Shown here: positions 1-55,054 of the stretch, piece by piece
How positions within the stretch are numbered: the first letter of the stretch is position 1
Layout of the letters: the number at the start of each line of letters is the position of its first letter
Origin: Verrucomicrobiota bacterium
GTDB lineage: Bacteria; Verrucomicrobiota; Verrucomicrobiia; Verrucomicrobiales; Akkermansiaceae
Assembly: GCA_030835305.1 (NCBI GenBank)
Contig: JAURPJ010000031.1
Span: 1 to 55,054, forward strand
Length of the DNA: 55,054 nucleotides
Direction of reading: 5' to 3'
The notes under the pieces: generated by a model
The model's database searches: none
What the model was told of the DNA's origin: nothing
Seen by the model: the letters and a program-made list of their open reading frames with translations, nothing else
Program-made: the position numbers and the translations under genes

Positions 1-701
1 CCGGTCATTTGAACGTATTGTTTTACGCCGCCGCCATTGGAGATCACGATGGATCCATAGCCGGCACCGTCTTTGCCCTTCTTGCCGAGTTCCTCGGAAT
101 CGATGTGAGTCTTCCATTTGGTTTCGCCCGTTTGCTTATCGAGAGATACCATGAAGGCGTTGTTTCCGCCCGGGGTGCAGACCACGCGGTCGCCGTCGAC
201 GATGGGCGATTCCGAAAATCCCCAACCGGACATCATTTTGCCCTTCCATTCCTTTTTAAAATTCTTTGACCAGAGCAGTTTTCCCTTGGTTGAGAGGCAG
301 GCAATGACGCCATTTGAAGTGGTGAGGTAGAGGCGCTCCCCGTCGACGGTGGGAGCGGAGCGGGCTCCCTGATATCCGTGCTCTGGAACGAAGTCGGTGA
401 CCGGAGTCTTCCAGAGAAGCTTACCATCTTTGATTGAGAAAGCGCTTACACCCTGGCCACCCTCGAAATTGCCGGTGGTATAGAGAACTCCTTTGGAAAT
501 GGAGACGGAAGAAACCCCCCGCCCAGATCCTTCAACGTTCCAGAGAAGTTTTGGTGTTGAGTCCTCCCAGCTTTTGATGATTCCTTTCTCGGAGGAGAGA
601 CCGGTGCGGTCGGGACCACGCCACTGGGGCCAGTCTTTGGCCTTTGAGGCCGGGGAAAGAATTCCCAATAAGGTCCCGGAAAGAAAAATCGCCATTTTCA
701 T
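1..701 (-). CDS. PQQ-binding-like beta-propeller repeat protein, secreted (3' end outside window)
   Basis: This is the N-terminal ~233 residues of a secreted propeller protein; the rest lies beyond base 1. The N-terminus is a signal peptide (MKMAIFLSGTLLGILSPASKA), followed directly by the DWPQWRGPDRTGLS motif that begins this family of PQQ-like/BamB-like propellers in Verrucomicrobia and Planctomycetes. Blade motifs follow, such as GKLLWKTPV, GERLYLTTSNG and KLLWSKNF. Three in-frame ATGs exist (713, 701, 695). GAGAGG at 703-708 (minus strand) is spaced best for the ATG at 695, so the start is uncertain by six codons. Members are usually treated as periplasmic scaffold or dehydrogenase-like proteins, and the substrate cannot be read here. 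It is divergent from dnaE. Confidence 0.8.
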   Translation of the reverse strand, partial: MKMAIFLSGTLLGILSPASKAKDWPQWRGPDRTGLSSEKGIIKSWEDSTPKLLWNVEGSGRGVSSVSISKGVLYTTGNFEGGQGVSAFSIKDGKLLWKTPVTDFVPEHGYQGARSAPTVDGERLYLTTSNGVIACLSTKGKLLWSKNFKKEWKGKMMSGWGFSESPIVDGDRVVCTPGGNNAFMVSLDKQTGETKWKTHIDSEELGKKGKDGAGYGSIVISNGGGVKQYVQMT

Positions 702-880
702 GCCTCTCGACATAACTGACATGGGGGGGTGTCGGCGAACTCTTTTTTGTGTTCCGCCCGGGTGCCGGAAGATCCTTTGGGGGCAAGTTTGAAAGATTAT
801 CACCACTTATTCACAATGATCCGACAAGGCTGAGCAGTTCGGGATTTCCTCCTCCTCGTTGACACGTCACAGTTCCTCCG

Positions 881-3800
881 ATGTCCGATTCCTTTGTTCA
901 CCTCCATTTGCACACCGAGTATTCGACTCTTGACGGGGCGTGTCGCACGAAAGATGTGGCAGTAAGGGCCAAGGAACTCGGAATGCCGGCGGTTGCGATG
1001 ACGGATCATGGCAATTTATACGGGGCTATTAGTTTTTACAAGGCGTGTCATGCCGCAGGGGTGAAGCCTGTCATGGGGTGTGAGATCTACTTGGCTCCGG
1101 AATCGATTGAAAAGCGGGAAGAAATTCCAGGCCGAAAGCGGGCCTGTCACATGACCTTGTTGGCTGAGAATAATGTTGGTTGGGTGAACCTGCAGAAACT
1201 TGTTTCCAAAGGTCATCTCGAGGGAATGTGGTATGGCAAGCCGCGCGTGGATCGGGAGATCCTGCGGGAACACTCCGAAGGGATCATTTGCTTGTCAGGA
1301 TGTATTTCCGGGCCGATCAACGAGTGGATTTTACAGGACCAGGAAGATAAGGCCTGGGAGACTGCTCAAGAATTGCTCGACATCTACGGGAAGGAAAATC
1401 TCTATCTTGAGATTCACAATCACGGGATGGAGCAGCAGGCGAAAATTCGCGACACTCTCGTGAAATTTGCGGAGAAGATGGATCTCAAACTTGTCGCCGC
1501 AAATGATGTCCATTTTCTTAACAAGGAGGATCATGAAGCCCACGATGTAATGATCTGCATCGGGACGAGCCGTTTGTTGATTGATGAAAACCGGATGCGC
1601 TACACGCCGGAGGTTTATTTTAAGACAGCCGGGGAAATGCGCGAGCTCTTCGCCGAATACCCGGGTGCCTGCGACACCACGCTGGAAATTGCGGATCGGT
1701 GCAATGTTGAATTTGTCCTGGATCCGACATCTTCGGAGAAATATCCCGAGTATAAGCCCGATGATGGGTCCACCCCGAATGATCACTTTCGAAAACTGTG
1801 TTTCGAAGGTCTGGAAACCCGCTATGGAAAGGAAAAGGCCCGGGACAAGGAGCTTGTTGATCGTCTTGAGTATGAGATGGGGATTATTGTTCAACTCAAG
1901 TTTGCCTCGTATTTCCTGATTACGGCGGACTTTATCAACTGGGCGAAGGATCAGAATATCCCGGTTGGTCCGGGGCGTGGCTCGGCTGCGGGATCATTGG
2001 TGGCTTACACGATGGGAATTACGGATGTTTGTCCGATGCGTTTTGGTCTTCTTTTCGAGCGTTTTCTGAATCCGGAGCGGGTATCTCCTCCTGATGTTGA
2101 TATTGATTTTTGCCAGACCCGGCGACCCGAGGTGATCGAGTATGTACGCCGGAAATACGGTGAGCGTAATGTCTCCCACATTATCACATACGGGACGATG
2201 GGGGCAAAGTCGGTGATTCGTGATGTGGCCCGGGTTATGGGAATTAGCTACGGGGAGGCTGATCAGATTTCCAAGATGATTGAAGCCAAGCCGGGGGTGA
2301 AGTTGGCGCAAGAGTATGCGGAAAAGGAGGACCTGCGGGAGAGGATTGAGAGCAGTTCAACCTATCAGGAATTGTGGGAATACGCCTTGAAGTTGGAGGG
2401 GATGAGCCGAAATGTTGGGGTGCACGCGGCGGGGGTTGTGATTGGCGATCGGGCACTCGATGAACACGTTCCGTTGACGAGGGGAAACGAGGGGGAGGTT
2501 GTGACGCAGTATGACATGAGTGCGATTACGGATGTCGGTCTCTTGAAGATGGATTTCCTGGGTTTGAAGAACATGACCGTAATCCAGGAGGCTATCGATC
2601 ATATCCACAAGCACACTCCTGATTTTGATATTTACGAAATCTCACTTGAGGATAAGGCGACGTTTAAGATGTTGAACGCGGGGGAGACAATGGGAGTCTT
2701 TCAGCTGGAGAGTGGTGGAATGGTGGAGACCTGCCGAAAGTATGGGATCAATCGGATTGAAGATATCATTGACCTTTTGGCTCTCTACCGACCAGGGGCA
2801 ATGCAATACATCGACCAGATGATCGAGGTGAAGGAGGGGCGTAAGAAGCCGGTTTACGAGCACCCCCTTCTGGAGGAGATTTGTGGTGATACCTATGGAG
2901 TGATGATCTACCAGGAGCAGGTCCAGAACGCAGCAAAGATGCTCGCGGGATACACCCTGGGTGGTGCGGATATTCTTCGCCGTGCGATGGGTAAGAAAAA
3001 GCCGGAGGAAATGGCGAAGCAGCGAAGGATCTTCGTGGAAGGGGCCTTTAAGACGAACCAGATCGATGAGCGGAATGCCAATCTGATTTTCGACAAGATC
3101 GCAGGTTTTGCCGGATATGGCTTCAATAAATCCCATTCCGCTTGTTATGGCTTTATCTCTTACTGGACTGGTTTCTTGAAGGCGAACTATCCCATCGAGT
3201 TTCTGTCGGCGCTTCTCTCCAATGAGATCACCAATACCGATAAGATTAGCGTGTTCGTGAACGAATGTTTCCGAATGGGATTCGAGATTCTCCCTCCAAA
3301 CCTAAACAAGTCGATGCTGCGCTTTGCTCCCGAAGAGATTCTGGGAGGTAAACAGGGGATTCGCTACGGACTCTCTGCGATTAAAAACGTGGGTGCGGCA
3401 GCGATGGCGTTGGCGATCAAGGAGCGCGAGGAGAACGGGGAATACGAATCACTTGATGACTTTTGCAACCGGCTTGATTCGAAGGTGATCAACAAGCGTA
3501 TTCTGGAAAACCTCGTGAAGGCGGGAGCGATGGATTGGACCGGCGAGACCCGTGCGGGAATGACAGATCGTCTTGAGAAGGTCGTGGCGAGTGCCAGTAG
3601 TGCCCAGAAGGACAGAGCTTCCGGGCAGGGAGGCTTGTTTGATGCGATGGAGTTTGCAGCTCCGCCACCCGTAACGGCTGATTCCCCGGCGCCTGAGGAG
3701 TGGCCCAAGGACGAGCGCCTAGAGCATGAGAAAGAATTGCTTGGATTTTATGTTACGGGTCACCCGCTTGACAAATTCCGGGGGTTGGTGGATTCCGACC

Positions 3801-4339
3801 GCTTTGTTAAGTTGGGGCTGCTTGACGAGGTTGATTTGAGTGACAAACGTGCTCGATTCCCCTTTGCGGGGATGATTAGAAGCATCGAACACAAGGTGAC
3901 CAAAGCCGGAAAGCCTTTTGGGGTGGTGGTGGTTCAGGATTTTACCGGAGACCGGGAAATGGTATGCTGGAGCGAGAGCTATTTGCCGGCCCGGGACGCT
4001 GGCTTGATGGAGGCCGGTCGGGTCATTCAATTCAAGGCCCAGGTCACGGTGGATGACCGGACCGAACAACGCCGTCTCACCGGATCCCAGATACGTGAAC
4101 TCAAAGCGAAACGAGTGAAGAGAAACGGAATGGTCGAGTTGACTCTCTGGACCGGGCGCAACACGCCGGATGATTTACAGAGAATCAAAAGTATCCTGGC
4201 TGAATATCCCGGGAAGACACCTGTTCTCATGCATATCCAAAGCGGGGCGGGTAAGCGGGCAACGATTGAATTGCCGGACGAATTTCATGCCAGTTTCAAT
4301 GTGGCTTTGCAGCGGGAGCTTGCCCCGTGGATGGGGTGA
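881..4339 (+). CDS. dnaE: DNA polymerase III subunit alpha
   Basis: This is the replicative polymerase subunit (1152 residues, close to the 1160 of E. coli DnaE). The N-terminal PHP domain is intact-looking (HLHLHTEYS near residue 10, then MTDHGNLYGA). The catalytic aspartates lie in PPDVDIDF (D405, D407; a third acidic residue follows in the palm). The C-terminal part carries the helix-hairpin-helix region and an OB-fold (PFAGMIRSIEHKVTKAGKPF). No Shine-Dalgarno is visible before ATG 881, but the start agrees with the usual MSDSFVHLHLHT beginning. It stands alone on the plus strand with no evident partner; holB lies 35 kb away at 39.0 kb. No truncation or frameshift is visible. Confidence 0.98.
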   Translation: MSDSFVHLHLHTEYSTLDGACRTKDVAVRAKELGMPAVAMTDHGNLYGAISFYKACHAAGVKPVMGCEIYLAPESIEKREEIPGRKRACHMTLLAENNVGWVNLQKLVSKGHLEGMWYGKPRVDREILREHSEGIICLSGCISGPINEWILQDQEDKAWETAQELLDIYGKENLYLEIHNHGMEQQAKIRDTLVKFAEKMDLKLVAANDVHFLNKEDHEAHDVMICIGTSRLLIDENRMRYTPEVYFKTAGEMRELFAEYPGACDTTLEIADRCNVEFVLDPTSSEKYPEYKPDDGSTPNDHFRKLCFEGLETRYGKEKARDKELVDRLEYEMGIIVQLKFASYFLITADFINWAKDQNIPVGPGRGSAAGSLVAYTMGITDVCPMRFGLLFERFLNPERVSPPDVDIDFCQTRRPEVIEYVRRKYGERNVSHIITYGTMGAKSVIRDVARVMGISYGEADQISKMIEAKPGVKLAQEYAEKEDLRERIESSSTYQELWEYALKLEGMSRNVGVHAAGVVIGDRALDEHVPLTRGNEGEVVTQYDMSAITDVGLLKMDFLGLKNMTVIQEAIDHIHKHTPDFDIYEISLEDKATFKMLNAGETMGVFQLESGGMVETCRKYGINRIEDIIDLLALYRPGAMQYIDQMIEVKEGRKKPVYEHPLLEEICGDTYGVMIYQEQVQNAAKMLAGYTLGGADILRRAMGKKKPEEMAKQRRIFVEGAFKTNQIDERNANLIFDKIAGFAGYGFNKSHSACYGFISYWTGFLKANYPIEFLSALLSNEITNTDKISVFVNECFRMGFEILPPNLNKSMLRFAPEEILGGKQGIRYGLSAIKNVGAAAMALAIKEREENGEYESLDDFCNRLDSKVINKRILENLVKAGAMDWTGETRAGMTDRLEKVVASASSAQKDRASGQGGLFDAMEFAAPPPVTADSPAPEEWPKDERLEHEKELLGFYVTGHPLDKFRGLVDSDRFVKLGLLDEVDLSDKRARFPFAGMIRSIEHKVTKAGKPFGVVVVQDFTGDREMVCWSESYLPARDAGLMEAGRVIQFKAQVTVDDRTEQRRLTGSQIRELKAKRVKRNGMVELTLWTGRNTPDDLQRIKSILAEYPGKTPVLMHIQSGAGKRATIELPDEFHASFNVALQRELAPWMG

Positions 4340-4399
4340 TTCCACTGTTCGCTGAAACTTATCATGGCGGGAGTTGGGTGCGGGTATAATTTCGTTCCC

Positions 4400-4727
4400 A
4401 TGAGTGCAGGCCCGCGAAATTTTTTAACTCCAAAAGAGCCCAACAAAAACAAGGGTGGATTTCGAAAGGTAAAAAGGGGAGAAGGTGCGGCCTCTGTTTG
4501 GCGGGGTGTCCTCCCATCGTGCCAGCGACCTTAAGATGCGGGTCCTAGGCATGGTGTTCTTGTTGATCTGTTTTGGTGTTCCGGTTTCGGCTGTTCTGAG
4601 AGCATGTTGCGCAGGGGCGTGGCCTCTTGGAATGCTATGGGGCTTTCTTGCAATCACTCATCTTTATATGAACGCATCTTCAAACTCTAACGATCTGCAG
4701 CAAGGTATCGCGGTCGGCCCTTCATGA
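4400..4727 (+). other. Two short overlapping ORFs, possible frameshifted small membrane protein
   Basis: The 488 bases between dnaE and the glycyl-tRNA synthetase gene hold no clear gene. ATG 4400 opens a 44-residue basic ORF ending at 4534; a TATAAT hexamer sits at 4385-4390. An overlapping frame (GTG 4485 to 4727; internal ATG at 4536) encodes a hydrophobic stretch, MRVLGMVFLLICFGVPVSA, then a second hydrophobic segment (PLGMLWGFLAITHLY). Basic N-terminal segment followed by a membrane segment in another frame would fit one small membrane protein broken by a frameshift, but chance ORFs are equally possible. No family was recognised. Confidence 0.25.
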
Positions 4728-4747
4728 AAAATGTGGGCTATAGCGCT

Positions 4748-4782
4748 AAAAAAAGCCGCCCGGCAATCGTTTCCTGGGCGGC
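4748..4782 (-). terminator. Intrinsic terminator of glycyl-tRNA synthetase gene
   Basis: On the minus strand a GC-rich stem (GCCGCCCAGG pairing with CCGGGCGGC, arms 4773-4782 and 4755-4763) is followed by seven Ts (4754-4748). It lies 46 bases after the stop codon of the gene at 4828-6225. Confidence 0.9.
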
Positions 4783-4827
4783 CATTGATGAGAGTGGGCG
4801 AACTTTTAAAAACCAGCCGGGAGTTTC

Positions 4828-6225
4828 CTAGCGGATTCGCTCAAGGAGCCAGGGAAGTAGGTTGCTAATGGCGACCCGTTCTTGCTCCATCGAGTCGCGG
4901 TGACGGATGGTGACGGTGTCTTTCAAGTCTTCCTTTCCTTCCTCGAGACCCACGGTTTCGAAGTCAATAGCGATGCAGAAAGGCGTGCCCACTTCGTCCT
5001 GGCGACGGTAGCGGCGGCCAATGGCGGCGGTCTCGTCGTAGAAAACGTTCATGTATGGCTGGAGGAGGTTCTTCACTTCCCTGGCCTTTTCCACAAGCTC
5101 GGGCTTGTTCTTCAATAGCGGAAGAACAGCGGCCTTGATCGGGGCGATCGAGGGCTTGAAGCGCATCACGGTGCGAATATCCTTCTTGCCGCCTTCCTTG
5201 GTAAGATCTTCTTCGACGAATGCTTCACAAATTAGAGCAAGGATGGTGCGGTCGCAGCCGGCGGACGGCTCGACAACGTGGGGAATGAAACGCTCCTTGG
5301 TTTGTTCGTCGAAATATTCAAGTGGCTTGCCGGAGTGTTCCTGATGCTTACCAAGATCGTAGTCGCCGCGGTAGGCAACGCCCTCAAGCTCCTGCTGACC
5401 AAAGGGGAAGTCGTATTCAATGTCGTATGTCTTTTGCGAGTAGTGTGCGCGCTCGCCATCGGGGATGTCCAGGACGTGAAGTTTCTCCTTGTTGAGGCCG
5501 ATCTCGTCGTAAAACGCGAGGCGTTGTTCAAGCCACTCGTCGGTCAGGCGGAGGCCATCCTCGGGGCGGCAGAAATACTCAATCTCCATTTGTTCAAACT
5601 CACGCGAGCGGAAGGTGAAGTTTCGCGGGTTGATTTCGTTTCGGAAGGCCTTCCCGATCTGAGCAATGCCGAAAGGCAGCTTTACCCGATTCGAGTCCAT
5701 CACGTTTTTGTATTGGACGAAGATCGACTGAGCGGTTTCGGGGCGAAGATAAGCGACCGCGTTGGGATCGTTCTCGTCGGCCGAGGCTCCCATCTGGGTT
5801 TTGAACATGAGGTTGAACTCCCTGGGTTCGGTGAGTTCACAGGTTTTGTCCTCGCCTTTGGGCAGGGTTTGCTTTTTCTCGCAGAGCGGAGCTTCTTCAA
5901 GAGTGTCGGCACGGTAGCGTTTTTTGCAGACCTTGCAGTCCACCATCGGGTCGGAGAAGCCTCCGACGTGACCGGAAGCGGTGAGCACGGCCTGGTGGTT
6001 GAGGACGGAACCATCCATTCCGAGGATATCATCGCGTTCCTGAACATTTTTACGCCACCAGAGATCCTTGAGATTACGTTTCACTTCGGTCCCGAGCGGG
6101 CCGTAGTCCCAGCATCCGTTCAGGCCCCCGTAAATCTCGGCGGACTGGAAGATGAATCCTTTGCGTTTACACAGGGAAACAATTTTTTCCATGCGGGCGG
6201 TATCGGTCTGGTCTTTGTTGGCCAT
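4828..6225 (-). CDS. glyQS: Glycine--tRNA ligase, single-chain class II type
   Basis: This enzyme charges tRNA-Gly with glycine in the cytoplasm. The 465-residue product is the homodimeric, archaeal/eukaryotic-like GlyRS rather than the alpha2beta2 bacterial form. It has the expected GFIFQSAEIYGGLNGCWDYGP start, the FSDPMVDCK insertion with a CxxC pair (CKVC), motif 2 (FRNEINPRNFTFRSREFEQME), and the class II C-terminal region (VVEPSAGCDRTILA). The anticodon-binding domain closes the protein. The open frame extends to 6282, but the start at 6225 (MANKDQTDTARMEKIVSLC) fits the family, since the extra 19 residues are proline/arginine-rich and unlike any GlyRS. A strong terminator follows. It is monocistronic. 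Confidence 0.96.
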   Translation of the reverse strand: MANKDQTDTARMEKIVSLCKRKGFIFQSAEIYGGLNGCWDYGPLGTEVKRNLKDLWWRKNVQERDDILGMDGSVLNHQAVLTASGHVGGFSDPMVDCKVCKKRYRADTLEEAPLCEKKQTLPKGEDKTCELTEPREFNLMFKTQMGASADENDPNAVAYLRPETAQSIFVQYKNVMDSNRVKLPFGIAQIGKAFRNEINPRNFTFRSREFEQMEIEYFCRPEDGLRLTDEWLEQRLAFYDEIGLNKEKLHVLDIPDGERAHYSQKTYDIEYDFPFGQQELEGVAYRGDYDLGKHQEHSGKPLEYFDEQTKERFIPHVVEPSAGCDRTILALICEAFVEEDLTKEGGKKDIRTVMRFKPSIAPIKAAVLPLLKNKPELVEKAREVKNLLQPYMNVFYDETAAIGRRYRRQDEVGTPFCIAIDFETVGLEEGKEDLKDTVTIRHRDSMEQERVAISNLLPWLLERIR

Positions 6226-6417
6226 GGTCTTGGGTCGAGGAATTTTCTCTCGCGGGCCGCGAGGAAACAGGAGAAATGCCACAGGGGAAAGGTTTTTTGA
6301 CAGCGCAATGGCAGGAATTCCCCCCCGAGTTGGCGTGGATTGGCAACTCAGTGGGTTGCCTTTTGAAAAGAGTCGGGAATAATTGGAGTAGGCAGAAGTC
6401 TTACCTGCGAAAACATT

Positions 6418-6507
6418 ATGAAAGGAATCTTAATTGGAACCGGAGTTGTCGGGGCATACGTGGCCCTGCAAATGTGGATCTTGCCCGCGATGGGCGTCCA
6501 AACCTGA
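6418..6507 (+). CDS. Small single-span membrane peptide, 29 residues
   Basis: The frame ATG 6418 to TGA 6505-6507 encodes a 29-residue peptide. A short basic start (MKGIL) leads into one hydrophobic span (IGTGVVGAYVALQMWILPAMG) and a polar end (VQT). The composition is that of a real membrane micropeptide rather than random sequence, but there is no clear ribosome-binding site. It is divergent from the glycyl-tRNA synthetase gene and 128 bases ahead of the NRDE gene. No named family was recognised. The rest of 6226-6635 holds only a short perfect hairpin (GCTTCCGGTCGGAAGC near 6560-6575) with no T-run, and nothing else was seen. Confidence 0.5.
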   Translation: MKGILIGTGVVGAYVALQMWILPAMGVQT

Positions 6508-6635
6508 GCGAGCAAGGGAATGTCCTCAGGTGGAGGATGAGGAAAGGCCAGCCAAACGCTTCCGGTCGGAAGCAAAGATAAGTCTGACAAGGATCAGGAT
6601 AAAAATTAATTTCCTTCGGATTCCCGGCGCTGTCG

Positions 6636-7319
6636 ATGTGCACTCTTAGCTGGAGCCGCTTACCCTCGACCGGGCTGGAGATCCACTTTAACCGGGATGA
6701 GCTCAAAACTCGTTCTGTGGCGGATCCCCCGGCTCTTTTCGAGTCCGGGGATTCTTCGTTTTTAAGTCCGAGGGATCCCAAGGGTGGAGGAACGTGGATG
6801 TTGGTCAACGATCGTGGCGTCGTGATCTGTCTCTTGAACAAGTGGGAGCTTGATGGGCGGACGATTGATTCTCCGCTGAGCCGGGGGCGGTTGGTTTGGT
6901 CGATGGCGGAGACCAAGTCACTGGACGAGGTTGCGGACAGGTTGGCCAATTTGGATCGATACCAGGCGTTTACACTTGCGGTGTTTTCCCCCGGTGGTGA
7001 TTCGTGCTGGGAGTGGACGGGTGAGGCGTTGACGAGAGGAGGGGTGCCGGAGGTTCTCACCTCGTCGTCATTTCGGTTTGATGAAGTTAGAAAAGCGAGG
7101 CTTGCCTGTTTCACATCCGGGCTGCGCGGGGAGGATTTCCACGCTTCGCGGCATGATCCACCCTCGCCTTACTCAGTTCGGATGAATCGTCCTGATGCGC
7201 AAACGTGGAGTCGCTCGCGGTTGCGAGTTGGTGATCAAATTTCCTGGCATTATTTGGCGGAACAAGCGGATCTTAAGGGCGATCCTGTTGAGACGTTCGT
7301 CGAACTTCCCTTGCAATGA
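6636..7319 (+). CDS. NRDE family protein (TANGO2-like)
   Basis: The 227-residue product begins MCTLSW, with Cys2 in the position of the presumed N-terminal nucleophile, and contains the diagnostic FNRDE motif near residue 19. Further family features are GGGTWMLVNDRGVVICLLN and a C-terminal substrate-like region. The family has an Ntn-hydrolase-like fold; the eukaryotic member is TANGO2, linked to Golgi organisation and lipid/haem handling, and the bacterial role is unknown. The stop codon overlaps the start of the ATP-grasp gene (ATGA at 7316-7319), so the two are translationally coupled. This suggests a role in the same lipid or amino-acid process, which is inference. Confidence 0.85.
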   Translation: MCTLSWSRLPSTGLEIHFNRDELKTRSVADPPALFESGDSSFLSPRDPKGGGTWMLVNDRGVVICLLNKWELDGRTIDSPLSRGRLVWSMAETKSLDEVADRLANLDRYQAFTLAVFSPGGDSCWEWTGEALTRGGVPEVLTSSSFRFDEVRKARLACFTSGLRGEDFHASRHDPPSPYSVRMNRPDAQTWSRSRLRVGDQISWHYLAEQADLKGDPVETFVELPLQ

Positions 7320-8404
7320 GCTTGCGATCCAAACGACTTCTTTGGGGAAGATGGCAGCGATTGCTTCGTTGGGAGTTTTGGCCGGTGTGGGCGGTCTATC
7401 CTCCGGTCTTGGTTTCGTGGCTCTGGCACTCGATTCGATTGCGAGGTTTTACCCTGTGGACGAATTGTAATCCCGCCATGAAGGCCAGTGGGATGGCGAT
7501 GGAAGAAAAGGGCGATATTCTGGATTCATTTCAAGAGCCGGAGAGTCATATCCGTCTTGCCCGTTATCTCCGTATTCGGGGTGGTGTCGATGACGCTCTT
7601 GAACAAATCGATTTGTTCTTAGAGGATCACGGATTGGATTTCCCGCTGGTTCTCAAGCCCGACCTTGGTCAGCGGGGGCAGGGAGTCGGGATCGTGAAGG
7701 ACCGGGAGGCTGCAAGATTTTGGATTGATCACTGTGATGAAGGATTTTTAGTTCAGGAGTATATCGCCGGGCTCGAGTTTGGCGTGCACTGGGCCAAATT
7801 TCCCGATGAGGAGAAAGGGAGGGTTACTTCGCTTTGCGGCAAGTATCCACAATCGGTGACTGGTGATGGTGAGCGGACTTTGGAGGAGTTGATCCTCTCT
7901 GATGACCGGGCTGTTCTCATGGCCAAATACTACTTCGTGAAATTCAAACAAAGCCTCGATCGCGTGATTGGCAGTGGCGAACGCTTCACTCTCGTTGCGA
8001 TTGGAACCCACTCCCGGGGCGCCATTTTTACGGACGAACGTCACCTGGTGACCGATGGGATGTGCGATGCTTTTGATGAGCTGGGAGAGCGTTTTCCCGG
8101 ATTTAATTTTGGTCGTTACGACGTCAGGGTTCCGTCGGTCGAAGACTTACAAGCAGGGCGAAATATCCGGGTTCTTGAGCTGAATGGAGTGATGGGAGAG
8201 CCTGCCCACATTTATCAACCGGGATACCCGTGGCGGAAGGGGATGAGTGATCTGTGCGGACATTTTAAGCTGGCCGCTGAAATTGGTGCCGCCTGGCGCA
8301 GGATGGGGGTCGATCCTCCCGAGGCAGGGGACTTGCTTGATCTAATCCGGAAACACTGCGATAAGAACTATCTTGAAGTTGATGAATTCGAGCGGGAGAT
8401 TTGA
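7316..8404 (+). CDS. ATP-grasp domain protein (D-alanine--D-alanine ligase-like)
   Basis: This 362-residue protein has an ATP-grasp fold. LVLKPDLGQRGQGVGIVKD (residues 111-129) supplies the nucleotide-binding lysine and glycine-rich loop, VQEYIAG (about 147) the adenine-contacting strand, and VLELNGVMGEPAHIY (about 280-295) the metal-binding Glu/Asn. An unusual N-terminal region of about 55 residues is rich in Trp and hydrophobic residues (WEFWPVWAVYPPVLVSWLW), suggesting membrane association. Such enzymes join a carboxylate to an amine through an acyl-phosphate. It overlaps the NRDE gene by four bases and the acyltransferase gene by 32. Context suggests that it makes or modifies the head group of a lipid; the substrate is unknown. 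Confidence 0.85.
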   Translation: MSLRSKRLLWGRWQRLLRWEFWPVWAVYPPVLVSWLWHSIRLRGFTLWTNCNPAMKASGMAMEEKGDILDSFQEPESHIRLARYLRIRGGVDDALEQIDLFLEDHGLDFPLVLKPDLGQRGQGVGIVKDREAARFWIDHCDEGFLVQEYIAGLEFGVHWAKFPDEEKGRVTSLCGKYPQSVTGDGERTLEELILSDDRAVLMAKYYFVKFKQSLDRVIGSGERFTLVAIGTHSRGAIFTDERHLVTDGMCDAFDELGERFPGFNFGRYDVRVPSVEDLQAGRNIRVLELNGVMGEPAHIYQPGYPWRKGMSDLCGHFKLAAEIGAAWRRMGVDPPEAGDLLDLIRKHCDKNYLEVDEFEREI

Positions 8405-9185
8405 GCAATTTGCGGATGTGAGGAAGCATCTGCCCTTTCTAGCTCGTCACGAGGGCCTGGCCTGCCTGCTTGAAAAACTTCTTTGCTATCCTGAGATCCG
8501 TCGGGCTTTTGCTGATTCGGAAGGGGAAGAAAATCCCTTCGCCGGAGTTGCCCGACGACTGGGTCTGGAGATTCGGGTTGAGGATTTGGCCGGGCGAATT
8601 CCCAAAGATGGTCCGGTTGTTGTGGTCTCCAATCATGGCTTTGGTGGATCGGATGCGCTCGCCTTGCAAGCGGTGATGAATGGTCTCAGGGATGATTTTA
8701 AGGTCTTGGCGAATCGTGAGGTGACGCTGCTTCCCGGAGTTGCCGATACCGTGATCCCGGTTTCAATTTTGGATCAGGATGACACGCGGGAAAACATCGC
8801 CAGTCTTAGGGCAATGTTGCGGCACGTGAAGATGGGGCGTGCACTGGGGGTTTTTCCTGCAGGTCGCGTGGCCTTTTGGAAGGGGGATCGAATGGTTGAT
8901 CCGCCATGGAGCGAGCATGTCGTAAAGTTGCTCCGGCGAATGAATACCACCATCGTTCCTCTATGGTTTTATGGGAGGCCTCCGGCTGGGATCAGCTTTC
9001 TCTCACGGCTTTCCGGATTTGTTCGCACGGCTTTAATCCCGACCGGATTGGCCAAGATGAGAGGGCGGGAAATTGTCGCCCGTGCCGGGGAGCCCATCGA
9101 TAGCCGTGAACTTCGGGAGCAGGGTGATAATGCCGGATCGTGGCTGCGCAAGAAACTGGAGTCGCTCTCAGATTTAGGGAATTAG
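8373..9185 (+). CDS. Lysophospholipid acyltransferase family protein (PlsC/GlsA-like)
   Basis: The 270-residue product shows acyltransferase block I as SNHGFGGSDAL (H88, D94), an H-x5-D spacing seen in the hemolysin/ornithine-lipid branch rather than the H-x4-D of PlsC. Block III is VFPAGRVAFW (160-169), and a fourth block lies near VPLWFYGRPP. In Bacteroides, GlsA of this branch O-acylates a monoacylated glycine lipid made by GlsB. An OlsB/GlsB-like N-acyltransferase lies 0.6 kb downstream, so the same two-step route is likely. The chosen ATG (8373) lies inside the ATP-grasp gene; an alternative GTG at 8418 would abolish the overlap. Confidence 0.85.
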   Translation: MKLMNSSGRFEQFADVRKHLPFLARHEGLACLLEKLLCYPEIRRAFADSEGEENPFAGVARRLGLEIRVEDLAGRIPKDGPVVVVSNHGFGGSDALALQAVMNGLRDDFKVLANREVTLLPGVADTVIPVSILDQDDTRENIASLRAMLRHVKMGRALGVFPAGRVAFWKGDRMVDPPWSEHVVKLLRRMNTTIVPLWFYGRPPAGISFLSRLSGFVRTALIPTGLAKMRGREIVARAGEPIDSRELREQGDNAGSWLRKKLESLSDLGN

Positions 9186-9223
9186 ATCGACCTGGTGTCC
9201 CTCTCACTTCAAAATCGAACGAC

Positions 9224-9736
9224 ATGAAAAATTTGATTCATGCAAACATTTATCTTCTGGAGCAAGCCGGGCGCCTGCTCATCGAGATGAAAGATTCCGA
9301 CTACGCAGCGCCCGATGCGACCCTTTATGGTTCCAGTCTGGGACAGCACCTCAGGCATTGCCTGGATCATTATGCCTCTTTTTTACGAGGTCTGCCAGAG
9401 TCATCCATCGATTACGATGACCGTGTTCGTGAACAAGAATTGGAATGCTCAACAAGTTGTGCGCGGAAAGAGATTTTGCAGATTCGAAGCCGACTTGAGG
9501 AGATTACGGAGTTCGATGTGACGAGCCGTATCAAGGTGAAAATGGATTGCGGTGGCGCGGATCACTCCTGGCATGAATCGACGCTTGGTCGGGAGCTTCA
9601 GTTTCTGGTGAGTCATACCGTTCATCATTTTGCGATGATCAACGGAATGTGCTCTTATCGCGGAATTAAAATGGAGGAAGGGTTTGGGATTGCGCCCTCA
9701 ACTCTGCGCTATCGCCAACTCGCGACCATCGATTGA
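9224..9736 (+). CDS. DinB-like metal-binding four-helix protein
   Basis: The start MKNLIHANIYLLEQ at 9224 is preferred over an upstream in-frame ATG at 9140 inside the acyltransferase gene. The 170-residue product has the DinB/YfiT pattern: helix 2 GQHLRHCLDHY (H42, H45, H49) and a later HTVHHFAMI (about 126-132) supply the histidine ligands for one divalent metal. DinB-family members include thiol S-transferases and many proteins of unknown function. It sits between the two acyltransferase genes, on the same strand with a 38-base gap before it. Its role in the cluster cannot be inferred from sequence alone. Confidence 0.75.
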   Translation: MKNLIHANIYLLEQAGRLLIEMKDSDYAAPDATLYGSSLGQHLRHCLDHYASFLRGLPESSIDYDDRVREQELECSTSCARKEILQIRSRLEEITEFDVTSRIKVKMDCGGADHSWHESTLGRELQFLVSHTVHHFAMINGMCSYRGIKMEEGFGIAPSTLRYRQLATID

Positions 9737-9802
9737 TTCAATTTAACGTCCCACATCTTTCGATATGACCAACCTCAGCCAATCAGGTAAACCGGCGACT
9801 TC

Positions 9803-10738
9803 ATGAAAGCCATCACGAAAACAAAGAGTTCGCTTCAAGAGATTGCAGAAGCGGTTCCAGCTGATCTCTTGTTGCAAGATATCGCTGAGATCGGGATGGC
9901 CGGGCCGCTTGCGACCCAGGGACCGTTTGACGTTTATCTTGCTCAGGCGCAAGCGATTCCCCATGTCATGCTGGAGATTGGGCGTTTGCGCGAGGTCACC
10001 TTTCGTTCAGTTGGAGTGGGGACCGGCAAGTCGCGTGACCTCGATCATCGTGATGACTATTACGGCCACCTCTTTCTTTGGGATCGGGAAAAAATGCGGA
10101 TTGCCGGCGGCTATCGTTTGGCGCGGACCGATCTGATCTTTGCGGAATTTGGTTTTGAGGGCCTTTACTCGGGGACACTTTGCGAATGTGACCCGTCCTT
10201 GATGGACTTTCTCAATCCCGCCCTCGAGCTTGGCCGCTCGTGGGTGCAGCCCGACTACCAACGTTCCATGCATTCCTTGCTCGGACTTTGGAAGGGGATT
10301 GGTCAATTCGTGACCCGCTATCCTCGTTACCACAGACTCTTCGGAGCTGTCACGATCAGCGATGATTACACCTCGATTTCCCAAAACCAAATCGTTCGTT
10401 TTCTGCGGAGAACCAAAACCGACAGCACCTGGGGGAATGCGATGCGTGCCATCTTGCCATTTCAGGAACGTCCGGAAGAGTTCACCCCGGAATTTGAGAG
10501 TATCGAGGAGGTTTCGGCAAAGGTCGCCACTCAAGAGCCCGACGGGAAAGGGGTGCCCGTGCTTCTGCGTCAGTATTTAAAGCTCAACGCCACTCTTTTG
10601 GACTTCGCCTACGACCCCAAGTTCCAGTATTGCCTTGATGCCATGGTTCTTGTTGATCTGAAACAAGCGCCTCCTTTGCTCCTGAAAAGATATATGGGCA
10701 GGGATGGCTACGAGAGGTTTAGGCGCGGCATCGAATAG
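9803..10738 (+). CDS. OlsB/GlsB-like N-acyltransferase (GNAT, hemolysin family)
   Basis: The 311-residue product matches the acyl-ACP-dependent GNAT family (Acetyltransf_5) that N-acylates ornithine or glycine with a 3-hydroxy fatty acid. Visible signatures are EIGRLREVTFRSVGVGTGKSRD'LDHRDDYY (about 58-85, quote mark only divides it), IAGGYRLA (about 100) and LELGRSWVQPDYQ (about 140). The last is the acyl-carrier-binding loop. Together with the H-x5-D acyltransferase upstream it reconstitutes the two activities that are fused in OlsF and separate in Bacteroides GlsB/GlsA. It ends the cluster one base before a convergent minus-strand gene, with no obvious terminator between them. Confidence 0.85.
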   Translation: MKAITKTKSSLQEIAEAVPADLLLQDIAEIGMAGPLATQGPFDVYLAQAQAIPHVMLEIGRLREVTFRSVGVGTGKSRDLDHRDDYYGHLFLWDREKMRIAGGYRLARTDLIFAEFGFEGLYSGTLCECDPSLMDFLNPALELGRSWVQPDYQRSMHSLLGLWKGIGQFVTRYPRYHRLFGAVTISDDYTSISQNQIVRFLRRTKTDSTWGNAMRAILPFQERPEEFTPEFESIEEVSAKVATQEPDGKGVPVLLRQYLKLNATLLDFAYDPKFQYCLDAMVLVDLKQAPPLLLKRYMGRDGYERFRRGIE

Positions 10739-10739
10739 A

Positions 10740-11924
10740 CTAACGGCCAAAGTAGGCGTGTCCCTCCGGTGAGGTGATGAACTTGTCGAGAAAACCCTCG
10801 GCGAAGTCTTCCTTGGTCAGTCTGACTTCAAATTGTTTTGCGTAGTCTTCGAGCAAGGTAGACAGCTTGCCGAACTCATCGAGTTGGGTCAGGCACGTTA
10901 TTTTACTCCACCAATAATCCTCGCTTTCAGGGCTGGCTGCGAGAGCTTTGTCGGCCCATTCCAGGCCCTTGCTGAAGTCTTCAGCAAGCACGCAGATCAA
11001 GGAATCGTAGTAGTCTAGGTAGTGGTCGTCATCGACAAATTTCCTGATGGTATTCAACTTTTGATGGGTTCCATCCCAGTCTTCCCGGTTGAAATCGGCA
11101 TCGAGAAGCAGGAGCGCAACCCCGGCGTCATCCGGAAATGCCGCTTCGAATTTTTCGGCCTCCTCTAGGTGGGCGTCGACATTGTCCACCAGGCTGTTGA
11201 GGTAAGCGCTCCAGAAAAAGCGTTCCTTTTGAAGTTTTTCGGGGAGAGCCCGGTAGGCGTTTTGAAGAGCGTTGATATCTCCGGTTTGGGTCGCATTGTT
11301 AATCGCCTTGATGGTTTCCAGGTGATTCGAAATGTCAGCCTCATCCTTCTTTTTGAAGGCGCGGGTAAATTTTGACCCCAGAAGCTGTTTGATGGTAGGG
11401 AGAACGAGCCTCCGGGTTGTCATGCTGCTCCAGTCACTGTTGCTCAACATATAGGTGTCATAGGCTTTAATCTGGCCGGACTCATCGGGCAGAGCCATGA
11501 CAATCATGTATCCAAATCCTCCATCATCAGTGAATCTGAAGAGGGGCATTTGCATGCCCTGGAAATTGAGCAGCTTTACGTAGGTTAACTGCTGGTTCAG
11601 TACTCCCCAGCCAAGGCCGCCAGCCCTTTGGCTCGTACCCTTGATGATGCCTCCCATGAATTCTTCAAATTCAGAGGGTGGGAATTCGATCCCATCAAGT
11701 GCTCTTAAAAAATAGCCGCGCGGGTTAAAGGCCCGGGAAATTTCATCGGCATTCCCTTCTTTCGCGTCCTGGGCAAACTTTTTGCTGAACTTCTCGACGT
11801 TGACAAGGTCGGCCTCGGTGAGTTCCCGAATGGTTTGTCCCCTGAGAGTGGAGCTCTCTTTCGAATCTTTACAACTGGCAAGAGAGACGATGGTGGCAAG
11901 GCCGAGTAGCTGGAATAGCTGCAT
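10740..11924 (-). CDS. Lipoprotein with helical repeat (TPR-like) C-terminal half
   Basis: The start at 11924 gives MQLFQLLGLATIVSLASCKD, a type II signal peptide with lipobox LASC; the frame extends upstream to 12002 without coding character. The mature 394-residue protein has an N-terminal alpha/beta region of unknown family, then alternating helices (about 210-380) with TPR-like spacing such as LEEAEKFEAAFPDDAGVALLLLDADF and GLEWADKALAASPESEDYW. These repeats usually mediate protein contacts. It is convergent with the acyltransferase gene. No enzyme signature was found, so it is a hypothetical membrane-anchored envelope protein. Confidence 0.75.
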   Translation of the reverse strand: MQLFQLLGLATIVSLASCKDSKESSTLRGQTIRELTEADLVNVEKFSKKFAQDAKEGNADEISRAFNPRGYFLRALDGIEFPPSEFEEFMGGIIKGTSQRAGGLGWGVLNQQLTYVKLLNFQGMQMPLFRFTDDGGFGYMIVMALPDESGQIKAYDTYMLSNSDWSSMTTRRLVLPTIKQLLGSKFTRAFKKKDEADISNHLETIKAINNATQTGDINALQNAYRALPEKLQKERFFWSAYLNSLVDNVDAHLEEAEKFEAAFPDDAGVALLLLDADFNREDWDGTHQKLNTIRKFVDDDHYLDYYDSLICVLAEDFSKGLEWADKALAASPESEDYWWSKITCLTQLDEFGKLSTLLEDYAKQFEVRLTKEDFAEGFLDKFITSPEGHAYFGR

Positions 11925-11980
11925 TAGATGGAGTGTTCCAGATTTTACTCGAAAGTCGAGTGAGCACCTTGCAATGAAAT

Positions 11981-12009
11981 AAAAAAGCCGCCTGTTTTTC
12001 AACAGGCGG
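11981..12009 (-). terminator. Intrinsic terminator of the coiled-coil protein gene
   Basis: Minus strand: a perfect 9-bp stem (CCGCCTGTT / AACAGGCGG, arms 12009-12001 and 11996-11988) with a 4-base loop, then G and a run of six Ts. It lies 24 bases downstream of the stop of the gene at 12033. Confidence 0.92.
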
Positions 12010-12032
12010 GTCTGGGTGAAAGATGATGAAAT

Positions 12033-12860
12033 CTATTCTTTGTCTCTGGACGCTTCCTTCTTTTCCCTGTTCCGCCCCTCAGGCTCTCTGCGAGCTTCTT
12101 CCAGCTGGCGACGTTGCTTTTCTAGTATTTTGGTTTGTTCCATTAACTCAAGCTTGTAGCGCTCGAGTTCTTTTTTCTTGTTCTCAATCATGTGGGCCCT
12201 GGCTTCTTCTTCCTCGCGTTTGCGCATCATTTCAGCGTGGCGTGCTCGCTCCATTCGCTCGGCATTTTCACGCTCGCGCAGCTCTTCCCGCTCTGCGATT
12301 TCACGTCGATGATACTCGTGCTCCTCGTGTCCCCTGGCTAATTCTTCACGTGCCTCCCGAATGTCGGCAAGTTCTTCCCGGGCTTTATTCAGGGTATCGC
12401 GCAATTCATCCATGATCCTGCCCTGGGGATTGGGCCGGTCCTGGTGGGCTGGCATTTGCGATTTGCTGGCGTGGGCGGCCTCAAAAATTTTCCGGGCTTC
12501 TTCACGGTTGATCTTCTTCTGGGCAATCAATTCTCCAAGCACGCGGCCCAGAGCATCGGGGCGTCGTTGTCCCGGGAACTGGCGTGGATTTTCCGGTTTC
12601 GCCCGCAGTGGTTGATCTCTTTCGGCTTGAGCCTTTTCTGTAAGTTTCTTTTTTAGTTCGGCATATTTTTCATTGGCCTGGTCGCGGGTCATATCACCCC
12701 GCTCAACGGCACCCTCAATTCGTTCTTTGAAGCGGTCCCAATCAAAGTTTTCGGCTTTTGGCTGATCCGTTCTGCCACGAGGAGCGCGCTCCCGCTCCTG
12801 GGCGGCAAGCGATAAAACCAAGAGAGCGGAAATAGTGAGAGTTGGGAGAATATTCTTCAT
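12033..12860 (-). CDS. Secreted, highly charged coiled-coil protein
   Basis: The start at 12860 gives MKNILPTLTISALLVLSLAAQ, a signal peptide, preceded by AAAAGGGG as a plausible ribosome-binding site; the frame reads back to 12887. The mature part (about 255 residues) has two short helical motifs of SHOCT-like pattern (RIEGAVERGDMTRDQANEKY and ELIAQKKINREEARKIFEA). It then has a long Glu/Arg-rich helix from about 150 to the end that should form a coiled coil. Low-complexity charge makes family assignment unsafe. Such proteins are common in Verrucomicrobia envelopes; the function is unknown. It has its own terminator. Confidence 0.7.
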   Translation of the reverse strand: MKNILPTLTISALLVLSLAAQERERAPRGRTDQPKAENFDWDRFKERIEGAVERGDMTRDQANEKYAELKKKLTEKAQAERDQPLRAKPENPRQFPGQRRPDALGRVLGELIAQKKINREEARKIFEAAHASKSQMPAHQDRPNPQGRIMDELRDTLNKAREELADIREAREELARGHEEHEYHRREIAEREELRERENAERMERARHAEMMRKREEEEARAHMIENKKKELERYKLELMEQTKILEKQRRQLEEARREPEGRNREKKEASRDKE

Positions 12861-12974
12861 AGCCCCTTTTGATACCATTTGAGGCAAGAATGTCGAGTTC
12901 GAGAGTATGAAGAAACTTTTTAGAATTTGAGACCCTTGTTAGATATGCCCATAATGGTGATCGCTTCATGGATA

Positions 12975-13292
12975 TTATTGGTGGAGGGTTTCAGAGTGAC
13001 CATCTGGTTCTTTGCGATTCGAGGGAGGTGATCCCTTCAGTATTGGATCCGAACTTTCGAGGTGGAAGAACCGTAGGTTCTGAGAAAGATCTTCGACTTG
13101 GATGACCGGGCTCATAATGACCAGTTTTTTACGGATGCGAATGCGGTCGTCAGGTCGCTTGATCGCTCTTGCTCTGATTGAGACAGCCCAGCCGGTGATG
13201 CTGGTTTTGGAATTCTCCTCATTTGTTTCCCATCAGGAGCTTGCAAGTTCGTCTTCATCCATCAGGTGACCGATGAAGCGGACGAAATTCAC
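12975..13292 (-). pseudogene. Possible decayed small gene, one in-frame stop
   Basis: The 455 bases between the coiled-coil gene and the next terminator contain one minus-strand frame that reads like protein for 105 codons (GTG 13292 to TAA 12975) apart from a TGA at 13233-13235. Recognisable stretches are VNFVRFIGHLMDEDELASS before the stop and GWAVSIRARAIKRPDDRIRI plus VIQVEDLSQNLRFFHLESS after it. No ATG starts it and the frame begins just beyond the upstream terminator, so it may be a 5'-truncated relic. No family was recognised. The complementary strand has a weaker 45-residue frame at 12968. A chance open frame cannot be excluded. Confidence 0.35.
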
Positions 13293-13315
13293 CTGCAGAA
13301 TTACTAGATACGGGC

Positions 13316-13345
13316 AAAAAAACGTCCCGGTTTTCCGGGACGTTT
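13316..13345 (-). terminator. Intrinsic terminator of the PVC dehydrogenase/cytochrome gene
   Basis: Minus strand: a 10-bp perfect stem (AACGTCCCGG / CCGGGACGTT) with a 4-base loop, followed by seven Ts (13322-13316). It lies 27 bases after the stop of the gene at 13372. Confidence 0.95.
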
Positions 13346-13371
13346 GATGGAAGGTTGTCGTCAGCTTGGAC

Positions 13372-16300
13372 CTACTTGTTAATCGTCTTCATGCGGAGCA
13401 TGCCGATACCGGTGAGGCCTGCAATGACGAGTGTAATGATGATTCCAATTGTGGGGGCGCCAAGACCGGCCGAAGGAATTTCGGGAATGGCCGGGGCCGG
13501 AGCGTCGCTGATAACAGGAGTGCCGTCCGCACTGACTGGCTTTTTGAAAGGATCAATAAGATCCTTAACGTTGAGCATCGGCGGGGGAACCTTGCTGAGA
13601 ATATCTTTGTTGGCTTCCTTGTATTCAGCGACCATCTCCGGAGTGACTGCGGAAGCACTGTTTCCGAAGGAATTACGAATATAGGTCAGGACCGCGGCGA
13701 TGTTTTCGTCCGGCTGTCCTGCTCCCATGGCGACCATTGGTGCCGCGAACTGATAGTCCTGGCCGTTGACTGTGATGGCACCCTGAAGTCCACGAAGCTG
13801 GATTCCGATCAGGTTTTCCACCGGGCCGGTGACCCATTCGGATTTCTCAAGAGGAGGGCCGACATTGGGCATCCCCTGACCGGTCGGGCCGTGGCAACCA
13901 AGACACAAGTTGTATTGCGCTTTTCCAAGTTCCATTACGGCGGGGTCAATTTCGTTATTTTCGCTCACGTTTTGATCAGGTTCAGGTTTCGGACGGGCGG
14001 GAGTCTCGATGCTTTTTGTCCCTTCGTCCATCTTTTTGGAGTCGGCAAGTAAAAGTTCCTTGGCCTGATAAGGGGTGGGTTTTTCCGGATTGGATTTGGT
14101 TAGCGTCAAAAGCCAGGCAATGACATCGCGGGCCTCGTAAGGGGTGAGAATGGCCCCCATGGCAGGCATGGCGGAAACGGGTTTCGGTTGCCCGGCGAGG
14201 TCGGACAATTTAATTCGCCATACAGCTGACTCGCTTTCCCTGAGGTCGAGGTATTTGTCTGTGCTGGCCACGATGGTTCCGCTCTTGCTGGTTCCGTTTT
14301 TGAGCTTCACCTCAGCGACGCCAAAGCCGTCGGCAATTTTCACGTGAGGGAGAATGAGTGACTCGAGCAGGCCCTTGGCGTCGTGTCTTAGCGCCACGCC
14401 CATGAGGTTGGGGCCGGCTTCGCCGCCTTCCGAGTGGCCAGGCTCGTGCCGGTGACAACGCATGCACTGGGCCGCGGCATGAGTTTGGAAGATCTTGAAT
14501 CCACGACCGGCATCACCTCCGGCGAGCGAAGGCTCCCAGGAAGCGAGCGAATCATCCTTTGGCAGCGAGTCCTCGTAATCAGCGAGGGCGGATTTGATCG
14601 CCGGCTCGCCGCGTTTCCGGGCCGCCATCAAAAGATCGAGGCGGGTGGCGCGGTCGCTCTTTCCATCCTTGAGGTCGACCAGGCCTTCCCGAATGACGGG
14701 AATGGCATACTCGGCCGGAAGTTCGCCAATAATTCCCCAAGCGGTCTGGCGGCGTGCGGTGCTATCCGATTGGAGCGCTCCTTTGAGCGCCGCCATGGTG
14801 GAAGCCGGATCCCGCTTAGACGCGAGTTGAAGGGCTTTGGTGGCAAGCTCGTCGTTTTTGGAACGGGCCGCTTCAGCGAGGATTTTATCGACGTTTTCGG
14901 GGTTTCCTTTGAGGAAAAGATCGAGGGCTGCGGCGCGGGTTTGTCCGTCGGTCTTTCCATCACGGATAATGCGCGTGAGGCTTCCCGAATCGAGCCCTTT
15001 GTGCTCAATGCCATAGTTTAGGGCAAGCTTCATGGCTTCGCCGAAGATTTCTTGGCCACCGTCGAGGAGGAGCCCGATGTGCTCGCCGAGAACTTTCTCC
15101 ATAATGGCGGGATCGCGGGGAGCAAGAGGGGAGTGATACCCGAGGGATTGATCGACGACGTGTGGGGTTTCCCACATCGCAAGAAGCCTCATCGCTTCCT
15201 TCCGCTCTTCAATGGGGAAGAGTGGATTCACGGCGGCTTTGATGACACGGAGAAGGTTTTGTTCGTTGGGAATCCGGTAGGCGGAGTGGATGAGTCGGCG
15301 CAAGATCATGAGGCTGACCGGGCGCTGGGGAGTGCCAATTGATTTGTCATCAAGGAGGGCTGCCAGAACGGGGCGGGCGGCTTCCATGTGGGTGTCGTGA
15401 ATCGCGCGGATGGCATCATTCGAGATCCCCAGATTAGTGTCACCAAGGAAGGCCATCACCTTGGGGCTGCCCATTCTCCTCAGGGCGATGACGGCGGCGT
15501 GCCTGACCGCTTCCGAATTATGGCGAACCAGATCGGCGATCTCCTGGTCTTTTGCAATTCCTACGAGCGCCATCACTCCGGCATGGCGCAGGACGGGATC
15601 GTTATTACCGTTGAATTCGATCATCGCTTTGATCGCGGGGAGCGCCTTGGGATCTCCGATGCGGCCGACCGCAATCGCGGCAAGGGCGCGCACCCGGGGG
15701 GATCCATCCGTCAGAGCCGGAAGGAGGACATCCGCGGTCTTGAGCTGAGCTTCGCCAAGTGCTTTGGCCACCTGTGCCCGCACCCGGGGATCGTTGCTGC
15801 GGAGCTGCTGGGCGAGGATGCCGGCTGCCACACTGTTTCCCTTGCGCGCGATCATCCCAAGTCCCCAAATTCCGTGGAGGCGCTCGATATGATTGAGCTG
15901 CTGATTGGCTGCGGAGACGAAAAGGGGGAGTGCTTCGGGGCGGGTGGCTAGGTGAAGTTGGGCGCGGAGGCGGACACGCTGATCGGCGTGCGAAAGTAGC
16001 CTTGCCAAGTCTCGGGGAGGAGCGGTTTTGAAGTCAATTTCCGCGAGGAAATCGGCGACACTTTTCCCGGGATTCTGTTCCTCAAGAGTGTAAACACGTC
16101 CGGCAGTGTGCGATTGCCAGCCGCTGACGAAGTCAGACACGTAGAGCTTCCCATCGTAGCCCCACTCGATGTCGGTGGCGGCGACTCCCCAGTTGAACTT
16201 CCCGGATTGATCGACTGCAAATCCGGCGCCATCATCCTTGATACTGAAGTTCCAAATTCCGGAGGCAGCGGCACCACCCCGGTAGTCGCAGATGAGGAAT

Positions 16301-17886
16301 TTGTCTTTGCAGCCAAGGCTGAATCCAGTGCCCGGGTAGTAGGCGAGTCCGGACGGGCCAGAGGTGAGATTCAGCATGGGAGGGACGATGTGTCCCGGCT
16401 GATTGTCATTCCGGGGCTCCCACATTTTTTCCTGCATCCACTGGTTGATGGGACGGTCGGGAATGCCGGCCGTTTTGTGGAAGGAGTGGAGCACCTGATG
16501 GCCCATGCGCCAGCCTGAGTCGGCTCCTTCAAGCATGAAGACGACGCGCGCGCGATCGCCTTGGTCGGAGTTGTTATCAACGGTAATACCGGTGCCGAAT
16601 TGATCGAAGGCGATTTCCTTGGGATTGCGCAGGCCGGTGTGGACCACCTCCATGTTCGAGCCATCTGGTTCGAAGCGAAGGATCGCGCCTTGGTTCGGAT
16701 AGTTGTATTCTCGGCCTTCCTTTGTGGTGAATGAGAATCCGCGGTCGCCGATTGTGGTGTAGAGGCGGCCGTCGGGGCCGAGTGCGAAGCCATTTAGGTC
16801 ATGACCCGAGAAAGAGACACGCACGCCAAATCCGTTTTGAATGAAGCTTCGCTTGTCAGATTTCAGATCGCCATCTTCATCCTCGAGCATCCAGATATTG
16901 GGAATGCAGGCAAAGTAGATCTTACCCTCGAAAGCCATTATGCCGGCTGCGGTTCCGTCGAGCAGATTGTTGAATTTTTCGGCGAAGATTTCCGCCTTAT
17001 CAGCCACGCCATCGCCATCGGTGTCAATGAGGACACGGACCTTTTCCGAGACGGAGGTCAGTTTTTCGAGGGGGAGTTTCTCCTGCCACTTCTTGTGCAT
17101 CGCGATGCGATCGTCGGTGGTCTGGGCCGAGATGTCGTCCATAAGCCAGTAAAGATGGTTCCGGTTGTCTTCGACTCCGAAGCGGAAGCGGTGGGTTTCG
17201 GCGAGGAAAACACGACCTTTTTCATCTACCGTAAGCGCGGTGGGCGAGTAGACGCCGAGTGTCTTGTTTTCAGCAAAAAGCTTGGCCACCGCACCCTCGG
17301 GGATGGTGAGGCCGGGAATAACCTCGGTGGAAACCAACCCGTCTTTGTTAGGTTTGGCTTCGCGATATTTGGGTTTGGGGAAAAATGGTTTTGGACTGTC
17401 TGAAAAGACAAAATGGTCAGCGTTGATCATACCCCAGCTACCGGGTTCGACATCGATGATGCGGATCTTAGCTTGCTCCCCTTGATGTTCTTTGAGGACC
17501 CATACGATCGGTTGCATTTCGAGGCTGTTTTGCCCCGTCGCCTCGAAGGCGATCTTGTTTCCGATGAGGAGTTGAACGGCGGTTTTTCCTTTGTGATTAC
17601 CTCCTGCGATTTTGAATCCCAAAAAGGGTTGGGAAATCTTGAATCCGGGGGAAGTGAGCGAACCGGTCGGCGTGTCGCCGCCGTGAGCCGAACTGACGAA
17701 ATACTGGTCCGAGAAATTGGTAATCTTGCCATTCACTCCCGGCGGGGTGACGGCGGTGGGGGCTTGCCCGAAAGCATTGCCCTCGACGGCCCACTCGCCG
17801 AAACCGTCGGATTCGAATGCGTCGAAGACCAAGTCGGTGGCTGTGGCGGGCAGGGCGAGGAATGCGATAAGAAGTGAAATGCGCAT
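13372..17886 (-). CDS. PVC-type membrane-anchored dehydrogenase with HEAT repeats and two haem c sites
   Basis: This 1504-residue secreted protein has, in order: a signal peptide (MRISLLIAFLALPATA); a beta-sandwich region (about 20-170) with GNHKGKTAVQLLIG and GSWGMINADHFVFSD; a glucose/sorbosone-dehydrogenase-like propeller (about 190-620; VFLAETHRFRFG, LIDTDGDGVADK, IGDRGFSF, TGLRNPKEIAFDQFG); and HEAT repeats (about 640-1110). A first cytochrome c motif follows (CMRCH, C1141-H1145) in a PVC haem-binding domain, then a second (CLGCH, C1328-H1332, followed by GPTGQGMPNVGPPL), and finally a C-terminal transmembrane segment (about 1473-1492). The design implies periplasmic oxidation of a sugar-like substrate with electrons passed to the tethered haems. 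The substrate is unknown. It is monocistronic. Confidence 0.93.
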   Translation of the reverse strand: MRISLLIAFLALPATATDLVFDAFESDGFGEWAVEGNAFGQAPTAVTPPGVNGKITNFSDQYFVSSAHGGDTPTGSLTSPGFKISQPFLGFKIAGGNHKGKTAVQLLIGNKIAFEATGQNSLEMQPIVWVLKEHQGEQAKIRIIDVEPGSWGMINADHFVFSDSPKPFFPKPKYREAKPNKDGLVSTEVIPGLTIPEGAVAKLFAENKTLGVYSPTALTVDEKGRVFLAETHRFRFGVEDNRNHLYWLMDDISAQTTDDRIAMHKKWQEKLPLEKLTSVSEKVRVLIDTDGDGVADKAEIFAEKFNNLLDGTAAGIMAFEGKIYFACIPNIWMLEDEDGDLKSDKRSFIQNGFGVRVSFSGHDLNGFALGPDGRLYTTIGDRGFSFTTKEGREYNYPNQGAILRFEPDGSNMEVVHTGLRNPKEIAFDQFGTGITVDNNSDQGDRARVVFMLEGADSGWRMGHQVLHSFHKTAGIPDRPINQWMQEKMWEPRNDNQPGHIVPPMLNLTSGPSGLAYYPGTGFSLGCKDKFLICDYRGGAAASGIWNFSIKDDGAGFAVDQSGKFNWGVAATDIEWGYDGKLYVSDFVSGWQSHTAGRVYTLEEQNPGKSVADFLAEIDFKTAPPRDLARLLSHADQRVRLRAQLHLATRPEALPLFVSAANQQLNHIERLHGIWGLGMIARKGNSVAAGILAQQLRSNDPRVRAQVAKALGEAQLKTADVLLPALTDGSPRVRALAAIAVGRIGDPKALPAIKAMIEFNGNNDPVLRHAGVMALVGIAKDQEIADLVRHNSEAVRHAAVIALRRMGSPKVMAFLGDTNLGISNDAIRAIHDTHMEAARPVLAALLDDKSIGTPQRPVSLMILRRLIHSAYRIPNEQNLLRVIKAAVNPLFPIEERKEAMRLLAMWETPHVVDQSLGYHSPLAPRDPAIMEKVLGEHIGLLLDGGQEIFGEAMKLALNYGIEHKGLDSGSLTRIIRDGKTDGQTRAAALDLFLKGNPENVDKILAEAARSKNDELATKALQLASKRDPASTMAALKGALQSDSTARRQTAWGIIGELPAEYAIPVIREGLVDLKDGKSDRATRLDLLMAARKRGEPAIKSALADYEDSLPKDDSLASWEPSLAGGDAGRGFKIFQTHAAAQCMRCHRHEPGHSEGGEAGPNLMGVALRHDAKGLLESLILPHVKIADGFGVAEVKLKNGTSKSGTIVASTDKYLDLRESESAVWRIKLSDLAGQPKPVSAMPAMGAILTPYEARDVIAWLLTLTKSNPEKPTPYQAKELLLADSKKMDEGTKSIETPARPKPEPDQNVSENNEIDPAVMELGKAQYNLCLGCHGPTGQGMPNVGPPLEKSEWVTGPVENLIGIQLRGLQGAITVNGQDYQFAAPMVAMGAGQPDENIAAVLTYIRNSFGNSASAVTPEMVAEYKEANKDILSKVPPPMLNVKDLIDPFKKPVSADGTPVISDAPAPAIPEIPSAGLGAPTIGIIITLVIAGLTGIGMLRMKTINK

Positions 17887-18201
17887 GGAAAGTGGACGTT
17901 TTGGGTGCGAGAGAATGGCTTGGGGTGGCGAATACGCAAGAATTCCGGTAAGGTTTCCCTGTGGGGAAAACGTGTCGAGCGGTGGTTTTCGTCTCCGGAA
18001 AATCAGAGAAGGAGGGGGATTCGGGCAGTTCTCGAGTTGCTTTTCTCATCTCAGGGTGGACTACGGGCCATTGGTGTTCCTCTTCCTCCAAAAATATTTT
18101 TGCCGCGCGCCCATTGTTCCATGTCCATATAAACGCGTTCTTTCTTGGATGCGTATCGCTTTTACTCCGACCCGAAAATCTTACCGCTTTTGCCCCGGCG
18201 T
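17887..18201. other. Intergenic stretch upstream of the PVC dehydrogenase gene
   Basis: These 315 bases lie between the start of the 1504-residue protein gene and the IS630 relic. They must hold the promoter of the minus-strand gene, but no convincing -35/-10 pair could be picked out. Short open frames on both strands show no family resemblance or protein-like composition. The base composition just beyond the relic (18110-18200) is somewhat AT-rich. Confidence 0.4.
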
Positions 18202-18868
18202 TTACACCCTAACATATTGGGAATCATACTTGGCCAAGTTACCCGGTGATGGAGGTCGCGAATTTCGCGTTTCAGAGAGAAGTTGTTTGGTAGACTCACC
18301 CAGGCACACCAATGAGCGCAACGGATCTTTTGGGCGTTGGTAAACTTCTAGAACGTCTTCCATGGCAGCTACGAAGGAGGTGTTTTTTTTGAGAAATGCA
18401 CCATCCTTTTTGATGCAAAGGTTTACATTGGCTTTTTTTAAAACGGCCGTGACCGAAGTAAGAGAGATCTCGTCGATAACCTCGATCTCGATGAGTTTCT
18501 CAGCGATCAATGAGAGGGTCTAGTGGGCCCGACCTTCCGGAGGTTCGGCGCAGGCGATGCAAGCGATATGGGCCTCGACTTCACCGGTGATTTTGATCTT
18601 AACGTGGACCTTTTCTACGGGGTTTGGGGTCAAGTGCAGCCAGAGGGTCGACTTCGCAACATCGTTTTTGCAAAAGCTCAAGAGTGGGAGTGGAAGAAAA
18701 TCCGGTGGTCACAACAGCGTCAGCGTTTTCAACGGCATATCCATGTTTGCTTTCATTGCAAAGTAAAAGAGCGAGTGCCCGTTTGAACTTACCGGCATTT
18801 TGAGGTCTCCGGTCACGGATTTCTTTCAAAGCAATGCGCTCATTCGAAGCCAACTTGATGCGATACAA
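18202..18868 (-). mobile_element. IS630-family transposase relic, frameshifted and truncated
   Basis: Two minus-strand pieces reconstruct one IS630-type transposase. The 5' piece (18868-18599, TTG start) is the helix-turn-helix region: RIKLASNERIALKEI, then LDPKPRRKGPR. A one-base frameshift near 18605 leads into EVEAHIACIACAEPPEGRAH. A TAG at 18520-18522 then stands where the family has Trp (WTLRLLAD), and the frame continues through FVAAMEDVLEVYQRPKDPLR, the first catalytic-domain block with VCLGESTKQL. It ends at YDSQYVRV (18202). The remaining DDE core is missing. No terminal inverted repeats or target duplication could be identified. The element is dead. Confidence 0.85.
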
Positions 18869-18948
18869 CTTTGCAGTTACCTATCCAATTGATATAGATA
18901 TTCAAACTGGCATTACTCTAAAATCAGAAGGGTTCGGCAATTTAAGCT

Positions 18949-20064
18949 TTATGGAGCATAGGAAAGATTCTTGAGGATGGCCGCGCCCATTTCGGCGGTG
19001 TTAATCTTGGTTTCACCTTCAGCGCCAGTGAAGAGATCGCCGGTTCGAAGGCCTGAATCGATGGTGGCTTGGACGGCGGCATCGATGGCGTCGGCTGCGG
19101 CGGTTTCGCCAAGTGAGTAGCGTAACATCATAGAGACGGAGAGGACTTGTGCGATGGGATTGGCGATCCCCTGTCCGGCGATGTCGGGAGCTGAACCACC
19201 GGAGGGTTCATACATTCCGAAGTAAAGCCCGTTGTTCTTTGCTTCGCCCAGCGAGGCTGAAGGAAGCATGCCAAGTGATCCGGAAATCATTGCCATTTCG
19301 TCTGAAAGGATGTCACCGAAGAGGTTTTCGGTTACAAGGACGTCGAGGGAGTCCGGGCGCTTGACCAACTGCATCGCGGCGTTGTCGACATAGAGGTGAT
19401 CCATGGTGACTTCAGGATATTGCACTGCCACTTCGTTGGCGGTTTCGCGCCAGAGAACAGAGGTGGCGAGGACGTTTGCTTTATCTACTGAAGTGAGTCG
19501 CTTGTCGCGCCCCATGGCAGCCTTGAAGGCGACATGTAAAATATTTTCGATTTCCGACTTCTTGTAAACCATGGTGTCGAAGGCGACAGGTTCATCATTA
19601 CGATCTTCGCGGCCCTTGGGCTCGCCAAAGTAGATGCCACCAGTTAGTTCCCGCACGCAGAGGACATCGAAGCCATTCGGGATGAGCTCGTTTTTGACGG
19701 GAGAGGCGTGGGTCAGAGCCGGGAGACAGGACCCGGGGCGGAGGTTGGCGAAAAGACCGAAGTGTTTCCTCAAGGGTAGGAGGGCGCCGCGCTCGGGCTG
19801 GATTTCAGGAGCGAGGTTTTCCCACTTGGGACCGCCGACGGAACCAAAGAGGATGGCATCAGCCTTTTCGCTGGCTTCGATCGTCTCCCTTGGGAGAGGT
19901 GTCTCGTTGTTGGTTGCGTCGAGGGCTGCTCCACCTACGAGGTGAGTGGAGCTGGAGATTTCGAAATCAAATCTTGTGGAGACGGCGTCGAGGACTTCGA
20001 GGGCGACATCCATGACTTCGGGGCCGATTCCGTCGCCGGGGAGCACTGTGATGGTGTGAGGCAT
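18949..20064 (-). CDS. leuB: 3-isopropylmalate dehydrogenase
   Basis: This enzyme oxidatively decarboxylates 3-isopropylmalate to 2-oxoisocaproate with NAD+, the third step of leucine synthesis in the cytoplasm. The 371-residue product is full length: [16 protein letters not shown] at the N-terminus, the substrate-binding RPGSCLPAL and [15 protein letters not shown] segments, the catalytic Lys region ([15 protein letters not shown]), and the metal-binding aspartates with the NAD-binding HGSAPD equivalent written here as [15 protein letters not shown]. The His of HGSAPD is replaced by Gly. The gene stands alone, flanked by transposase relics on both sides, with leuA 28.5 kb away. No leader peptide or attenuator was seen upstream. 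Confidence 0.97.
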
Positions 20065-20199
20065 GGGCTTGTGTAGTTTGAAGATCGGAATTGCTAAACT
20101 CTAAAATTGGCGAAATCGAGTTCCCGAGCAGAAAATTCCCCGCAACCGCAGAGTGCCGGTGCGGGCTTCTGTTATTTTAAAATTGGGCATGCGTTTTAG

Positions 20200-20310
20200 A
20201 CGTTCTTCTCCTCTTTTTTGGGTTTCCATTGAGAAGTCTGATTTCTTTGGGAAGTATTGGCGAATCAACCCGTTGGTATTCTCGTTGAGATCCCGCTCCT
20301 ACGAGCGATT
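20200..20310 (-). pseudogene. IS30-family transposase fragment
   Basis: On the minus strand about 30 codons (20305 down to about 20215) read RSxERDLNENTNGLIRQYFPKKSDFS, where x is a TAG codon. This matches the C-terminal NENTNGLIRQYFPK signature of IS30-type transposases. Nothing upstream matches the catalytic core, so only a C-terminal scrap remains. It is out of frame with the 60-residue open frame at 20177-20359. The rest of the 372-base gap between leuB and the GNAT gene is described in the next entry. Confidence 0.75.
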
Positions 20311-20450
20311 TGGAGTCGTGGGCTGACGTGATTGACGGTGCCACTATTAATCGAACCAACGATGGCTACGGGCTTGGGATTGACCGGATCGAGGTTGTTG
20401 CGCCAATGCCGGATGAGGGATTATTCTTTTTGTGGGTTAGAGCTCTTTGA
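20289..20450 (+). pseudogene. Fragment of the C-terminus of a larger protein, plus strand
   Basis: A frame without a start codon (20289-20450, stop TGA 20448-20450) reads as plausible protein: DLESWADVIDGATINRTNDG followed by YGLGIDRIEVVAPMPDEG and LFFLWVRAL. The pattern of a polar turn-rich segment closing in a short hydrophobic strand resembles the C-terminal end of secreted verrucomicrobial beta-rich proteins, which is an impression and not an alignment. It directly abuts the IS30 fragment, as if an element had inserted and removed the rest of the gene. It overlaps the convergent GNAT gene by 14 bases. Confidence 0.4.
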
Positions 20451-20967
20451 GTGTTTTGCGCATGATCCATTCGAGGTCTACTTGATCTCCGACGGGAAAG
20501 CCGTATTCGCCGATTCTTTCAAAGCCGTATTTTTGGTAAAACCTGACGGCACGAGGGTTTTCGCTGAAGACGCTGACGTAGATTTCGTCAGTGTTAATTG
20601 ACCGAAAGTAGTTCATGGCCCACTCCATGAGTCGGTCACCGAGTCCCTTGCCCAGGAATGATTTTCGCACATAGATTTGCCAAATCTCTCCTGCGTCAGG
20701 CGAGGGTGATTTGGCGGGGACATGAACAGGGCCGACTTTGATAAAGGCAACGAGTTCACCGTCGGACTCGATGACGCGGTGGGTGAGTTTTGGGTCGGCG
20801 AGTTCTTGGGCGACGACGGAGTCGGAATAGACTTCCTCGAGAAAGTGGTTGAGATCTTCCTGGCGATAAAGGGTACCGAAAGTCTCAGTGAATGTATTCC
20901 GTCCGAGCGTGGCAAGATGCGCGGTGTCTTCGATCTCCGGATTACGGAGTTGGAATTCTCCGTCCAT
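20437..20967 (-). CDS. GNAT family N-acetyltransferase (PaiA-like)
   Basis: The 176-residue product has the complete GNAT fold: an N-terminal substrate region with FTETFGTLYRQEDLNHFLEE (residues about 26-45, as in the PaiA/polyamine acetyltransferase group), strand 4 IWQIYVRKSFLGKGLG with the acetyl-CoA-binding Q/R-x-x-G-x-G/A loop (about 110-122), and a C-terminal V..ENPRAVRFYQKYGFERIGE. It transfers an acetyl group from acetyl-CoA to an amine; the acceptor is not determined, with spermidine-like substrates suggested by the PaiA resemblance. It is preceded by the DUF1080 gene by only 10 bases and is probably cotranscribed. Confidence 0.88.
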   Translation of the reverse strand: MDGEFQLRNPEIEDTAHLATLGRNTFTETFGTLYRQEDLNHFLEEVYSDSVVAQELADPKLTHRVIESDGELVAFIKVGPVHVPAKSPSPDAGEIWQIYVRKSFLGKGLGDRLMEWAMNYFRSINTDEIYVSVFSENPRAVRFYQKYGFERIGEYGFPVGDQVDLEWIMRKTLKEL

Positions 20968-20977
20968 AGAGGTTTCG

Positions 20978-21748
20978 TTATTCTGTGGGCTTAATTTGTT
21001 TGAGCTGGATGTTCCGGAACCAGACGGGTTGACCTTCGGCCTGCAGGGCGATGTGTCCGTGCGAAAGTTGGAGAGGCGCGCCAGCGGCGAAAAGGTCTTT
21101 CGTTGGGACTACGGCTCCCCGGGGGTCAAGTTGTGGCTTCTGGTAGCGCAGGACTTCCTTTCCGTTCACGCGATGAATGATCTCTTTATTCCCTCGAACT
21201 TCGATTTCGATCTTTACCCACTGGTCGGCCGGGATTGTTGGGGAGGAGGATTGCACGATGTGCTGGGTGATAAGCTTTCCATCCATTTCCAGATTGGTGC
21301 CGGGGGTGCAAACGTTGCCGGTGGGACGCTTGCCTTTGCCTTCGTCGGCGAGGAATTGAAACTCAAGACTGACGGGGAAGCCTTGGTTGAGAGTCATGCT
21401 TTGCGGAGGTTGCGAGTGAACCATGATGCCGCTGTTTAGGTTCACGTAACCAGGAGCGTCCTCCATCATCTTTCCGGCAAACTTGTAATCCATGCGGAGA
21501 ATGTAGTGGGAATAGGAGAGGTTGGAGTAGAGGTGGCCGAACTTACCTTCGAATTTGGGGTATTTGTCGTATTCGCATTTCAGGATGCCGTTTTCCACGC
21601 GGAAGGTGTCGAAGGCGTTTTCTCCGAGAGGGTGTTTTGCGATTTTCGGAGTCCAGCCGGAGAGGTTTTTTCCATTAAAAAGAGTCACCCACTCCGAGGC
21701 GTGGAGGGGGAGGGAAAGCGCGGCGGTGAGAATGAGTTTGCGAATCAT
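20978..21748 (-). CDS. DUF1080 protein (3-keto-disaccharide hydrolase-like), secreted
   Basis: The start at 21748 (MIRKLILTAALSLPLHASEW) gives a signal peptide; an in-frame ATG at 21760 is an alternative, and the longer frame to 21892 is non-coding in character. The mature protein opens with WVTLFNGKNLSGW, the signature of the DUF1080/PF06439 beta-jelly-roll. It continues with FRVENGILKCEY, YILRMDYKF, LNSGIMVHS and a C-terminal LQAEGQPVWFRNIQLKQI. Members cleave 3-keto-glycosides in the periplasm or bind glycans, and are abundant in PVC bacteria. It may work with sugar-oxidising enzymes such as the propeller/cytochrome protein at 13.4-17.9 kb, which is speculation. Confidence 0.92.
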   Translation of the reverse strand: MIRKLILTAALSLPLHASEWVTLFNGKNLSGWTPKIAKHPLGENAFDTFRVENGILKCEYDKYPKFEGKFGHLYSNLSYSHYILRMDYKFAGKMMEDAPGYVNLNSGIMVHSQPPQSMTLNQGFPVSLEFQFLADEGKGKRPTGNVCTPGTNLEMDGKLITQHIVQSSSPTIPADQWVKIEIEVRGNKEIIHRVNGKEVLRYQKPQLDPRGAVVPTKDLFAAGAPLQLSHGHIALQAEGQPVWFRNIQLKQIKPTE

Positions 21749-22420
21749 GGAAGAGATCATGTCATCTTGGCCTGATTTGAAAAGCGACCTTTCTTGTCGA
21801 TGGTTTTTCGTGGTGGCTTTGTAGGGCTTCTGCCGGACGATGATCGCTTTGAGAGGCACACAGAGAGCCACGCGCGTCTCCTGTTGCTTCATTTTTATTT
21901 TAAGAAGAAGAGCCGCCGCTTACTCATATTGGTATTTTGCGGAGGTGTGTTTACTCTGTGTCAACGCAAGTGAAATGGAATCTTCCCGACGCTCATCGGT
22001 CATTTCCGCAAGGCTTCAAATTGCAGGTCCAGCAGCTTGATTTGCGCGGTGAGTTTTTTATGCTTTCCAGCCATTCACCCTCCGGTTGTGAGTCCCCAGG
22101 TGATCAGAAATCTGCCTTTGAATGTTCCAACGATCCGGAAGGGCACTTCAACCTACCTCCAGATCCCTTCGCTCAATTAGTCGAAACTGCTGCGCTCGAC
22201 GTTTTCAGCGGCCCAGAGATCCCGTCCAACGGTGCAGCGTCCAGCCAGGAGATCTAGTAGCAAGGCTCCGCCGCGTTCGCGTTCGTCCGCGCCGAGGTCT
22301 GCCCCCACACCCCTGCTCTGCTCCCTCCGAGACTTCCCACACTGCGTTCTGCCGTTCGACGGAGCGTGAGATAGTCGCGTGACGTTTGCGCGCGGGCGTG
22401 ATGTTTGCTAGCCTTCCCGC
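21749..22420. other. Long intergenic region with one doubtful ORF
   Basis: These 672 bases separate the divergent DUF1080 and MOSC genes. The longest sensible frame is 21937-22257 (+, 106 residues), containing TQVKWNLPDAHRSFPQGFKL; it matches no family I recognise and its second half is Ser/Pro-rich. On the opposite strand a 24-codon ATG frame near 22073 (MAGKHKKLTAQIKLLDLQFE) also looks helical. Neither has a clear ribosome-binding site. From 22258 the sequence becomes GC-rich (CGCCGCGTTCGCGTTCGTC) without a hairpin plus T-run. It may be a gene relic. Confidence 0.3.
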
Positions 22421-22912
22421 ATGAGCGCTTTGTCGGTGGAATTGACCCACCTCTTTATTTCTCCCGGCCACAATTACTATGGTCGGCACGGGAAAGGGTC
22501 GGAGGATCACGAGATTCTCGATCGGGAGGAGATCGAGTGTGTCGCGGGACGAGGGCTCGTCGATGATCGTTTTTTCGACTACAAGGAGGACTACAAGGGA
22601 CAACTCACTCTTTTTGATTACGCCGCCTATGGACGGGTGATGAGCGAGTTCGGAATTCCCGAATTAGAGCCGAGCGCTTTTCGGCGGAACGTGATCGTCA
22701 AAGGCGCTGATTTGAACGATTTGATTGGAAAAAGCTTTCGGCTTGGCGGAATCGAGTTATCGGGAAGTGAAGAGGCGAAGCCTTGTTACTGGATGGACGA
22801 AGCCTGTGCACCGGGAGTCGAAAAATTCCTTCGCGGGTCTGGCGGGCTGCGATGCCGGATTAAGACCAGCGGGACTTTGACCAAGGGAATGCAACCACTT
22901 GAAATGCTTTAA
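22421..22912 (+). CDS. MOSC domain-containing protein
   Basis: The 163-residue product consists of one MOSC (molybdenum cofactor sulfurase C-terminal) domain. Visible elements are the N-terminal LTHLFISPGHNYYGRHG strand, GRGLVDDRFF, LTLFDYAAYGRV, FRRNVIVKGADLNDLIGKSF, and the conserved cysteine region near EEAKPCYWMDEACAPG. MOSC domains bind and transfer sulfur or handle molybdenum cofactor; stand-alone ones are of uncertain role. The DUF2288 gene begins two bases after its stop. It heads a plus-strand run that continues through rlmN. Confidence 0.87.
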   Translation: MSALSVELTHLFISPGHNYYGRHGKGSEDHEILDREEIECVAGRGLVDDRFFDYKEDYKGQLTLFDYAAYGRVMSEFGIPELEPSAFRRNVIVKGADLNDLIGKSFRLGGIELSGSEEAKPCYWMDEACAPGVEKFLRGSGGLRCRIKTSGTLTKGMQPLEML

Positions 22913-22914
22913 AA

Positions 22915-23244
22915 ATGGCTTCGGAAGAAATGCGCTACGGGATGTTGGGCGAGGACAACTCGTCCATGGAGGAGAAACTTGCCAAGTATTCCGGCGAGGT
23001 CGGTTGGGGATATCTCAAGGAGCATTATCAAAATGGCGTCCTGTTTTTTGCAGACCAAGGGTTGTCTCTGGAGGAAGTGGGTGCTGCCATTTCGAAAGAC
23101 GAAACCGCGAAGGTGAAGGCTTGGTTGAAATCGGCCGACCTTGTCAAAATCGTAGAAATTCACGCCATGCAATGGGAGGGCTCGGAGCAGCAGTTTGAGG
23201 CTCTGGTGGTTTCTCCGTTTGTCCTTTGCCGACCAATTTTCTAA
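22915..23244 (+). CDS. DUF2288 family protein
   Basis: This 109-residue cytoplasmic protein matches the DUF2288 pattern: GWGYLKEHYQNGVLFFADQG, then LSLEEVGAAISKDETAKVKAW, and the ending EALVVSPFVLCRPIF. The function of the family is unknown. It lies two bases downstream of the MOSC gene and one base upstream of rlmN, so it is almost certainly cotranscribed with both. No catalytic residues or cysteines suggest an activity. Confidence 0.8.
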   Translation: MASEEMRYGMLGEDNSSMEEKLAKYSGEVGWGYLKEHYQNGVLFFADQGLSLEEVGAAISKDETAKVKAWLKSADLVKIVEIHAMQWEGSEQQFEALVVSPFVLCRPIF

Positions 23245-23245
23245 T

Positions 23246-24286
23246 ATGCTCACCCAGTCACAACTTGTGGAGCTTTTGGCCGACCATGGCCAGCCTTCCT
23301 ATCGGGCCACCCAGATTCTTGACTGGATTTTTAAGAAACGCGCGAAGTCGTGGGATGAGATGACCAACCTTCCGGAGTCGCTTCGTGAGGATTTGGCTGG
23401 AAAATATCCACTGCGGCCACTCAAGCACACCTTGACGAAGGGGTCGAAGGACACCACGAGGAAGTTCCTTCTGGAGCTTGGAGACGGCCGGTATATTGAA
23501 ACCGTTCTTATTCCGGCTTCGCCCGCGCTTTATGGTGAGCGATCTGACCGTCATACCCTGTGCGTTTCGTCGCAGATTGGGTGTGCTTACGGTTGCAAGT
23601 TCTGTGCCTCGGGACTCGATGGTTTCACCCGGAATCTCTCCGCGGCAGAAATCGTTTCCCAAATTATTTTGGCCGAGGAACTATCGGGGGAGAAGGTGAA
23701 TAACCTCGTATTCATGGGGATGGGGGAGCCTCTTGCCAATTTCAAAAACCTCTGTGTCGCTCTTGAAATGATCACCTCGGATTGGGGACTCAAAATCGGA
23801 GGTCGTCGCATCACGGTGTCGACGTCAGGCTTGGTTCCACAAATCAAGAATCTTGCGGAATTACCCCAGCAGATTCGGCTCGCGATTTCGCTCCATGGTC
23901 CAGATGATGAAACGCGCGATAAAATCATGCCGGTGAACCGTAAGTTTCCGGTTGGTGAGCTTTTCGGAGCGCTGCGGGTCTGGAATTCGAAGAAAAACCA
24001 GAAGATCACTCTGGAATACATCCTTATCGATGGGATCAATGCAGATCCAGAGCACGCCATGATTCTCGCCAAACGGGCGGCCTCGATCAAAGCAAAGGTA
24101 AATCTGATACCCTATAATAAGGTGGAGGGCCTGGAGTGGGTGAGACCTTCCGACACCGCTTGCCGGAAGTTTCAAAATGTCCTGACCCAAGCCGGAATTT
24201 CGGCAACTTTGCGTCTCGAAAAAGGCCATGATATCGATGCCGCGTGCGGTCAGCTTCGCCTCAAAAAAGAGAAAGGAACCCTTTGA
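23246..24286 (+). CDS. rlmN: 23S rRNA (adenine(2503)-C(2))-methyltransferase
   Basis: RlmN is a radical-SAM enzyme that methylates A2503 of 23S rRNA (and A37 of some tRNAs). The 346-residue product has the CAYGCKFC cluster motif (C113, C117, C120), of which C118-type chemistry uses the C-terminal Cys in GHDIDAACGQL (C334) and an internal cysteine of the cluster loop. NNLVFMGMGEPLANF and RRITVSTSGLVP are family motifs. The start is the ATG at 23246, one base after the DUF2288 stop; the upstream extension to 23195 lies inside that gene. Confidence 0.96.
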   Translation: MLTQSQLVELLADHGQPSYRATQILDWIFKKRAKSWDEMTNLPESLREDLAGKYPLRPLKHTLTKGSKDTTRKFLLELGDGRYIETVLIPASPALYGERSDRHTLCVSSQIGCAYGCKFCASGLDGFTRNLSAAEIVSQIILAEELSGEKVNNLVFMGMGEPLANFKNLCVALEMITSDWGLKIGGRRITVSTSGLVPQIKNLAELPQQIRLAISLHGPDDETRDKIMPVNRKFPVGELFGALRVWNSKKNQKITLEYILIDGINADPEHAMILAKRAASIKAKVNLIPYNKVEGLEWVRPSDTACRKFQNVLTQAGISATLRLEKGHDIDAACGQLRLKKEKGTL

Positions 24287-24357
24287 GAGAGGGAGAATCA
24301 GGGACTTTTTCCTTTTCTCGTGGCACAGTAAACGCTTCGCTCTCCGTGCCTGCGATC

Positions 24358-25224
24358 ATGAAAACCTCCCTGATTCTTTTACTAACCGCACTCTCGACTG
24401 TCGTGGCAGCAGGGCAGGTGAGCATTTCACTAAAGGTGGATCGCCGCCAATACCTTAAGCACGAGCCGGTTACGGCGGTTGTGACAATTACGAATCGAAG
24501 TGGTAGGGAGCTCGAATTTGCAAGCAAGCTCGAGGGCTCCATCGCTCACAGCTGGCTTGATTTCAGCATGCGGGACTCAGGTGGTCGTGCCATGCAGAAA
24601 CGCCATAACAAGGTTTTTCAGCGTGCGGTGATTCCGGCAGGCAGGAGTATGTCTCGCCGGGTGCACCTGAGCGGAATGTTTAGTGTGGCCAAGGTCGGCA
24701 ATTTCTCGGTGACAGCCCATGTCCGCCGCCCGGGAATTGACGAAGCCAGCTACACCTCTAATTCGGGTCACTTTACGGTTGGGAGTGGAAGCACTCTTCA
24801 TAGTGTGCCTTTTGGTGTTCCCAACAGCGCGTTTCCAAAGCGGGAGTATAATGTTCTGACGTTTAATGACGGGAATAAAACTGCGATTTACACCCAGGTG
24901 ATGGACACAAATACAGGCATTTCACTTTCGACTTACCGTCTCAGTGAGTATCTGGGATTTGTGAAGCCACGAATGGCACTGGACCGCAAGAATCACCTTC
25001 ACGTCCTCTATTTGGCCAGCCCTGAAGTCTTTGTGCACGCTACGATAGACCAAGATGGCAGGCACACCGGAACCGAGTATTTTAAGAGAGCCTCGGGCAG
25101 TAAGCCGCATTTTGTGGAGTTTTCCGACGGACAGGTCGTAGTGGCTGGGGCCATCAAATATGACCCTGCAAAGGAGGCTAAGGATGCTCCAAAAGCCCGG
25201 CGGGCATCCGAGCGCCCCGAGTAG
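24358..25224 (+). CDS. Secreted protein with beta-sandwich N-terminal domain
   Basis: The start at 24358 (MKTSLILLLTALSTVVAAGQ) gives a signal peptide; the open frame reaches back into rlmN at 24244. Residues about 22-135 look like an immunoglobulin-like sandwich (VSISLKVDRRQYLKHEPVTA, VTITNRSGRELEFA, MFSVAKVGNFSVTAHVRRPG), a pattern seen in intracellular-protease-inhibitor-like or CARDB-type domains. The rest (about 150-288) has several short beta repeats (HLHVLYLASPEVFVHATI). No enzyme motif is present. It is 71 bases after rlmN and 77 before the amidase, on the same strand. Function unknown. Confidence 0.7.
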   Translation: MKTSLILLLTALSTVVAAGQVSISLKVDRRQYLKHEPVTAVVTITNRSGRELEFASKLEGSIAHSWLDFSMRDSGGRAMQKRHNKVFQRAVIPAGRSMSRRVHLSGMFSVAKVGNFSVTAHVRRPGIDEASYTSNSGHFTVGSGSTLHSVPFGVPNSAFPKREYNVLTFNDGNKTAIYTQVMDTNTGISLSTYRLSEYLGFVKPRMALDRKNHLHVLYLASPEVFVHATIDQDGRHTGTEYFKRASGSKPHFVEFSDGQVVVAGAIKYDPAKEAKDAPKARRASERPE

Positions 25225-25301
25225 TTTTATTTGTTGGCAGAAAAAGATTGTCGGGATTATCAATATTTTTTAAAAATTAATCGAACTAAGATTTTCACAT
25301 C

Positions 25302-25916
25302 ATGAGATCATTCCTCACTTCACTTATCTTACTTTCAGTTGCCACTCTGTATGCGTCTGCGGGCACCTTCAACACGGTCGTAATTGATGCGGGGCACGGT
25401 GGACGGGACACTGGTGGTAGCTACGGTAAAGTTTATGAGAAATGGCTCGCTCTCGATACCGCAATGCGCGTTGAGAAGAAGTTGAAAGCCAAAGGTTACA
25501 AGACGGTTATGACCCGCCGAAGTGACAACTTCATTACCCTCCCGGGACGGGCAAAAATTGGCAATCGTTACCCGAACTCGATTTTTGTAAGCATTCACTA
25601 TAACTTCACCTGGAAGCGTGGTGTTTCCGGTCTCGAGACATTTTATTGCTCGCCCCGCTCCAAGCCTCTTGCGGCTGCTGTTCAAAAGGGAATGCTCGGC
25701 GTGGTCAAGTCGGTCAATCGCGGTGTCAAGTACGCCCGCTACTATGTTATCCGCCACGCTCAAAATCCTGCCATCCTCGTGGAAGGCGGATTTGTTTCGA
25801 ATTCGAGGGAGCGCGGTCGCACCAAAGAAGGTTGGTATCGTGAAGCCATCGCCGACGGCATCGTCAATGGAATCTCGGAATACAAGAGTCTTCGTCTTCG
25901 CGGCGAGGCTTACTAG
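25302..25916 (+). CDS. N-acetylmuramoyl-L-alanine amidase (Amidase_3 family)
   Basis: This zinc amidase cleaves the bond between N-acetylmuramate and L-alanine in peptidoglycan. The 204-residue product has a signal peptide (MRSFLTSLILLSVATLYASA) and all catalytic positions: H32 (DAGHGG), E46 (KVYEKWLAL), H99 (VSIHYN) and E161 (ILVEGGFVSN). It contains only the catalytic domain with no AMIN or LysM targeting module, so it is shorter than E. coli AmiC. It probably acts in the periplasm during cell separation. The methyltransferase gene starts 22 bases downstream. Confidence 0.93.
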   Translation: MRSFLTSLILLSVATLYASAGTFNTVVIDAGHGGRDTGGSYGKVYEKWLALDTAMRVEKKLKAKGYKTVMTRRSDNFITLPGRAKIGNRYPNSIFVSIHYNFTWKRGVSGLETFYCSPRSKPLAAAVQKGMLGVVKSVNRGVKYARYYVIRHAQNPAILVEGGFVSNSRERGRTKEGWYREAIADGIVNGISEYKSLRLRGEAY

Positions 25917-25938
25917 GTCTTGGTTGGAAATAATACCG

Positions 25939-26526
25939 GTGGACTGGAACGAACGTTACCGAACCGGCGACACTCCATGGGAGAAAGGGAAGCACCATCC
26001 GGGGCTTCCTTTTTTGTTATCGACTCATCAAAATTTGGTCGAGAGTTCGCGAAGCATTCTGGTTCCAGGCTGCGGATTTGGACATGATGCCCGTTTGATA
26101 GGGGAGACTGCCAGGGGGGATATTCTCGGTTTGGATATTGCCGACGAGCCCATCCGGCGTGCGCGAGAGAAGTCGAATCGTGAGAGGACGAGTTGGGAGG
26201 TTGGCGATCTCTTTGTATGGCAAGGTGAGTACGATCTGGTGTTTGAGCACACTTGCTTCTGTGCCATCCCGATTGATCACCGCGAGGATTATGTCTCGGC
26301 CATGGCCTCATTGATTCCAAAATGCGGGCATCTTCTCGGGATCTTTTTTCTCAATCCGGACCACGAAGGCGAAGATGGTCCGCCCTTTGGCGTGACGGTT
26401 GCAGAGCTTGAACGGTTTTTCTTGAACGATTTTGAATTGCATTGGGCAGAACCTCCGAACCAAACTTTTTCTTCCCGCGAGGGAGAAGGAAGGGAGCTCT
26501 GTATGTTATGGCGAAGAAGGGAATGA
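25939..26526 (+). CDS. TPMT-like SAM-dependent methyltransferase
   Basis: The likely start is GTG 25939, which gives VDWNERYRTGDTPWEKG, the characteristic beginning of the thiopurine-methyltransferase-like family; no ATG exists nearby in this frame. The 195-residue product has the SAM motif ILVPGCGFGHDARL (about 37-50), the acidic LGLDIADEPI loop, GDLFVWQGEYDLVFEHTCFCAI, and YVSAMASLIPKCGHLLGIFF. Bacterial members methylate thiols, halides or small metabolites such as tellurite and selenite. It follows the amidase by 22 bases and ends the plus-strand run. Confidence 0.88.
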   Translation: MDWNERYRTGDTPWEKGKHHPGLPFLLSTHQNLVESSRSILVPGCGFGHDARLIGETARGDILGLDIADEPIRRAREKSNRERTSWEVGDLFVWQGEYDLVFEHTCFCAIPIDHREDYVSAMASLIPKCGHLLGIFFLNPDHEGEDGPPFGVTVAELERFFLNDFELHWAEPPNQTFSSREGEGRELCMLWRRRE

Positions 26527-26541
26527 TGACAATGTTTCCCG

Positions 26542-26688
26542 ATGATGGTTACAGGCTGCCAGGACGATCAGGCGAATGAGGTCAAGGAATCGGAACAAGT
26601 TCAGGATAAGCCCGGGACCGAAAGGCAGGAAGCATCGACAAAATTTCCACCGGTTGGGACTGCCATTCCGTTCAGAATCCCAGAGTAA
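26542..26688 (+). CDS. Short ORF resembling the start of a small lipoprotein
   Basis: The 305 bases between the methyltransferase and DUF6580 genes hold one readable frame, ATG 26542 (or 26545) to TAA 26686-26688, 48 residues. MMVTGCQDDQANEV has a Cys soon after the start and is followed by a charged linker and PPVGTAIPF. A real lipoprotein would need a longer signal peptide, so this may be a relic or chance. The opposite strand also reads in part (GENMLSQNESPRVYSG). No family recognised. Confidence 0.25.
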   Translation: MMVTGCQDDQANEVKESEQVQDKPGTERQEASTKFPPVGTAIPFRIPE

Positions 26689-26831
26689 ACCCGTGGGCTC
26701 TCGTTTTGTGAAAGCATGTTTTCTCCATCAATCACGAAGACGCCGATCTCGATTCCAAATGCAATGAGCAGAAGGCTGGGAATACTGGTTGTTCGGTTTA
26801 TTGCGATTAGAGAGACAAGTGTGCCTCAACC

Positions 26832-27395
26832 TTATGAGAAGGCTTGAGTCGTTCTTTTGGAGGAGGCTATCGAGACGGTCTGGGTCGCTGCGAGGAAAAT
26901 CCCGCTGAAGACTGCTTGCGCGATCATGGCGTTACGGAAGAAAGTCCAGGTTGGAGCATATCCGGGAAGGCCGGTCCAAAGCGCCTGGCCCAGTGTGGCG
27001 AGTGACTTCGGTGCGTAGAGGGGATCAAGGGCCCAGCTCAGGGTGTTGGTGATCAGATAGAATGCGACTGCTGCGAGAATTGAACCTGCGAAGGTTTTGA
27101 CCGCAGAGCTGTTACGGAAAAATCTCGCTAATCTGACTATGGCGGCGAAGCCGAAAGCGGGAACAATCATTTCCGCTCCCATCGGGTAACCCTGCATGAT
27201 GCTGGTAATTGGATAACTAATGAGCCAAACCGCTGAGGCAAGAATCACGCCACGAAGGCCAAAGAGAGCCATGCCGCAAAAGAAGAGGGCCCCAAGAGGT
27301 TGAAGATTCCCGAACAATTCTGAATTTTGAGCTCCAATAATTCGGGCCGAGATCAAGACTAAGGCAAAGACGATGACAGGAAGTACTCGCTGCAT
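26832..27395 (-). CDS. DUF6580 family membrane protein
   Basis: The 187-residue product has five to six predicted membrane segments (residues about 4-22, 32-52, 55-75, 78-98, 105-125, 150-175). It resembles the DUF6580 putative transporter-like family through ARIIGAQNSELFGNLQPLGALFFCGMAL, split here as NLQPLGALFFCG near residue 30, and PTWTFFRNAMIAQAVFSGIF near 148. In Verrucomicrobia such proteins often lie near metal or vitamin transport genes, and no partner is present here. The function is unknown. It is divergent from the sulfatase gene with an 85-base gap that must hold both promoters. Confidence 0.75.
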   Translation of the reverse strand: MQRVLPVIVFALVLISARIIGAQNSELFGNLQPLGALFFCGMALFGLRGVILASAVWLISYPITSIMQGYPMGAEMIVPAFGFAAIVRLARFFRNSSAVKTFAGSILAAVAFYLITNTLSWALDPLYAPKSLATLGQALWTGLPGYAPTWTFFRNAMIAQAVFSGIFLAATQTVSIASSKRTTQAFS

Positions 27396-27480
27396 AACTG
27401 AAGTCTAAAGCTAATAGGCGGAGAATGAAATTCCAGATTTTGTATTCTTTTTAGTAGGCCGGGTGGGGTAGAACATCCAG

Positions 27481-29211
27481 ATGAGATGGTTCAAATCCGT
27501 GGTCTTACTCATTTCTCTTATGATGGGGCTTTGCGCCGACTCCCGCCCCAACGTTGTTGTTTTTCTTTCGGACGATCAGGGATGGGGGGATTTGAGTCAC
27601 TCGGGAAACAAAGATCTGAAGACTCCGCATATTGATTCGTTGGCACGCGAAGGGGTGAGCTTCGACCGATTTTTCGTCTGTCCGGTTTGTTCGCCGACTC
27701 GTGCGGAGTTTCTGACCGGGCGCTACCACCCGCGCTCGAATGTCTATTCTACTTCGGCAGGCGGGGAGAGAATGGATCTCGATGAAACGACGATCGCCGA
27801 CCTCTTCCAAAAGGCAGGCTACGCCACGGGGGCGTTTGGAAAGTGGCACAATGGGATGCAGTTTCCCTATCATCCGAATGGGCGGGGCTTTGATGAGTTT
27901 TATGGATTCTGCAGCGGCCACTGGGGAAATTACTTCTCTCCCATGCTGGAACGGAATGGTGAGATAGTGAAAGGCGAGGGATTTTGTATCGATGATTTTA
28001 CGAGCCAGGCGATGACCTTCATGGAGAAGTCGAAGGCGGCGGGTAAACCGTTTTTCAGCTATCTGCCCTATAATACTCCGCACTCGCCGATGCAGGTTCC
28101 GGATGCTTACTGGGAGAGATTTGCGAAGAAGAAGCTCACGATGAAACAAGGTGACCTTCACCTCCGCTGCGCTCTGGCGATGTGCGAAAACCTCGATGAC
28201 AATGTCGGCCGGATTCTTTCCAAGTTGGAGGATCTTAAAATCGCCCAGAATACCATCGTTGTGTGGTTCCATGATAATGGCCCGAATGGGAAGCGCTGGA
28301 ATGGTGGAATGAAGGGCCGAAAGGGATCGGTTGAAGAAGGGGGCTGCCGGAGTCCCTTGTTCATTAAGTGGCCGAGCGGGATCAAGAAGGGACTGCGCGT
28401 TGAGAAGATCGCCTCGGCCCGTGATTTGTTGCCGACTTTGTGTGAACTCGCGGGAATCGAGGCCTCTCCGCCGAAGCCTCTCGATGGCGACAGTTTAGTT
28501 CCATTGATTAAAGATCCGAAAGCCGAATGGGAAGACCGGATTCTGGTGAGTCAGTGGAAGAATAAGTTTGGAGTGCGATCCCAAGCCCATCGACTCGGTG
28601 AGAAAGGGGAGCTCTTCGATATGGTAGCAGATCCGGCGCAACTCAAGCCGATCAAGAACGAAAAAGCGTCCCGCAAGTTGAAGCAAGCCTTGGCAAGATA
28701 CAAGAAAGAGGTTCTTAAGGGATATGGCGGAGCAAAGGACGAGCGGGCCTTTGTGATGGCGCACCCTGGTTCGCGGATGACGCAGCTTCCGGCCCGCGAC
28801 GCCGTGGCGACCGGTGGGGTAAAGCGGTCAAATCGTTACCCAAACGATTCCTACTTTGAGAGCTGGAAATCAACCGATGACCGGATCATCTGGAGAGCCG
28901 AAGCAGGAGAGTCCGGACAATTTGAAGTAGAAATCTTCTATGCCGCCCGGAGTGGTGGGTCGAGATATCGACTTTCGTTCCATGGGAGCGAGTTGGATTT
29001 TGAAATCCCGAAGGCCCATAATGTTCCAAAGCTGGGAGCGGAGGAGGATCGTTCACCGCGAAACGAATCCTACACCAAGGACTGGAAACGTTTGAAGGTC
29101 GGCCGTATCAAACTGAGCCAGGGGAAAGGTGATCTTGTCCTGAGGGCGCTTAAAATTTCAGGGGAAGAAGCGATGGAATTCCGTCTCCTGACTCTGAGGA
29201 AGGTCAAATGA
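27481..29211 (+). CDS. Secreted arylsulfatase-family sulfatase
   Basis: This hydrolase removes sulfate esters, most likely from algal or marine glycans. The 576-residue product has a short hydrophobic leader (VVLLISLMMGLC) and the full family core: metal aspartates D31/D32 (FLSDDQGWGDL), CPVCSPTRAEFLTGR with C70 as the site of formylglycine formation, GKWHNG near residue 120, and a later FHDNGPNGKRWNGGMKGRK block. A C-terminal beta-rich domain (about 430-576) is unusual and may bind carbohydrate. No formylglycine-generating enzyme is in the window, so activation depends on one elsewhere. Lone gene; the leader GLC is not a good lipobox. Confidence 0.95.
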   Translation: MRWFKSVVLLISLMMGLCADSRPNVVVFLSDDQGWGDLSHSGNKDLKTPHIDSLAREGVSFDRFFVCPVCSPTRAEFLTGRYHPRSNVYSTSAGGERMDLDETTIADLFQKAGYATGAFGKWHNGMQFPYHPNGRGFDEFYGFCSGHWGNYFSPMLERNGEIVKGEGFCIDDFTSQAMTFMEKSKAAGKPFFSYLPYNTPHSPMQVPDAYWERFAKKKLTMKQGDLHLRCALAMCENLDDNVGRILSKLEDLKIAQNTIVVWFHDNGPNGKRWNGGMKGRKGSVEEGGCRSPLFIKWPSGIKKGLRVEKIASARDLLPTLCELAGIEASPPKPLDGDSLVPLIKDPKAEWEDRILVSQWKNKFGVRSQAHRLGEKGELFDMVADPAQLKPIKNEKASRKLKQALARYKKEVLKGYGGAKDERAFVMAHPGSRMTQLPARDAVATGGVKRSNRYPNDSYFESWKSTDDRIIWRAEAGESGQFEVEIFYAARSGGSRYRLSFHGSELDFEIPKAHNVPKLGAEEDRSPRNESYTKDWKRLKVGRIKLSQGKGDLVLRALKISGEEAMEFRLLTLRKVK

Positions 29212-29241
29212 GGAGTGTTTACTTTATGAGGCCAAGGTAGT

Positions 29242-29439
29242 TTGGAACGTCATCTTGAGCAAAAAGGGCAGCTGCTCTTCAGGGGAGTTGCTCTTTTTGT
29301 GATTCTGGGAGCCCTGCACTCGTGGCATGGATTTGCCGTTACGGGTGGAGCGATCGCAGGAATTGGAATCGTCGCTTTGTTAGCCGCCATGCTTTCAGCC
29401 TGGCTGACTTCCTCAGGTTCGCCGGTTAGGTTTCGCTAA
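29242..29439 (+). CDS. Small two-span membrane protein (TTG start)
   Basis: The 65-residue frame starts at TTG 29242, has a charged start (MERHLEQKG) and two hydrophobic segments (FRGVALFVILGALHS and AGIGIVALLAAMLSAWL). It lies 30 bases after the sulfatase stop and overlaps the convergent VC0807-type gene by four bases. The composition is protein-like, but no family is recognised and the start is uncertain. Confidence 0.4.
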   Translation: MERHLEQKGQLLFRGVALFVILGALHSWHGFAVTGGAIAGIGIVALLAAMLSAWLTSSGSPVRFR

Positions 29440-30209
29440 CGGGCTTGCAGGATTTTCTCAGTCTCGAGTCCGGTCAGAGCCTTGAGCCCCTTGATCATGC
29501 GGGCGAGGATGAATCCGCCGACAACAAGGAGGGGAACGCCGATGACCAGGAAGCCCCAGCCGGTGATACGTCCGACGTCTTCGTTGTAAAGCTCTTTCCA
29601 GTTCCCTGCCGTGGGATCGAGATCGTGGAGAAAGTAGTAGGCGAGGCCGAGATTCATGGCTGCTGAAAGGCAGAAGGAACCAAAAAAGAGAAGAGTGGAG
29701 GACCAGAGGAGTTTTCCGAGTTCGGTTTCCTTGCCGCTTTCCTTCACCTTTTTATTGATGCGACCGTGATCAAAGATGGCGTCATTGTAGACAAAGGCGT
29801 TAAATAGCGGGGTCGCTGAGCGATGGGTAATTAGAAAGAGAGAGCCAAGAATAAGTGGCTGAACGGCTTCCTTAATTCCGAAAAGGAGCGGTGCGTTTTT
29901 GCGGGTTTCGGGATCATCACCTGAAAAGAGGTAGATGGTGATAAGCCCGGTCAGGAGGACGTTGAAAACACCGACTGCAGAAAAAGTATTGAGCTTTTTG
30001 TGCTGAATGAAGTGCCAGATCCCGTAAGCGAGTGGAATGGCGATGGCCAGTCCCATGGCGATGTAGGGCCCGAGATGCCAGGTTTCGTCTCCATCTTTGC
30101 TGCAATGACTCAGGATGAGCACGGGAAGGATGACGTTGACGATAATATCGGTCAGAGGATTATCCTGTTTTTTCGCGGCAGGGGTGAGTGCTTCTTTGGA
30201 GTCAGTCAT
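29436..30209 (-). CDS. VC0807-family polytopic membrane protein
   Basis: The start at 30209 (MTDSKEALTPAAKKQDNP) is chosen because the extension to 30263 is unlike protein. The 257-residue product has about six transmembrane segments (near 20-36, 46-64, 76-96, 108-130, 165-190, 222-245) and the family hallmark pattern NVILPVLILSHCSKDG at the first span and GIWHFIQHKKLN after the second. The family has no proven function. It lies downstream of the aldolase gene, from which it is separated by a terminator hairpin. Confidence 0.75.
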   Translation of the reverse strand: MTDSKEALTPAAKKQDNPLTDIIVNVILPVLILSHCSKDGDETWHLGPYIAMGLAIAIPLAYGIWHFIQHKKLNTFSAVGVFNVLLTGLITIYLFSGDDPETRKNAPLLFGIKEAVQPLILGSLFLITHRSATPLFNAFVYNDAIFDHGRINKKVKESGKETELGKLLWSSTLLFFGSFCLSAAMNLGLAYYFLHDLDPTAGNWKELYNEDVGRITGWGFLVIGVPLLVVGGFILARMIKGLKALTGLETEKILQAR

Positions 30210-30239
30210 TGGGAAAATTTTGATGAGATGAATCGAAAA

Positions 30240-30261
30240 GGGCCCGCTCGCTAGCGGGCCC
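30240..30261 (-). terminator. Hairpin terminator downstream of the aldolase gene
   Basis: A perfect 9-bp inverted repeat (GGGCCCGCT / AGCGGGCCC, arms 30240-30248 and 30253-30261) with a 4-base loop lies between the aldolase stop (30289) and the next start (30209). On the minus strand it is followed by only four Ts, so it may be a weak or attenuating terminator. Confidence 0.65.
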
Positions 30262-30288
30262 ATTGAAAATTGGAATAGAAGAGAAGCT

Positions 30289-31317
30289 CTAGGAAGAGTA
30301 GATGCTGTTTCCGGATGAGCGGAGCTCGTCGCAAGCCTGCTTCATGCGGTCGCAGAGGGACTGCTCGGCTTTCTTGAGATAGCTGCGGGGATCGTAGCAC
30401 TTTTTGTTGCCGACCTCGCCATCGATTTTGAGCATGCCTTCGATGTTCTCACACATATGAGTAACGATTGGGCGGGAGAAAGCGTATTGGGTGTCGGTGT
30501 CGATATTCATTTTAACCACTCCATAATCGAGCGTTTCCTGAAGGTCCTCGGGAGAGGTTCCGGAACCTCCATGAAAGACGAGGTCCATTTCAGCTTCGGG
30601 TCCGTATTTGTCGGTGACAACTTTTTGGCCATCGCGCAGAATGGTCGGTTTCAGTTTGACCGAGCCCGGTTTGTAGGAGCCGTGAACGTTGCCAAAGGTG
30701 GCGGCAAACATGAAGCGGCCGATGGGGCTCAGCGTTTCGTAAACCTGCATCATGTCCTCAGGCGTGGTGTAGAGCTTCTCGGCAGGAAGGCCGGAAGTGT
30801 CATGACCGTCTTCTTCTCCGCCAACGCAGCCAGCTTCGATCTCAAGAATGATGTTGAGCTCGACGCACTCCTTGAGGAGTTCGGCGGAGATCTTCATATT
30901 TTCGTCGAGGTCGACAACCGATCCATCAAACATGTGGGATTGGAAAAGCGGACCCTTGCCGCCGGCGATGCGTTTACGGGAAGCGTCGAGGAGGGGGCGA
31001 AGGAAGGAATCGACCTTTTCGGGGTGACAGTGATCGGTGTGAAGAGCGACGAGAATGTCGTATTTCTCAGCGAGGGTGTGGACAGCTTCAGCGAGAACTA
31101 TGGCTCCGAACGCAGCATCACCGACGGCGGTGCCGGAGGCGAATTGACCACCTCCGGTCGAGACCTGAATGATGCCGTCTGATTTTGCTTCAGCAAAAGC
31201 CTTGAGGGCTCCATTGGCGGTGGTAAGAGAGGTAATGTTGATGGCGGGATACGCATATCCACCCTTTTGGGCGGCATCGAGCATCTGAGCGTACTGTTCT
31301 GGGGTCGCGACTGGCAT
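30289..31317 (-). CDS. fba: Class II fructose-bisphosphate aldolase
   Basis: This zinc-dependent aldolase interconverts fructose 1,6-bisphosphate with dihydroxyacetone phosphate and glyceraldehyde 3-phosphate in glycolysis and gluconeogenesis. The 342-residue product shows the class IIA pattern: YAYPAINIT at the N-terminus, HTDHCHPEK with catalytic D95 and zinc ligand H96, EIEAGCVGGEEDG, GNVHGSY, and the VFHGGSGTSPE phosphate-binding segment, followed by KMNIDTDTQYAF. Length is close to the 359 of E. coli FbaA. It is divergent from the nucleoside transporter gene with a 107-base shared promoter region, and followed by a hairpin. Confidence 0.96.
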   Translation of the reverse strand: MPVATPEQYAQMLDAAQKGGYAYPAINITSLTTANGALKAFAEAKSDGIIQVSTGGGQFASGTAVGDAAFGAIVLAEAVHTLAEKYDILVALHTDHCHPEKVDSFLRPLLDASRKRIAGGKGPLFQSHMFDGSVVDLDENMKISAELLKECVELNIILEIEAGCVGGEEDGHDTSGLPAEKLYTTPEDMMQVYETLSPIGRFMFAATFGNVHGSYKPGSVKLKPTILRDGQKVVTDKYGPEAEMDLVFHGGSGTSPEDLQETLDYGVVKMNIDTDTQYAFSRPIVTHMCENIEGMLKIDGEVGNKKCYDPRSYLKKAEQSLCDRMKQACDELRSSGNSIYSS

Positions 31318-31424
31318 GACTGCGAGGGAGTTAACCTAGATCGGTGGGGCTGGCAAGGATGGTCTTGTGCCATCCCGGAAACCCTAAGCTGGCGCTTTCA
31401 AGAACGCCTCACTAGTCTGCCCGC

Positions 31425-32630
31425 ATGAGCATCGTTGGAGTGATTTTCCTTCTCGTCCTTGGCTACTCTTGTTCCTCCAACCGGAAGGCGATTTCCTGGC
31501 GGACGGTGGGTGGGGCATTTGGAATTCAGGTGGCTTTTGCGGTTTTTGTTTTAGCAACGCCGTGGGGGCAATGGTCCCTAGGTAGGCTAACGGACGGGGT
31601 AAATGCTTTGATCGGTGCCGGGGGGGAAGGGATTGCTTTTATGTTTGGTGATTTAGCCAATCCCGGAGGAACCATTGGTGGGGTTTTTGCGTTCTTTGTG
31701 CTTCCGGTGATTATCTTTTTCTCCGCACTGATCTCGGTGCTTTATTATCTAAAGATCATGCAGATCATCATTCTGGTTGTGGGTGGAGGACTGAGAAAGG
31801 TGCTTGGCACAAGCCGCGCGGAATCGTTTTCGGCGGCTGCAAATATCTTTGTGGGGCAGACCGAGGCACCTTTGGTGATTAAGCCGTATCTGTCTAGAAT
31901 GACCCATTCCGAGTTGTTTGCCGTGATGGTGGGCGGTTTGGCAAGTATCGCAGGCTCGGTGTTGGCAGGATACCAAAAAATGGGGGCTGATACCGGGCAT
32001 TTGATTGCAGCTTGTTTCATGGCTGCGCCGGGCGGCTTGCTTTTTGCAAAGCTCATCATCCCGGAAACGGGAAAGGTGATGGATGGGAAGCTGGAATTGG
32101 CGGACGGGGATGAGAAGCCGGAGAATGTTTTTGATGCGGCCGCGCTGGGGGCATCGAGCGGGCTGAAGTTGGCTCTCAACGTAGGGGCGATGTTGCTGGC
32201 ATTTGTGGGCTTGATTGCAGTGGTCAATCTCTTCTTCGGTGAAGTGGGTGGTTGGTTTGGCGATCCCGATTTCAGTCTTGAGAAGTTGCTCGGCTGGATC
32301 TTTGCGCCGGTGGCCTACTTGATTGGAATCAACGGCGGGGAGATCCAGCAAGCAGGCAGCCTCATCGGGCAGAAGGTGGTTGTGAATGAGTTCGTGGCCT
32401 TCGGGAGTTTCGAGGCAATGAAGGAAAGTCTGAGCCCCAAAACCCAGGGTGTCGTGACGTTTGCGTTGTGCGGTTTTGCGAACCTGTCATCGATTGCTAT
32501 CTTGTTGGGAGGCTTGGGAGTGATGGCGCCGGGCAGGAGAAAAGAAATCGCCAGAATGGGATTGAAGGCGGTCTTTGCTGCGACTTTGGCAAATCTAATG
32601 AGCGCGACTTTGGCGGGGCTGCTTCTGTAG
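31425..32630 (+). CDS. Concentrative nucleoside transporter (NupC/CNT family)
   Basis: This inner-membrane symporter imports nucleosides with H+ or Na+. The 401-residue product has the family signatures [14 protein letters not shown] (about 145-158), [34 protein letters not shown] and the substrate-binding VVNEFVAF (about 320-327), spread over eight to ten hydrophobic spans. It corresponds to the shorter bacterial type (E. coli NupC, 400 residues). It is divergent from fba and followed 68 bases later by the CotH/lamin-tail gene. No regulator is adjacent. Confidence 0.95.
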
Positions 32631-32698
32631 CTTCAAAACGTGACATGCTTTTGAAATTTCGGGCTGTCATGGGCTCATATGGGAGGCATAGTGCTCTT

Positions 32699-35600
32699 AT
32701 GAGCCGCACACTTACAATCGTTTTAGGGGCTATTTTGTCTGGTCTTGTCCTTGGCGACGTCGTCATCAATGAAATATCAGCCACGCACACCCCTCGTAAT
32801 CTGCGGTGGGATGGGAATGATCAAGCTTATGTGGGGGCAGGACCGGCGTGGTGGTCGACCTCGTTCGATGACTCAAGGTGGAATTCGGGAAATTTGCCGA
32901 TGGGGTATTCGCTGGGAAGCATATCCACGGATTTGGGTCCGGATCTACGAAATATTTCGCCTTCATTCTATGTGCGGAAGACTTTTGATGCGTCTGCTTC
33001 CGATGTGTCCTCTGCTGCCCCTATGATCCTGAGTATCAATTACAATGATGGGTTTATCGCCTGGATCAACGGGGTGGAAGTGGCCCGGCGAAATATGGGC
33101 GCGGTGAAGGCTCACATTTACCACGATCAGGTGACGCATCGTGTTAGCACCTCGGGCACGACCAATGAGTTGATTACCTTGCCGGTGGCTTCTGGATTGT
33201 TGATGGAAGGCGAAAATGTGATCGCGGTTCAGATCAATAATCACACGCTGACGGGTAATATGCGGCTTGATATGTCACTACGGATTAATGAGCCGTCGGG
33301 TGTCGATCCTCAGCTCTTTTCATCGGGTGGCACCGTGACTTACCTACCCGGGTTACGTGAACCAACGGCAGGTCTGGTCGACCCCGCGACGCCTTCGGAA
33401 GATCCCTCGGATTGGATTGAACTTTATAATAGCGGGCCGGATTCCGTGGATCTTGAAGGCTGGAGTCTGAGTGATGATTTGACGGAGCCTCTCAAGTGGA
33501 CCTTTCCCCCGGGAACAACAATACCGGCGGAAGGATATTTGGTGGTATTGGCGGATGATCCTGATGAACCGATTTCGGGGGCGAATTTTTTACATGCGAA
33601 TTTTAAATTGAGTGCGGGTGGCGAGTGCTTGGGGCTATATGATGCAGGAGGAAATACTGTTTCTCAAATTGCACCTGAGTTTCCACGGCAGTTTCCAAAC
33701 TACAGCTATGGCCATGCCGGTGATGGACAATGGCGATATTTTGAGACGCCAAGTCCGAAAAATCCGAATTCCGGGACTGGTTTTATAGGAAAGACTGATG
33801 CTCCCGACTTTAGTCAAAAGGGTGGCTTTTATGATGGTGCTATTGCAGTGACTCTCACTTCGATGACGCCCGGGGCATTGATTCGTTATACTACCGATGG
33901 CACTGAACCGACGCTTGCAAACGGTAGTGATTACATGTTGCCGCTTTCGTTGAATCCTATCAATTCCAGGCGAGGGCATGTGATCCGAGCTCGAGCCTTT
34001 GCGGACGGCTATATTGCCTCGAATATCAAGACGCATACTTTTTTGATTAATCAGGATGCACGGGTGAAGACAAGCCCTGCCTTGGTGTATGCAGGTGATC
34101 CCCAGCGGTCCCTTTATGACCCATTCGGGGCGTTGGCAATCAACGGGGGCTCTTATCCGAACAACCGATGGCAGGCGTCGGGCATTTTTGATTACAACAA
34201 CGTCATTAATCGAGGTCGTGCGTATGAACGCCCGATTCACGCCGAGTATTATTTTCAGGATGGTTCCGTCGGATTTCGAACAGATGTTGGGTTGAGGATC
34301 GCGGCAAGTAGTTTTAGCCGCCCGCGGATGCAGTTGAGCCGGACATCGGCTTCTCCCTGGCCGGATCAACCGGTTCAGAAGCCTTCCTTCAATCTCTACT
34401 TCCGCGATGATTATGGAAATCCATCTGTCGATCTGCCTTTGAATGGTCCTGCGCGCACTTTTAGCCGCTATGAGCGATTTCGAATTAGGGCGGGAAAAAA
34501 TGACATCCGAAACCCCTTCATTATCGATGAGTTGTTCCGGCGTCTCAGCTCGGACATGGGAAATGGTGCCAGCCTTGGCGTCATCAACAGCCTATATGTG
34601 AACGGAGATCTCAAGGGATACTACAATATGGTGGAGCGACTTCGTGAACCCTTCTTTCGTTCCCTTCACGGCAATGATGATGACGCCGAGTGGGATGTTC
34701 TGCAATTCGAGGGGAACGATAATATTGCTGAAGGCGACAAGACGGCCTGGGACGATATGATCAACCGGTTAAACGCGACGAGGACTGTGCAAAACTGGCA
34801 GAGGGTGCTTGAGATCGCTGACGTCGAGAATATGGCGAACTATTATCTCCTCAATATTTATGGGGCGACCTGGGATTGGCCTCATAACAACTGGGTTGCT
34901 GCCAAGGAAAGATCCTCCGAAGGTCGTTACCGCCTCTATGTTTGGGATGCGGAGGGTGCCATGAATAATGCCGGCAATCGACCGGTGTCACAGGAAATGA
35001 TACGCACTTATATTCTGGGCACTTCCACGGGACAGAATGGACAAACCGGCACCCGGGGGGAGTTGCGCGATTTGTGGAGAGGACTTAATCGATGGGAGGA
35101 ATTTCGATTGTTATTTGCTGACCAAATCCAGAAGCATCTCTTCAACGGCGGGATTTTGGATGACCGTGATCAGCTAAATTCACACATCCGGAAACGCTTT
35201 GACGGACTTGAGGATGAATTCGAAGATTTACTGCGATTAATTGGAAACCAGTCAGTGGACAGGGGCGATTTTTTACGTTGGATTAACCCGTCGATTGGGC
35301 GCCGTCGTTACCTTTTTGGCCCGGTGCGTGAGGACTTTCGGGACAACAATTTGTGGCCGGAGATTTCACCGCCAGCTTTCAGCCAATTTGGAGGCACAGT
35401 GTCCGATGGGTATCCGTTGCTCATCACCAATGAAAGTGCCACGCTCTACTATACCACCGATGGATCAGATCCAAGGCTAGTCGGAGGAACTCCCAATCCC
35501 GGGGCGATTTCACAGCCGGGTGGCCTGCAAGACGAGGTGTTGATTGAGGAGGGGTCGACCTGGCGGCACAACGCAACGGAGGGAGATTTGGGAGCCGCAT

Positions 35601-37093
35601 GGCGCCTTCTGGATTTCGATGATGGTCAGTGGGAGGGTGGGCCTGCTCCTCTTGGGTATGGTGGAATCTCAAGTGGAGGAGTCACTGTTGAAATTGCAAC
35701 AGACGTCAATAGTGTCCGTCCAAGACAACCCACCAGCTACTTCCGAAAGACTTTTAAGATAGACGATCCGGCTGCATACTTATCGCTAGAGGTAAGCCTC
35801 TTGGTTGATGGTGGGGCTGTGATTTATTTGAATGGGGTGGAAGCGTTTCGTGGCTCCAACATTCCTGCACCATCGGATTATCTGTCCACACCAAGTTCTG
35901 ACACTGACGATGGCAATGAGGCGGACTATACCGCTTATTCCATCGATCCCGCTCTGTTGATCAGTGGCTCGAACATTATCGCGATCGAACTTCATAATGC
36001 TCCGGGTAATAGCGACATGGCCCTTGATGTTGGCTTGCGTGGTAAGCGTGCTGCAGATGGAAATCTTCCCTTCTTTTTAAACGAACCAGTCACCATCAAA
36101 GCGAGGAGTTTTGAGAATGGTGAATGGAGTGCGGTGACTTCAGCAAGCTTCACAGTCGATTCAGTTCCGGCCACTTCGAAGAATCTCGCGATTGCCGAAA
36201 TTCTCTACAATCCCATTGGTGCCAACCAAGCCGAGGTCGATGCCGGTTTTGATGATGGCGATTTCTTCGAGTTCATCCGCCTGGAGAATTTTTCACAAGA
36301 GGCAATAGATCTCAGACCGGTCCGTTTGACTGACGGAGTTTTCTTCGATTTCGCAGACTCGGATATCCGGGTTCTTGGTCCGAAGGGGAAGCTTCTCTTG
36401 GTGAAGAATATCGAGGCCTTCCGTGTCCGTTACGGCACCGGGTTTGATAATCTGATTGTCGGGGAATACTCCGGGCAGCTTTCAAATGGAGGTGAACAGT
36501 TGAGGATGATTGGCCAGGATGATGAGGTCATGCATGAGTTCAGTTATGACAATGTTTCTCCCTGGCCGGATCTTTCTTTGCTCGATGGCTATTCAATTCA
36601 AATTATTGATCGAGCAGGGGATCACGGTGACGCGGTCAATTGGAGGGTTTCGAGTTCCGAAGGTGGTTCCCCGGGCGGTCGATTGGATTTTGCCTCGTGG
36701 CAAGCCAGTGTCTTTTCGGAAGCTGATTTATCAAATCCCGGGATTTCGGGTGAGAATGCCGATCCCGATCACGATGGTTGGAGCAACTTTTTCGAGTTTG
36801 CAATGGGTTCATTTCCGCTTTCCGCGTCAAGTTCGCCGGGTGAGTTGACGAGCGAAATTAAACAGATTGACGGGGAAAATTATCTCACGGTGACAGTTAC
36901 TCGTGCGCCGGGAGAAAGAGCGGTTCGATTGGTTGCGCAGGCGAGCAGGGATCTTTCTAGTTGGAGTGATGATGGAGTATTGGTTCTCCCCGGGGTGGTC
37001 TCTGGAGATGGTTCGGTAACTTCTACCTATCGTCATCCGGCGCCGATTGGGAATGGCGGGGCCTATCTCCGACTCAAGGCGATTACGGAGTAA
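32699..37093 (+). CDS. Secreted lamin-tail / CotH kinase-like multidomain protein
   Basis: The start at 32699 gives MSRTLTIVLGAILSGLVLGDV, a signal peptide; the open frame runs back into the transporter gene. The 1464-residue protein has, in order: a galactose-binding-like unit (about 25-200; AWWSTSFDDSRWNSG); a lamin-tail domain (about 225-330; DPSDWIELYNSGPDSVDLEG); chitobiase/Fn3-like repeats (IRYTTDGTEPT about 400); a CotH region (about 580-760; INSLYVNGDLKGYYNMVERL, YLLNIYGATWDWPHNNWV); a second YYTTDGSDP repeat and a second galactose-binding-like unit (about 950-1110); a second lamin-tail domain (about 1160-1320); and a C-terminal calcium-type DPDHDGWSNFFEF. It is probably cell-surface or secreted. 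CotH family members in eukaryotes and Bacillus are protein kinases; activity here is unproved. Confidence 0.93.
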   Translation: MSRTLTIVLGAILSGLVLGDVVINEISATHTPRNLRWDGNDQAYVGAGPAWWSTSFDDSRWNSGNLPMGYSLGSISTDLGPDLRNISPSFYVRKTFDASASDVSSAAPMILSINYNDGFIAWINGVEVARRNMGAVKAHIYHDQVTHRVSTSGTTNELITLPVASGLLMEGENVIAVQINNHTLTGNMRLDMSLRINEPSGVDPQLFSSGGTVTYLPGLREPTAGLVDPATPSEDPSDWIELYNSGPDSVDLEGWSLSDDLTEPLKWTFPPGTTIPAEGYLVVLADDPDEPISGANFLHANFKLSAGGECLGLYDAGGNTVSQIAPEFPRQFPNYSYGHAGDGQWRYFETPSPKNPNSGTGFIGKTDAPDFSQKGGFYDGAIAVTLTSMTPGALIRYTTDGTEPTLANGSDYMLPLSLNPINSRRGHVIRARAFADGYIASNIKTHTFLINQDARVKTSPALVYAGDPQRSLYDPFGALAINGGSYPNNRWQASGIFDYNNVINRGRAYERPIHAEYYFQDGSVGFRTDVGLRIAASSFSRPRMQLSRTSASPWPDQPVQKPSFNLYFRDDYGNPSVDLPLNGPARTFSRYERFRIRAGKNDIRNPFIIDELFRRLSSDMGNGASLGVINSLYVNGDLKGYYNMVERLREPFFRSLHGNDDDAEWDVLQFEGNDNIAEGDKTAWDDMINRLNATRTVQNWQRVLEIADVENMANYYLLNIYGATWDWPHNNWVAAKERSSEGRYRLYVWDAEGAMNNAGNRPVSQEMIRTYILGTSTGQNGQTGTRGELRDLWRGLNRWEEFRLLFADQIQKHLFNGGILDDRDQLNSHIRKRFDGLEDEFEDLLRLIGNQSVDRGDFLRWINPSIGRRRYLFGPVREDFRDNNLWPEISPPAFSQFGGTVSDGYPLLITNESATLYYTTDGSDPRLVGGTPNPGAISQPGGLQDEVLIEEGSTWRHNATEGDLGAAWRLLDFDDGQWEGGPAPLGYGGISSGGVTVEIATDVNSVRPRQPTSYFRKTFKIDDPAAYLSLEVSLLVDGGAVIYLNGVEAFRGSNIPAPSDYLSTPSSDTDDGNEADYTAYSIDPALLISGSNIIAIELHNAPGNSDMALDVGLRGKRAADGNLPFFLNEPVTIKARSFENGEWSAVTSASFTVDSVPATSKNLAIAEILYNPIGANQAEVDAGFDDGDFFEFIRLENFSQEAIDLRPVRLTDGVFFDFADSDIRVLGPKGKLLLVKNIEAFRVRYGTGFDNLIVGEYSGQLSNGGEQLRMIGQDDEVMHEFSYDNVSPWPDLSLLDGYSIQIIDRAGDHGDAVNWRVSSSEGGSPGGRLDFASWQASVFSEADLSNPGISGENADPDHDGWSNFFEFAMGSFPLSASSSPGELTSEIKQIDGENYLTVTVTRAPGERAVRLVAQASRDLSSWSDDGVLVLPGVVSGDGSVTSTYRHPAPIGNGGAYLRLKAITE

Positions 37094-37097
37094 TAAA

Positions 37098-38918
37098 TTA
37101 CCGATCAAGCGAAATCGCTTCGGCGTAAGCGAGCTCTCCCGTGCGTCCATGGTAGTACTGGAAAATAATCTGCGGATGAGGGTAGGCGACGAGACGCTTG
37201 CCTCCCAGCTCCTGCGGCATGTTGAAGACGTTGTTGACCTGAACGATGCAGAAGTAGGGGTATAGCCTCTGGAGCCTTTCGAGGTCGGGGAGAATATAGG
37301 AGCTCCAGCGGATGTCACATTCGCGCGGGCCCCAGTCGAAGATCCCGGTCGCCGGGCGATCCATTTCGTCGTTTTTTGGAACGTGGTTTACGCTGTTGTG
37401 CGGGCCACAGCAAAACTCCCAGACATTGTCAGTAATTTTGATGGCAAAGCTGTTGTGCAGGTCGCCTGTCATCACGAAGACTTTTCTCCCAAGTTTGTCC
37501 CATTCATTGATTAGTTGCTCGCGTTCGTTCAGAAATCCAGTCCAGGCTTCTTCCTTGTTCCCTGCCGCCTCAAAGCCGCCTGCACCGCTGTGGGGAATCA
37601 TGAAAGGAACGGTGGAAGTGAGGAAAAAGAAGTCGGCATCGCTTTCCTTCATGGATTTAAGCAGCCATTCCCGCTGGGTCTTTCCAAGCATGGAAACTCC
37701 TTCTTTGCCGCGGTCAGTGACGTCGTGCATGTCGCGTGATCCCCGGGTATCGAGAAGAAAGAACTCACAATTCGCAACGCGGAATTTTCCATAGGAACTC
37801 CGTCCGATTGAGTAGGTAACTTCGTCGGTGATTTTTGCGGGCATGTGTAGTTCCAGAGTGTGTGCGTCGATGACCTTGGTGATTTGGTAAACATAAGAGT
37901 TTTTATGCCCTTCGTCGTTGTCAAACTTGAGATCGTTCACTCCAGCCTCCGGAGTTCCCCAGTGGACGTGAAGCGTGCCCATTTTTTTAAGCGGAAGCTT
38001 GGTGAAGTCGGTGGAGGTGTCGACGAGGAAATTGCTGCCGGCGGTCATTTCTCCTTTGGCTGCGTGGACTCTTTCAGGATGCTCGACAGGGTTGGCCCAC
38101 CCCAGATAGTCGAACCAGGCCCGCGTTCCGATGTCGCGAAAGACAGTGCGGCGGTGGCGCTTGCCAATTTCGGCGGAGCCCCAGATGTCGTTGACGAGTT
38201 CGTGGTCATCGAAGGTGAAATAGCTCGGGACATTGCGATGCCACTGGGCCAGTTCATTCCCCCGGCTGAGGTAAAGTTTGTAGTTCTCCCAAACTCCGAC
38301 GATGGAGGGCATTGTTTGCACGGTTGGGGGTAGGGTTGACTGCCCCTGGACAAGGCGCCAGGCTTCAGGCGGGTAGGTACGAAGCTCTTCGTAGAGCCAG
38401 TCTCCGTTCATGATGTGGAAGTGGGTTTTGTCCGACCAGTCAAGGTTGAGATTCTCGTAAACCGGAGAGCGGTGGCCAATTCCGTGGAGCGGGTTTTGAT
38501 TGGCGCAGGAACCGACCTCAAAGCGGAAGTTGAAGAGGCCTTTTGGGTTGTATTCGGGGTTCCGGCTTTCTTCAGCCGAAGGCAGGGTCAGGAAGGTTCC
38601 GGGGAGTCCGTGGGGATTGTCCTTCACATGGATTTGGTAGTGATAGCGGGTGTCTCCTTTGAGGCCGACCAAGTTGGCGACTCCGGTATTATCCCGATCG
38701 ATCTCGGTTTTTGCGGGGAGACTTGATTGATTCAAATGAGAGGGATCCGTGCCGAACTTGACGATGAATTCGCCCGGTTCCGAGGTCCGTCCCCAAACGG
38801 CGACCGAGTTGCTGGTGGGTTTTCCCAGCATCGGTCCGTGCGTGAGCCTAATGGGATCCCGGTGGGCTTTGACTTGAAGAAAAAGAGAGATGGTAAGAAG
38901 CGAAATCAGTCTCAACAT
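37098..38918 (-). CDS. PhoD-like phosphodiesterase/alkaline phosphatase, secreted
   Basis: The start at 38918 gives MLRLISLLTISLFLQVKA, a signal peptide; the frame runs back to 39143. The 606-residue product has an N-terminal Fn3-like domain (about 20-130; LTHGPMLGKPTSNSVAVWGR) and a metallophosphatase-like PhoD core: FEVGSCANQNP, FHIMNGDWLYEEL, FTFDDHELVNDIWG (metal Asp/His), FFLLDTRGSRD, and VMTGDLHNSF. PhoD enzymes use Fe/Ca to hydrolyse phosphodiesters and monoesters and usually supply phosphate. It is convergent with the CotH gene with only four bases between stops. No Pho-box could be identified by eye. Confidence 0.88.
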   Translation of the reverse strand: MLRLISLLTISLFLQVKAHRDPIRLTHGPMLGKPTSNSVAVWGRTSEPGEFIVKFGTDPSHLNQSSLPAKTEIDRDNTGVANLVGLKGDTRYHYQIHVKDNPHGLPGTFLTLPSAEESRNPEYNPKGLFNFRFEVGSCANQNPLHGIGHRSPVYENLNLDWSDKTHFHIMNGDWLYEELRTYPPEAWRLVQGQSTLPPTVQTMPSIVGVWENYKLYLSRGNELAQWHRNVPSYFTFDDHELVNDIWGSAEIGKRHRRTVFRDIGTRAWFDYLGWANPVEHPERVHAAKGEMTAGSNFLVDTSTDFTKLPLKKMGTLHVHWGTPEAGVNDLKFDNDEGHKNSYVYQITKVIDAHTLELHMPAKITDEVTYSIGRSSYGKFRVANCEFFLLDTRGSRDMHDVTDRGKEGVSMLGKTQREWLLKSMKESDADFFFLTSTVPFMIPHSGAGGFEAAGNKEEAWTGFLNEREQLINEWDKLGRKVFVMTGDLHNSFAIKITDNVWEFCCGPHNSVNHVPKNDEMDRPATGIFDWGPRECDIRWSSYILPDLERLQRLYPYFCIVQVNNVFNMPQELGGKRLVAYPHPQIIFQYYHGRTGELAYAEAISLDR

Positions 38919-39011
38919 GTCGAGAGAGTGGCAGATTGAGTGAAGAATGCACCGAGATTCCGTAGGCGACATAATCTTGCCCGTGGCGCGGGTGGCGGGT
39001 AGCTTCCCGTC

Positions 39012-40034
39012 ATGGCGTTTACGGTGGCCAAAGCATTTGACCTCATCTCGGCGGCCCACGAGCGGGGACGGCTTGCTCACGCCTTTTTGGTAACTGGTGC
39101 GAAAGGAAGCGGGAAGGAAGAGCTTTCCGCAAAAATGGCTCATCTCCTGAATGGGAAACAGGATGAGGGTGACGACCTTTGGGGAGAGCCCGTGGCGGTT
39201 GAGGCTCCATCGCTCGACGACCAGGAAGGGGAATACATCCGGGTAGTGCGGCCTCGATCAAAGTCCCGGCAAATCGCGGTGGATGACATTCGTGCGCTCG
39301 AAAAGATGATGAATCAATCGTCGCCGGAGGGAACGTGGAAGATCGGAGTGATTGTTGATGCCGACCGGATGGGGGACTCGGCGGCCAATGCCTTTTTAAA
39401 GACCCTGGAGGAGCCACCGCGCGAAAGCATTTTGTTGTTGCTGTCCAGCGAGCCTGAGAAGCTGCTGGCCACGATATGGTCGCGCTGTGTGCACCTTTCT
39501 TTGGCCGCGACACCGGGAGCCGAGAGGCCGGAGCAGGTTCAGCGGATCCTGCCCCTTTTGGAAAGTGTCACGCGGGAAGGGATTGGAGAGCTGGAAACCG
39601 GACTTGCGATCAAGGCGGGGCTCGAGAACCTGCTGCGTGACCGGAAGGTAGAGATTGAGAAAGGATACGCGGCCTTGTTGAAGGAAGACAAGGTGAAGTA
39701 TCAGAAGATTGTCGACTCCAAGTGGATGGATGACCGGGAGAAGATGTATCTTGCCCAGGCATCCGCGGATTACCTCGGAGAGCGGGCGTTGATGATTGAG
39801 ACCATCCATGCCTGGGTGGGAGATTTGCTTCGACTGAAAGCCGGCGGTGAAGGCCTTGAGTTCCCCGAGTATATGGAGGTGATGGGAAAAGCGGTGGAGG
39901 ACGAAGATTTAGACGTGCTATTGCGACGGGTTGCGGCCATGGAGGAGCTGCGACGGCTGTTGGAAACAAATGTCGTGGAGGCGCTCGCACTTGAGGTTTC
40001 CTTAATGAATACCTTTGGAAAGATTACCGCATGA
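39012..40034 (+). CDS. holB: DNA polymerase III subunit delta' (clamp loader)
   Basis: This AAA+ clamp-loader protein (340 residues) helps load the sliding clamp. It has the P-loop GAKGSGK (G29-K35), the Walker B-like IVDADRMGDSAANAFLK and LKTLEEPP, and the sensor 1/SRC region (LLLLSSEPEKLLATIWSRC). The zinc-binding CxxC of tau/gamma-type subunits is absent, which favours delta'. Its stop overlaps the obgE start (ATGA, 40031-40034), indicating translational coupling. It is transcribed away from the PhoD gene. Confidence 0.88.
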   Translation: MAFTVAKAFDLISAAHERGRLAHAFLVTGAKGSGKEELSAKMAHLLNGKQDEGDDLWGEPVAVEAPSLDDQEGEYIRVVRPRSKSRQIAVDDIRALEKMMNQSSPEGTWKIGVIVDADRMGDSAANAFLKTLEEPPRESILLLLSSEPEKLLATIWSRCVHLSLAATPGAERPEQVQRILPLLESVTREGIGELETGLAIKAGLENLLRDRKVEIEKGYAALLKEDKVKYQKIVDSKWMDDREKMYLAQASADYLGERALMIETIHAWVGDLLRLKAGGEGLEFPEYMEVMGKAVEDEDLDVLLRRVAAMEELRRLLETNVVEALALEVSLMNTFGKITA

Positions 40035-41095
40035 AAAGAGATAAATCATTTGTCGACCACATCCGAGTTCACTGCCGTGCCGGAAACGGGGGCCATGGAG
40101 CGGTGAGTTTTCGAAAGGAAAAGTTTGTTCCCCGTGGCGGTCCTGATGGGGGTGACGGCGGCAATGGCGGGAAGGTGAAATTGGTGGTGGATGGGAACAC
40201 CGACAATCTTCGGAATTTTCATTATGATCCGAAGCTGTATGCGGAAGACGGAGCTCATGGGCAAAGTTGGAAGCGGCATGGGCGGGACGGCAAAACCAAG
40301 ATTGGGCGTGTGCCGCCCGGGACGGTTGTTTACCGGAGCCCGGCTGTCGACATCCAGGAAGCGGTTGAAATGGAGCGAAGCGAGGAAGGAGTGGATCTCG
40401 TTCCGGTTTGCGATTTGACCGAGGAGGGACAGGAGTTTGTCTTACTTGAGCCCGGAAAAGGGGGACGGGGAAATTTTCATTTTCGGAGTGCCACGAATCA
40501 GGTCCCGCAAGAGCGGGAGTTGGGGACGGAGGGCGACCAGGCGGTATTTTATTTCGAACTCAGGAGGATCGCGGATGTGGGGCTGGTCGGGTTTCCCAAT
40601 GCCGGCAAGTCGACGCTCCTGGGAAAAATTTCGGCTAAGCAACCCAAGGTGGCGTCCTATCCGTTTACCACTTTGACCCCTCAGATCGGAGTGGTGACGC
40701 TTGATGGCCAGCAACGGTGCACGGTTGCTGATATTCCGGGGCTGATCGAAGGTGCTCATGATAACCGGGGACTGGGACACGAGTTTCTACGTCACATTAC
40801 CCGATGCCGGGTCTTGCTCTTTGTGGTGGATATTCCAGGTAGCGAGCTGCGCGATCCGATTGAGGATATTCAAACCTTGCGAACCGAGATCAAACTTTAC
40901 GAAGAGGATCTTGCGAAGTTCCCGTGGATGGTTGTTGCCAACAAGATGGATCTGGATGGTGCCGAGGAGAATCTTGCGATTTTCAAAAACCGTTTTCCCA
41001 AAATTCCGATTGTTCCAATTTCGGCGATGAAGGGAGAAGGGCTGGATGAACTGAAGAAGGAAATATCGAGGATTTTGGAGACCAGCGATGAATGA
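40031..41095 (+). CDS. obgE: GTPase Obg
   Basis: Obg is an essential GTPase that joins 50S ribosome assembly with stress and chromosome functions. The 354-residue product has the glycine-rich Obg domain (FVDHIRVHCRAGNGGHGAVS, then GGPDGGDGGNGG, residues 1-158) and a G domain with G1 GFPNAGKS (187-194), G2 SYPFTTLTPQIG, G3 DIPGLIEGA, G4 NKMD and G5 SAMKGEG. The C-terminal OCT domain of Bacillus Obg is missing. It overlaps holB upstream and the GGCT-like gene downstream. Confidence 0.97.
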   Translation: MKRDKSFVDHIRVHCRAGNGGHGAVSFRKEKFVPRGGPDGGDGGNGGKVKLVVDGNTDNLRNFHYDPKLYAEDGAHGQSWKRHGRDGKTKIGRVPPGTVVYRSPAVDIQEAVEMERSEEGVDLVPVCDLTEEGQEFVLLEPGKGGRGNFHFRSATNQVPQERELGTEGDQAVFYFELRRIADVGLVGFPNAGKSTLLGKISAKQPKVASYPFTTLTPQIGVVTLDGQQRCTVADIPGLIEGAHDNRGLGHEFLRHITRCRVLLFVVDIPGSELRDPIEDIQTLRTEIKLYEEDLAKFPWMVVANKMDLDGAEENLAIFKNRFPKIPIVPISAMKGEGLDELKKEISRILETSDE

Positions 41096-41465
41096 TCTTC
41101 TCTTCGTTTACGGGGCGCTTCGGAAAGGAGCATCAAACGAATGGCGAATGAAGGATGCCTGCTGGTTGGGGGGGGCAGAGATTCCGGGAACGCTGGTCAA
41201 GATCGATTGGTATCCAGGCTTGGTGCTAAAGGGCGATACCCTTGTTCAGGGGGAGGTTTATGAAGTCGGGCCTGAGATGCTCGGAGAGCTGGACGAGTTT
41301 GAGGGAATCGGATTGGGCGATGATCAAAATGGAGAGTATCATCGGATCAAGGCACTGGTGAATCTTGATGGGCAGGCGACTGAGGCTTGGATTTATGAAT
41401 GGTTGAAGGGGGTCGAAGGCTACGAGGTGGTGAGTTCGGGAGACTGGCTTGGTGCCCCTCCTTGA
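41088..41465 (+). CDS. Gamma-glutamylcyclotransferase-family protein
   Basis: The 125-residue product has the GGCT fold: the substrate-anchoring LLFVYGALRKGASNEW (YGxLRxG, residues about 8-17), GTLVKIDWYPGLVL, VQGEVYEVGPEMLGELDEFEG with the conserved acidic residue, and a YEWLKGV ending. Family members act on gamma-glutamyl or related dipeptides and release 5-oxoproline; the substrate here is not determined. It overlaps the end of obgE by eight bases and is followed by a strong bidirectional terminator. Confidence 0.88.
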   Translation: MNDLLFVYGALRKGASNEWRMKDACWLGGAEIPGTLVKIDWYPGLVLKGDTLVQGEVYEVGPEMLGELDEFEGIGLGDDQNGEYHRIKALVNLDGQATEAWIYEWLKGVEGYEVVSSGDWLGAPP

Positions 41466-41508
41466 TTCGAAGATTGGGGGGCGGGCAGTCTTACCGAAAA
41501 TTAGACTC

Positions 41509-41545
41509 AAAAAAAGGCGACGCACGTTCAAGTGCGTCGCCTTTT
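41509..41545. terminator. Bidirectional intrinsic terminator
   Basis: A 10-bp perfect stem (GGCGACGCAC at 41516-41525, GTGCGTCGCC at 41532-41541) with a 6-base loop is flanked by seven As on the left and four Ts on the right. It can end the plus-strand holB-obgE-GGCT operon and, with the A-run read as Ts, the minus-strand RRM gene. Confidence 0.93.
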
Positions 41546-41567
41546 GACAAATGAATGATCGTGAAAC

Positions 41568-41834
41568 CTAGTAACGACTGCCGCTACGATCTTCGCGAGG
41601 TCTGGCTTCGTTGACCTTGATGTTGCGACCAGCGAGGTCCTTTCCATCGGAACCCTCAATGGCAGCTTCCATGGCTGACTTGGAGTCCATGGTCACGAAG
41701 GCGAAGCCACGTGGGCGGCCTGTCTCGCGGTCTTCCGGCAAGTGGACGTCTGTGACGGAGCCATACTGAGAGAAGAAAGACTCGAGGTCCTGCTTTGTCG
41801 TGTCGAACGACAGATTGCCTATATACATTTTCAT
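41568..41834 (-). CDS. Single-domain RNA-binding (RRM) protein
   Basis: The start at 41834 ([13 protein letters not shown]) is chosen over the open frame to 41927. The 88-residue product is one RNA-recognition motif with RNP2 MYIGNL (residues 3-8) and RNP1 RGFAFVTM (about 44-51), then an Arg/Gly/Ser-rich tail (REDRSGSRY). Stand-alone bacterial RRM proteins of this kind are known from cyanobacteria (Rbp) and PVC bacteria, where they bind RNA and respond to cold or stress. It is a single gene with the bidirectional terminator after it. Confidence 0.92.
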
Positions 41835-41992
41835 AATACTTGAAGTGGCCCTTGCTACAGAGAAGTCGGCAATAAGTGCTGACATGAGTAACGACCGAAC
41901 CCAGCCCGTAACCCGCTCTGATGGCACTAACCATCATTTTCTGGAAAAAACGACAGATTCACCGATCGTTCCGGGGCGCTCAAACGGATCAA

Positions 41993-42364
41993 TCAGTAGG
42001 GCTTTGGATAGAGTTCCTCGCCTGTCAGCTGATTCAATTGGTGACGGCGGAACGCCTCTGCTGCAACTGGCTTCCAGGTAATGGGCCATCCGCCATCTTC
42101 GTCAGCGGCTTCATCGGGGTTCAATCCCGGGGCAATATAGGCCATGGCGACCCAGCCAAGAATGAAATTATCACGACTGATTTGGTCGATCGGTTGCGCC
42201 GGATGCAGGATTTGCTTGAGACGAAAATGAGCCTCTTCCGATGACTTTGGATCGGGGAGTTTTTCATTTGAGGCCCTCGGTGGGGGTGGCTGTGGGGCAT
42301 GGGTCTGAAATTTGGCTGATGTCTCGGAGATCAGGAGACGCAGCTTTTGCCATATGGAGTTCAT
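41993..42364 (-). CDS. Conserved-looking protein of unknown function in the racemase operon
   Basis: The 123-residue frame has no recognised domain. It has a helical start (MNSIWQKLRLLISETSAKF), a proline-rich linker (HAPQPPPPR), a segment with mixed helices (FILGWVAMAYIAPGLNPDEA) and an ending with WPITWKPVAAEAFRRHQLN. It overlaps the racemase gene start by four bases (ATGA), which indicates translational coupling and that it is a real gene. No signal peptide or clear transmembrane span was found. It could be an accessory factor of the upstream enzymes. Confidence 0.6.
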   Translation of the reverse strand: MNSIWQKLRLLISETSAKFQTHAPQPPPPRASNEKLPDPKSSEEAHFRLKQILHPAQPIDQISRDNFILGWVAMAYIAPGLNPDEAADEDGGWPITWKPVAAEAFRRHQLNQLTGEELYPKPY

Positions 42365-43467
42365 CGCGTGGTCGTTAGAAGTTTCATTTGAGGCTTCTTC
42401 ATGATTTGAGGGATGAAGGGTGAGGTCATGGCACGAAGGAGCGCACTGTAATTGAGCTGAAAGGAGACCTCGGTGCCGACTGTCATCATGCCATGATAGT
42501 TGCCAACATCGACAATAAGGTGATCACTGCTGGCTGCGAGGATCTTGATGCCGGCTGGCGGGATCAACCCATCAGGTTCAATATCCTGTCTGCCGATGGC
42601 GAGAATGGCCTGGTTGGTAAAACCTTGTTTCCTGTTGGTGACCACTTCTCCAAAGGCGTTCTGGGCAAACTCTCCCCATGGTTTGGAGGGCTTGTTTTTT
42701 AGCTCGATGACTTCAGCGACCAAGGTGATGGCGGAAGTGTGCAAGCCTTTGATTATTTTCCGGTGAAGAGGTTCGCATCCCAGAAGCAAGGCTTCCCCCA
42801 AGCGGAGATCGTTGACTCTCCCCACTTCGGTTCCGCTAAAAGCCCAGTCCAGATTGGCCGAGTTTCCGCCTGACACCGTATTCACGATTGGGCCAAAAGC
42901 GGCATCAATGGAATTGGCCAAGGCTGAAAGTTCACACATGTTTTTGCGATTGGGGGAGACTCCGCTTCGACAGGCAAGGTTCGTACCAATTCCCATAAAG
43001 AGGAGATTTGAAAGGCCGAGAACTTCGCGAACGGCTTTTTTGAGAAGGCGTGGCATGATTCCTTCACGAAGATCTCCGAGCTCGACCATGAGAACGACTC
43101 CATGGATGCAATCTGCTTTCTTCGCGGCAGCCGAGAGTTTCCGAATCACGGTGATTTCGGTGTTGAAGCTCACGTTTGTCAGTGCGACCACTTCGTCAAC
43201 CTGACTTAACATCGGAGAGCGGATCAGAGTCATTGGCGTCAAAATCTGGGAGCCCCTCATTCTTTCAATGTTCTCGATCCGGGAGTCTCCGAGTCCGTGC
43301 ACGCCGGCCCGAAGCCAGGTCTTTGCGATTTCAGGCGATCCCAGTGTTGATTTGGTGACACCGGTGACGGCAATGCCTCGTTTGCGAAGCCGGTCCACCA
43401 GTATGAGGGCGTTGTGGTGGACCTTTTCGAGATCGACATCGAGTCGCGGAGCGGGTTTGTGAATCAC
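42361..43467 (-). CDS. Alanine/ornithine racemase-family PLP enzyme
   Basis: The 368-residue product has the fold-type III alanine racemase barrel. VTGVTKSTLG carries the PLP-lysine (K39), and VVLMVELGDLREGI, FMGIGTNLACRSG, VSGGNSANL and the LRLGEALLLG segment match the ornithine-racemase branch more closely than Alr, which lacks this spacing. The C-terminal beta domain is present (IKILAASSDHLIVDVG). It should racemise an amino acid such as ornithine, lysine or alanine. It overlaps the DUF1611 gene (ATGA) and the 123-residue ORF (ATGA), so the three form one operon. Substrate is inferred only from resemblance. Confidence 0.88.
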   Translation of the reverse strand: MIHKPAPRLDVDLEKVHHNALILVDRLRKRGIAVTGVTKSTLGSPEIAKTWLRAGVHGLGDSRIENIERMRGSQILTPMTLIRSPMLSQVDEVVALTNVSFNTEITVIRKLSAAAKKADCIHGVVLMVELGDLREGIMPRLLKKAVREVLGLSNLLFMGIGTNLACRSGVSPNRKNMCELSALANSIDAAFGPIVNTVSGGNSANLDWAFSGTEVGRVNDLRLGEALLLGCEPLHRKIIKGLHTSAITLVAEVIELKNKPSKPWGEFAQNAFGEVVTNRKQGFTNQAILAIGRQDIEPDGLIPPAGIKILAASSDHLIVDVGNYHGMMTVGTEVSFQLNYSALLRAMTSPFIPQIMKKPQMKLLTTTR

Positions 43468-44627
43468 TTTGATACCGTGCCCCCGATCTGTGGGAAAGCG
43501 GAGAGCAGCAACGCGATTAGATTCTGGGGAGACCGGGTCAGGGCATCGGTGGCGGGGATTTGCAATTCTTCCTCGTAGCGCGTAATGGCAGCTGAGACCT
43601 CGTCATCGGTCATGTTTTCATGATTGATGGTAAGACCGATGACTTTCGTTTTTGCAAATGTTTCAATGAGGGCAATCTCGGAAGCCGGTGCAGGCATTGG
43701 CATATCGTCAAAGTCGCATCGATTTTTCCGGGCCGGTGCGTGTTGGAGAATGACGCCCTGGGGACAGCTTCCGCGAAGAATGAAGCTGGAAGTCGAGTAT
43801 GCGGGGTGGCTTAATGACCCCTGGCCTTCAATCAAGATGACATCCGGGTTTTCGTTTTCGAAAGCTTCGATGATGGTGGCCTCCAATTCTCCTGCACAAA
43901 ACTGGGAAGGAACCGCGTCGAGTGCCAGCCCGTAGCGGGCTCCCTGGATCAGTCCGGTTTGGCCGGTTCCAATCAAGAGGGCATTGATCCCAATGTCCTT
44001 GAGAGCGCCAGCCAGAATGGTGGCAGTCGTGCGCTTGCCGATGGCGCAGTCCGTGCCGAGAACCGCAATACGAGGGCAGGTGACATTGGTGATACGACCG
44101 GTAAAGACCCTCAGATCCTTTTTGTCCCGGGGTTTTCGGACATCACGAATGACGACGCCGGAATGGGCACAAGCAGCGTTAAATTCCGGGTCATCATTTA
44201 GAAATTCATGAAGTCCGTTGACGATGTTCATTCCGTGAGCGATCGCCCTGAGTAGCAATTTTCTCTCCCCGGGTGAAAGGACCCCGCTTGCCGGGGCGAT
44301 CCCGAAGATGAAGTGATCAGGAACCCGCCCGGCATCTGAAAGAGCCTCATCAAGATTCCGGTGGACGGGAATTCCGTTGTCTTCTCCGTCAAGAATTTGC
44401 CCGGCATCCTGTCCGGCTTTTTCTCCGTCAATGATTGAGAGGATCTCGTACTTGTCCGAATGACGAATCAGGCCGTTGGCTGTCTTGCCATCAATTTCGC
44501 CAAAGTTTCCCTCGCAATAAACGATGGCTGTTTCGGATGGCGGTTGAGTGGATTTGGCGGGTGGCGTTGGATGGGTAAATGCGTCGGAAAAAATTGACGA
44601 CGACGGGACTTGGCTGTTTTTAAACAT
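43464..44627 (-). CDS. DUF1611-family P-loop protein (DgcN-like N-acetyltransferase)
   Basis: The 387-residue product has the DUF1611 layout: an N-terminal Rossmann-like half (SETAIVYCEGNFGEIDGKTANGL, then DHFIFGIAPASGVL) and a C-terminal P-loop half with Walker A GTDCAIGKRTT (about 191-201), LLIGTGQTGLIQGA, and VILIEGQGSLSHPAYS. The family includes DgcN, a D-glutamate N-acetyltransferase of D-amino-acid catabolism. The first 30 residues are Ser/Pro-rich and may contain the wrong start. It is coupled to a racemase of the PLP type, so the pair may interconvert and acetylate a D-amino acid; that is inference. Confidence 0.85.
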   Translation of the reverse strand: MFKNSQVPSSSIFSDAFTHPTPPAKSTQPPSETAIVYCEGNFGEIDGKTANGLIRHSDKYEILSIIDGEKAGQDAGQILDGEDNGIPVHRNLDEALSDAGRVPDHFIFGIAPASGVLSPGERKLLLRAIAHGMNIVNGLHEFLNDDPEFNAACAHSGVVIRDVRKPRDKKDLRVFTGRITNVTCPRIAVLGTDCAIGKRTTATILAGALKDIGINALLIGTGQTGLIQGARYGLALDAVPSQFCAGELEATIIEAFENENPDVILIEGQGSLSHPAYSTSSFILRGSCPQGVILQHAPARKNRCDFDDMPMPAPASEIALIETFAKTKVIGLTINHENMTDDEVSAAITRYEEELQIPATDALTRSPQNLIALLLSAFPQIGGTVSK

Positions 44628-44878
44628 AGATTCTCCTCAAGCTAGGCTCGGAGGAGGCGACGGGATCGTGTCAGCCGGAATTGGCCGAAGGTCAACGGGA
44701 AGTCCCACCCAAGGTAAAATGGCAGGGAGACCTTATAACATCGATTTCGGGTGAAGATAGAAATTCTTTTTCCTGATCCGATTATTGGAGGGATTGATAA
44801 CGGGAAAGCGAACCGGGACTGATGATGACATCACCCCGAAAGCCGAAGGAACCACTGATTCCCGAAGGGATCTTTCTT

Positions 44879-46120
44879 TTAGGCCGTCCCGGCCTCGTCG
44901 AGGCGGGGGTGCTCGTTGAGGAGATCTTTCCTGCTGAGTCCTTTGCCCCGGTTCATTTTATCCATCTCGCGAAGAGTAGCCTCCATCCCATGAACGGCGG
45001 CGAGGACATCAAGGGTGTGGCCGGTTTCAGAAATGGTGTGCATGTTGCGAATTGGGAATCCGATTGAGGTTGCCGCACTGTCGACTCCGGCAAGAGAGGC
45101 AGCCATGGCGTCAGTTCCGGTGTCGCGGCCGGCAAAGTCGATCTGGTAGGGAATGTCGGCCTTCTGGCAGGCCTTCTCAATAATGCTGTTGATGAAAGCA
45201 CTGGTGATGGACCCGTTGGTGAGGCTGAAACCTTTGCCCATGGAGAGATTGTTCATGCGCTTGGCGGAGAGCCCGGGAGCGGCGTCATAGTCGTGATTGA
45301 CATCGGCCCCGATCAGGATATCGGGTTTCATTTCGCCGGCGATAGCGGCAGCTCCCATGCGCCCGATCTCCTCGTGGGTGGCGATGGTGTGAAGAACCCG
45401 AATGTTCTTGAGAGGTTTCCTGGCGAGGAGTTTGGCCAGTTCGGCGACCATGAAACAGCCGAGTCCGTTGTCGAGGTAGGCCCCGTAAAAGGTGTCGTCA
45501 GTGAAGCCCTTGCGAATAGGGCGGTTCAATAGAATGGGGTCACCCGGGCGAATCCCGAGGGCTTCGACGCGCTCTTTGCAATTTTCGCCGTGCATTTGAA
45601 GTTCGAGGAACAGCATTTCTCCTTTGATCCCTTTTTCTCCGGTTCGCTGGGCGGGTTCGGAGAAGTGAATGGCACCAAGAGCTTCGATGGTGCCACCTTC
45701 AATGACCCGGTATTCGCCGGGTTTCTTGGGTTTTTGGGAGAAAAGTTTGACCTCGTGGCCAATGAGGGTGCAGGGGAGGAATGAGTCGCTGTTGACCCAG
45801 ATCTTTCCGTCGCCACCAATGCTGCGGACCTGCAGGCGAATTTTGTCTGCGTGTCCGATGAACATTACCGAGGTTTTGTCATCATCGCCCGGATGGGTGT
45901 CGAGAACGAGACCGGCGTTTCCTTTGAATTGCTGCACCGCCCAGGACTTGGGCTTGATTTTATCGAAGACCGGCTTGATGACGCCGTAGCTCATCGCGCC
46001 TTCAAGCCCGATCGGGCTGGGAGCGGCGAGAATCTCCCGCATGAATTCGAACTGCCGAGCGGGCATCGACTTGGCCCAAGGGGCGGTTTTTTTGGAGGCG
46101 GCTTTTTTCTTGGCTGACAT
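44879..46120 (-). CDS. M42 family metallopeptidase (glutamyl/aminopeptidase)
   Basis: This M42-type aminopeptidase (413 residues from ATG 46120; 46132 is an alternative) forms tetrahedral dodecamers in characterised members and trims peptides in the cytoplasm. Motifs for the two metals and catalysis are present: FIGHADKI (first His), YGAYLDNGLGCF, THEEIGRMG (catalytic Glu pair), GADVNHDYD, and IRNMHTISETGHT. The lysine-rich N-terminus (SAKKKAASKKTAP) is unusual. The 251 bases before the DUF1611 start contain only a small hairpin (ATTCCCGAAGGGAT near 44858) without a T-run, so termination is not evident. Confidence 0.88.
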   Translation of the reverse strand: MSAKKKAASKKTAPWAKSMPARQFEFMREILAAPSPIGLEGAMSYGVIKPVFDKIKPKSWAVQQFKGNAGLVLDTHPGDDDKTSVMFIGHADKIRLQVRSIGGDGKIWVNSDSFLPCTLIGHEVKLFSQKPKKPGEYRVIEGGTIEALGAIHFSEPAQRTGEKGIKGEMLFLELQMHGENCKERVEALGIRPGDPILLNRPIRKGFTDDTFYGAYLDNGLGCFMVAELAKLLARKPLKNIRVLHTIATHEEIGRMGAAAIAGEMKPDILIGADVNHDYDAAPGLSAKRMNNLSMGKGFSLTNGSITSAFINSIIEKACQKADIPYQIDFAGRDTGTDAMAASLAGVDSAATSIGFPIRNMHTISETGHTLDVLAAVHGMEATLREMDKMNRGKGLSRKDLLNEHPRLDEAGTA

Positions 46121-46154
46121 GGGCTCGTTCATAGTTTGGATCGGGAGATTGCGC

Positions 46155-46189
46155 AAAAAAAATCCGGACTGCTCGTGGCAGTCCGGATT
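46155..46189 (-). terminator. Intrinsic terminator of the peroxiredoxin gene
   Basis: Minus strand: a 12-bp stem (AATCCGGACTGC / GCAGTCCGGATT) with a 5-base loop, followed by a run of eight Ts overlapping the end of the stem (46162-46155). It lies 19 bases downstream of the stop at 46208. Confidence 0.95.
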
Positions 46190-46207
46190 TCTTGGAAAGC
46201 GGTATGA

Positions 46208-46837
46208 TTATTTGTTTCCGAGGTAATCGGAGACACCCTGGTGGTCGGCGGTCATGGCGTCTTCACCTTTTTGCCAGTCCATGGGACAGACTTCACCGTG
46301 CTCCTCAAAGTGTTGCAGTGCATCGATGATTCGGAGACATTCCTGAATCGAGCGGCCCAGAGGCATGTCGTTGACAACCTGGTGGCGAACTTTGCCTTCA
46401 AGGTCGATGAGGAAGAGTCCGCGGTAAGCGACGAGTTCTCCTTCAACGGCGATGTTGCCCTCGTCATCGATCATTTCCTCGCCGGCAAGGACGTCGTAGG
46501 CTTCGGAGATGGTCTTGTTGATGTCGGCAACGATGGGGTAGGTGACACCCTGGATGCCGCCCTGATTCTTGGGAGTGTTGAGCCAGGCCCAGTGGGAGAA
46601 TTCGGAATCAGTCGAACAGCCAACAACGGCAACGTTGCGAGCCTCAAACTCTGCGAGCTCATCCTGGAAGCGGTGGAGTTCGGTAGGGCACACAAAGGTG
46701 AAATCCTTCGGGTAGAAGAACAACACGACATATTTGTTGCCGAGATATTGCTCCAGTGAGAAGGAGTCGATGATGTTTTCACCTTGCACTGCTTTCGCGG
46801 TGAAGGTCGGGGCTTGTTTTCCAACTAAGACAGACAT
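46208..46837 (-). CDS. 2-Cys peroxiredoxin (AhpC/Tsa type)
   Basis: This peroxidase reduces hydrogen peroxide and organic hydroperoxides. The start at 46837 (MSVLVGKQAPTFTAKAVQGE) fits the family; the frame reads back to 46900. The 209-residue product has the peroxidatic cysteine in DFTFVCPTEL (C50) and the resolving cysteine in GEVCPMDW (C184), so it is a typical 2-Cys type. The extra C-terminal segment after the resolving Cys ends in YLGNK. No AhpF or thioredoxin reductase lies next to it. It has its own terminator and stands alone. Confidence 0.96.
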   Translation of the reverse strand: MSVLVGKQAPTFTAKAVQGENIIDSFSLEQYLGNKYVVLFFYPKDFTFVCPTELHRFQDELAEFEARNVAVVGCSTDSEFSHWAWLNTPKNQGGIQGVTYPIVADINKTISEAYDVLAGEEMIDDEGNIAVEGELVAYRGLFLIDLEGKVRHQVVNDMPLGRSIQECLRIIDALQHFEEHGEVCPMDWQKGEDAMTADHQGVSDYLGNK

Positions 46838-46968
46838 GGTAGTGGGTGGGACCGTTTGATTCGCCCGGAGGGACTTAGGACGGGAAAAGGGGTCCGTCAA
46901 GTCGCGGACTTGATGAATTTTGCTTTCCGGATGTTTTCCGGCCTCCGGGTTGTGGCAGAAAGACTTGG

Positions 46969-47490
46969 CTAAAGTTCCTCTTCTTCTTCATCACCTCCCT
47001 CGGGAACAGGGGGGAGAAGATCTTCACGCTCAAGGAGGAGCGGGACGGAGAGGTCGTCAAGGAGGTCTTCCGAGGTTCGATTGATGACTCCTGCGAGGGG
47101 GACGATCCGGTCGAGTTCCGCGATGGTGCAGTGAACCATTGATGAAATAATATCGGCATCATAGACCTCTTTTTCGAAGAGATTGGTGATGCGAAAGACG
47201 ATCAGATTTCTATCGAAATCGTATTCGAAGTTGCCGAGGGTCAGTTGCTTGTTGGCCCGCATGATGAGTTCCAGCGCGAGAGGCATCCGCTCTTCATCAA
47301 AGGTCATTGGGGATTCGGCGACGACGGCAAGAGCGTTCAGATTGGGAAAGGCCTGGGCGTGCAGGTGAATGTGGGTGTGGTGGGCTTCAAATGCCGAGGT
47401 GACGACTTCGCGATTTTCGACCGGTTCGCAGTGCCAACCTTGTCTGCCAAAGGCATCGATGACGGAGTGAAGTTGTCTGGAGCTTGCCAT
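46969..47490 (-). CDS. YbjN domain-containing protein
   Basis: The 173-residue product has the YbjN fold, a type III secretion chaperone-like sandwich. Its strands run FEAHHTHIHLHAQAFPN, ALAVVAESP, LALELIMRANKQLTLGNFEYDF, LIVFRITNLF and the helix DIISSMVHCTIAELDRI. The ending is a run of acidic residues (GGDEEEEEL). Bacterial YbjN proteins have been linked to motility, stress and cyanobacterial light response, with no agreed mechanism. It is alone, 131 bases upstream of the peroxiredoxin start. Confidence 0.8.
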   Translation of the reverse strand: MASSRQLHSVIDAFGRQGWHCEPVENREVVTSAFEAHHTHIHLHAQAFPNLNALAVVAESPMTFDEERMPLALELIMRANKQLTLGNFEYDFDRNLIVFRITNLFEKEVYDADIISSMVHCTIAELDRIVPLAGVINRTSEDLLDDLSVPLLLEREDLLPPVPEGGDEEEEEL

Positions 47491-47647
47491 GCATGGGAAG
47501 ATGGAAGGGGGCGATGGGAATGGGAAGGCTATTGTGTGGCGATGAGATTATTTCGAACGTTGCCAACCAGCGGGATTCCGTCGCCAGCCGGAACGAGATA
47601 TTAAATGGTAATCAATGTCTGGTGAGCTTGGCCTAGTTTGTTGTATC

Positions 47648-48456
47648 ATGAAAAGTTCATCTCCCTCTGCGCGGCAGCAATCCTGCCAGCTATTTCAGCT
47701 TCAGCTGATGTGAAGCTTTCTGAAAGATTGACCCGCATTGCGGGCCACGTCGGTGGAGGCGAGGTCCATTTGTCGGTCACTGATTCCCAAGATGATCTCA
47801 AGGATCTCGCGAGCTTGCTCGATAAGATTTTATCTCTTGTTCCGAAAGGTGAACTCCCGCTAAGGCCCCGATTTGACACGCTCCTCGATGATTTAGGGCT
47901 GTATGCGCTTCAGTGACGAGGTTCCAGCGCCCATCAAATCGCCGGCCTTTGGCACAACAGTTTTTTTATCCTCACAAAAAGAAAGCATGAGGGGGGGCTT
48001 TCTCTGCTGGGCGATGAACCTGAAGAGACGGCTGCCCGAAAATTTCCTCCAGCCGGAGCGGATTTGGTTCTCGAAACCTCACTGAACTTGCGGGAGATGG
48101 AACGGATGGCGCGCAAGATCTCCAAATCGTTTGGCAATGAGGCCGGAGAAGAGGTCGTGTCGATTTTGGCGGAGAGTGGATTTGATTCGTTTGTGGATTC
48201 CGATTTTGGCCCGAACCCAAAAGCCATCATGGATGTGGCCGATTGCCTTCGGGACCTGGACTCTGCTTTGGTGATCTGGAGTGATGGCTCGGCGTCGAGG
48301 ATCAATCTTGAGGAATTGGAAGCCCGACTTGAGAATCAGGGCGAAGAAAGGTCTGCAGTGCCGACTTTTAGGGGTGACAAATCCGATTCACTGAGTTTGT
48401 CTAGGCCAGTGAAGCTCACTCCGGCTCTTCTTCTAGGATTGCGACCCGGACTCTAA
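47648..48456 (+). pseudogene. Secreted-protein gene with frameshift and nonsense lesions
   Basis: The same reading frame runs from about 47638 to 48456 but is broken by TGA at 47914-47916. The N-terminus reads as a signal peptide (FISLCAAAILPAISASADVK). The natural ATG at 47648 (ATGAAAAGTTC) is one A short of joining it in frame, so a single-base deletion is likely. Downstream of the stop the protein continues in frame (RGSSAHQIAGLWHNSFFILT, then LVLETSLNLREMERMARKIS). Verrucomicrobial relatives that I recall have a longer C-terminus, so a truncation is also possible. TTG 47638 gives an alternative start without the frameshift. The stop at 47914 may derive from GGA. Function unknown. Confidence 0.6.
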
Positions 48457-48590
48457 ATTGAGTCCGGAGTCGCTGTGTTTCCTTTGGGCCATTTTCCACC
48501 ATCCGTTCAACGGTCGGACTGTTTTCCAAGGGCATGCAATTTCCTTTCAGCTAAGTCGGTGCGTTTCCTTGTCGATCAAAAAACAAGACA

Positions 48591-50261
48591 ATGAAATCCG
48601 AATCCATTAGCAAATATCGCCCATTCCCGGCCGTGGCTCTGCCCGACCGGACTTGGCCCGACCGTGTCATTACCGAAGCTCCCACCTGGTGCTCCGTCGA
48701 TCTACGCGACGGCAATCAGGCTCTTCCCATTCCTATGAGTGTGGAGGAGAAAATGGAGATGTTTGACCTACTTGTGAAGGTGGGATTCAAGGAGATTGAG
48801 ATTGGATTTCCGTCGGCAAGTGATACCGAATTTGCCTTCATGCGCCGGTTGATCGAGGAGGATCGTATTCCGGAGGATGTCACCGTGCAAGTTTTGGTGC
48901 AAACCCGCCGCCACTTGATCGAACGAACCTTCGAGGCGATCAAGGGCGCTCGTCGTGTCATCGTGCACATTTACAATTCCACGAGCACTCTCCAGCGCCG
49001 GGTCACTTTTGGTGATGCGTCGCGCGAGGATATCAAAGCAATCGCGGTCACCGGCGCCGAGGCGGTCAAGGAACTGGCCCCGACCCTTACCGGGACCGAG
49101 ATTGTTTTACAGTATTCGCCCGAAAGCTTCTCGGATACCGAACTCGATTTTGCGCTCGATTGCTGTGAGGCGGTGATCGATATCTGGGAGCCCACTCCTG
49201 AAAAAAAGCTGATTTTGAATCTTCCGGCGACCGTCGAGTGGGCGACCCCGAATGTCCATGCCGATCAGATCGAGTGGATGTGTTGCAAGATCTCAAAACG
49301 CGATTCAGTGATCATTTCCCTCCACACCCACAACGATCGCGGGACGGGGGTGGCCGCCACCGAGTTGGGCCTGATGGCTGGAGCCGACCGGGTGGAAGGG
49401 ACACTTTTCGGGAATGGCGAACGAACCGGGAACCTCGATGTTGTCATCGTAGCCTTGAATATGAACAGTCATGGAATCGAAACGGGACTGGACTTTTCCA
49501 ATCTTTCGAGTGTTCGCGAAGTCTATGAGCGGACCACTCGAATGAGCGTTCCTGATCGTCAACCTTATGCCGGGGAGTTGGTTTTTACCGCGTTTTCGGG
49601 CAGCCATCAGGATGCAATTAAGAAAGGCCTCGATCGCCGGGCGAAAGAAGAAGGCGAAAAGTGGGGCGTTCCTTATCTGACCATCGACCCGCATGACATC
49701 GGGCGGAGTTACGAAGCAATCGTTCGCATTAATTCCCAGTCCGGCAAAGGCGGGGTGGCCTACATTCTTGATCAGGAACACGGTTACGATCTTCCCAAGA
49801 CGATGCACCCCCAGGTTGGAAAGCGGATTTATGATCTGGCTGATCAGAGAGGGGAAGAGCTTTCCCCGGAAGAAGTGGGGAGTGTCTTTCACGAGGAGTT
49901 CGTGAATGTGAATTCACATCTCACTCTGGAGGATTACGAGCTGGATCATCATAGTGCGGGACGGGGTGAAGTGTCCTGTAAAGCGATTATTGAAATTGGC
50001 GGCCGTACCAAGACGGTGGAAGGAATCGGAAACGGTCCCATCAACGCCTTCGTGCATGCTCTCGAAAAAACAGGACTCAAGGATTTCACCGTCACCGACT
50101 ATCGCTCCCATGCCGTGCGGGGTGGCTCTTGTTCTGATGCCGCGGCTTACGTGCAGCTCCGAAAGGACGATGGGACCATCCTCTGGGGAGTGGGCTGCGA
50201 TCCCTCCATCGAGATGGCGGGCGTGAAGGCGCTGGTTTGTGCCTGGAATCTGCTCCGATAG
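48591..50261 (+). CDS. leuA: 2-isopropylmalate synthase (LeuA2/fungal type)
   Basis: This is the first committed enzyme of leucine synthesis, condensing acetyl-CoA and 2-oxoisovalerate. The 556-residue product is of the longer LeuA type seen in actinobacteria and yeast: MKSESISKYRPFPAVALPDRTWP start, APTWCSVDLRDGNQAL metal/substrate motif, HTHNDRG metal-binding HxH, and GNGERTGN. A C-terminal leucine-binding regulatory domain (about 430-556; VNSHLTLEDYELDHHS, GVGCDPSIEMAGVKAL) should give feedback inhibition. It ends in a hairpin with a T-run and is far from leuB. Confidence 0.97.
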   Translation: MKSESISKYRPFPAVALPDRTWPDRVITEAPTWCSVDLRDGNQALPIPMSVEEKMEMFDLLVKVGFKEIEIGFPSASDTEFAFMRRLIEEDRIPEDVTVQVLVQTRRHLIERTFEAIKGARRVIVHIYNSTSTLQRRVTFGDASREDIKAIAVTGAEAVKELAPTLTGTEIVLQYSPESFSDTELDFALDCCEAVIDIWEPTPEKKLILNLPATVEWATPNVHADQIEWMCCKISKRDSVIISLHTHNDRGTGVAATELGLMAGADRVEGTLFGNGERTGNLDVVIVALNMNSHGIETGLDFSNLSSVREVYERTTRMSVPDRQPYAGELVFTAFSGSHQDAIKKGLDRRAKEEGEKWGVPYLTIDPHDIGRSYEAIVRINSQSGKGGVAYILDQEHGYDLPKTMHPQVGKRIYDLADQRGEELSPEEVGSVFHEEFVNVNSHLTLEDYELDHHSAGRGEVSCKAIIEIGGRTKTVEGIGNGPINAFVHALEKTGLKDFTVTDYRSHAVRGGSCSDAAAYVQLRKDDGTILWGVGCDPSIEMAGVKALVCAWNLLR

Positions 50262-50267
50262 GGCCAT

Positions 50268-50304
50268 CAAAAAAAACCGATCCCGTTTGCGGGTCGCGTT
50301 TTTG
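50268..50304 (+). terminator. Intrinsic terminator of leuA
   Basis: Downstream of the leuA stop (50261) a stem (CGATCCCG / CGGGTCG with one bulge, 50278-50295) lies between an A-run (50268-50275) and GCGTTTTTG. The T-run of five supports plus-strand termination. Confidence 0.75.
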
Positions 50305-50325
50305 AAACTTTGTGGCAGCAGGGGA

Positions 50326-50930
50326 TTATCGAACGACTTCCACCGGAGTCCCTGTCGTCACCTTTGCGAATATTTTTTGGATAACGCTTTGTGGGATGCG
50401 CATGCATCCACTACTGCAGGGTGGACGTTTGACGTTGCTGGAGCTATGGATTCCCACCCCACCGCCGGTCATGCGCATCGAGAAAAGCAGGGGAGCTCCG
50501 ACATGCCTGTCCCGACGACCGTGGTATTGGTGGCGGTCGCCACAGTGAACACAACGCCCTTGGTGCCAGGTGGTCTCAAAAATTGTGGAAGCTTTCTTTA
50601 CGATTTTTTTCCATGATGGCATGGGTCCGCGGTGGGTTGGCCTGGCTGGACGTCCGGTGCAGACCGGAGTATCAATGGCGACGTGCTCTCCTCGTCCCAC
50701 GAGGACCTGTGCGCGCTGATCAGTTATCTTGATTCCGATCTTGGTGTTTTTCGGAGTGGCGGCAGCGAAGATCCTCTCGTTCTGTTAGGCCTTCACGGTT
50801 GTGCGGTAGTCACTCTTTTCCTTCAAAGCCTTGTAGGATCCAAATCCATTGCCTTCTCCGGTGGATCTGGAGCAGCTTATTAGGGAGATCGCTGCAAATG
50901 CCAGACCCATAAGGCAAGTATTTCTCTCAT
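50326..50930 (-). pseudogene. Decayed L,D-transpeptidase (YkuD) lipoprotein gene
   Basis: A minus-strand frame from ATG 50910 to TAA 50326 reads as an L,D-transpeptidase lipoprotein: MGLAFAAISLISC lipobox, then NTKIGIKITDQRAQVLVGRG and VAIDTPVCTGRPARPTHRG (compare NTKVRINLSSQRGFLLVND in the next gene), VGAPLLFSMRMTGGGVGIHSS and SSGCMRIPQSVIQKIFAKVT. Lesions: a TAA at 50785-50787; the natural start ATG 50930 (MREILAL) is one base out of frame with the lipobox; and the catalytic SHGC is SSGC, so the His is lost while the Cys remains. The region 50540-50640 is also poorly conserved. It lies directly downstream of an intact paralogue. Confidence 0.75.
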
Positions 50931-50960
50931 CAAAAGAAAGCTGCGAGGTACGAAGGGTGC

Positions 50961-51614
50961 CTAGTTTGTGACAGTCACCGGAGTGCCAATTTTGGTCTTG
51001 GAGTAGAGGATGGGAATTGCGGAGTAGTGGGTCCGGATACAGCCGTGCGAGGCGTAGCGGCGATTCACTTTCCCTTGGTGCATTCCAATCCCGGTGCGGG
51101 TCAGCCGCATCCAGTAGGGCATGCTCGCTCCACGGAAGCTTCCACCGGCGGGAACCATGTCCTTGCGGGTATCGGCATCGCTATGAACGACTTCTCCGCT
51201 GGCATCGAGGATTTTGCCATAGAGATTGGAGCGCTTTTGTCTGATCTTTTCGATAATTTTATAGTCGCCGGTAGGGGTCTTGTGTCTGGAGCTTCCGGTA
51301 GAAACACGGTAGTCCATTGCCACCTCGTCATTGACCAAAAGGAATCCCCGCTGTGAGGAGAGATTAATGCGAACCTTGGTATTTGATGGATTGGCCTCTG
51401 CCAAAAGTGCGGTGTTTTTCCAGGTGCGTGTGGTGCCGGGATATGAGTCGAGCTTGAAGTGCTCGTAGGTTCCGCGGGGGTATGGATTGGCTCTTAGTGC
51501 CGATTTAATTTCGGTCTGGGCAGGGTTGGGTTTGGGTGGCTTGTTACCGCAGCTTGTCAAAAAAGCGCCCGTTGCAATGGCCAAGAGGAGAGGGGGCAAA
51601 TTATTCGTTTTCAT
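50961..51614 (-). CDS. L,D-transpeptidase (YkuD family), lipoprotein
   Basis: This enzyme makes or modifies L,D (3-3) peptidoglycan cross-links, or anchors proteins to peptidoglycan, in the periplasm. The start at 51614 (MKTNNLPPLLLAIATG) gives a lipoprotein signal with lipobox LTSC. The 217-residue product has the YkuD domain (about 80-217): STGSSRHKTPTGDYKI, ASMPYWMRLTRTGIGMHQG, and the catalytic SHGCIR with H190 and C192. It is the intact member of a tandem pair; the downstream copy is decayed. It is divergent from the lipoprotein gene at 51751. Confidence 0.95.
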   Translation of the reverse strand: MKTNNLPPLLLAIATGAFLTSCGNKPPKPNPAQTEIKSALRANPYPRGTYEHFKLDSYPGTTRTWKNTALLAEANPSNTKVRINLSSQRGFLLVNDEVAMDYRVSTGSSRHKTPTGDYKIIEKIRQKRSNLYGKILDASGEVVHSDADTRKDMVPAGGSFRGASMPYWMRLTRTGIGMHQGKVNRRYASHGCIRTHYSAIPILYSKTKIGTPVTVTN

Positions 51615-51750
51615 CAGGAGCACTTCTCGATAGGCAACGGGTTATTAGAGGGCAGGTGAACAGATGGCAAACCTTCCTGAGTAAAATTCATGTTAAAAAA
51701 ACAGCATTTCATTTGACGACTGGGAATTTTGCTGTTTTTCTAGCACCACA

Positions 51751-52575
51751 ATGAAGTTGAAAATGACGATTCGCGTTTTGGTCTACGGGAGTGCTTTTGC
51801 GTCGCTTCTTTCCAGTTGTTCCGCGCCATCCGGAATGCCAGCGATGGGGCCGCCTTCGCCGATGGGTGAGGCTGTTCCGGTGGTCGATTCGCCGCGATTG
51901 GCCGGAGCTTCCGCAGAGGAAAAATTCAAAAAGAAAGAGCGCACCGGGATCGCTACAGGTTGGGGGAAGGAAGTGGAGTCCCAGATGAGCTACACGGATT
52001 TTCAAAGGGCGACGACAAAGCCGAAATACGTTTCCATGATTCGTTACAACGATAGTAAAGGTGCCCATGAGATGGGCGTGGACCGAAAGACGAGTGGCAA
52101 GGGAATGCAGAAGACCGCTGGCGGGCTTCTGGAGTGGGGAATGTCCAGTGGGTGGTCGATGCTCGATAATTACTGGTGGCGCGGGGCCCGCTTTGTCATC
52201 GGCAAGAAAGGCCGCGACTATCAGCTCAGACTTAAAAATCTAAGCGGTGTCCGATTGGAAGTCGTCCTGACTGTCGATGGTCTCGACGTGATCGACGGAC
52301 AGCCTGGCTCGACAAAGAAGAGAGGCTACATCATTGGTCCTGGCAAGACTCTCGAAGTGAAGGGATTTCGAACCAGTCATGAAAAGGTGGCAGCTTTCCA
52401 CTTTTCATCAGTAAGTTCATCGTATGCCAATCTCCGGCACGGAAATACCCGTAACGTCGGGGTGGTTGGCTTGGCTCTTTTTACGGAAAAAGGTAGGGAG
52501 CCGGGAGCTGAAATCCGGGCAAGGCAGGGAGCACGGCCGTTTGCTGAGGCTCCCGCGATCCGGGCCCGCGACTAA
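51751..52575 (+). CDS. Putative lipoprotein of unknown function
   Basis: The start at 51751 gives MKLKMTIRVLVYGSAFASLLSSCSAP, a type II signal peptide with lipobox LSSC. The 274-residue protein has a proline-rich linker (MPAMGPPSPMGE), then SPRLAGASAEEKFKKKERTG, a Trp-rich stretch (GLLEWGMSSGWSMLDNYWW), and a beta-rich domain (about 165-250; LRLKNLSGVRLEVVLTVDGL, GPGKTLEVKGFRTSHEKV). The beta-domain pattern is shared with uncharacterised verrucomicrobial lipoproteins as far as I can tell; no named family is claimed. It precedes a 42-residue lipoprotein by 15 bases and so forms a small operon. Confidence 0.78.
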   Translation: MKLKMTIRVLVYGSAFASLLSSCSAPSGMPAMGPPSPMGEAVPVVDSPRLAGASAEEKFKKKERTGIATGWGKEVESQMSYTDFQRATTKPKYVSMIRYNDSKGAHEMGVDRKTSGKGMQKTAGGLLEWGMSSGWSMLDNYWWRGARFVIGKKGRDYQLRLKNLSGVRLEVVLTVDGLDVIDGQPGSTKKRGYIIGPGKTLEVKGFRTSHEKVAAFHFSSVSSSYANLRHGNTRNVGVVGLALFTEKGREPGAEIRARQGARPFAEAPAIRARD

Positions 52576-52590
52576 TAATCAAACACTCTT

Positions 52591-52719
52591 ATGAAAAAAC
52601 TGATAACAATCCTCGCCCTTGGATTCATTGTCGCCGGATTAGCCAGTTGCTGTAATTCGGCACCTGCACAGGCTTCTAGTCCGACCACTCCGGTTGGACC
52701 TGTCGTGATCGAAAAATAG
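52591..52719 (+). CDS. Small lipoprotein, 42 residues
   Basis: ATG 52591 to TAG 52717-52719 encodes MKKLITILALGFIVAGLASC, a textbook type II signal peptide with lipobox LASC. The mature tail is only about 23 residues long, rich in Pro/Ser/Thr (SSPTTPVGPVVIEK). It starts 15 bases after the stop of the 274-residue lipoprotein, so the pair is probably cotranscribed. A strong terminator follows. Its role is unknown; small lipoproteins of this kind often work as envelope accessory or entericidin-like factors. Confidence 0.75.
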   Translation: MKKLITILALGFIVAGLASCCNSAPAQASSPTTPVGPVVIEK

Positions 52720-52748
52720 GGCTCGGGGAAATCCCCCGAAATAGCAGG

Positions 52749-52790
52749 GCCGTCCGTGTGCGATTGATCGCATGCGGGCGGCTTTTTCTT
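52749..52790 (+). terminator. Strong intrinsic terminator of the lipoprotein operon
   Basis: A 15-bp imperfect stem (GCCGTCCGTGTGCGA at 52749-52763 with TCGCATGCGGGCGGC at 52768-52782, three wobble pairs, loop of four) is followed by TTTTTCTT. It lies 29 bases after the small lipoprotein stop. Confidence 0.92.
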
Positions 52791-52797
52791 TGGCCAC

Positions 52798-52833
52798 AAA
52801 AAAGAGCGAACACGTCCAAGGCCGCCCTTTTTT
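52798..52833 (-). terminator. Possible weak terminator of the OmpA-domain protein gene
   Basis: Six As (52798-52803) and six Ts (52828-52833) flank a short stem (AGAGCG / CGCCCT, one mismatch) 14 bases after the stop at 52848. On the minus strand a T-run follows the stem. Confidence 0.35.
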
Positions 52834-52847
52834 AAAAGTGATGCCGC

Positions 52848-54026
52848 CTAAGGCCGGATTTCCCAAACTTCACAGACCTGGTTGGGAGAATCTTCGGGGC
52901 CAAAGCGTTTGCCTTCTCCCAGGTAAACCGCTTGGACTCCGTGGTCCTTTCCTTTGTGATAATTCACCATTGAAGCAACGCGGGTGGCCCGGCGAGAGGA
53001 AAATTCCTTGTTGTTTTTAGAGTCGCCTGAAGTGGAGGCATAACCGACGACGAGAAAAAACGAATTTGGATTGGCCGACTTCAGCATATCTTCGATGTGG
53101 GCTTCATGCTCAAGAGCAATCTGAGCACTACCGTCCTTGAAATTGATGGACTCGCGAACATTCGCTTTGATTTGCTCACTGAAGGTAGCGTAGGTATCAC
53201 GGCGGGCGCGGTGATCTTCCGTTTCGATCTTTTTGAGAGCTCGATAAAGAGCAACTGCCCGTGGCGAAAGGTCGTCCTGGGTCACAAAGAGTTTGGGACC
53301 GGCAAGCTCGGTCATGAGCCGCTGGTTCTCGGACCTCAGTCTCGTATTTTCAGTAATACTGTCGTCGAGTTGGGCTTTAAGGAGCGCGTAGGTGTTGGCA
53401 TCAATCATGCCCTTGCTTTTATTCTGCATTCCGGCCATTTGGGTGCCCAGACGGCCGATCTCGGCTTTGGCGGTATCGAGTTCGGCACGGAGCCTGTCGT
53501 ACTCGCTCTGGCTTACCATCCCAGCAGATGTGGAGCGGGCTTGCTCGAGTTGGCGCTGGAGATCCGCTGCCCGAGCGGCATCGATGCGGTATTGATCTCT
53601 CTCGTTACGAAGGTCTGCGTTGGCAGCCGCGAGGGCTGAGGCATCGGCGCGGGCTGCGCGGAGAGCTGAGGCATCACTGGCGCTGGAGTTCGCAAGTCGG
53701 GCGAGAGCCTCGGTGTCATTCTTGATTTGAACGACCAAAGCCTGGGGATCTGTGGTGACCCCGGGAATTCCAGCAATGCGGAGCTGCTCGCTTTTTTCCT
53801 TCTGTTCTTCAAGTTTTTTTCGGAGTTCGGCAACTTCGGAATCCTCCTGGTTGCCTCCGCTTTTATCAAATTGCTGTGTAATCACCAGCAGAAGAAGGAG
53901 CAGGACGACTGCGCCCATAATGATCCCCAAGATAAGGTTTTGGTTAGAGGACGGGGTGGCCCCGACCCCGATCTTCGGTTTTTCTGCACCGACCTCCGTC
54001 TTCGGTTGTTCTATATCTTCTGCCAT
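52848..54026 (-). CDS. Membrane-anchored coiled-coil protein with OmpA-like C-terminal domain
   Basis: The 392-residue product begins with a cytoplasmic-type N-terminus and one transmembrane span (NLILGIIMGAVVLLLLLLVI, about 30-50). A long Ala/Arg-rich helical region (about 60-235) follows, likely a coiled coil. The C-terminal part (about 280-392) contains a peptidoglycan-binding OmpA-like domain: INFKDGSAQIALEHEAHIED, FFLVVGYASTSGDSKNN, KEFSSRRATRVASMV and GEGKRFGPEDSPNQVCEVW. It would bridge inner membrane and cell wall. It is divergent from the YugP-like gene, with 99 bases between the starts. Confidence 0.85.
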   Translation of the reverse strand: MAEDIEQPKTEVGAEKPKIGVGATPSSNQNLILGIIMGAVVLLLLLLVITQQFDKSGGNQEDSEVAELRKKLEEQKEKSEQLRIAGIPGVTTDPQALVVQIKNDTEALARLANSSASDASALRAARADASALAAANADLRNERDQYRIDAARAADLQRQLEQARSTSAGMVSQSEYDRLRAELDTAKAEIGRLGTQMAGMQNKSKGMIDANTYALLKAQLDDSITENTRLRSENQRLMTELAGPKLFVTQDDLSPRAVALYRALKKIETEDHRARRDTYATFSEQIKANVRESINFKDGSAQIALEHEAHIEDMLKSANPNSFFLVVGYASTSGDSKNNKEFSSRRATRVASMVNYHKGKDHGVQAVYLGEGKRFGPEDSPNQVCEVWEIRP

Positions 54027-54125
54027 GAAAAGGTGTTTCTAGGTGTGGGCGCGAAGTCTGGATGAAAAGGTGAAAAATGAAATTCAAAATTCACGGATTA
54101 AAGGAGAGGATATTGAAAATTAGCA

Positions 54126-54770
54126 ATGTCCAAATTTCTTCTTCTTTTGGGGTTACTCCCCGTTTTCTTCTCATTCGTCGCCCGGAAATTTCTGAGCGAC
54201 AAGATCGTTCGCAAAGAGGGTGGGAAAGAAGTGTCGCTTTCCGGCCTCGAAATGGTTGAGCGAGTGCTCAAAAAAGGGAAGGCCGGAGAGGTCGATATTC
54301 AGCTGAAAAAGCGGCCTTTTATGGTTTTGGGGCCGGATCATCTTGTGATCTCCCCCTCGCTGGCTGAATCCCGGCGGGCCCGCGATGTCGCGGAAGCGGG
54401 TATTTTGGCGGGCTTGGTCCTGATGGCCCGTCGGCAGGAGAAAGTGGTGGGCTGGCGACGGTGGGCGGTAAAGTTCGGCTCGGCGATGCCGGCATTCACC
54501 ACGATTGTGATGTTTTTTGCGATGGTGATGGGGCGATTGTCAGCCTCACTTTGCTTTGGTGTCGTCGCGGCCTCGCTGGGGCTGGCGACTGCTTTTTTGT
54601 GGTTTACGCTTCCGGTTGAAAGGGCCGCGGCCGGAACCGTGGCCGAGATGTTGGACGAGACCGCCCTGGTGGCCCGTCGCTCCGAAGGGGAAAGGCTGGC
54701 AAATCTCGTGCGGGCGCTCGGCTGGCGGAGAATTGTGCCGGGTGCTATCGCCTGGATTGCAGGCAAGTAG
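54126..54770 (+). CDS. YugP-like membrane protein lacking the HEXXH zinc motif
   Basis: The 214-residue product has the YugP/PF04298 (neutral zinc metallopeptidase) architecture: an N-terminal span (MSKFLLLLGLLPVFFSFVA), LSGLEMVERVLKKG, the region before the active site (LVISPSLAESRRARDVAEAG), two or three further spans (TTIVMFFAMVMG, LATAFLWFTLPVE), and a C-terminal MLDETALVARRSEGERL with the LPVE motif. Where family members have HEVGH, this one reads AGILAGLVL, so the zinc ligands and the catalytic Glu are missing. It is probably a pseudo-enzyme. AGGAGAGG lies 18 bases before ATG 54126, a longer spacing than usual, so the start is uncertain. Confidence 0.78.
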   Translation: MSKFLLLLGLLPVFFSFVARKFLSDKIVRKEGGKEVSLSGLEMVERVLKKGKAGEVDIQLKKRPFMVLGPDHLVISPSLAESRRARDVAEAGILAGLVLMARRQEKVVGWRRWAVKFGSAMPAFTTIVMFFAMVMGRLSASLCFGVVAASLGLATAFLWFTLPVERAAAGTVAEMLDETALVARRSEGERLANLVRALGWRRIVPGAIAWIAGK

Positions 54771-54778
54771 CACCTGCT

Positions 54779-55054
54779 CTACTTCTTCAAAGTGACGACA
54801 ACCGCACGGTGGTCGGAGGCCTCATTCCAAATATCGGGGTCGGCAATGTAGGAATTGTCCTTATCGACATCCGGATAAACCGCAGGCGACACCATGACCC
54901 AGTCGAAGCGGGCATATTGCTGCTGGTATGACCAAAAGTGGGTCCAGAGATGCCCCCGGGAGTCCTTGACGAAAACGTCTCCCAAATAGGTGTCGCTCTT
55001 GTATTTCCCCATCAGCATGGCGAGAGGCGGGGTCTTGCGGGTGTCGTTCATGTC
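54779..55054 (-). CDS. Endonuclease/exonuclease/phosphatase family protein (5' part outside window)
   Basis: The last ~91 residues of an EEP-family protein are present; the frame continues past base 55054. The fragment begins DMNDTRKTPPL, the EEP-type DxNDT motif with its Asp and Asn, and ends with SDHRAVVVTL, the catalytic Asp-His. Between them are KYKSDTYLGDVFVKD and FDWVMVSPAVYPDVDKDN, as in secreted hydrolases of this fold. An internal ATG at 55051 is not taken as a start. It is convergent with the YugP-like gene, with eight bases between the stops. Confidence 0.82.
   Translation of the reverse strand, partial: DMNDTRKTPPLAMLMGKYKSDTYLGDVFVKDSRGHLWTHFWSYQQQYARFDWVMVSPAVYPDVDKDNSYIADPDIWNEASDHRAVVVTLKK

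Follow-up and report, generated by a model that had tools for sequence, protein, structure and literature searches.

The gene at positions 54126-54770 of the window, which is the whole stretch of 55,054 nucleotides analysed here, encodes a paralogue of the membrane metallopeptidase YugP in which the zinc site has been lost. This paralogue most likely serves at the membrane in a non-catalytic way, for binding or as an adaptor or scaffold, and its main task is unlikely to be the regulation of canonical YugP. Because the zinc site has disappeared and the gene has been kept by selection, a job that requires no peptide cutting is probable. With a paralogue that has no zinc site and is still selected, a role of the YugP scaffold apart from catalysis can be distinguished from the proteolytic one.

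Little is known about what YugP does. In Bacillus subtilis, the single yugP deletion had no effect on germination and the yugP htrC double deletion caused a slight delay, according to the accessible text of PMC13393411. Inactive metallopeptidase homologues that regulate active cousins are a known kind (PMC11266112, whose main text does not mention YugP), and the second histidine to leucine and the glutamate to leucine changes are among the over-represented replacements in substituted HExxH sites (PMC3650047). In this last work, PF04298 appears once, as a neighbour of CLCA_X and not for substituted sites. The zinc-less YugP class resembles the homologues treated in both papers in that its catalytic residues have been replaced. 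Pseudopeptidases and substituted HExxH sites were already known; among the open-licence papers searched, none that describes YugP without its zinc site was found by title or passages.

Identification of the gene as a YugP paralogue

The open frame runs on the forward strand from the ATG at 54126, which is aligned with the ATG of the closest relatives, to the TAG at 54768-54770, and it codes for 214 amino acids. At the N terminus of the protein there is a hydrophobic segment, which is followed by a soluble part, by one helix (residues 85-103), by hydrophobic helices in the region of about residues 105-160 and by a C-terminal part. The protein was modelled by AlphaFold2 with a mean pLDDT of 87.7 and a pTM of 0.82. 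Its features, with the basis of each one, are the following:

54126..54770, forward strand: zinc-less YugP paralogue, 214 amino acids plus stop (frame, PF04298, orthologues, hhalign, joint alignment)
54129..54188, forward strand: N-terminal transmembrane segment, about residues 2-21 (hydropathy; helix H2-31 in the model)
54378..54437, forward strand: residues 85-104, corresponding to the HEXXH-bearing helix of YugP (model, joint alignment, conservation)
54402..54416, forward strand: former HEXXH position, I93-L94-A95-G96-L97 (joint alignment)
54456..54458, forward strand: Arg111 (column conservation in class rows)
54474..54605, forward strand: central hydrophobic hairpin, residues 117-160 (model, hydropathy)
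54618..54620, forward strand: Glu165 of LPVE, candidate third zinc ligand in active relatives (alignment)
54675..54740, forward strand: C-terminal pattern R184, E189, A197, W200 and P205 of the zinc-less class (column conservation)

The only Pfam match of note was PF04298 (residues 35-187, E 7.4e-5), with a score of 22.8 bits that misses the curated cut-off of 27 bits. This cut-off was passed by the orthologues of 11 same-genus genomes (38.1 bits at the top) and by L157 (33.7 bits), and in 7 same-genus genomes, the one of the window included, the orthologue was listed below it. Members of the alignment A4, which omits L119 (the G014 copy), matched PF04298 at E up to 0.01 in 19 of 23 cases, and the NCBIfam search gave no family for the window protein. 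Comparison of profiles with hhalign related 20 orthologues to 10 zinc-bearing intermediate relatives (probability 98.4, E 8e-15) and to 12 canonical YugP proteins (E 5e-14). The preliminary description, made from the sequence without database searches, had assigned the protein to YugP, and this assignment was right; the resemblance is significant at the profile level, though the single sequence remains under the cut-off. That low score is what could favour a chance likeness between hydrophobic proteins, an explanation of negligible probability that was ruled out by the Pfam scores of the orthologues, the hhalign results and the gene order held in common.

Similarity to YugP extends to the length, the N-terminal helix, the SG/TG-E start, the central hydrophobic hairpin, Arg111 and the LPVE glutamate, whereas HEXXH and the DHY(D/N)P region are missing from the window protein, its C-terminal segment is altered and its score lies below that of the family cut-off. 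The LSGLEMVERVL start and the LPVE end noted beforehand are present. The YugP topology, also claimed to be conserved, is found again in the N-terminal helix and in the central hairpin. The exception is the last hydrophobic segment, which hydropathy predicted in 2 of 4 canonical YugP rows and in none of the 4 orthologue rows tested. The C-terminal R184/E189/A197/W200/P205 pattern mostly differs in canonical YugP.

Searches of the predicted model with Foldseek against PDB and BFVD gave no match at E up to 0.001. As regards the zincin fold (clan MA), a second structure comparison returned no row with Z of 5 or more; abylysin (4jiu) reached Z 3.8, with an rmsd of 3.7 for 90 residues, and was level with unrelated rows. 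Sequence searches of solved structures revealed no relative of YugP, the best E values being 0.053 and 0.77.

Loss of the zinc site

A joint alignment was constructed with 46 rows of the window's class, 36 of canonical YugP and 15 of an intermediate paralogue. The same genus supplied 23 of the 46 class rows and other genera of the family the remaining 23; L029 (partial), G012 (partial) and G014 (broken) are not among them. The HEXXH motif was found in 0/46 orthologue-class rows, in all 36 canonical rows and in 10 of the 15 intermediate ones. Its columns fall on I93-L94-A95-G96-L97 of the window protein, the same place at which AGILAGLVL had been read previously, and both histidines and the glutamate are replaced. 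A look at the motif in orthologues had been proposed as a check, and orthologues in which it is replaced do exist. The glycine of I-L-A-G-L is the remnant of HE(C/V/A)GH. In two of the three g32 rows examined (L157 and L158), LLCGH occupies the place where canonical rows read HE(C/V/A)GH, and it looks like a half-erased HECGH from which the first histidine and the glutamate have gone, leaving Cys-Gly-His. Such half-way forms are material for analysing how a membrane zincin turns into a pseudoenzyme.

A HEXXH elsewhere in the protein, which had been considered as a refutation, was looked for and none is present, H72 being the sole histidine of the window protein. Among the 26 class rows printed, six are entirely devoid of histidine, and no His, Cys or Asp column that could form another zinc site is kept by 60% of the 46 class rows. 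A displaced HEXXH was ruled out by the single histidine and by the lack of conserved His, Cys or Asp in the class. The sequence HEM(I/V)E, found around residue 41 in five same-genus rows, is neither a HEXXH nor conserved. Arg111 was found in 44/46 orthologue-class, 36/36 canonical and 15/15 intermediate rows. The LPVE glutamate (E165 in the window protein) was present in 41 of the 46 orthologue-class rows, and its invariance suggests that it is the third ligand of zinc in the active relatives.

Judging from the sequence, zinc hydrolysis by the YugP mechanism would be excluded. Continued enzymatic activity, through a different metal site or without any metal, is very improbable: Glu165 and Arg111, common to the zinc-bearing relatives, are retained, but the class has no conserved His, Cys or Asp and the motif replacements in the copy of the window genome are hydrophobic.

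Selection and conservation

The zinc-less gene is under purifying selection. The dN/dS analysis that had been suggested as a test of this (Nei-Gojobori, orthologues of 21 of the 25 same-genus carriers) yielded a median of 0.087 and a maximum of 0.335 over the 33 unsaturated pairs of 210, the 177 saturated pairs being omitted. For canonical YugP, just 2 of 45 pairs were unsaturated. Mean conservation among 23 same-genus sequences was 0.86 at residues 86-104, where the helix formerly held zinc, and 0.80 at the five motif positions, with 0.72 for the whole protein. When 183 segments of 32 residues were ranked by conservation, residues 86-117 occupied rank 2, and rank 1 corresponded to the segment starting one residue later. 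The description of a conserved scaffold without catalytic residues is thus borne out by the absence of HEXXH from the class together with purifying selection.

A decaying pseudogene is therefore extremely improbable. It would agree with the lost motif and with the copy of one relative (G014) being broken into two frames, but the frame is intact in 23 of the 25 same-genus carriers, the remaining ones being a partial copy at a contig end (G012) and the broken one, and this explanation was ruled out by the dN/dS of about 0.09 and the location of the former zinc site inside the most conserved part. The split of the G014 copy (L105) into two frames may be due to sequencing error or to decay.

Distribution and co-occurrence with canonical YugP

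The zinc-less gene was detected in 25 of 27 same-genus genomes, including the partial and the broken copies; genome G020 matched through its canonical copy alone and G024 gave no match. The 23 named records bear the titles Akkermansiaceae (12), Verrucomicrobiales (8) and otherwise Verrucomicrobia (2), with one record without group. The class profile matched 80 of 87 family genomes, a figure that does not count zinc-less genes, because many of the matches are canonical YugP. Of the 25 same-genus carriers, 8 showed a canonical YugP as well; none was found in the window genome, which is 97% complete. Among the 17 carriers without detected canonical YugP, 8 are at least 90% complete; taken one by one, its absence from a single incomplete genome is poor evidence.

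Gene neighbourhood

An arrangement with an EEP nuclease gene and tatA on one strand and hrpB and zinc-less yugP on the other was observed in genera g8 (L094), g32 (L157, L158), g27 (L171) and g7 (L173, L175) of the window's family, and also in G047 (L085), from another family, whose copy is zinc-less too. In a third family, the second YugP paralogue L080 follows hrpB directly and in the same orientation, an arrangement also seen for the zinc-less copies of several genera, but it keeps HEAAH. Among the 15 intermediate loci, hrpB was near three, adjacent in L080 and L085 and parted by a large open frame from the zinc-bearing copy in L079, and it was absent from the stretch fetched for the other 12. 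Gene order links the zinc-less class to the intermediate paralogue.

The 14 same-genus loci fetched include eight with EEP, tatA and hrpB all present, in a different order (yugP, EEP, tatA, hrpB), one with EEP alone and five with none of the three; the window contig stops inside the EEP gene. In 20 further loci from other genera, the gene was located behind hrpB (7 loci), behind a large protein (6 loci) or behind neither (7 loci, 2 of them near a contig start). Several orthologue-class loci lack the EEP/tatA/hrpB cluster, and no constant neighbour across the family was found in the 14 same-genus loci, the four loci L094-L097 and the 20 further loci. The large protein, whose resemblance to TPR is weak at best, has no known function and is often located 5' of zinc-less yugP in g9, g31 and g30 (L095, L160, L163-L166, L168).

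An OmpA-domain protein (PF00691) is encoded at 52851-54026 on the reverse strand, divergently from zinc-less yugP. A member of this OmpA-domain gene cluster adjoins the gene in the window and in 14/14 fetched same-genus loci, and none was found beside it in L094-L097, from other genera of the family. The OmpA-domain neighbour is a first candidate client in the window's genus.

Origin of the zinc-less class

Phylogenetic analysis was carried out with 84 of 97 rows after removal of the motif columns, 12 rows with close relatives and L030 (very long branch) being dropped and L029 (partial), G012 and G014 omitted. One branch (100/99) set the window's class apart, and another (99/95) did so for canonical YugP. 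Between both classes lay the intermediate rows, which did not form one group and some of which sat on long branches with unsure positions. The root is the midpoint, so the direction of change is inferred. Parsimony required at least 3 changes of zinc state over the 84 rows (40 with motif), a count that includes the window's own lineage, and the loss of the zinc site would predate the divergence of the sampled genera of the family.

As a tentative and rather doubtful scenario, the second YugP paralogue of the order could have had a non-proteolytic membrane function, under selection, before the zinc was lost; catalysis would therefore have been dispensable, and three or more parallel losses of it would have given a family-wide class of membrane pseudoproteases that works without an active cousin.

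HEXXH is also missing from five intermediate-paralogue copies (L078, L040, L085, L086, L035) of three other families of the order, with different replacements. Shortened relatives of about 180-205 amino acids, in which the peptidase domain is reduced in its middle, were observed in genera g27, g7 and g10 (L169-L175); this shortening looks like a further step of erosion, and strict conservation of the fold does not extend to the whole family.

Proposed function

In the proposed mechanism, replacement of both histidines and the catalytic glutamate would leave this YugP paralogue unable to cut peptide bonds by zinc catalysis, and the protein would be placed in the inner membrane through its N-terminal helix and central hairpin. 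A binding or packing surface is suggested by the former zinc helix, now hydrophobic and the best conserved part, by the retained arginine and glutamate and by the new C-terminal pattern, and through this surface the protein may bind partners at the membrane or act there as an adaptor or scaffold, with no catalysis involved.

Two alternatives to such a role are regulatory. A pseudoprotease comparable to iRhoms and FtsH relatives had been suggested in the preliminary description. Part of this suggestion stood, since the gene is under selection and its catalytic residues have been lost, but the active cousin was detected with it in just 8 of 25 same-genus carriers and was not found in the window genome. 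Because most carriers seem to lack canonical YugP, a sole role as its regulator is unlikely. iRhom-like control of the zinc-bearing canonical YugP of the same cell would be consistent with the coexistence of both genes in those 8 genomes (the zinc-less gene being partial in one, G012) and with the pseudopeptidases described in the accessible text of PMC11266112 as controlling active cousins; the 17 carriers in which no canonical YugP was found, the window genome among them, argue against it. Somewhat less improbable, and still the minor option, is a regulator of a different membrane protease or a protein presenting substrates to it. This is a plausible fate for a zinc-less membrane zincin, known for other pseudoproteases (PMC11266112, accessible text) and reportedly for FtsHi, but the fetched neighbourhoods, as far as they are annotated, contain no protease gene that recurs beside this one. 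A non-catalytic binding, adaptor or scaffold function remains the most probable one.

Degraded genes in the window

Two other genes present a picture of decay in the same assembly, with sequencing error being possible. On the forward strand, 47644-48345 is a gene remnant with an in-frame stop and a large internal deletion, which corresponds to an open frame of 537 amino acids in the close relative G021; inverted repeats were searched around it and none was found. On the reverse strand, an in-frame stop interrupts 50329-50913, a second copy of L,D-transpeptidase type, which is open in G021 (L089) and lies beside an intact L,D-transpeptidase-like paralogue at 50964-51623.
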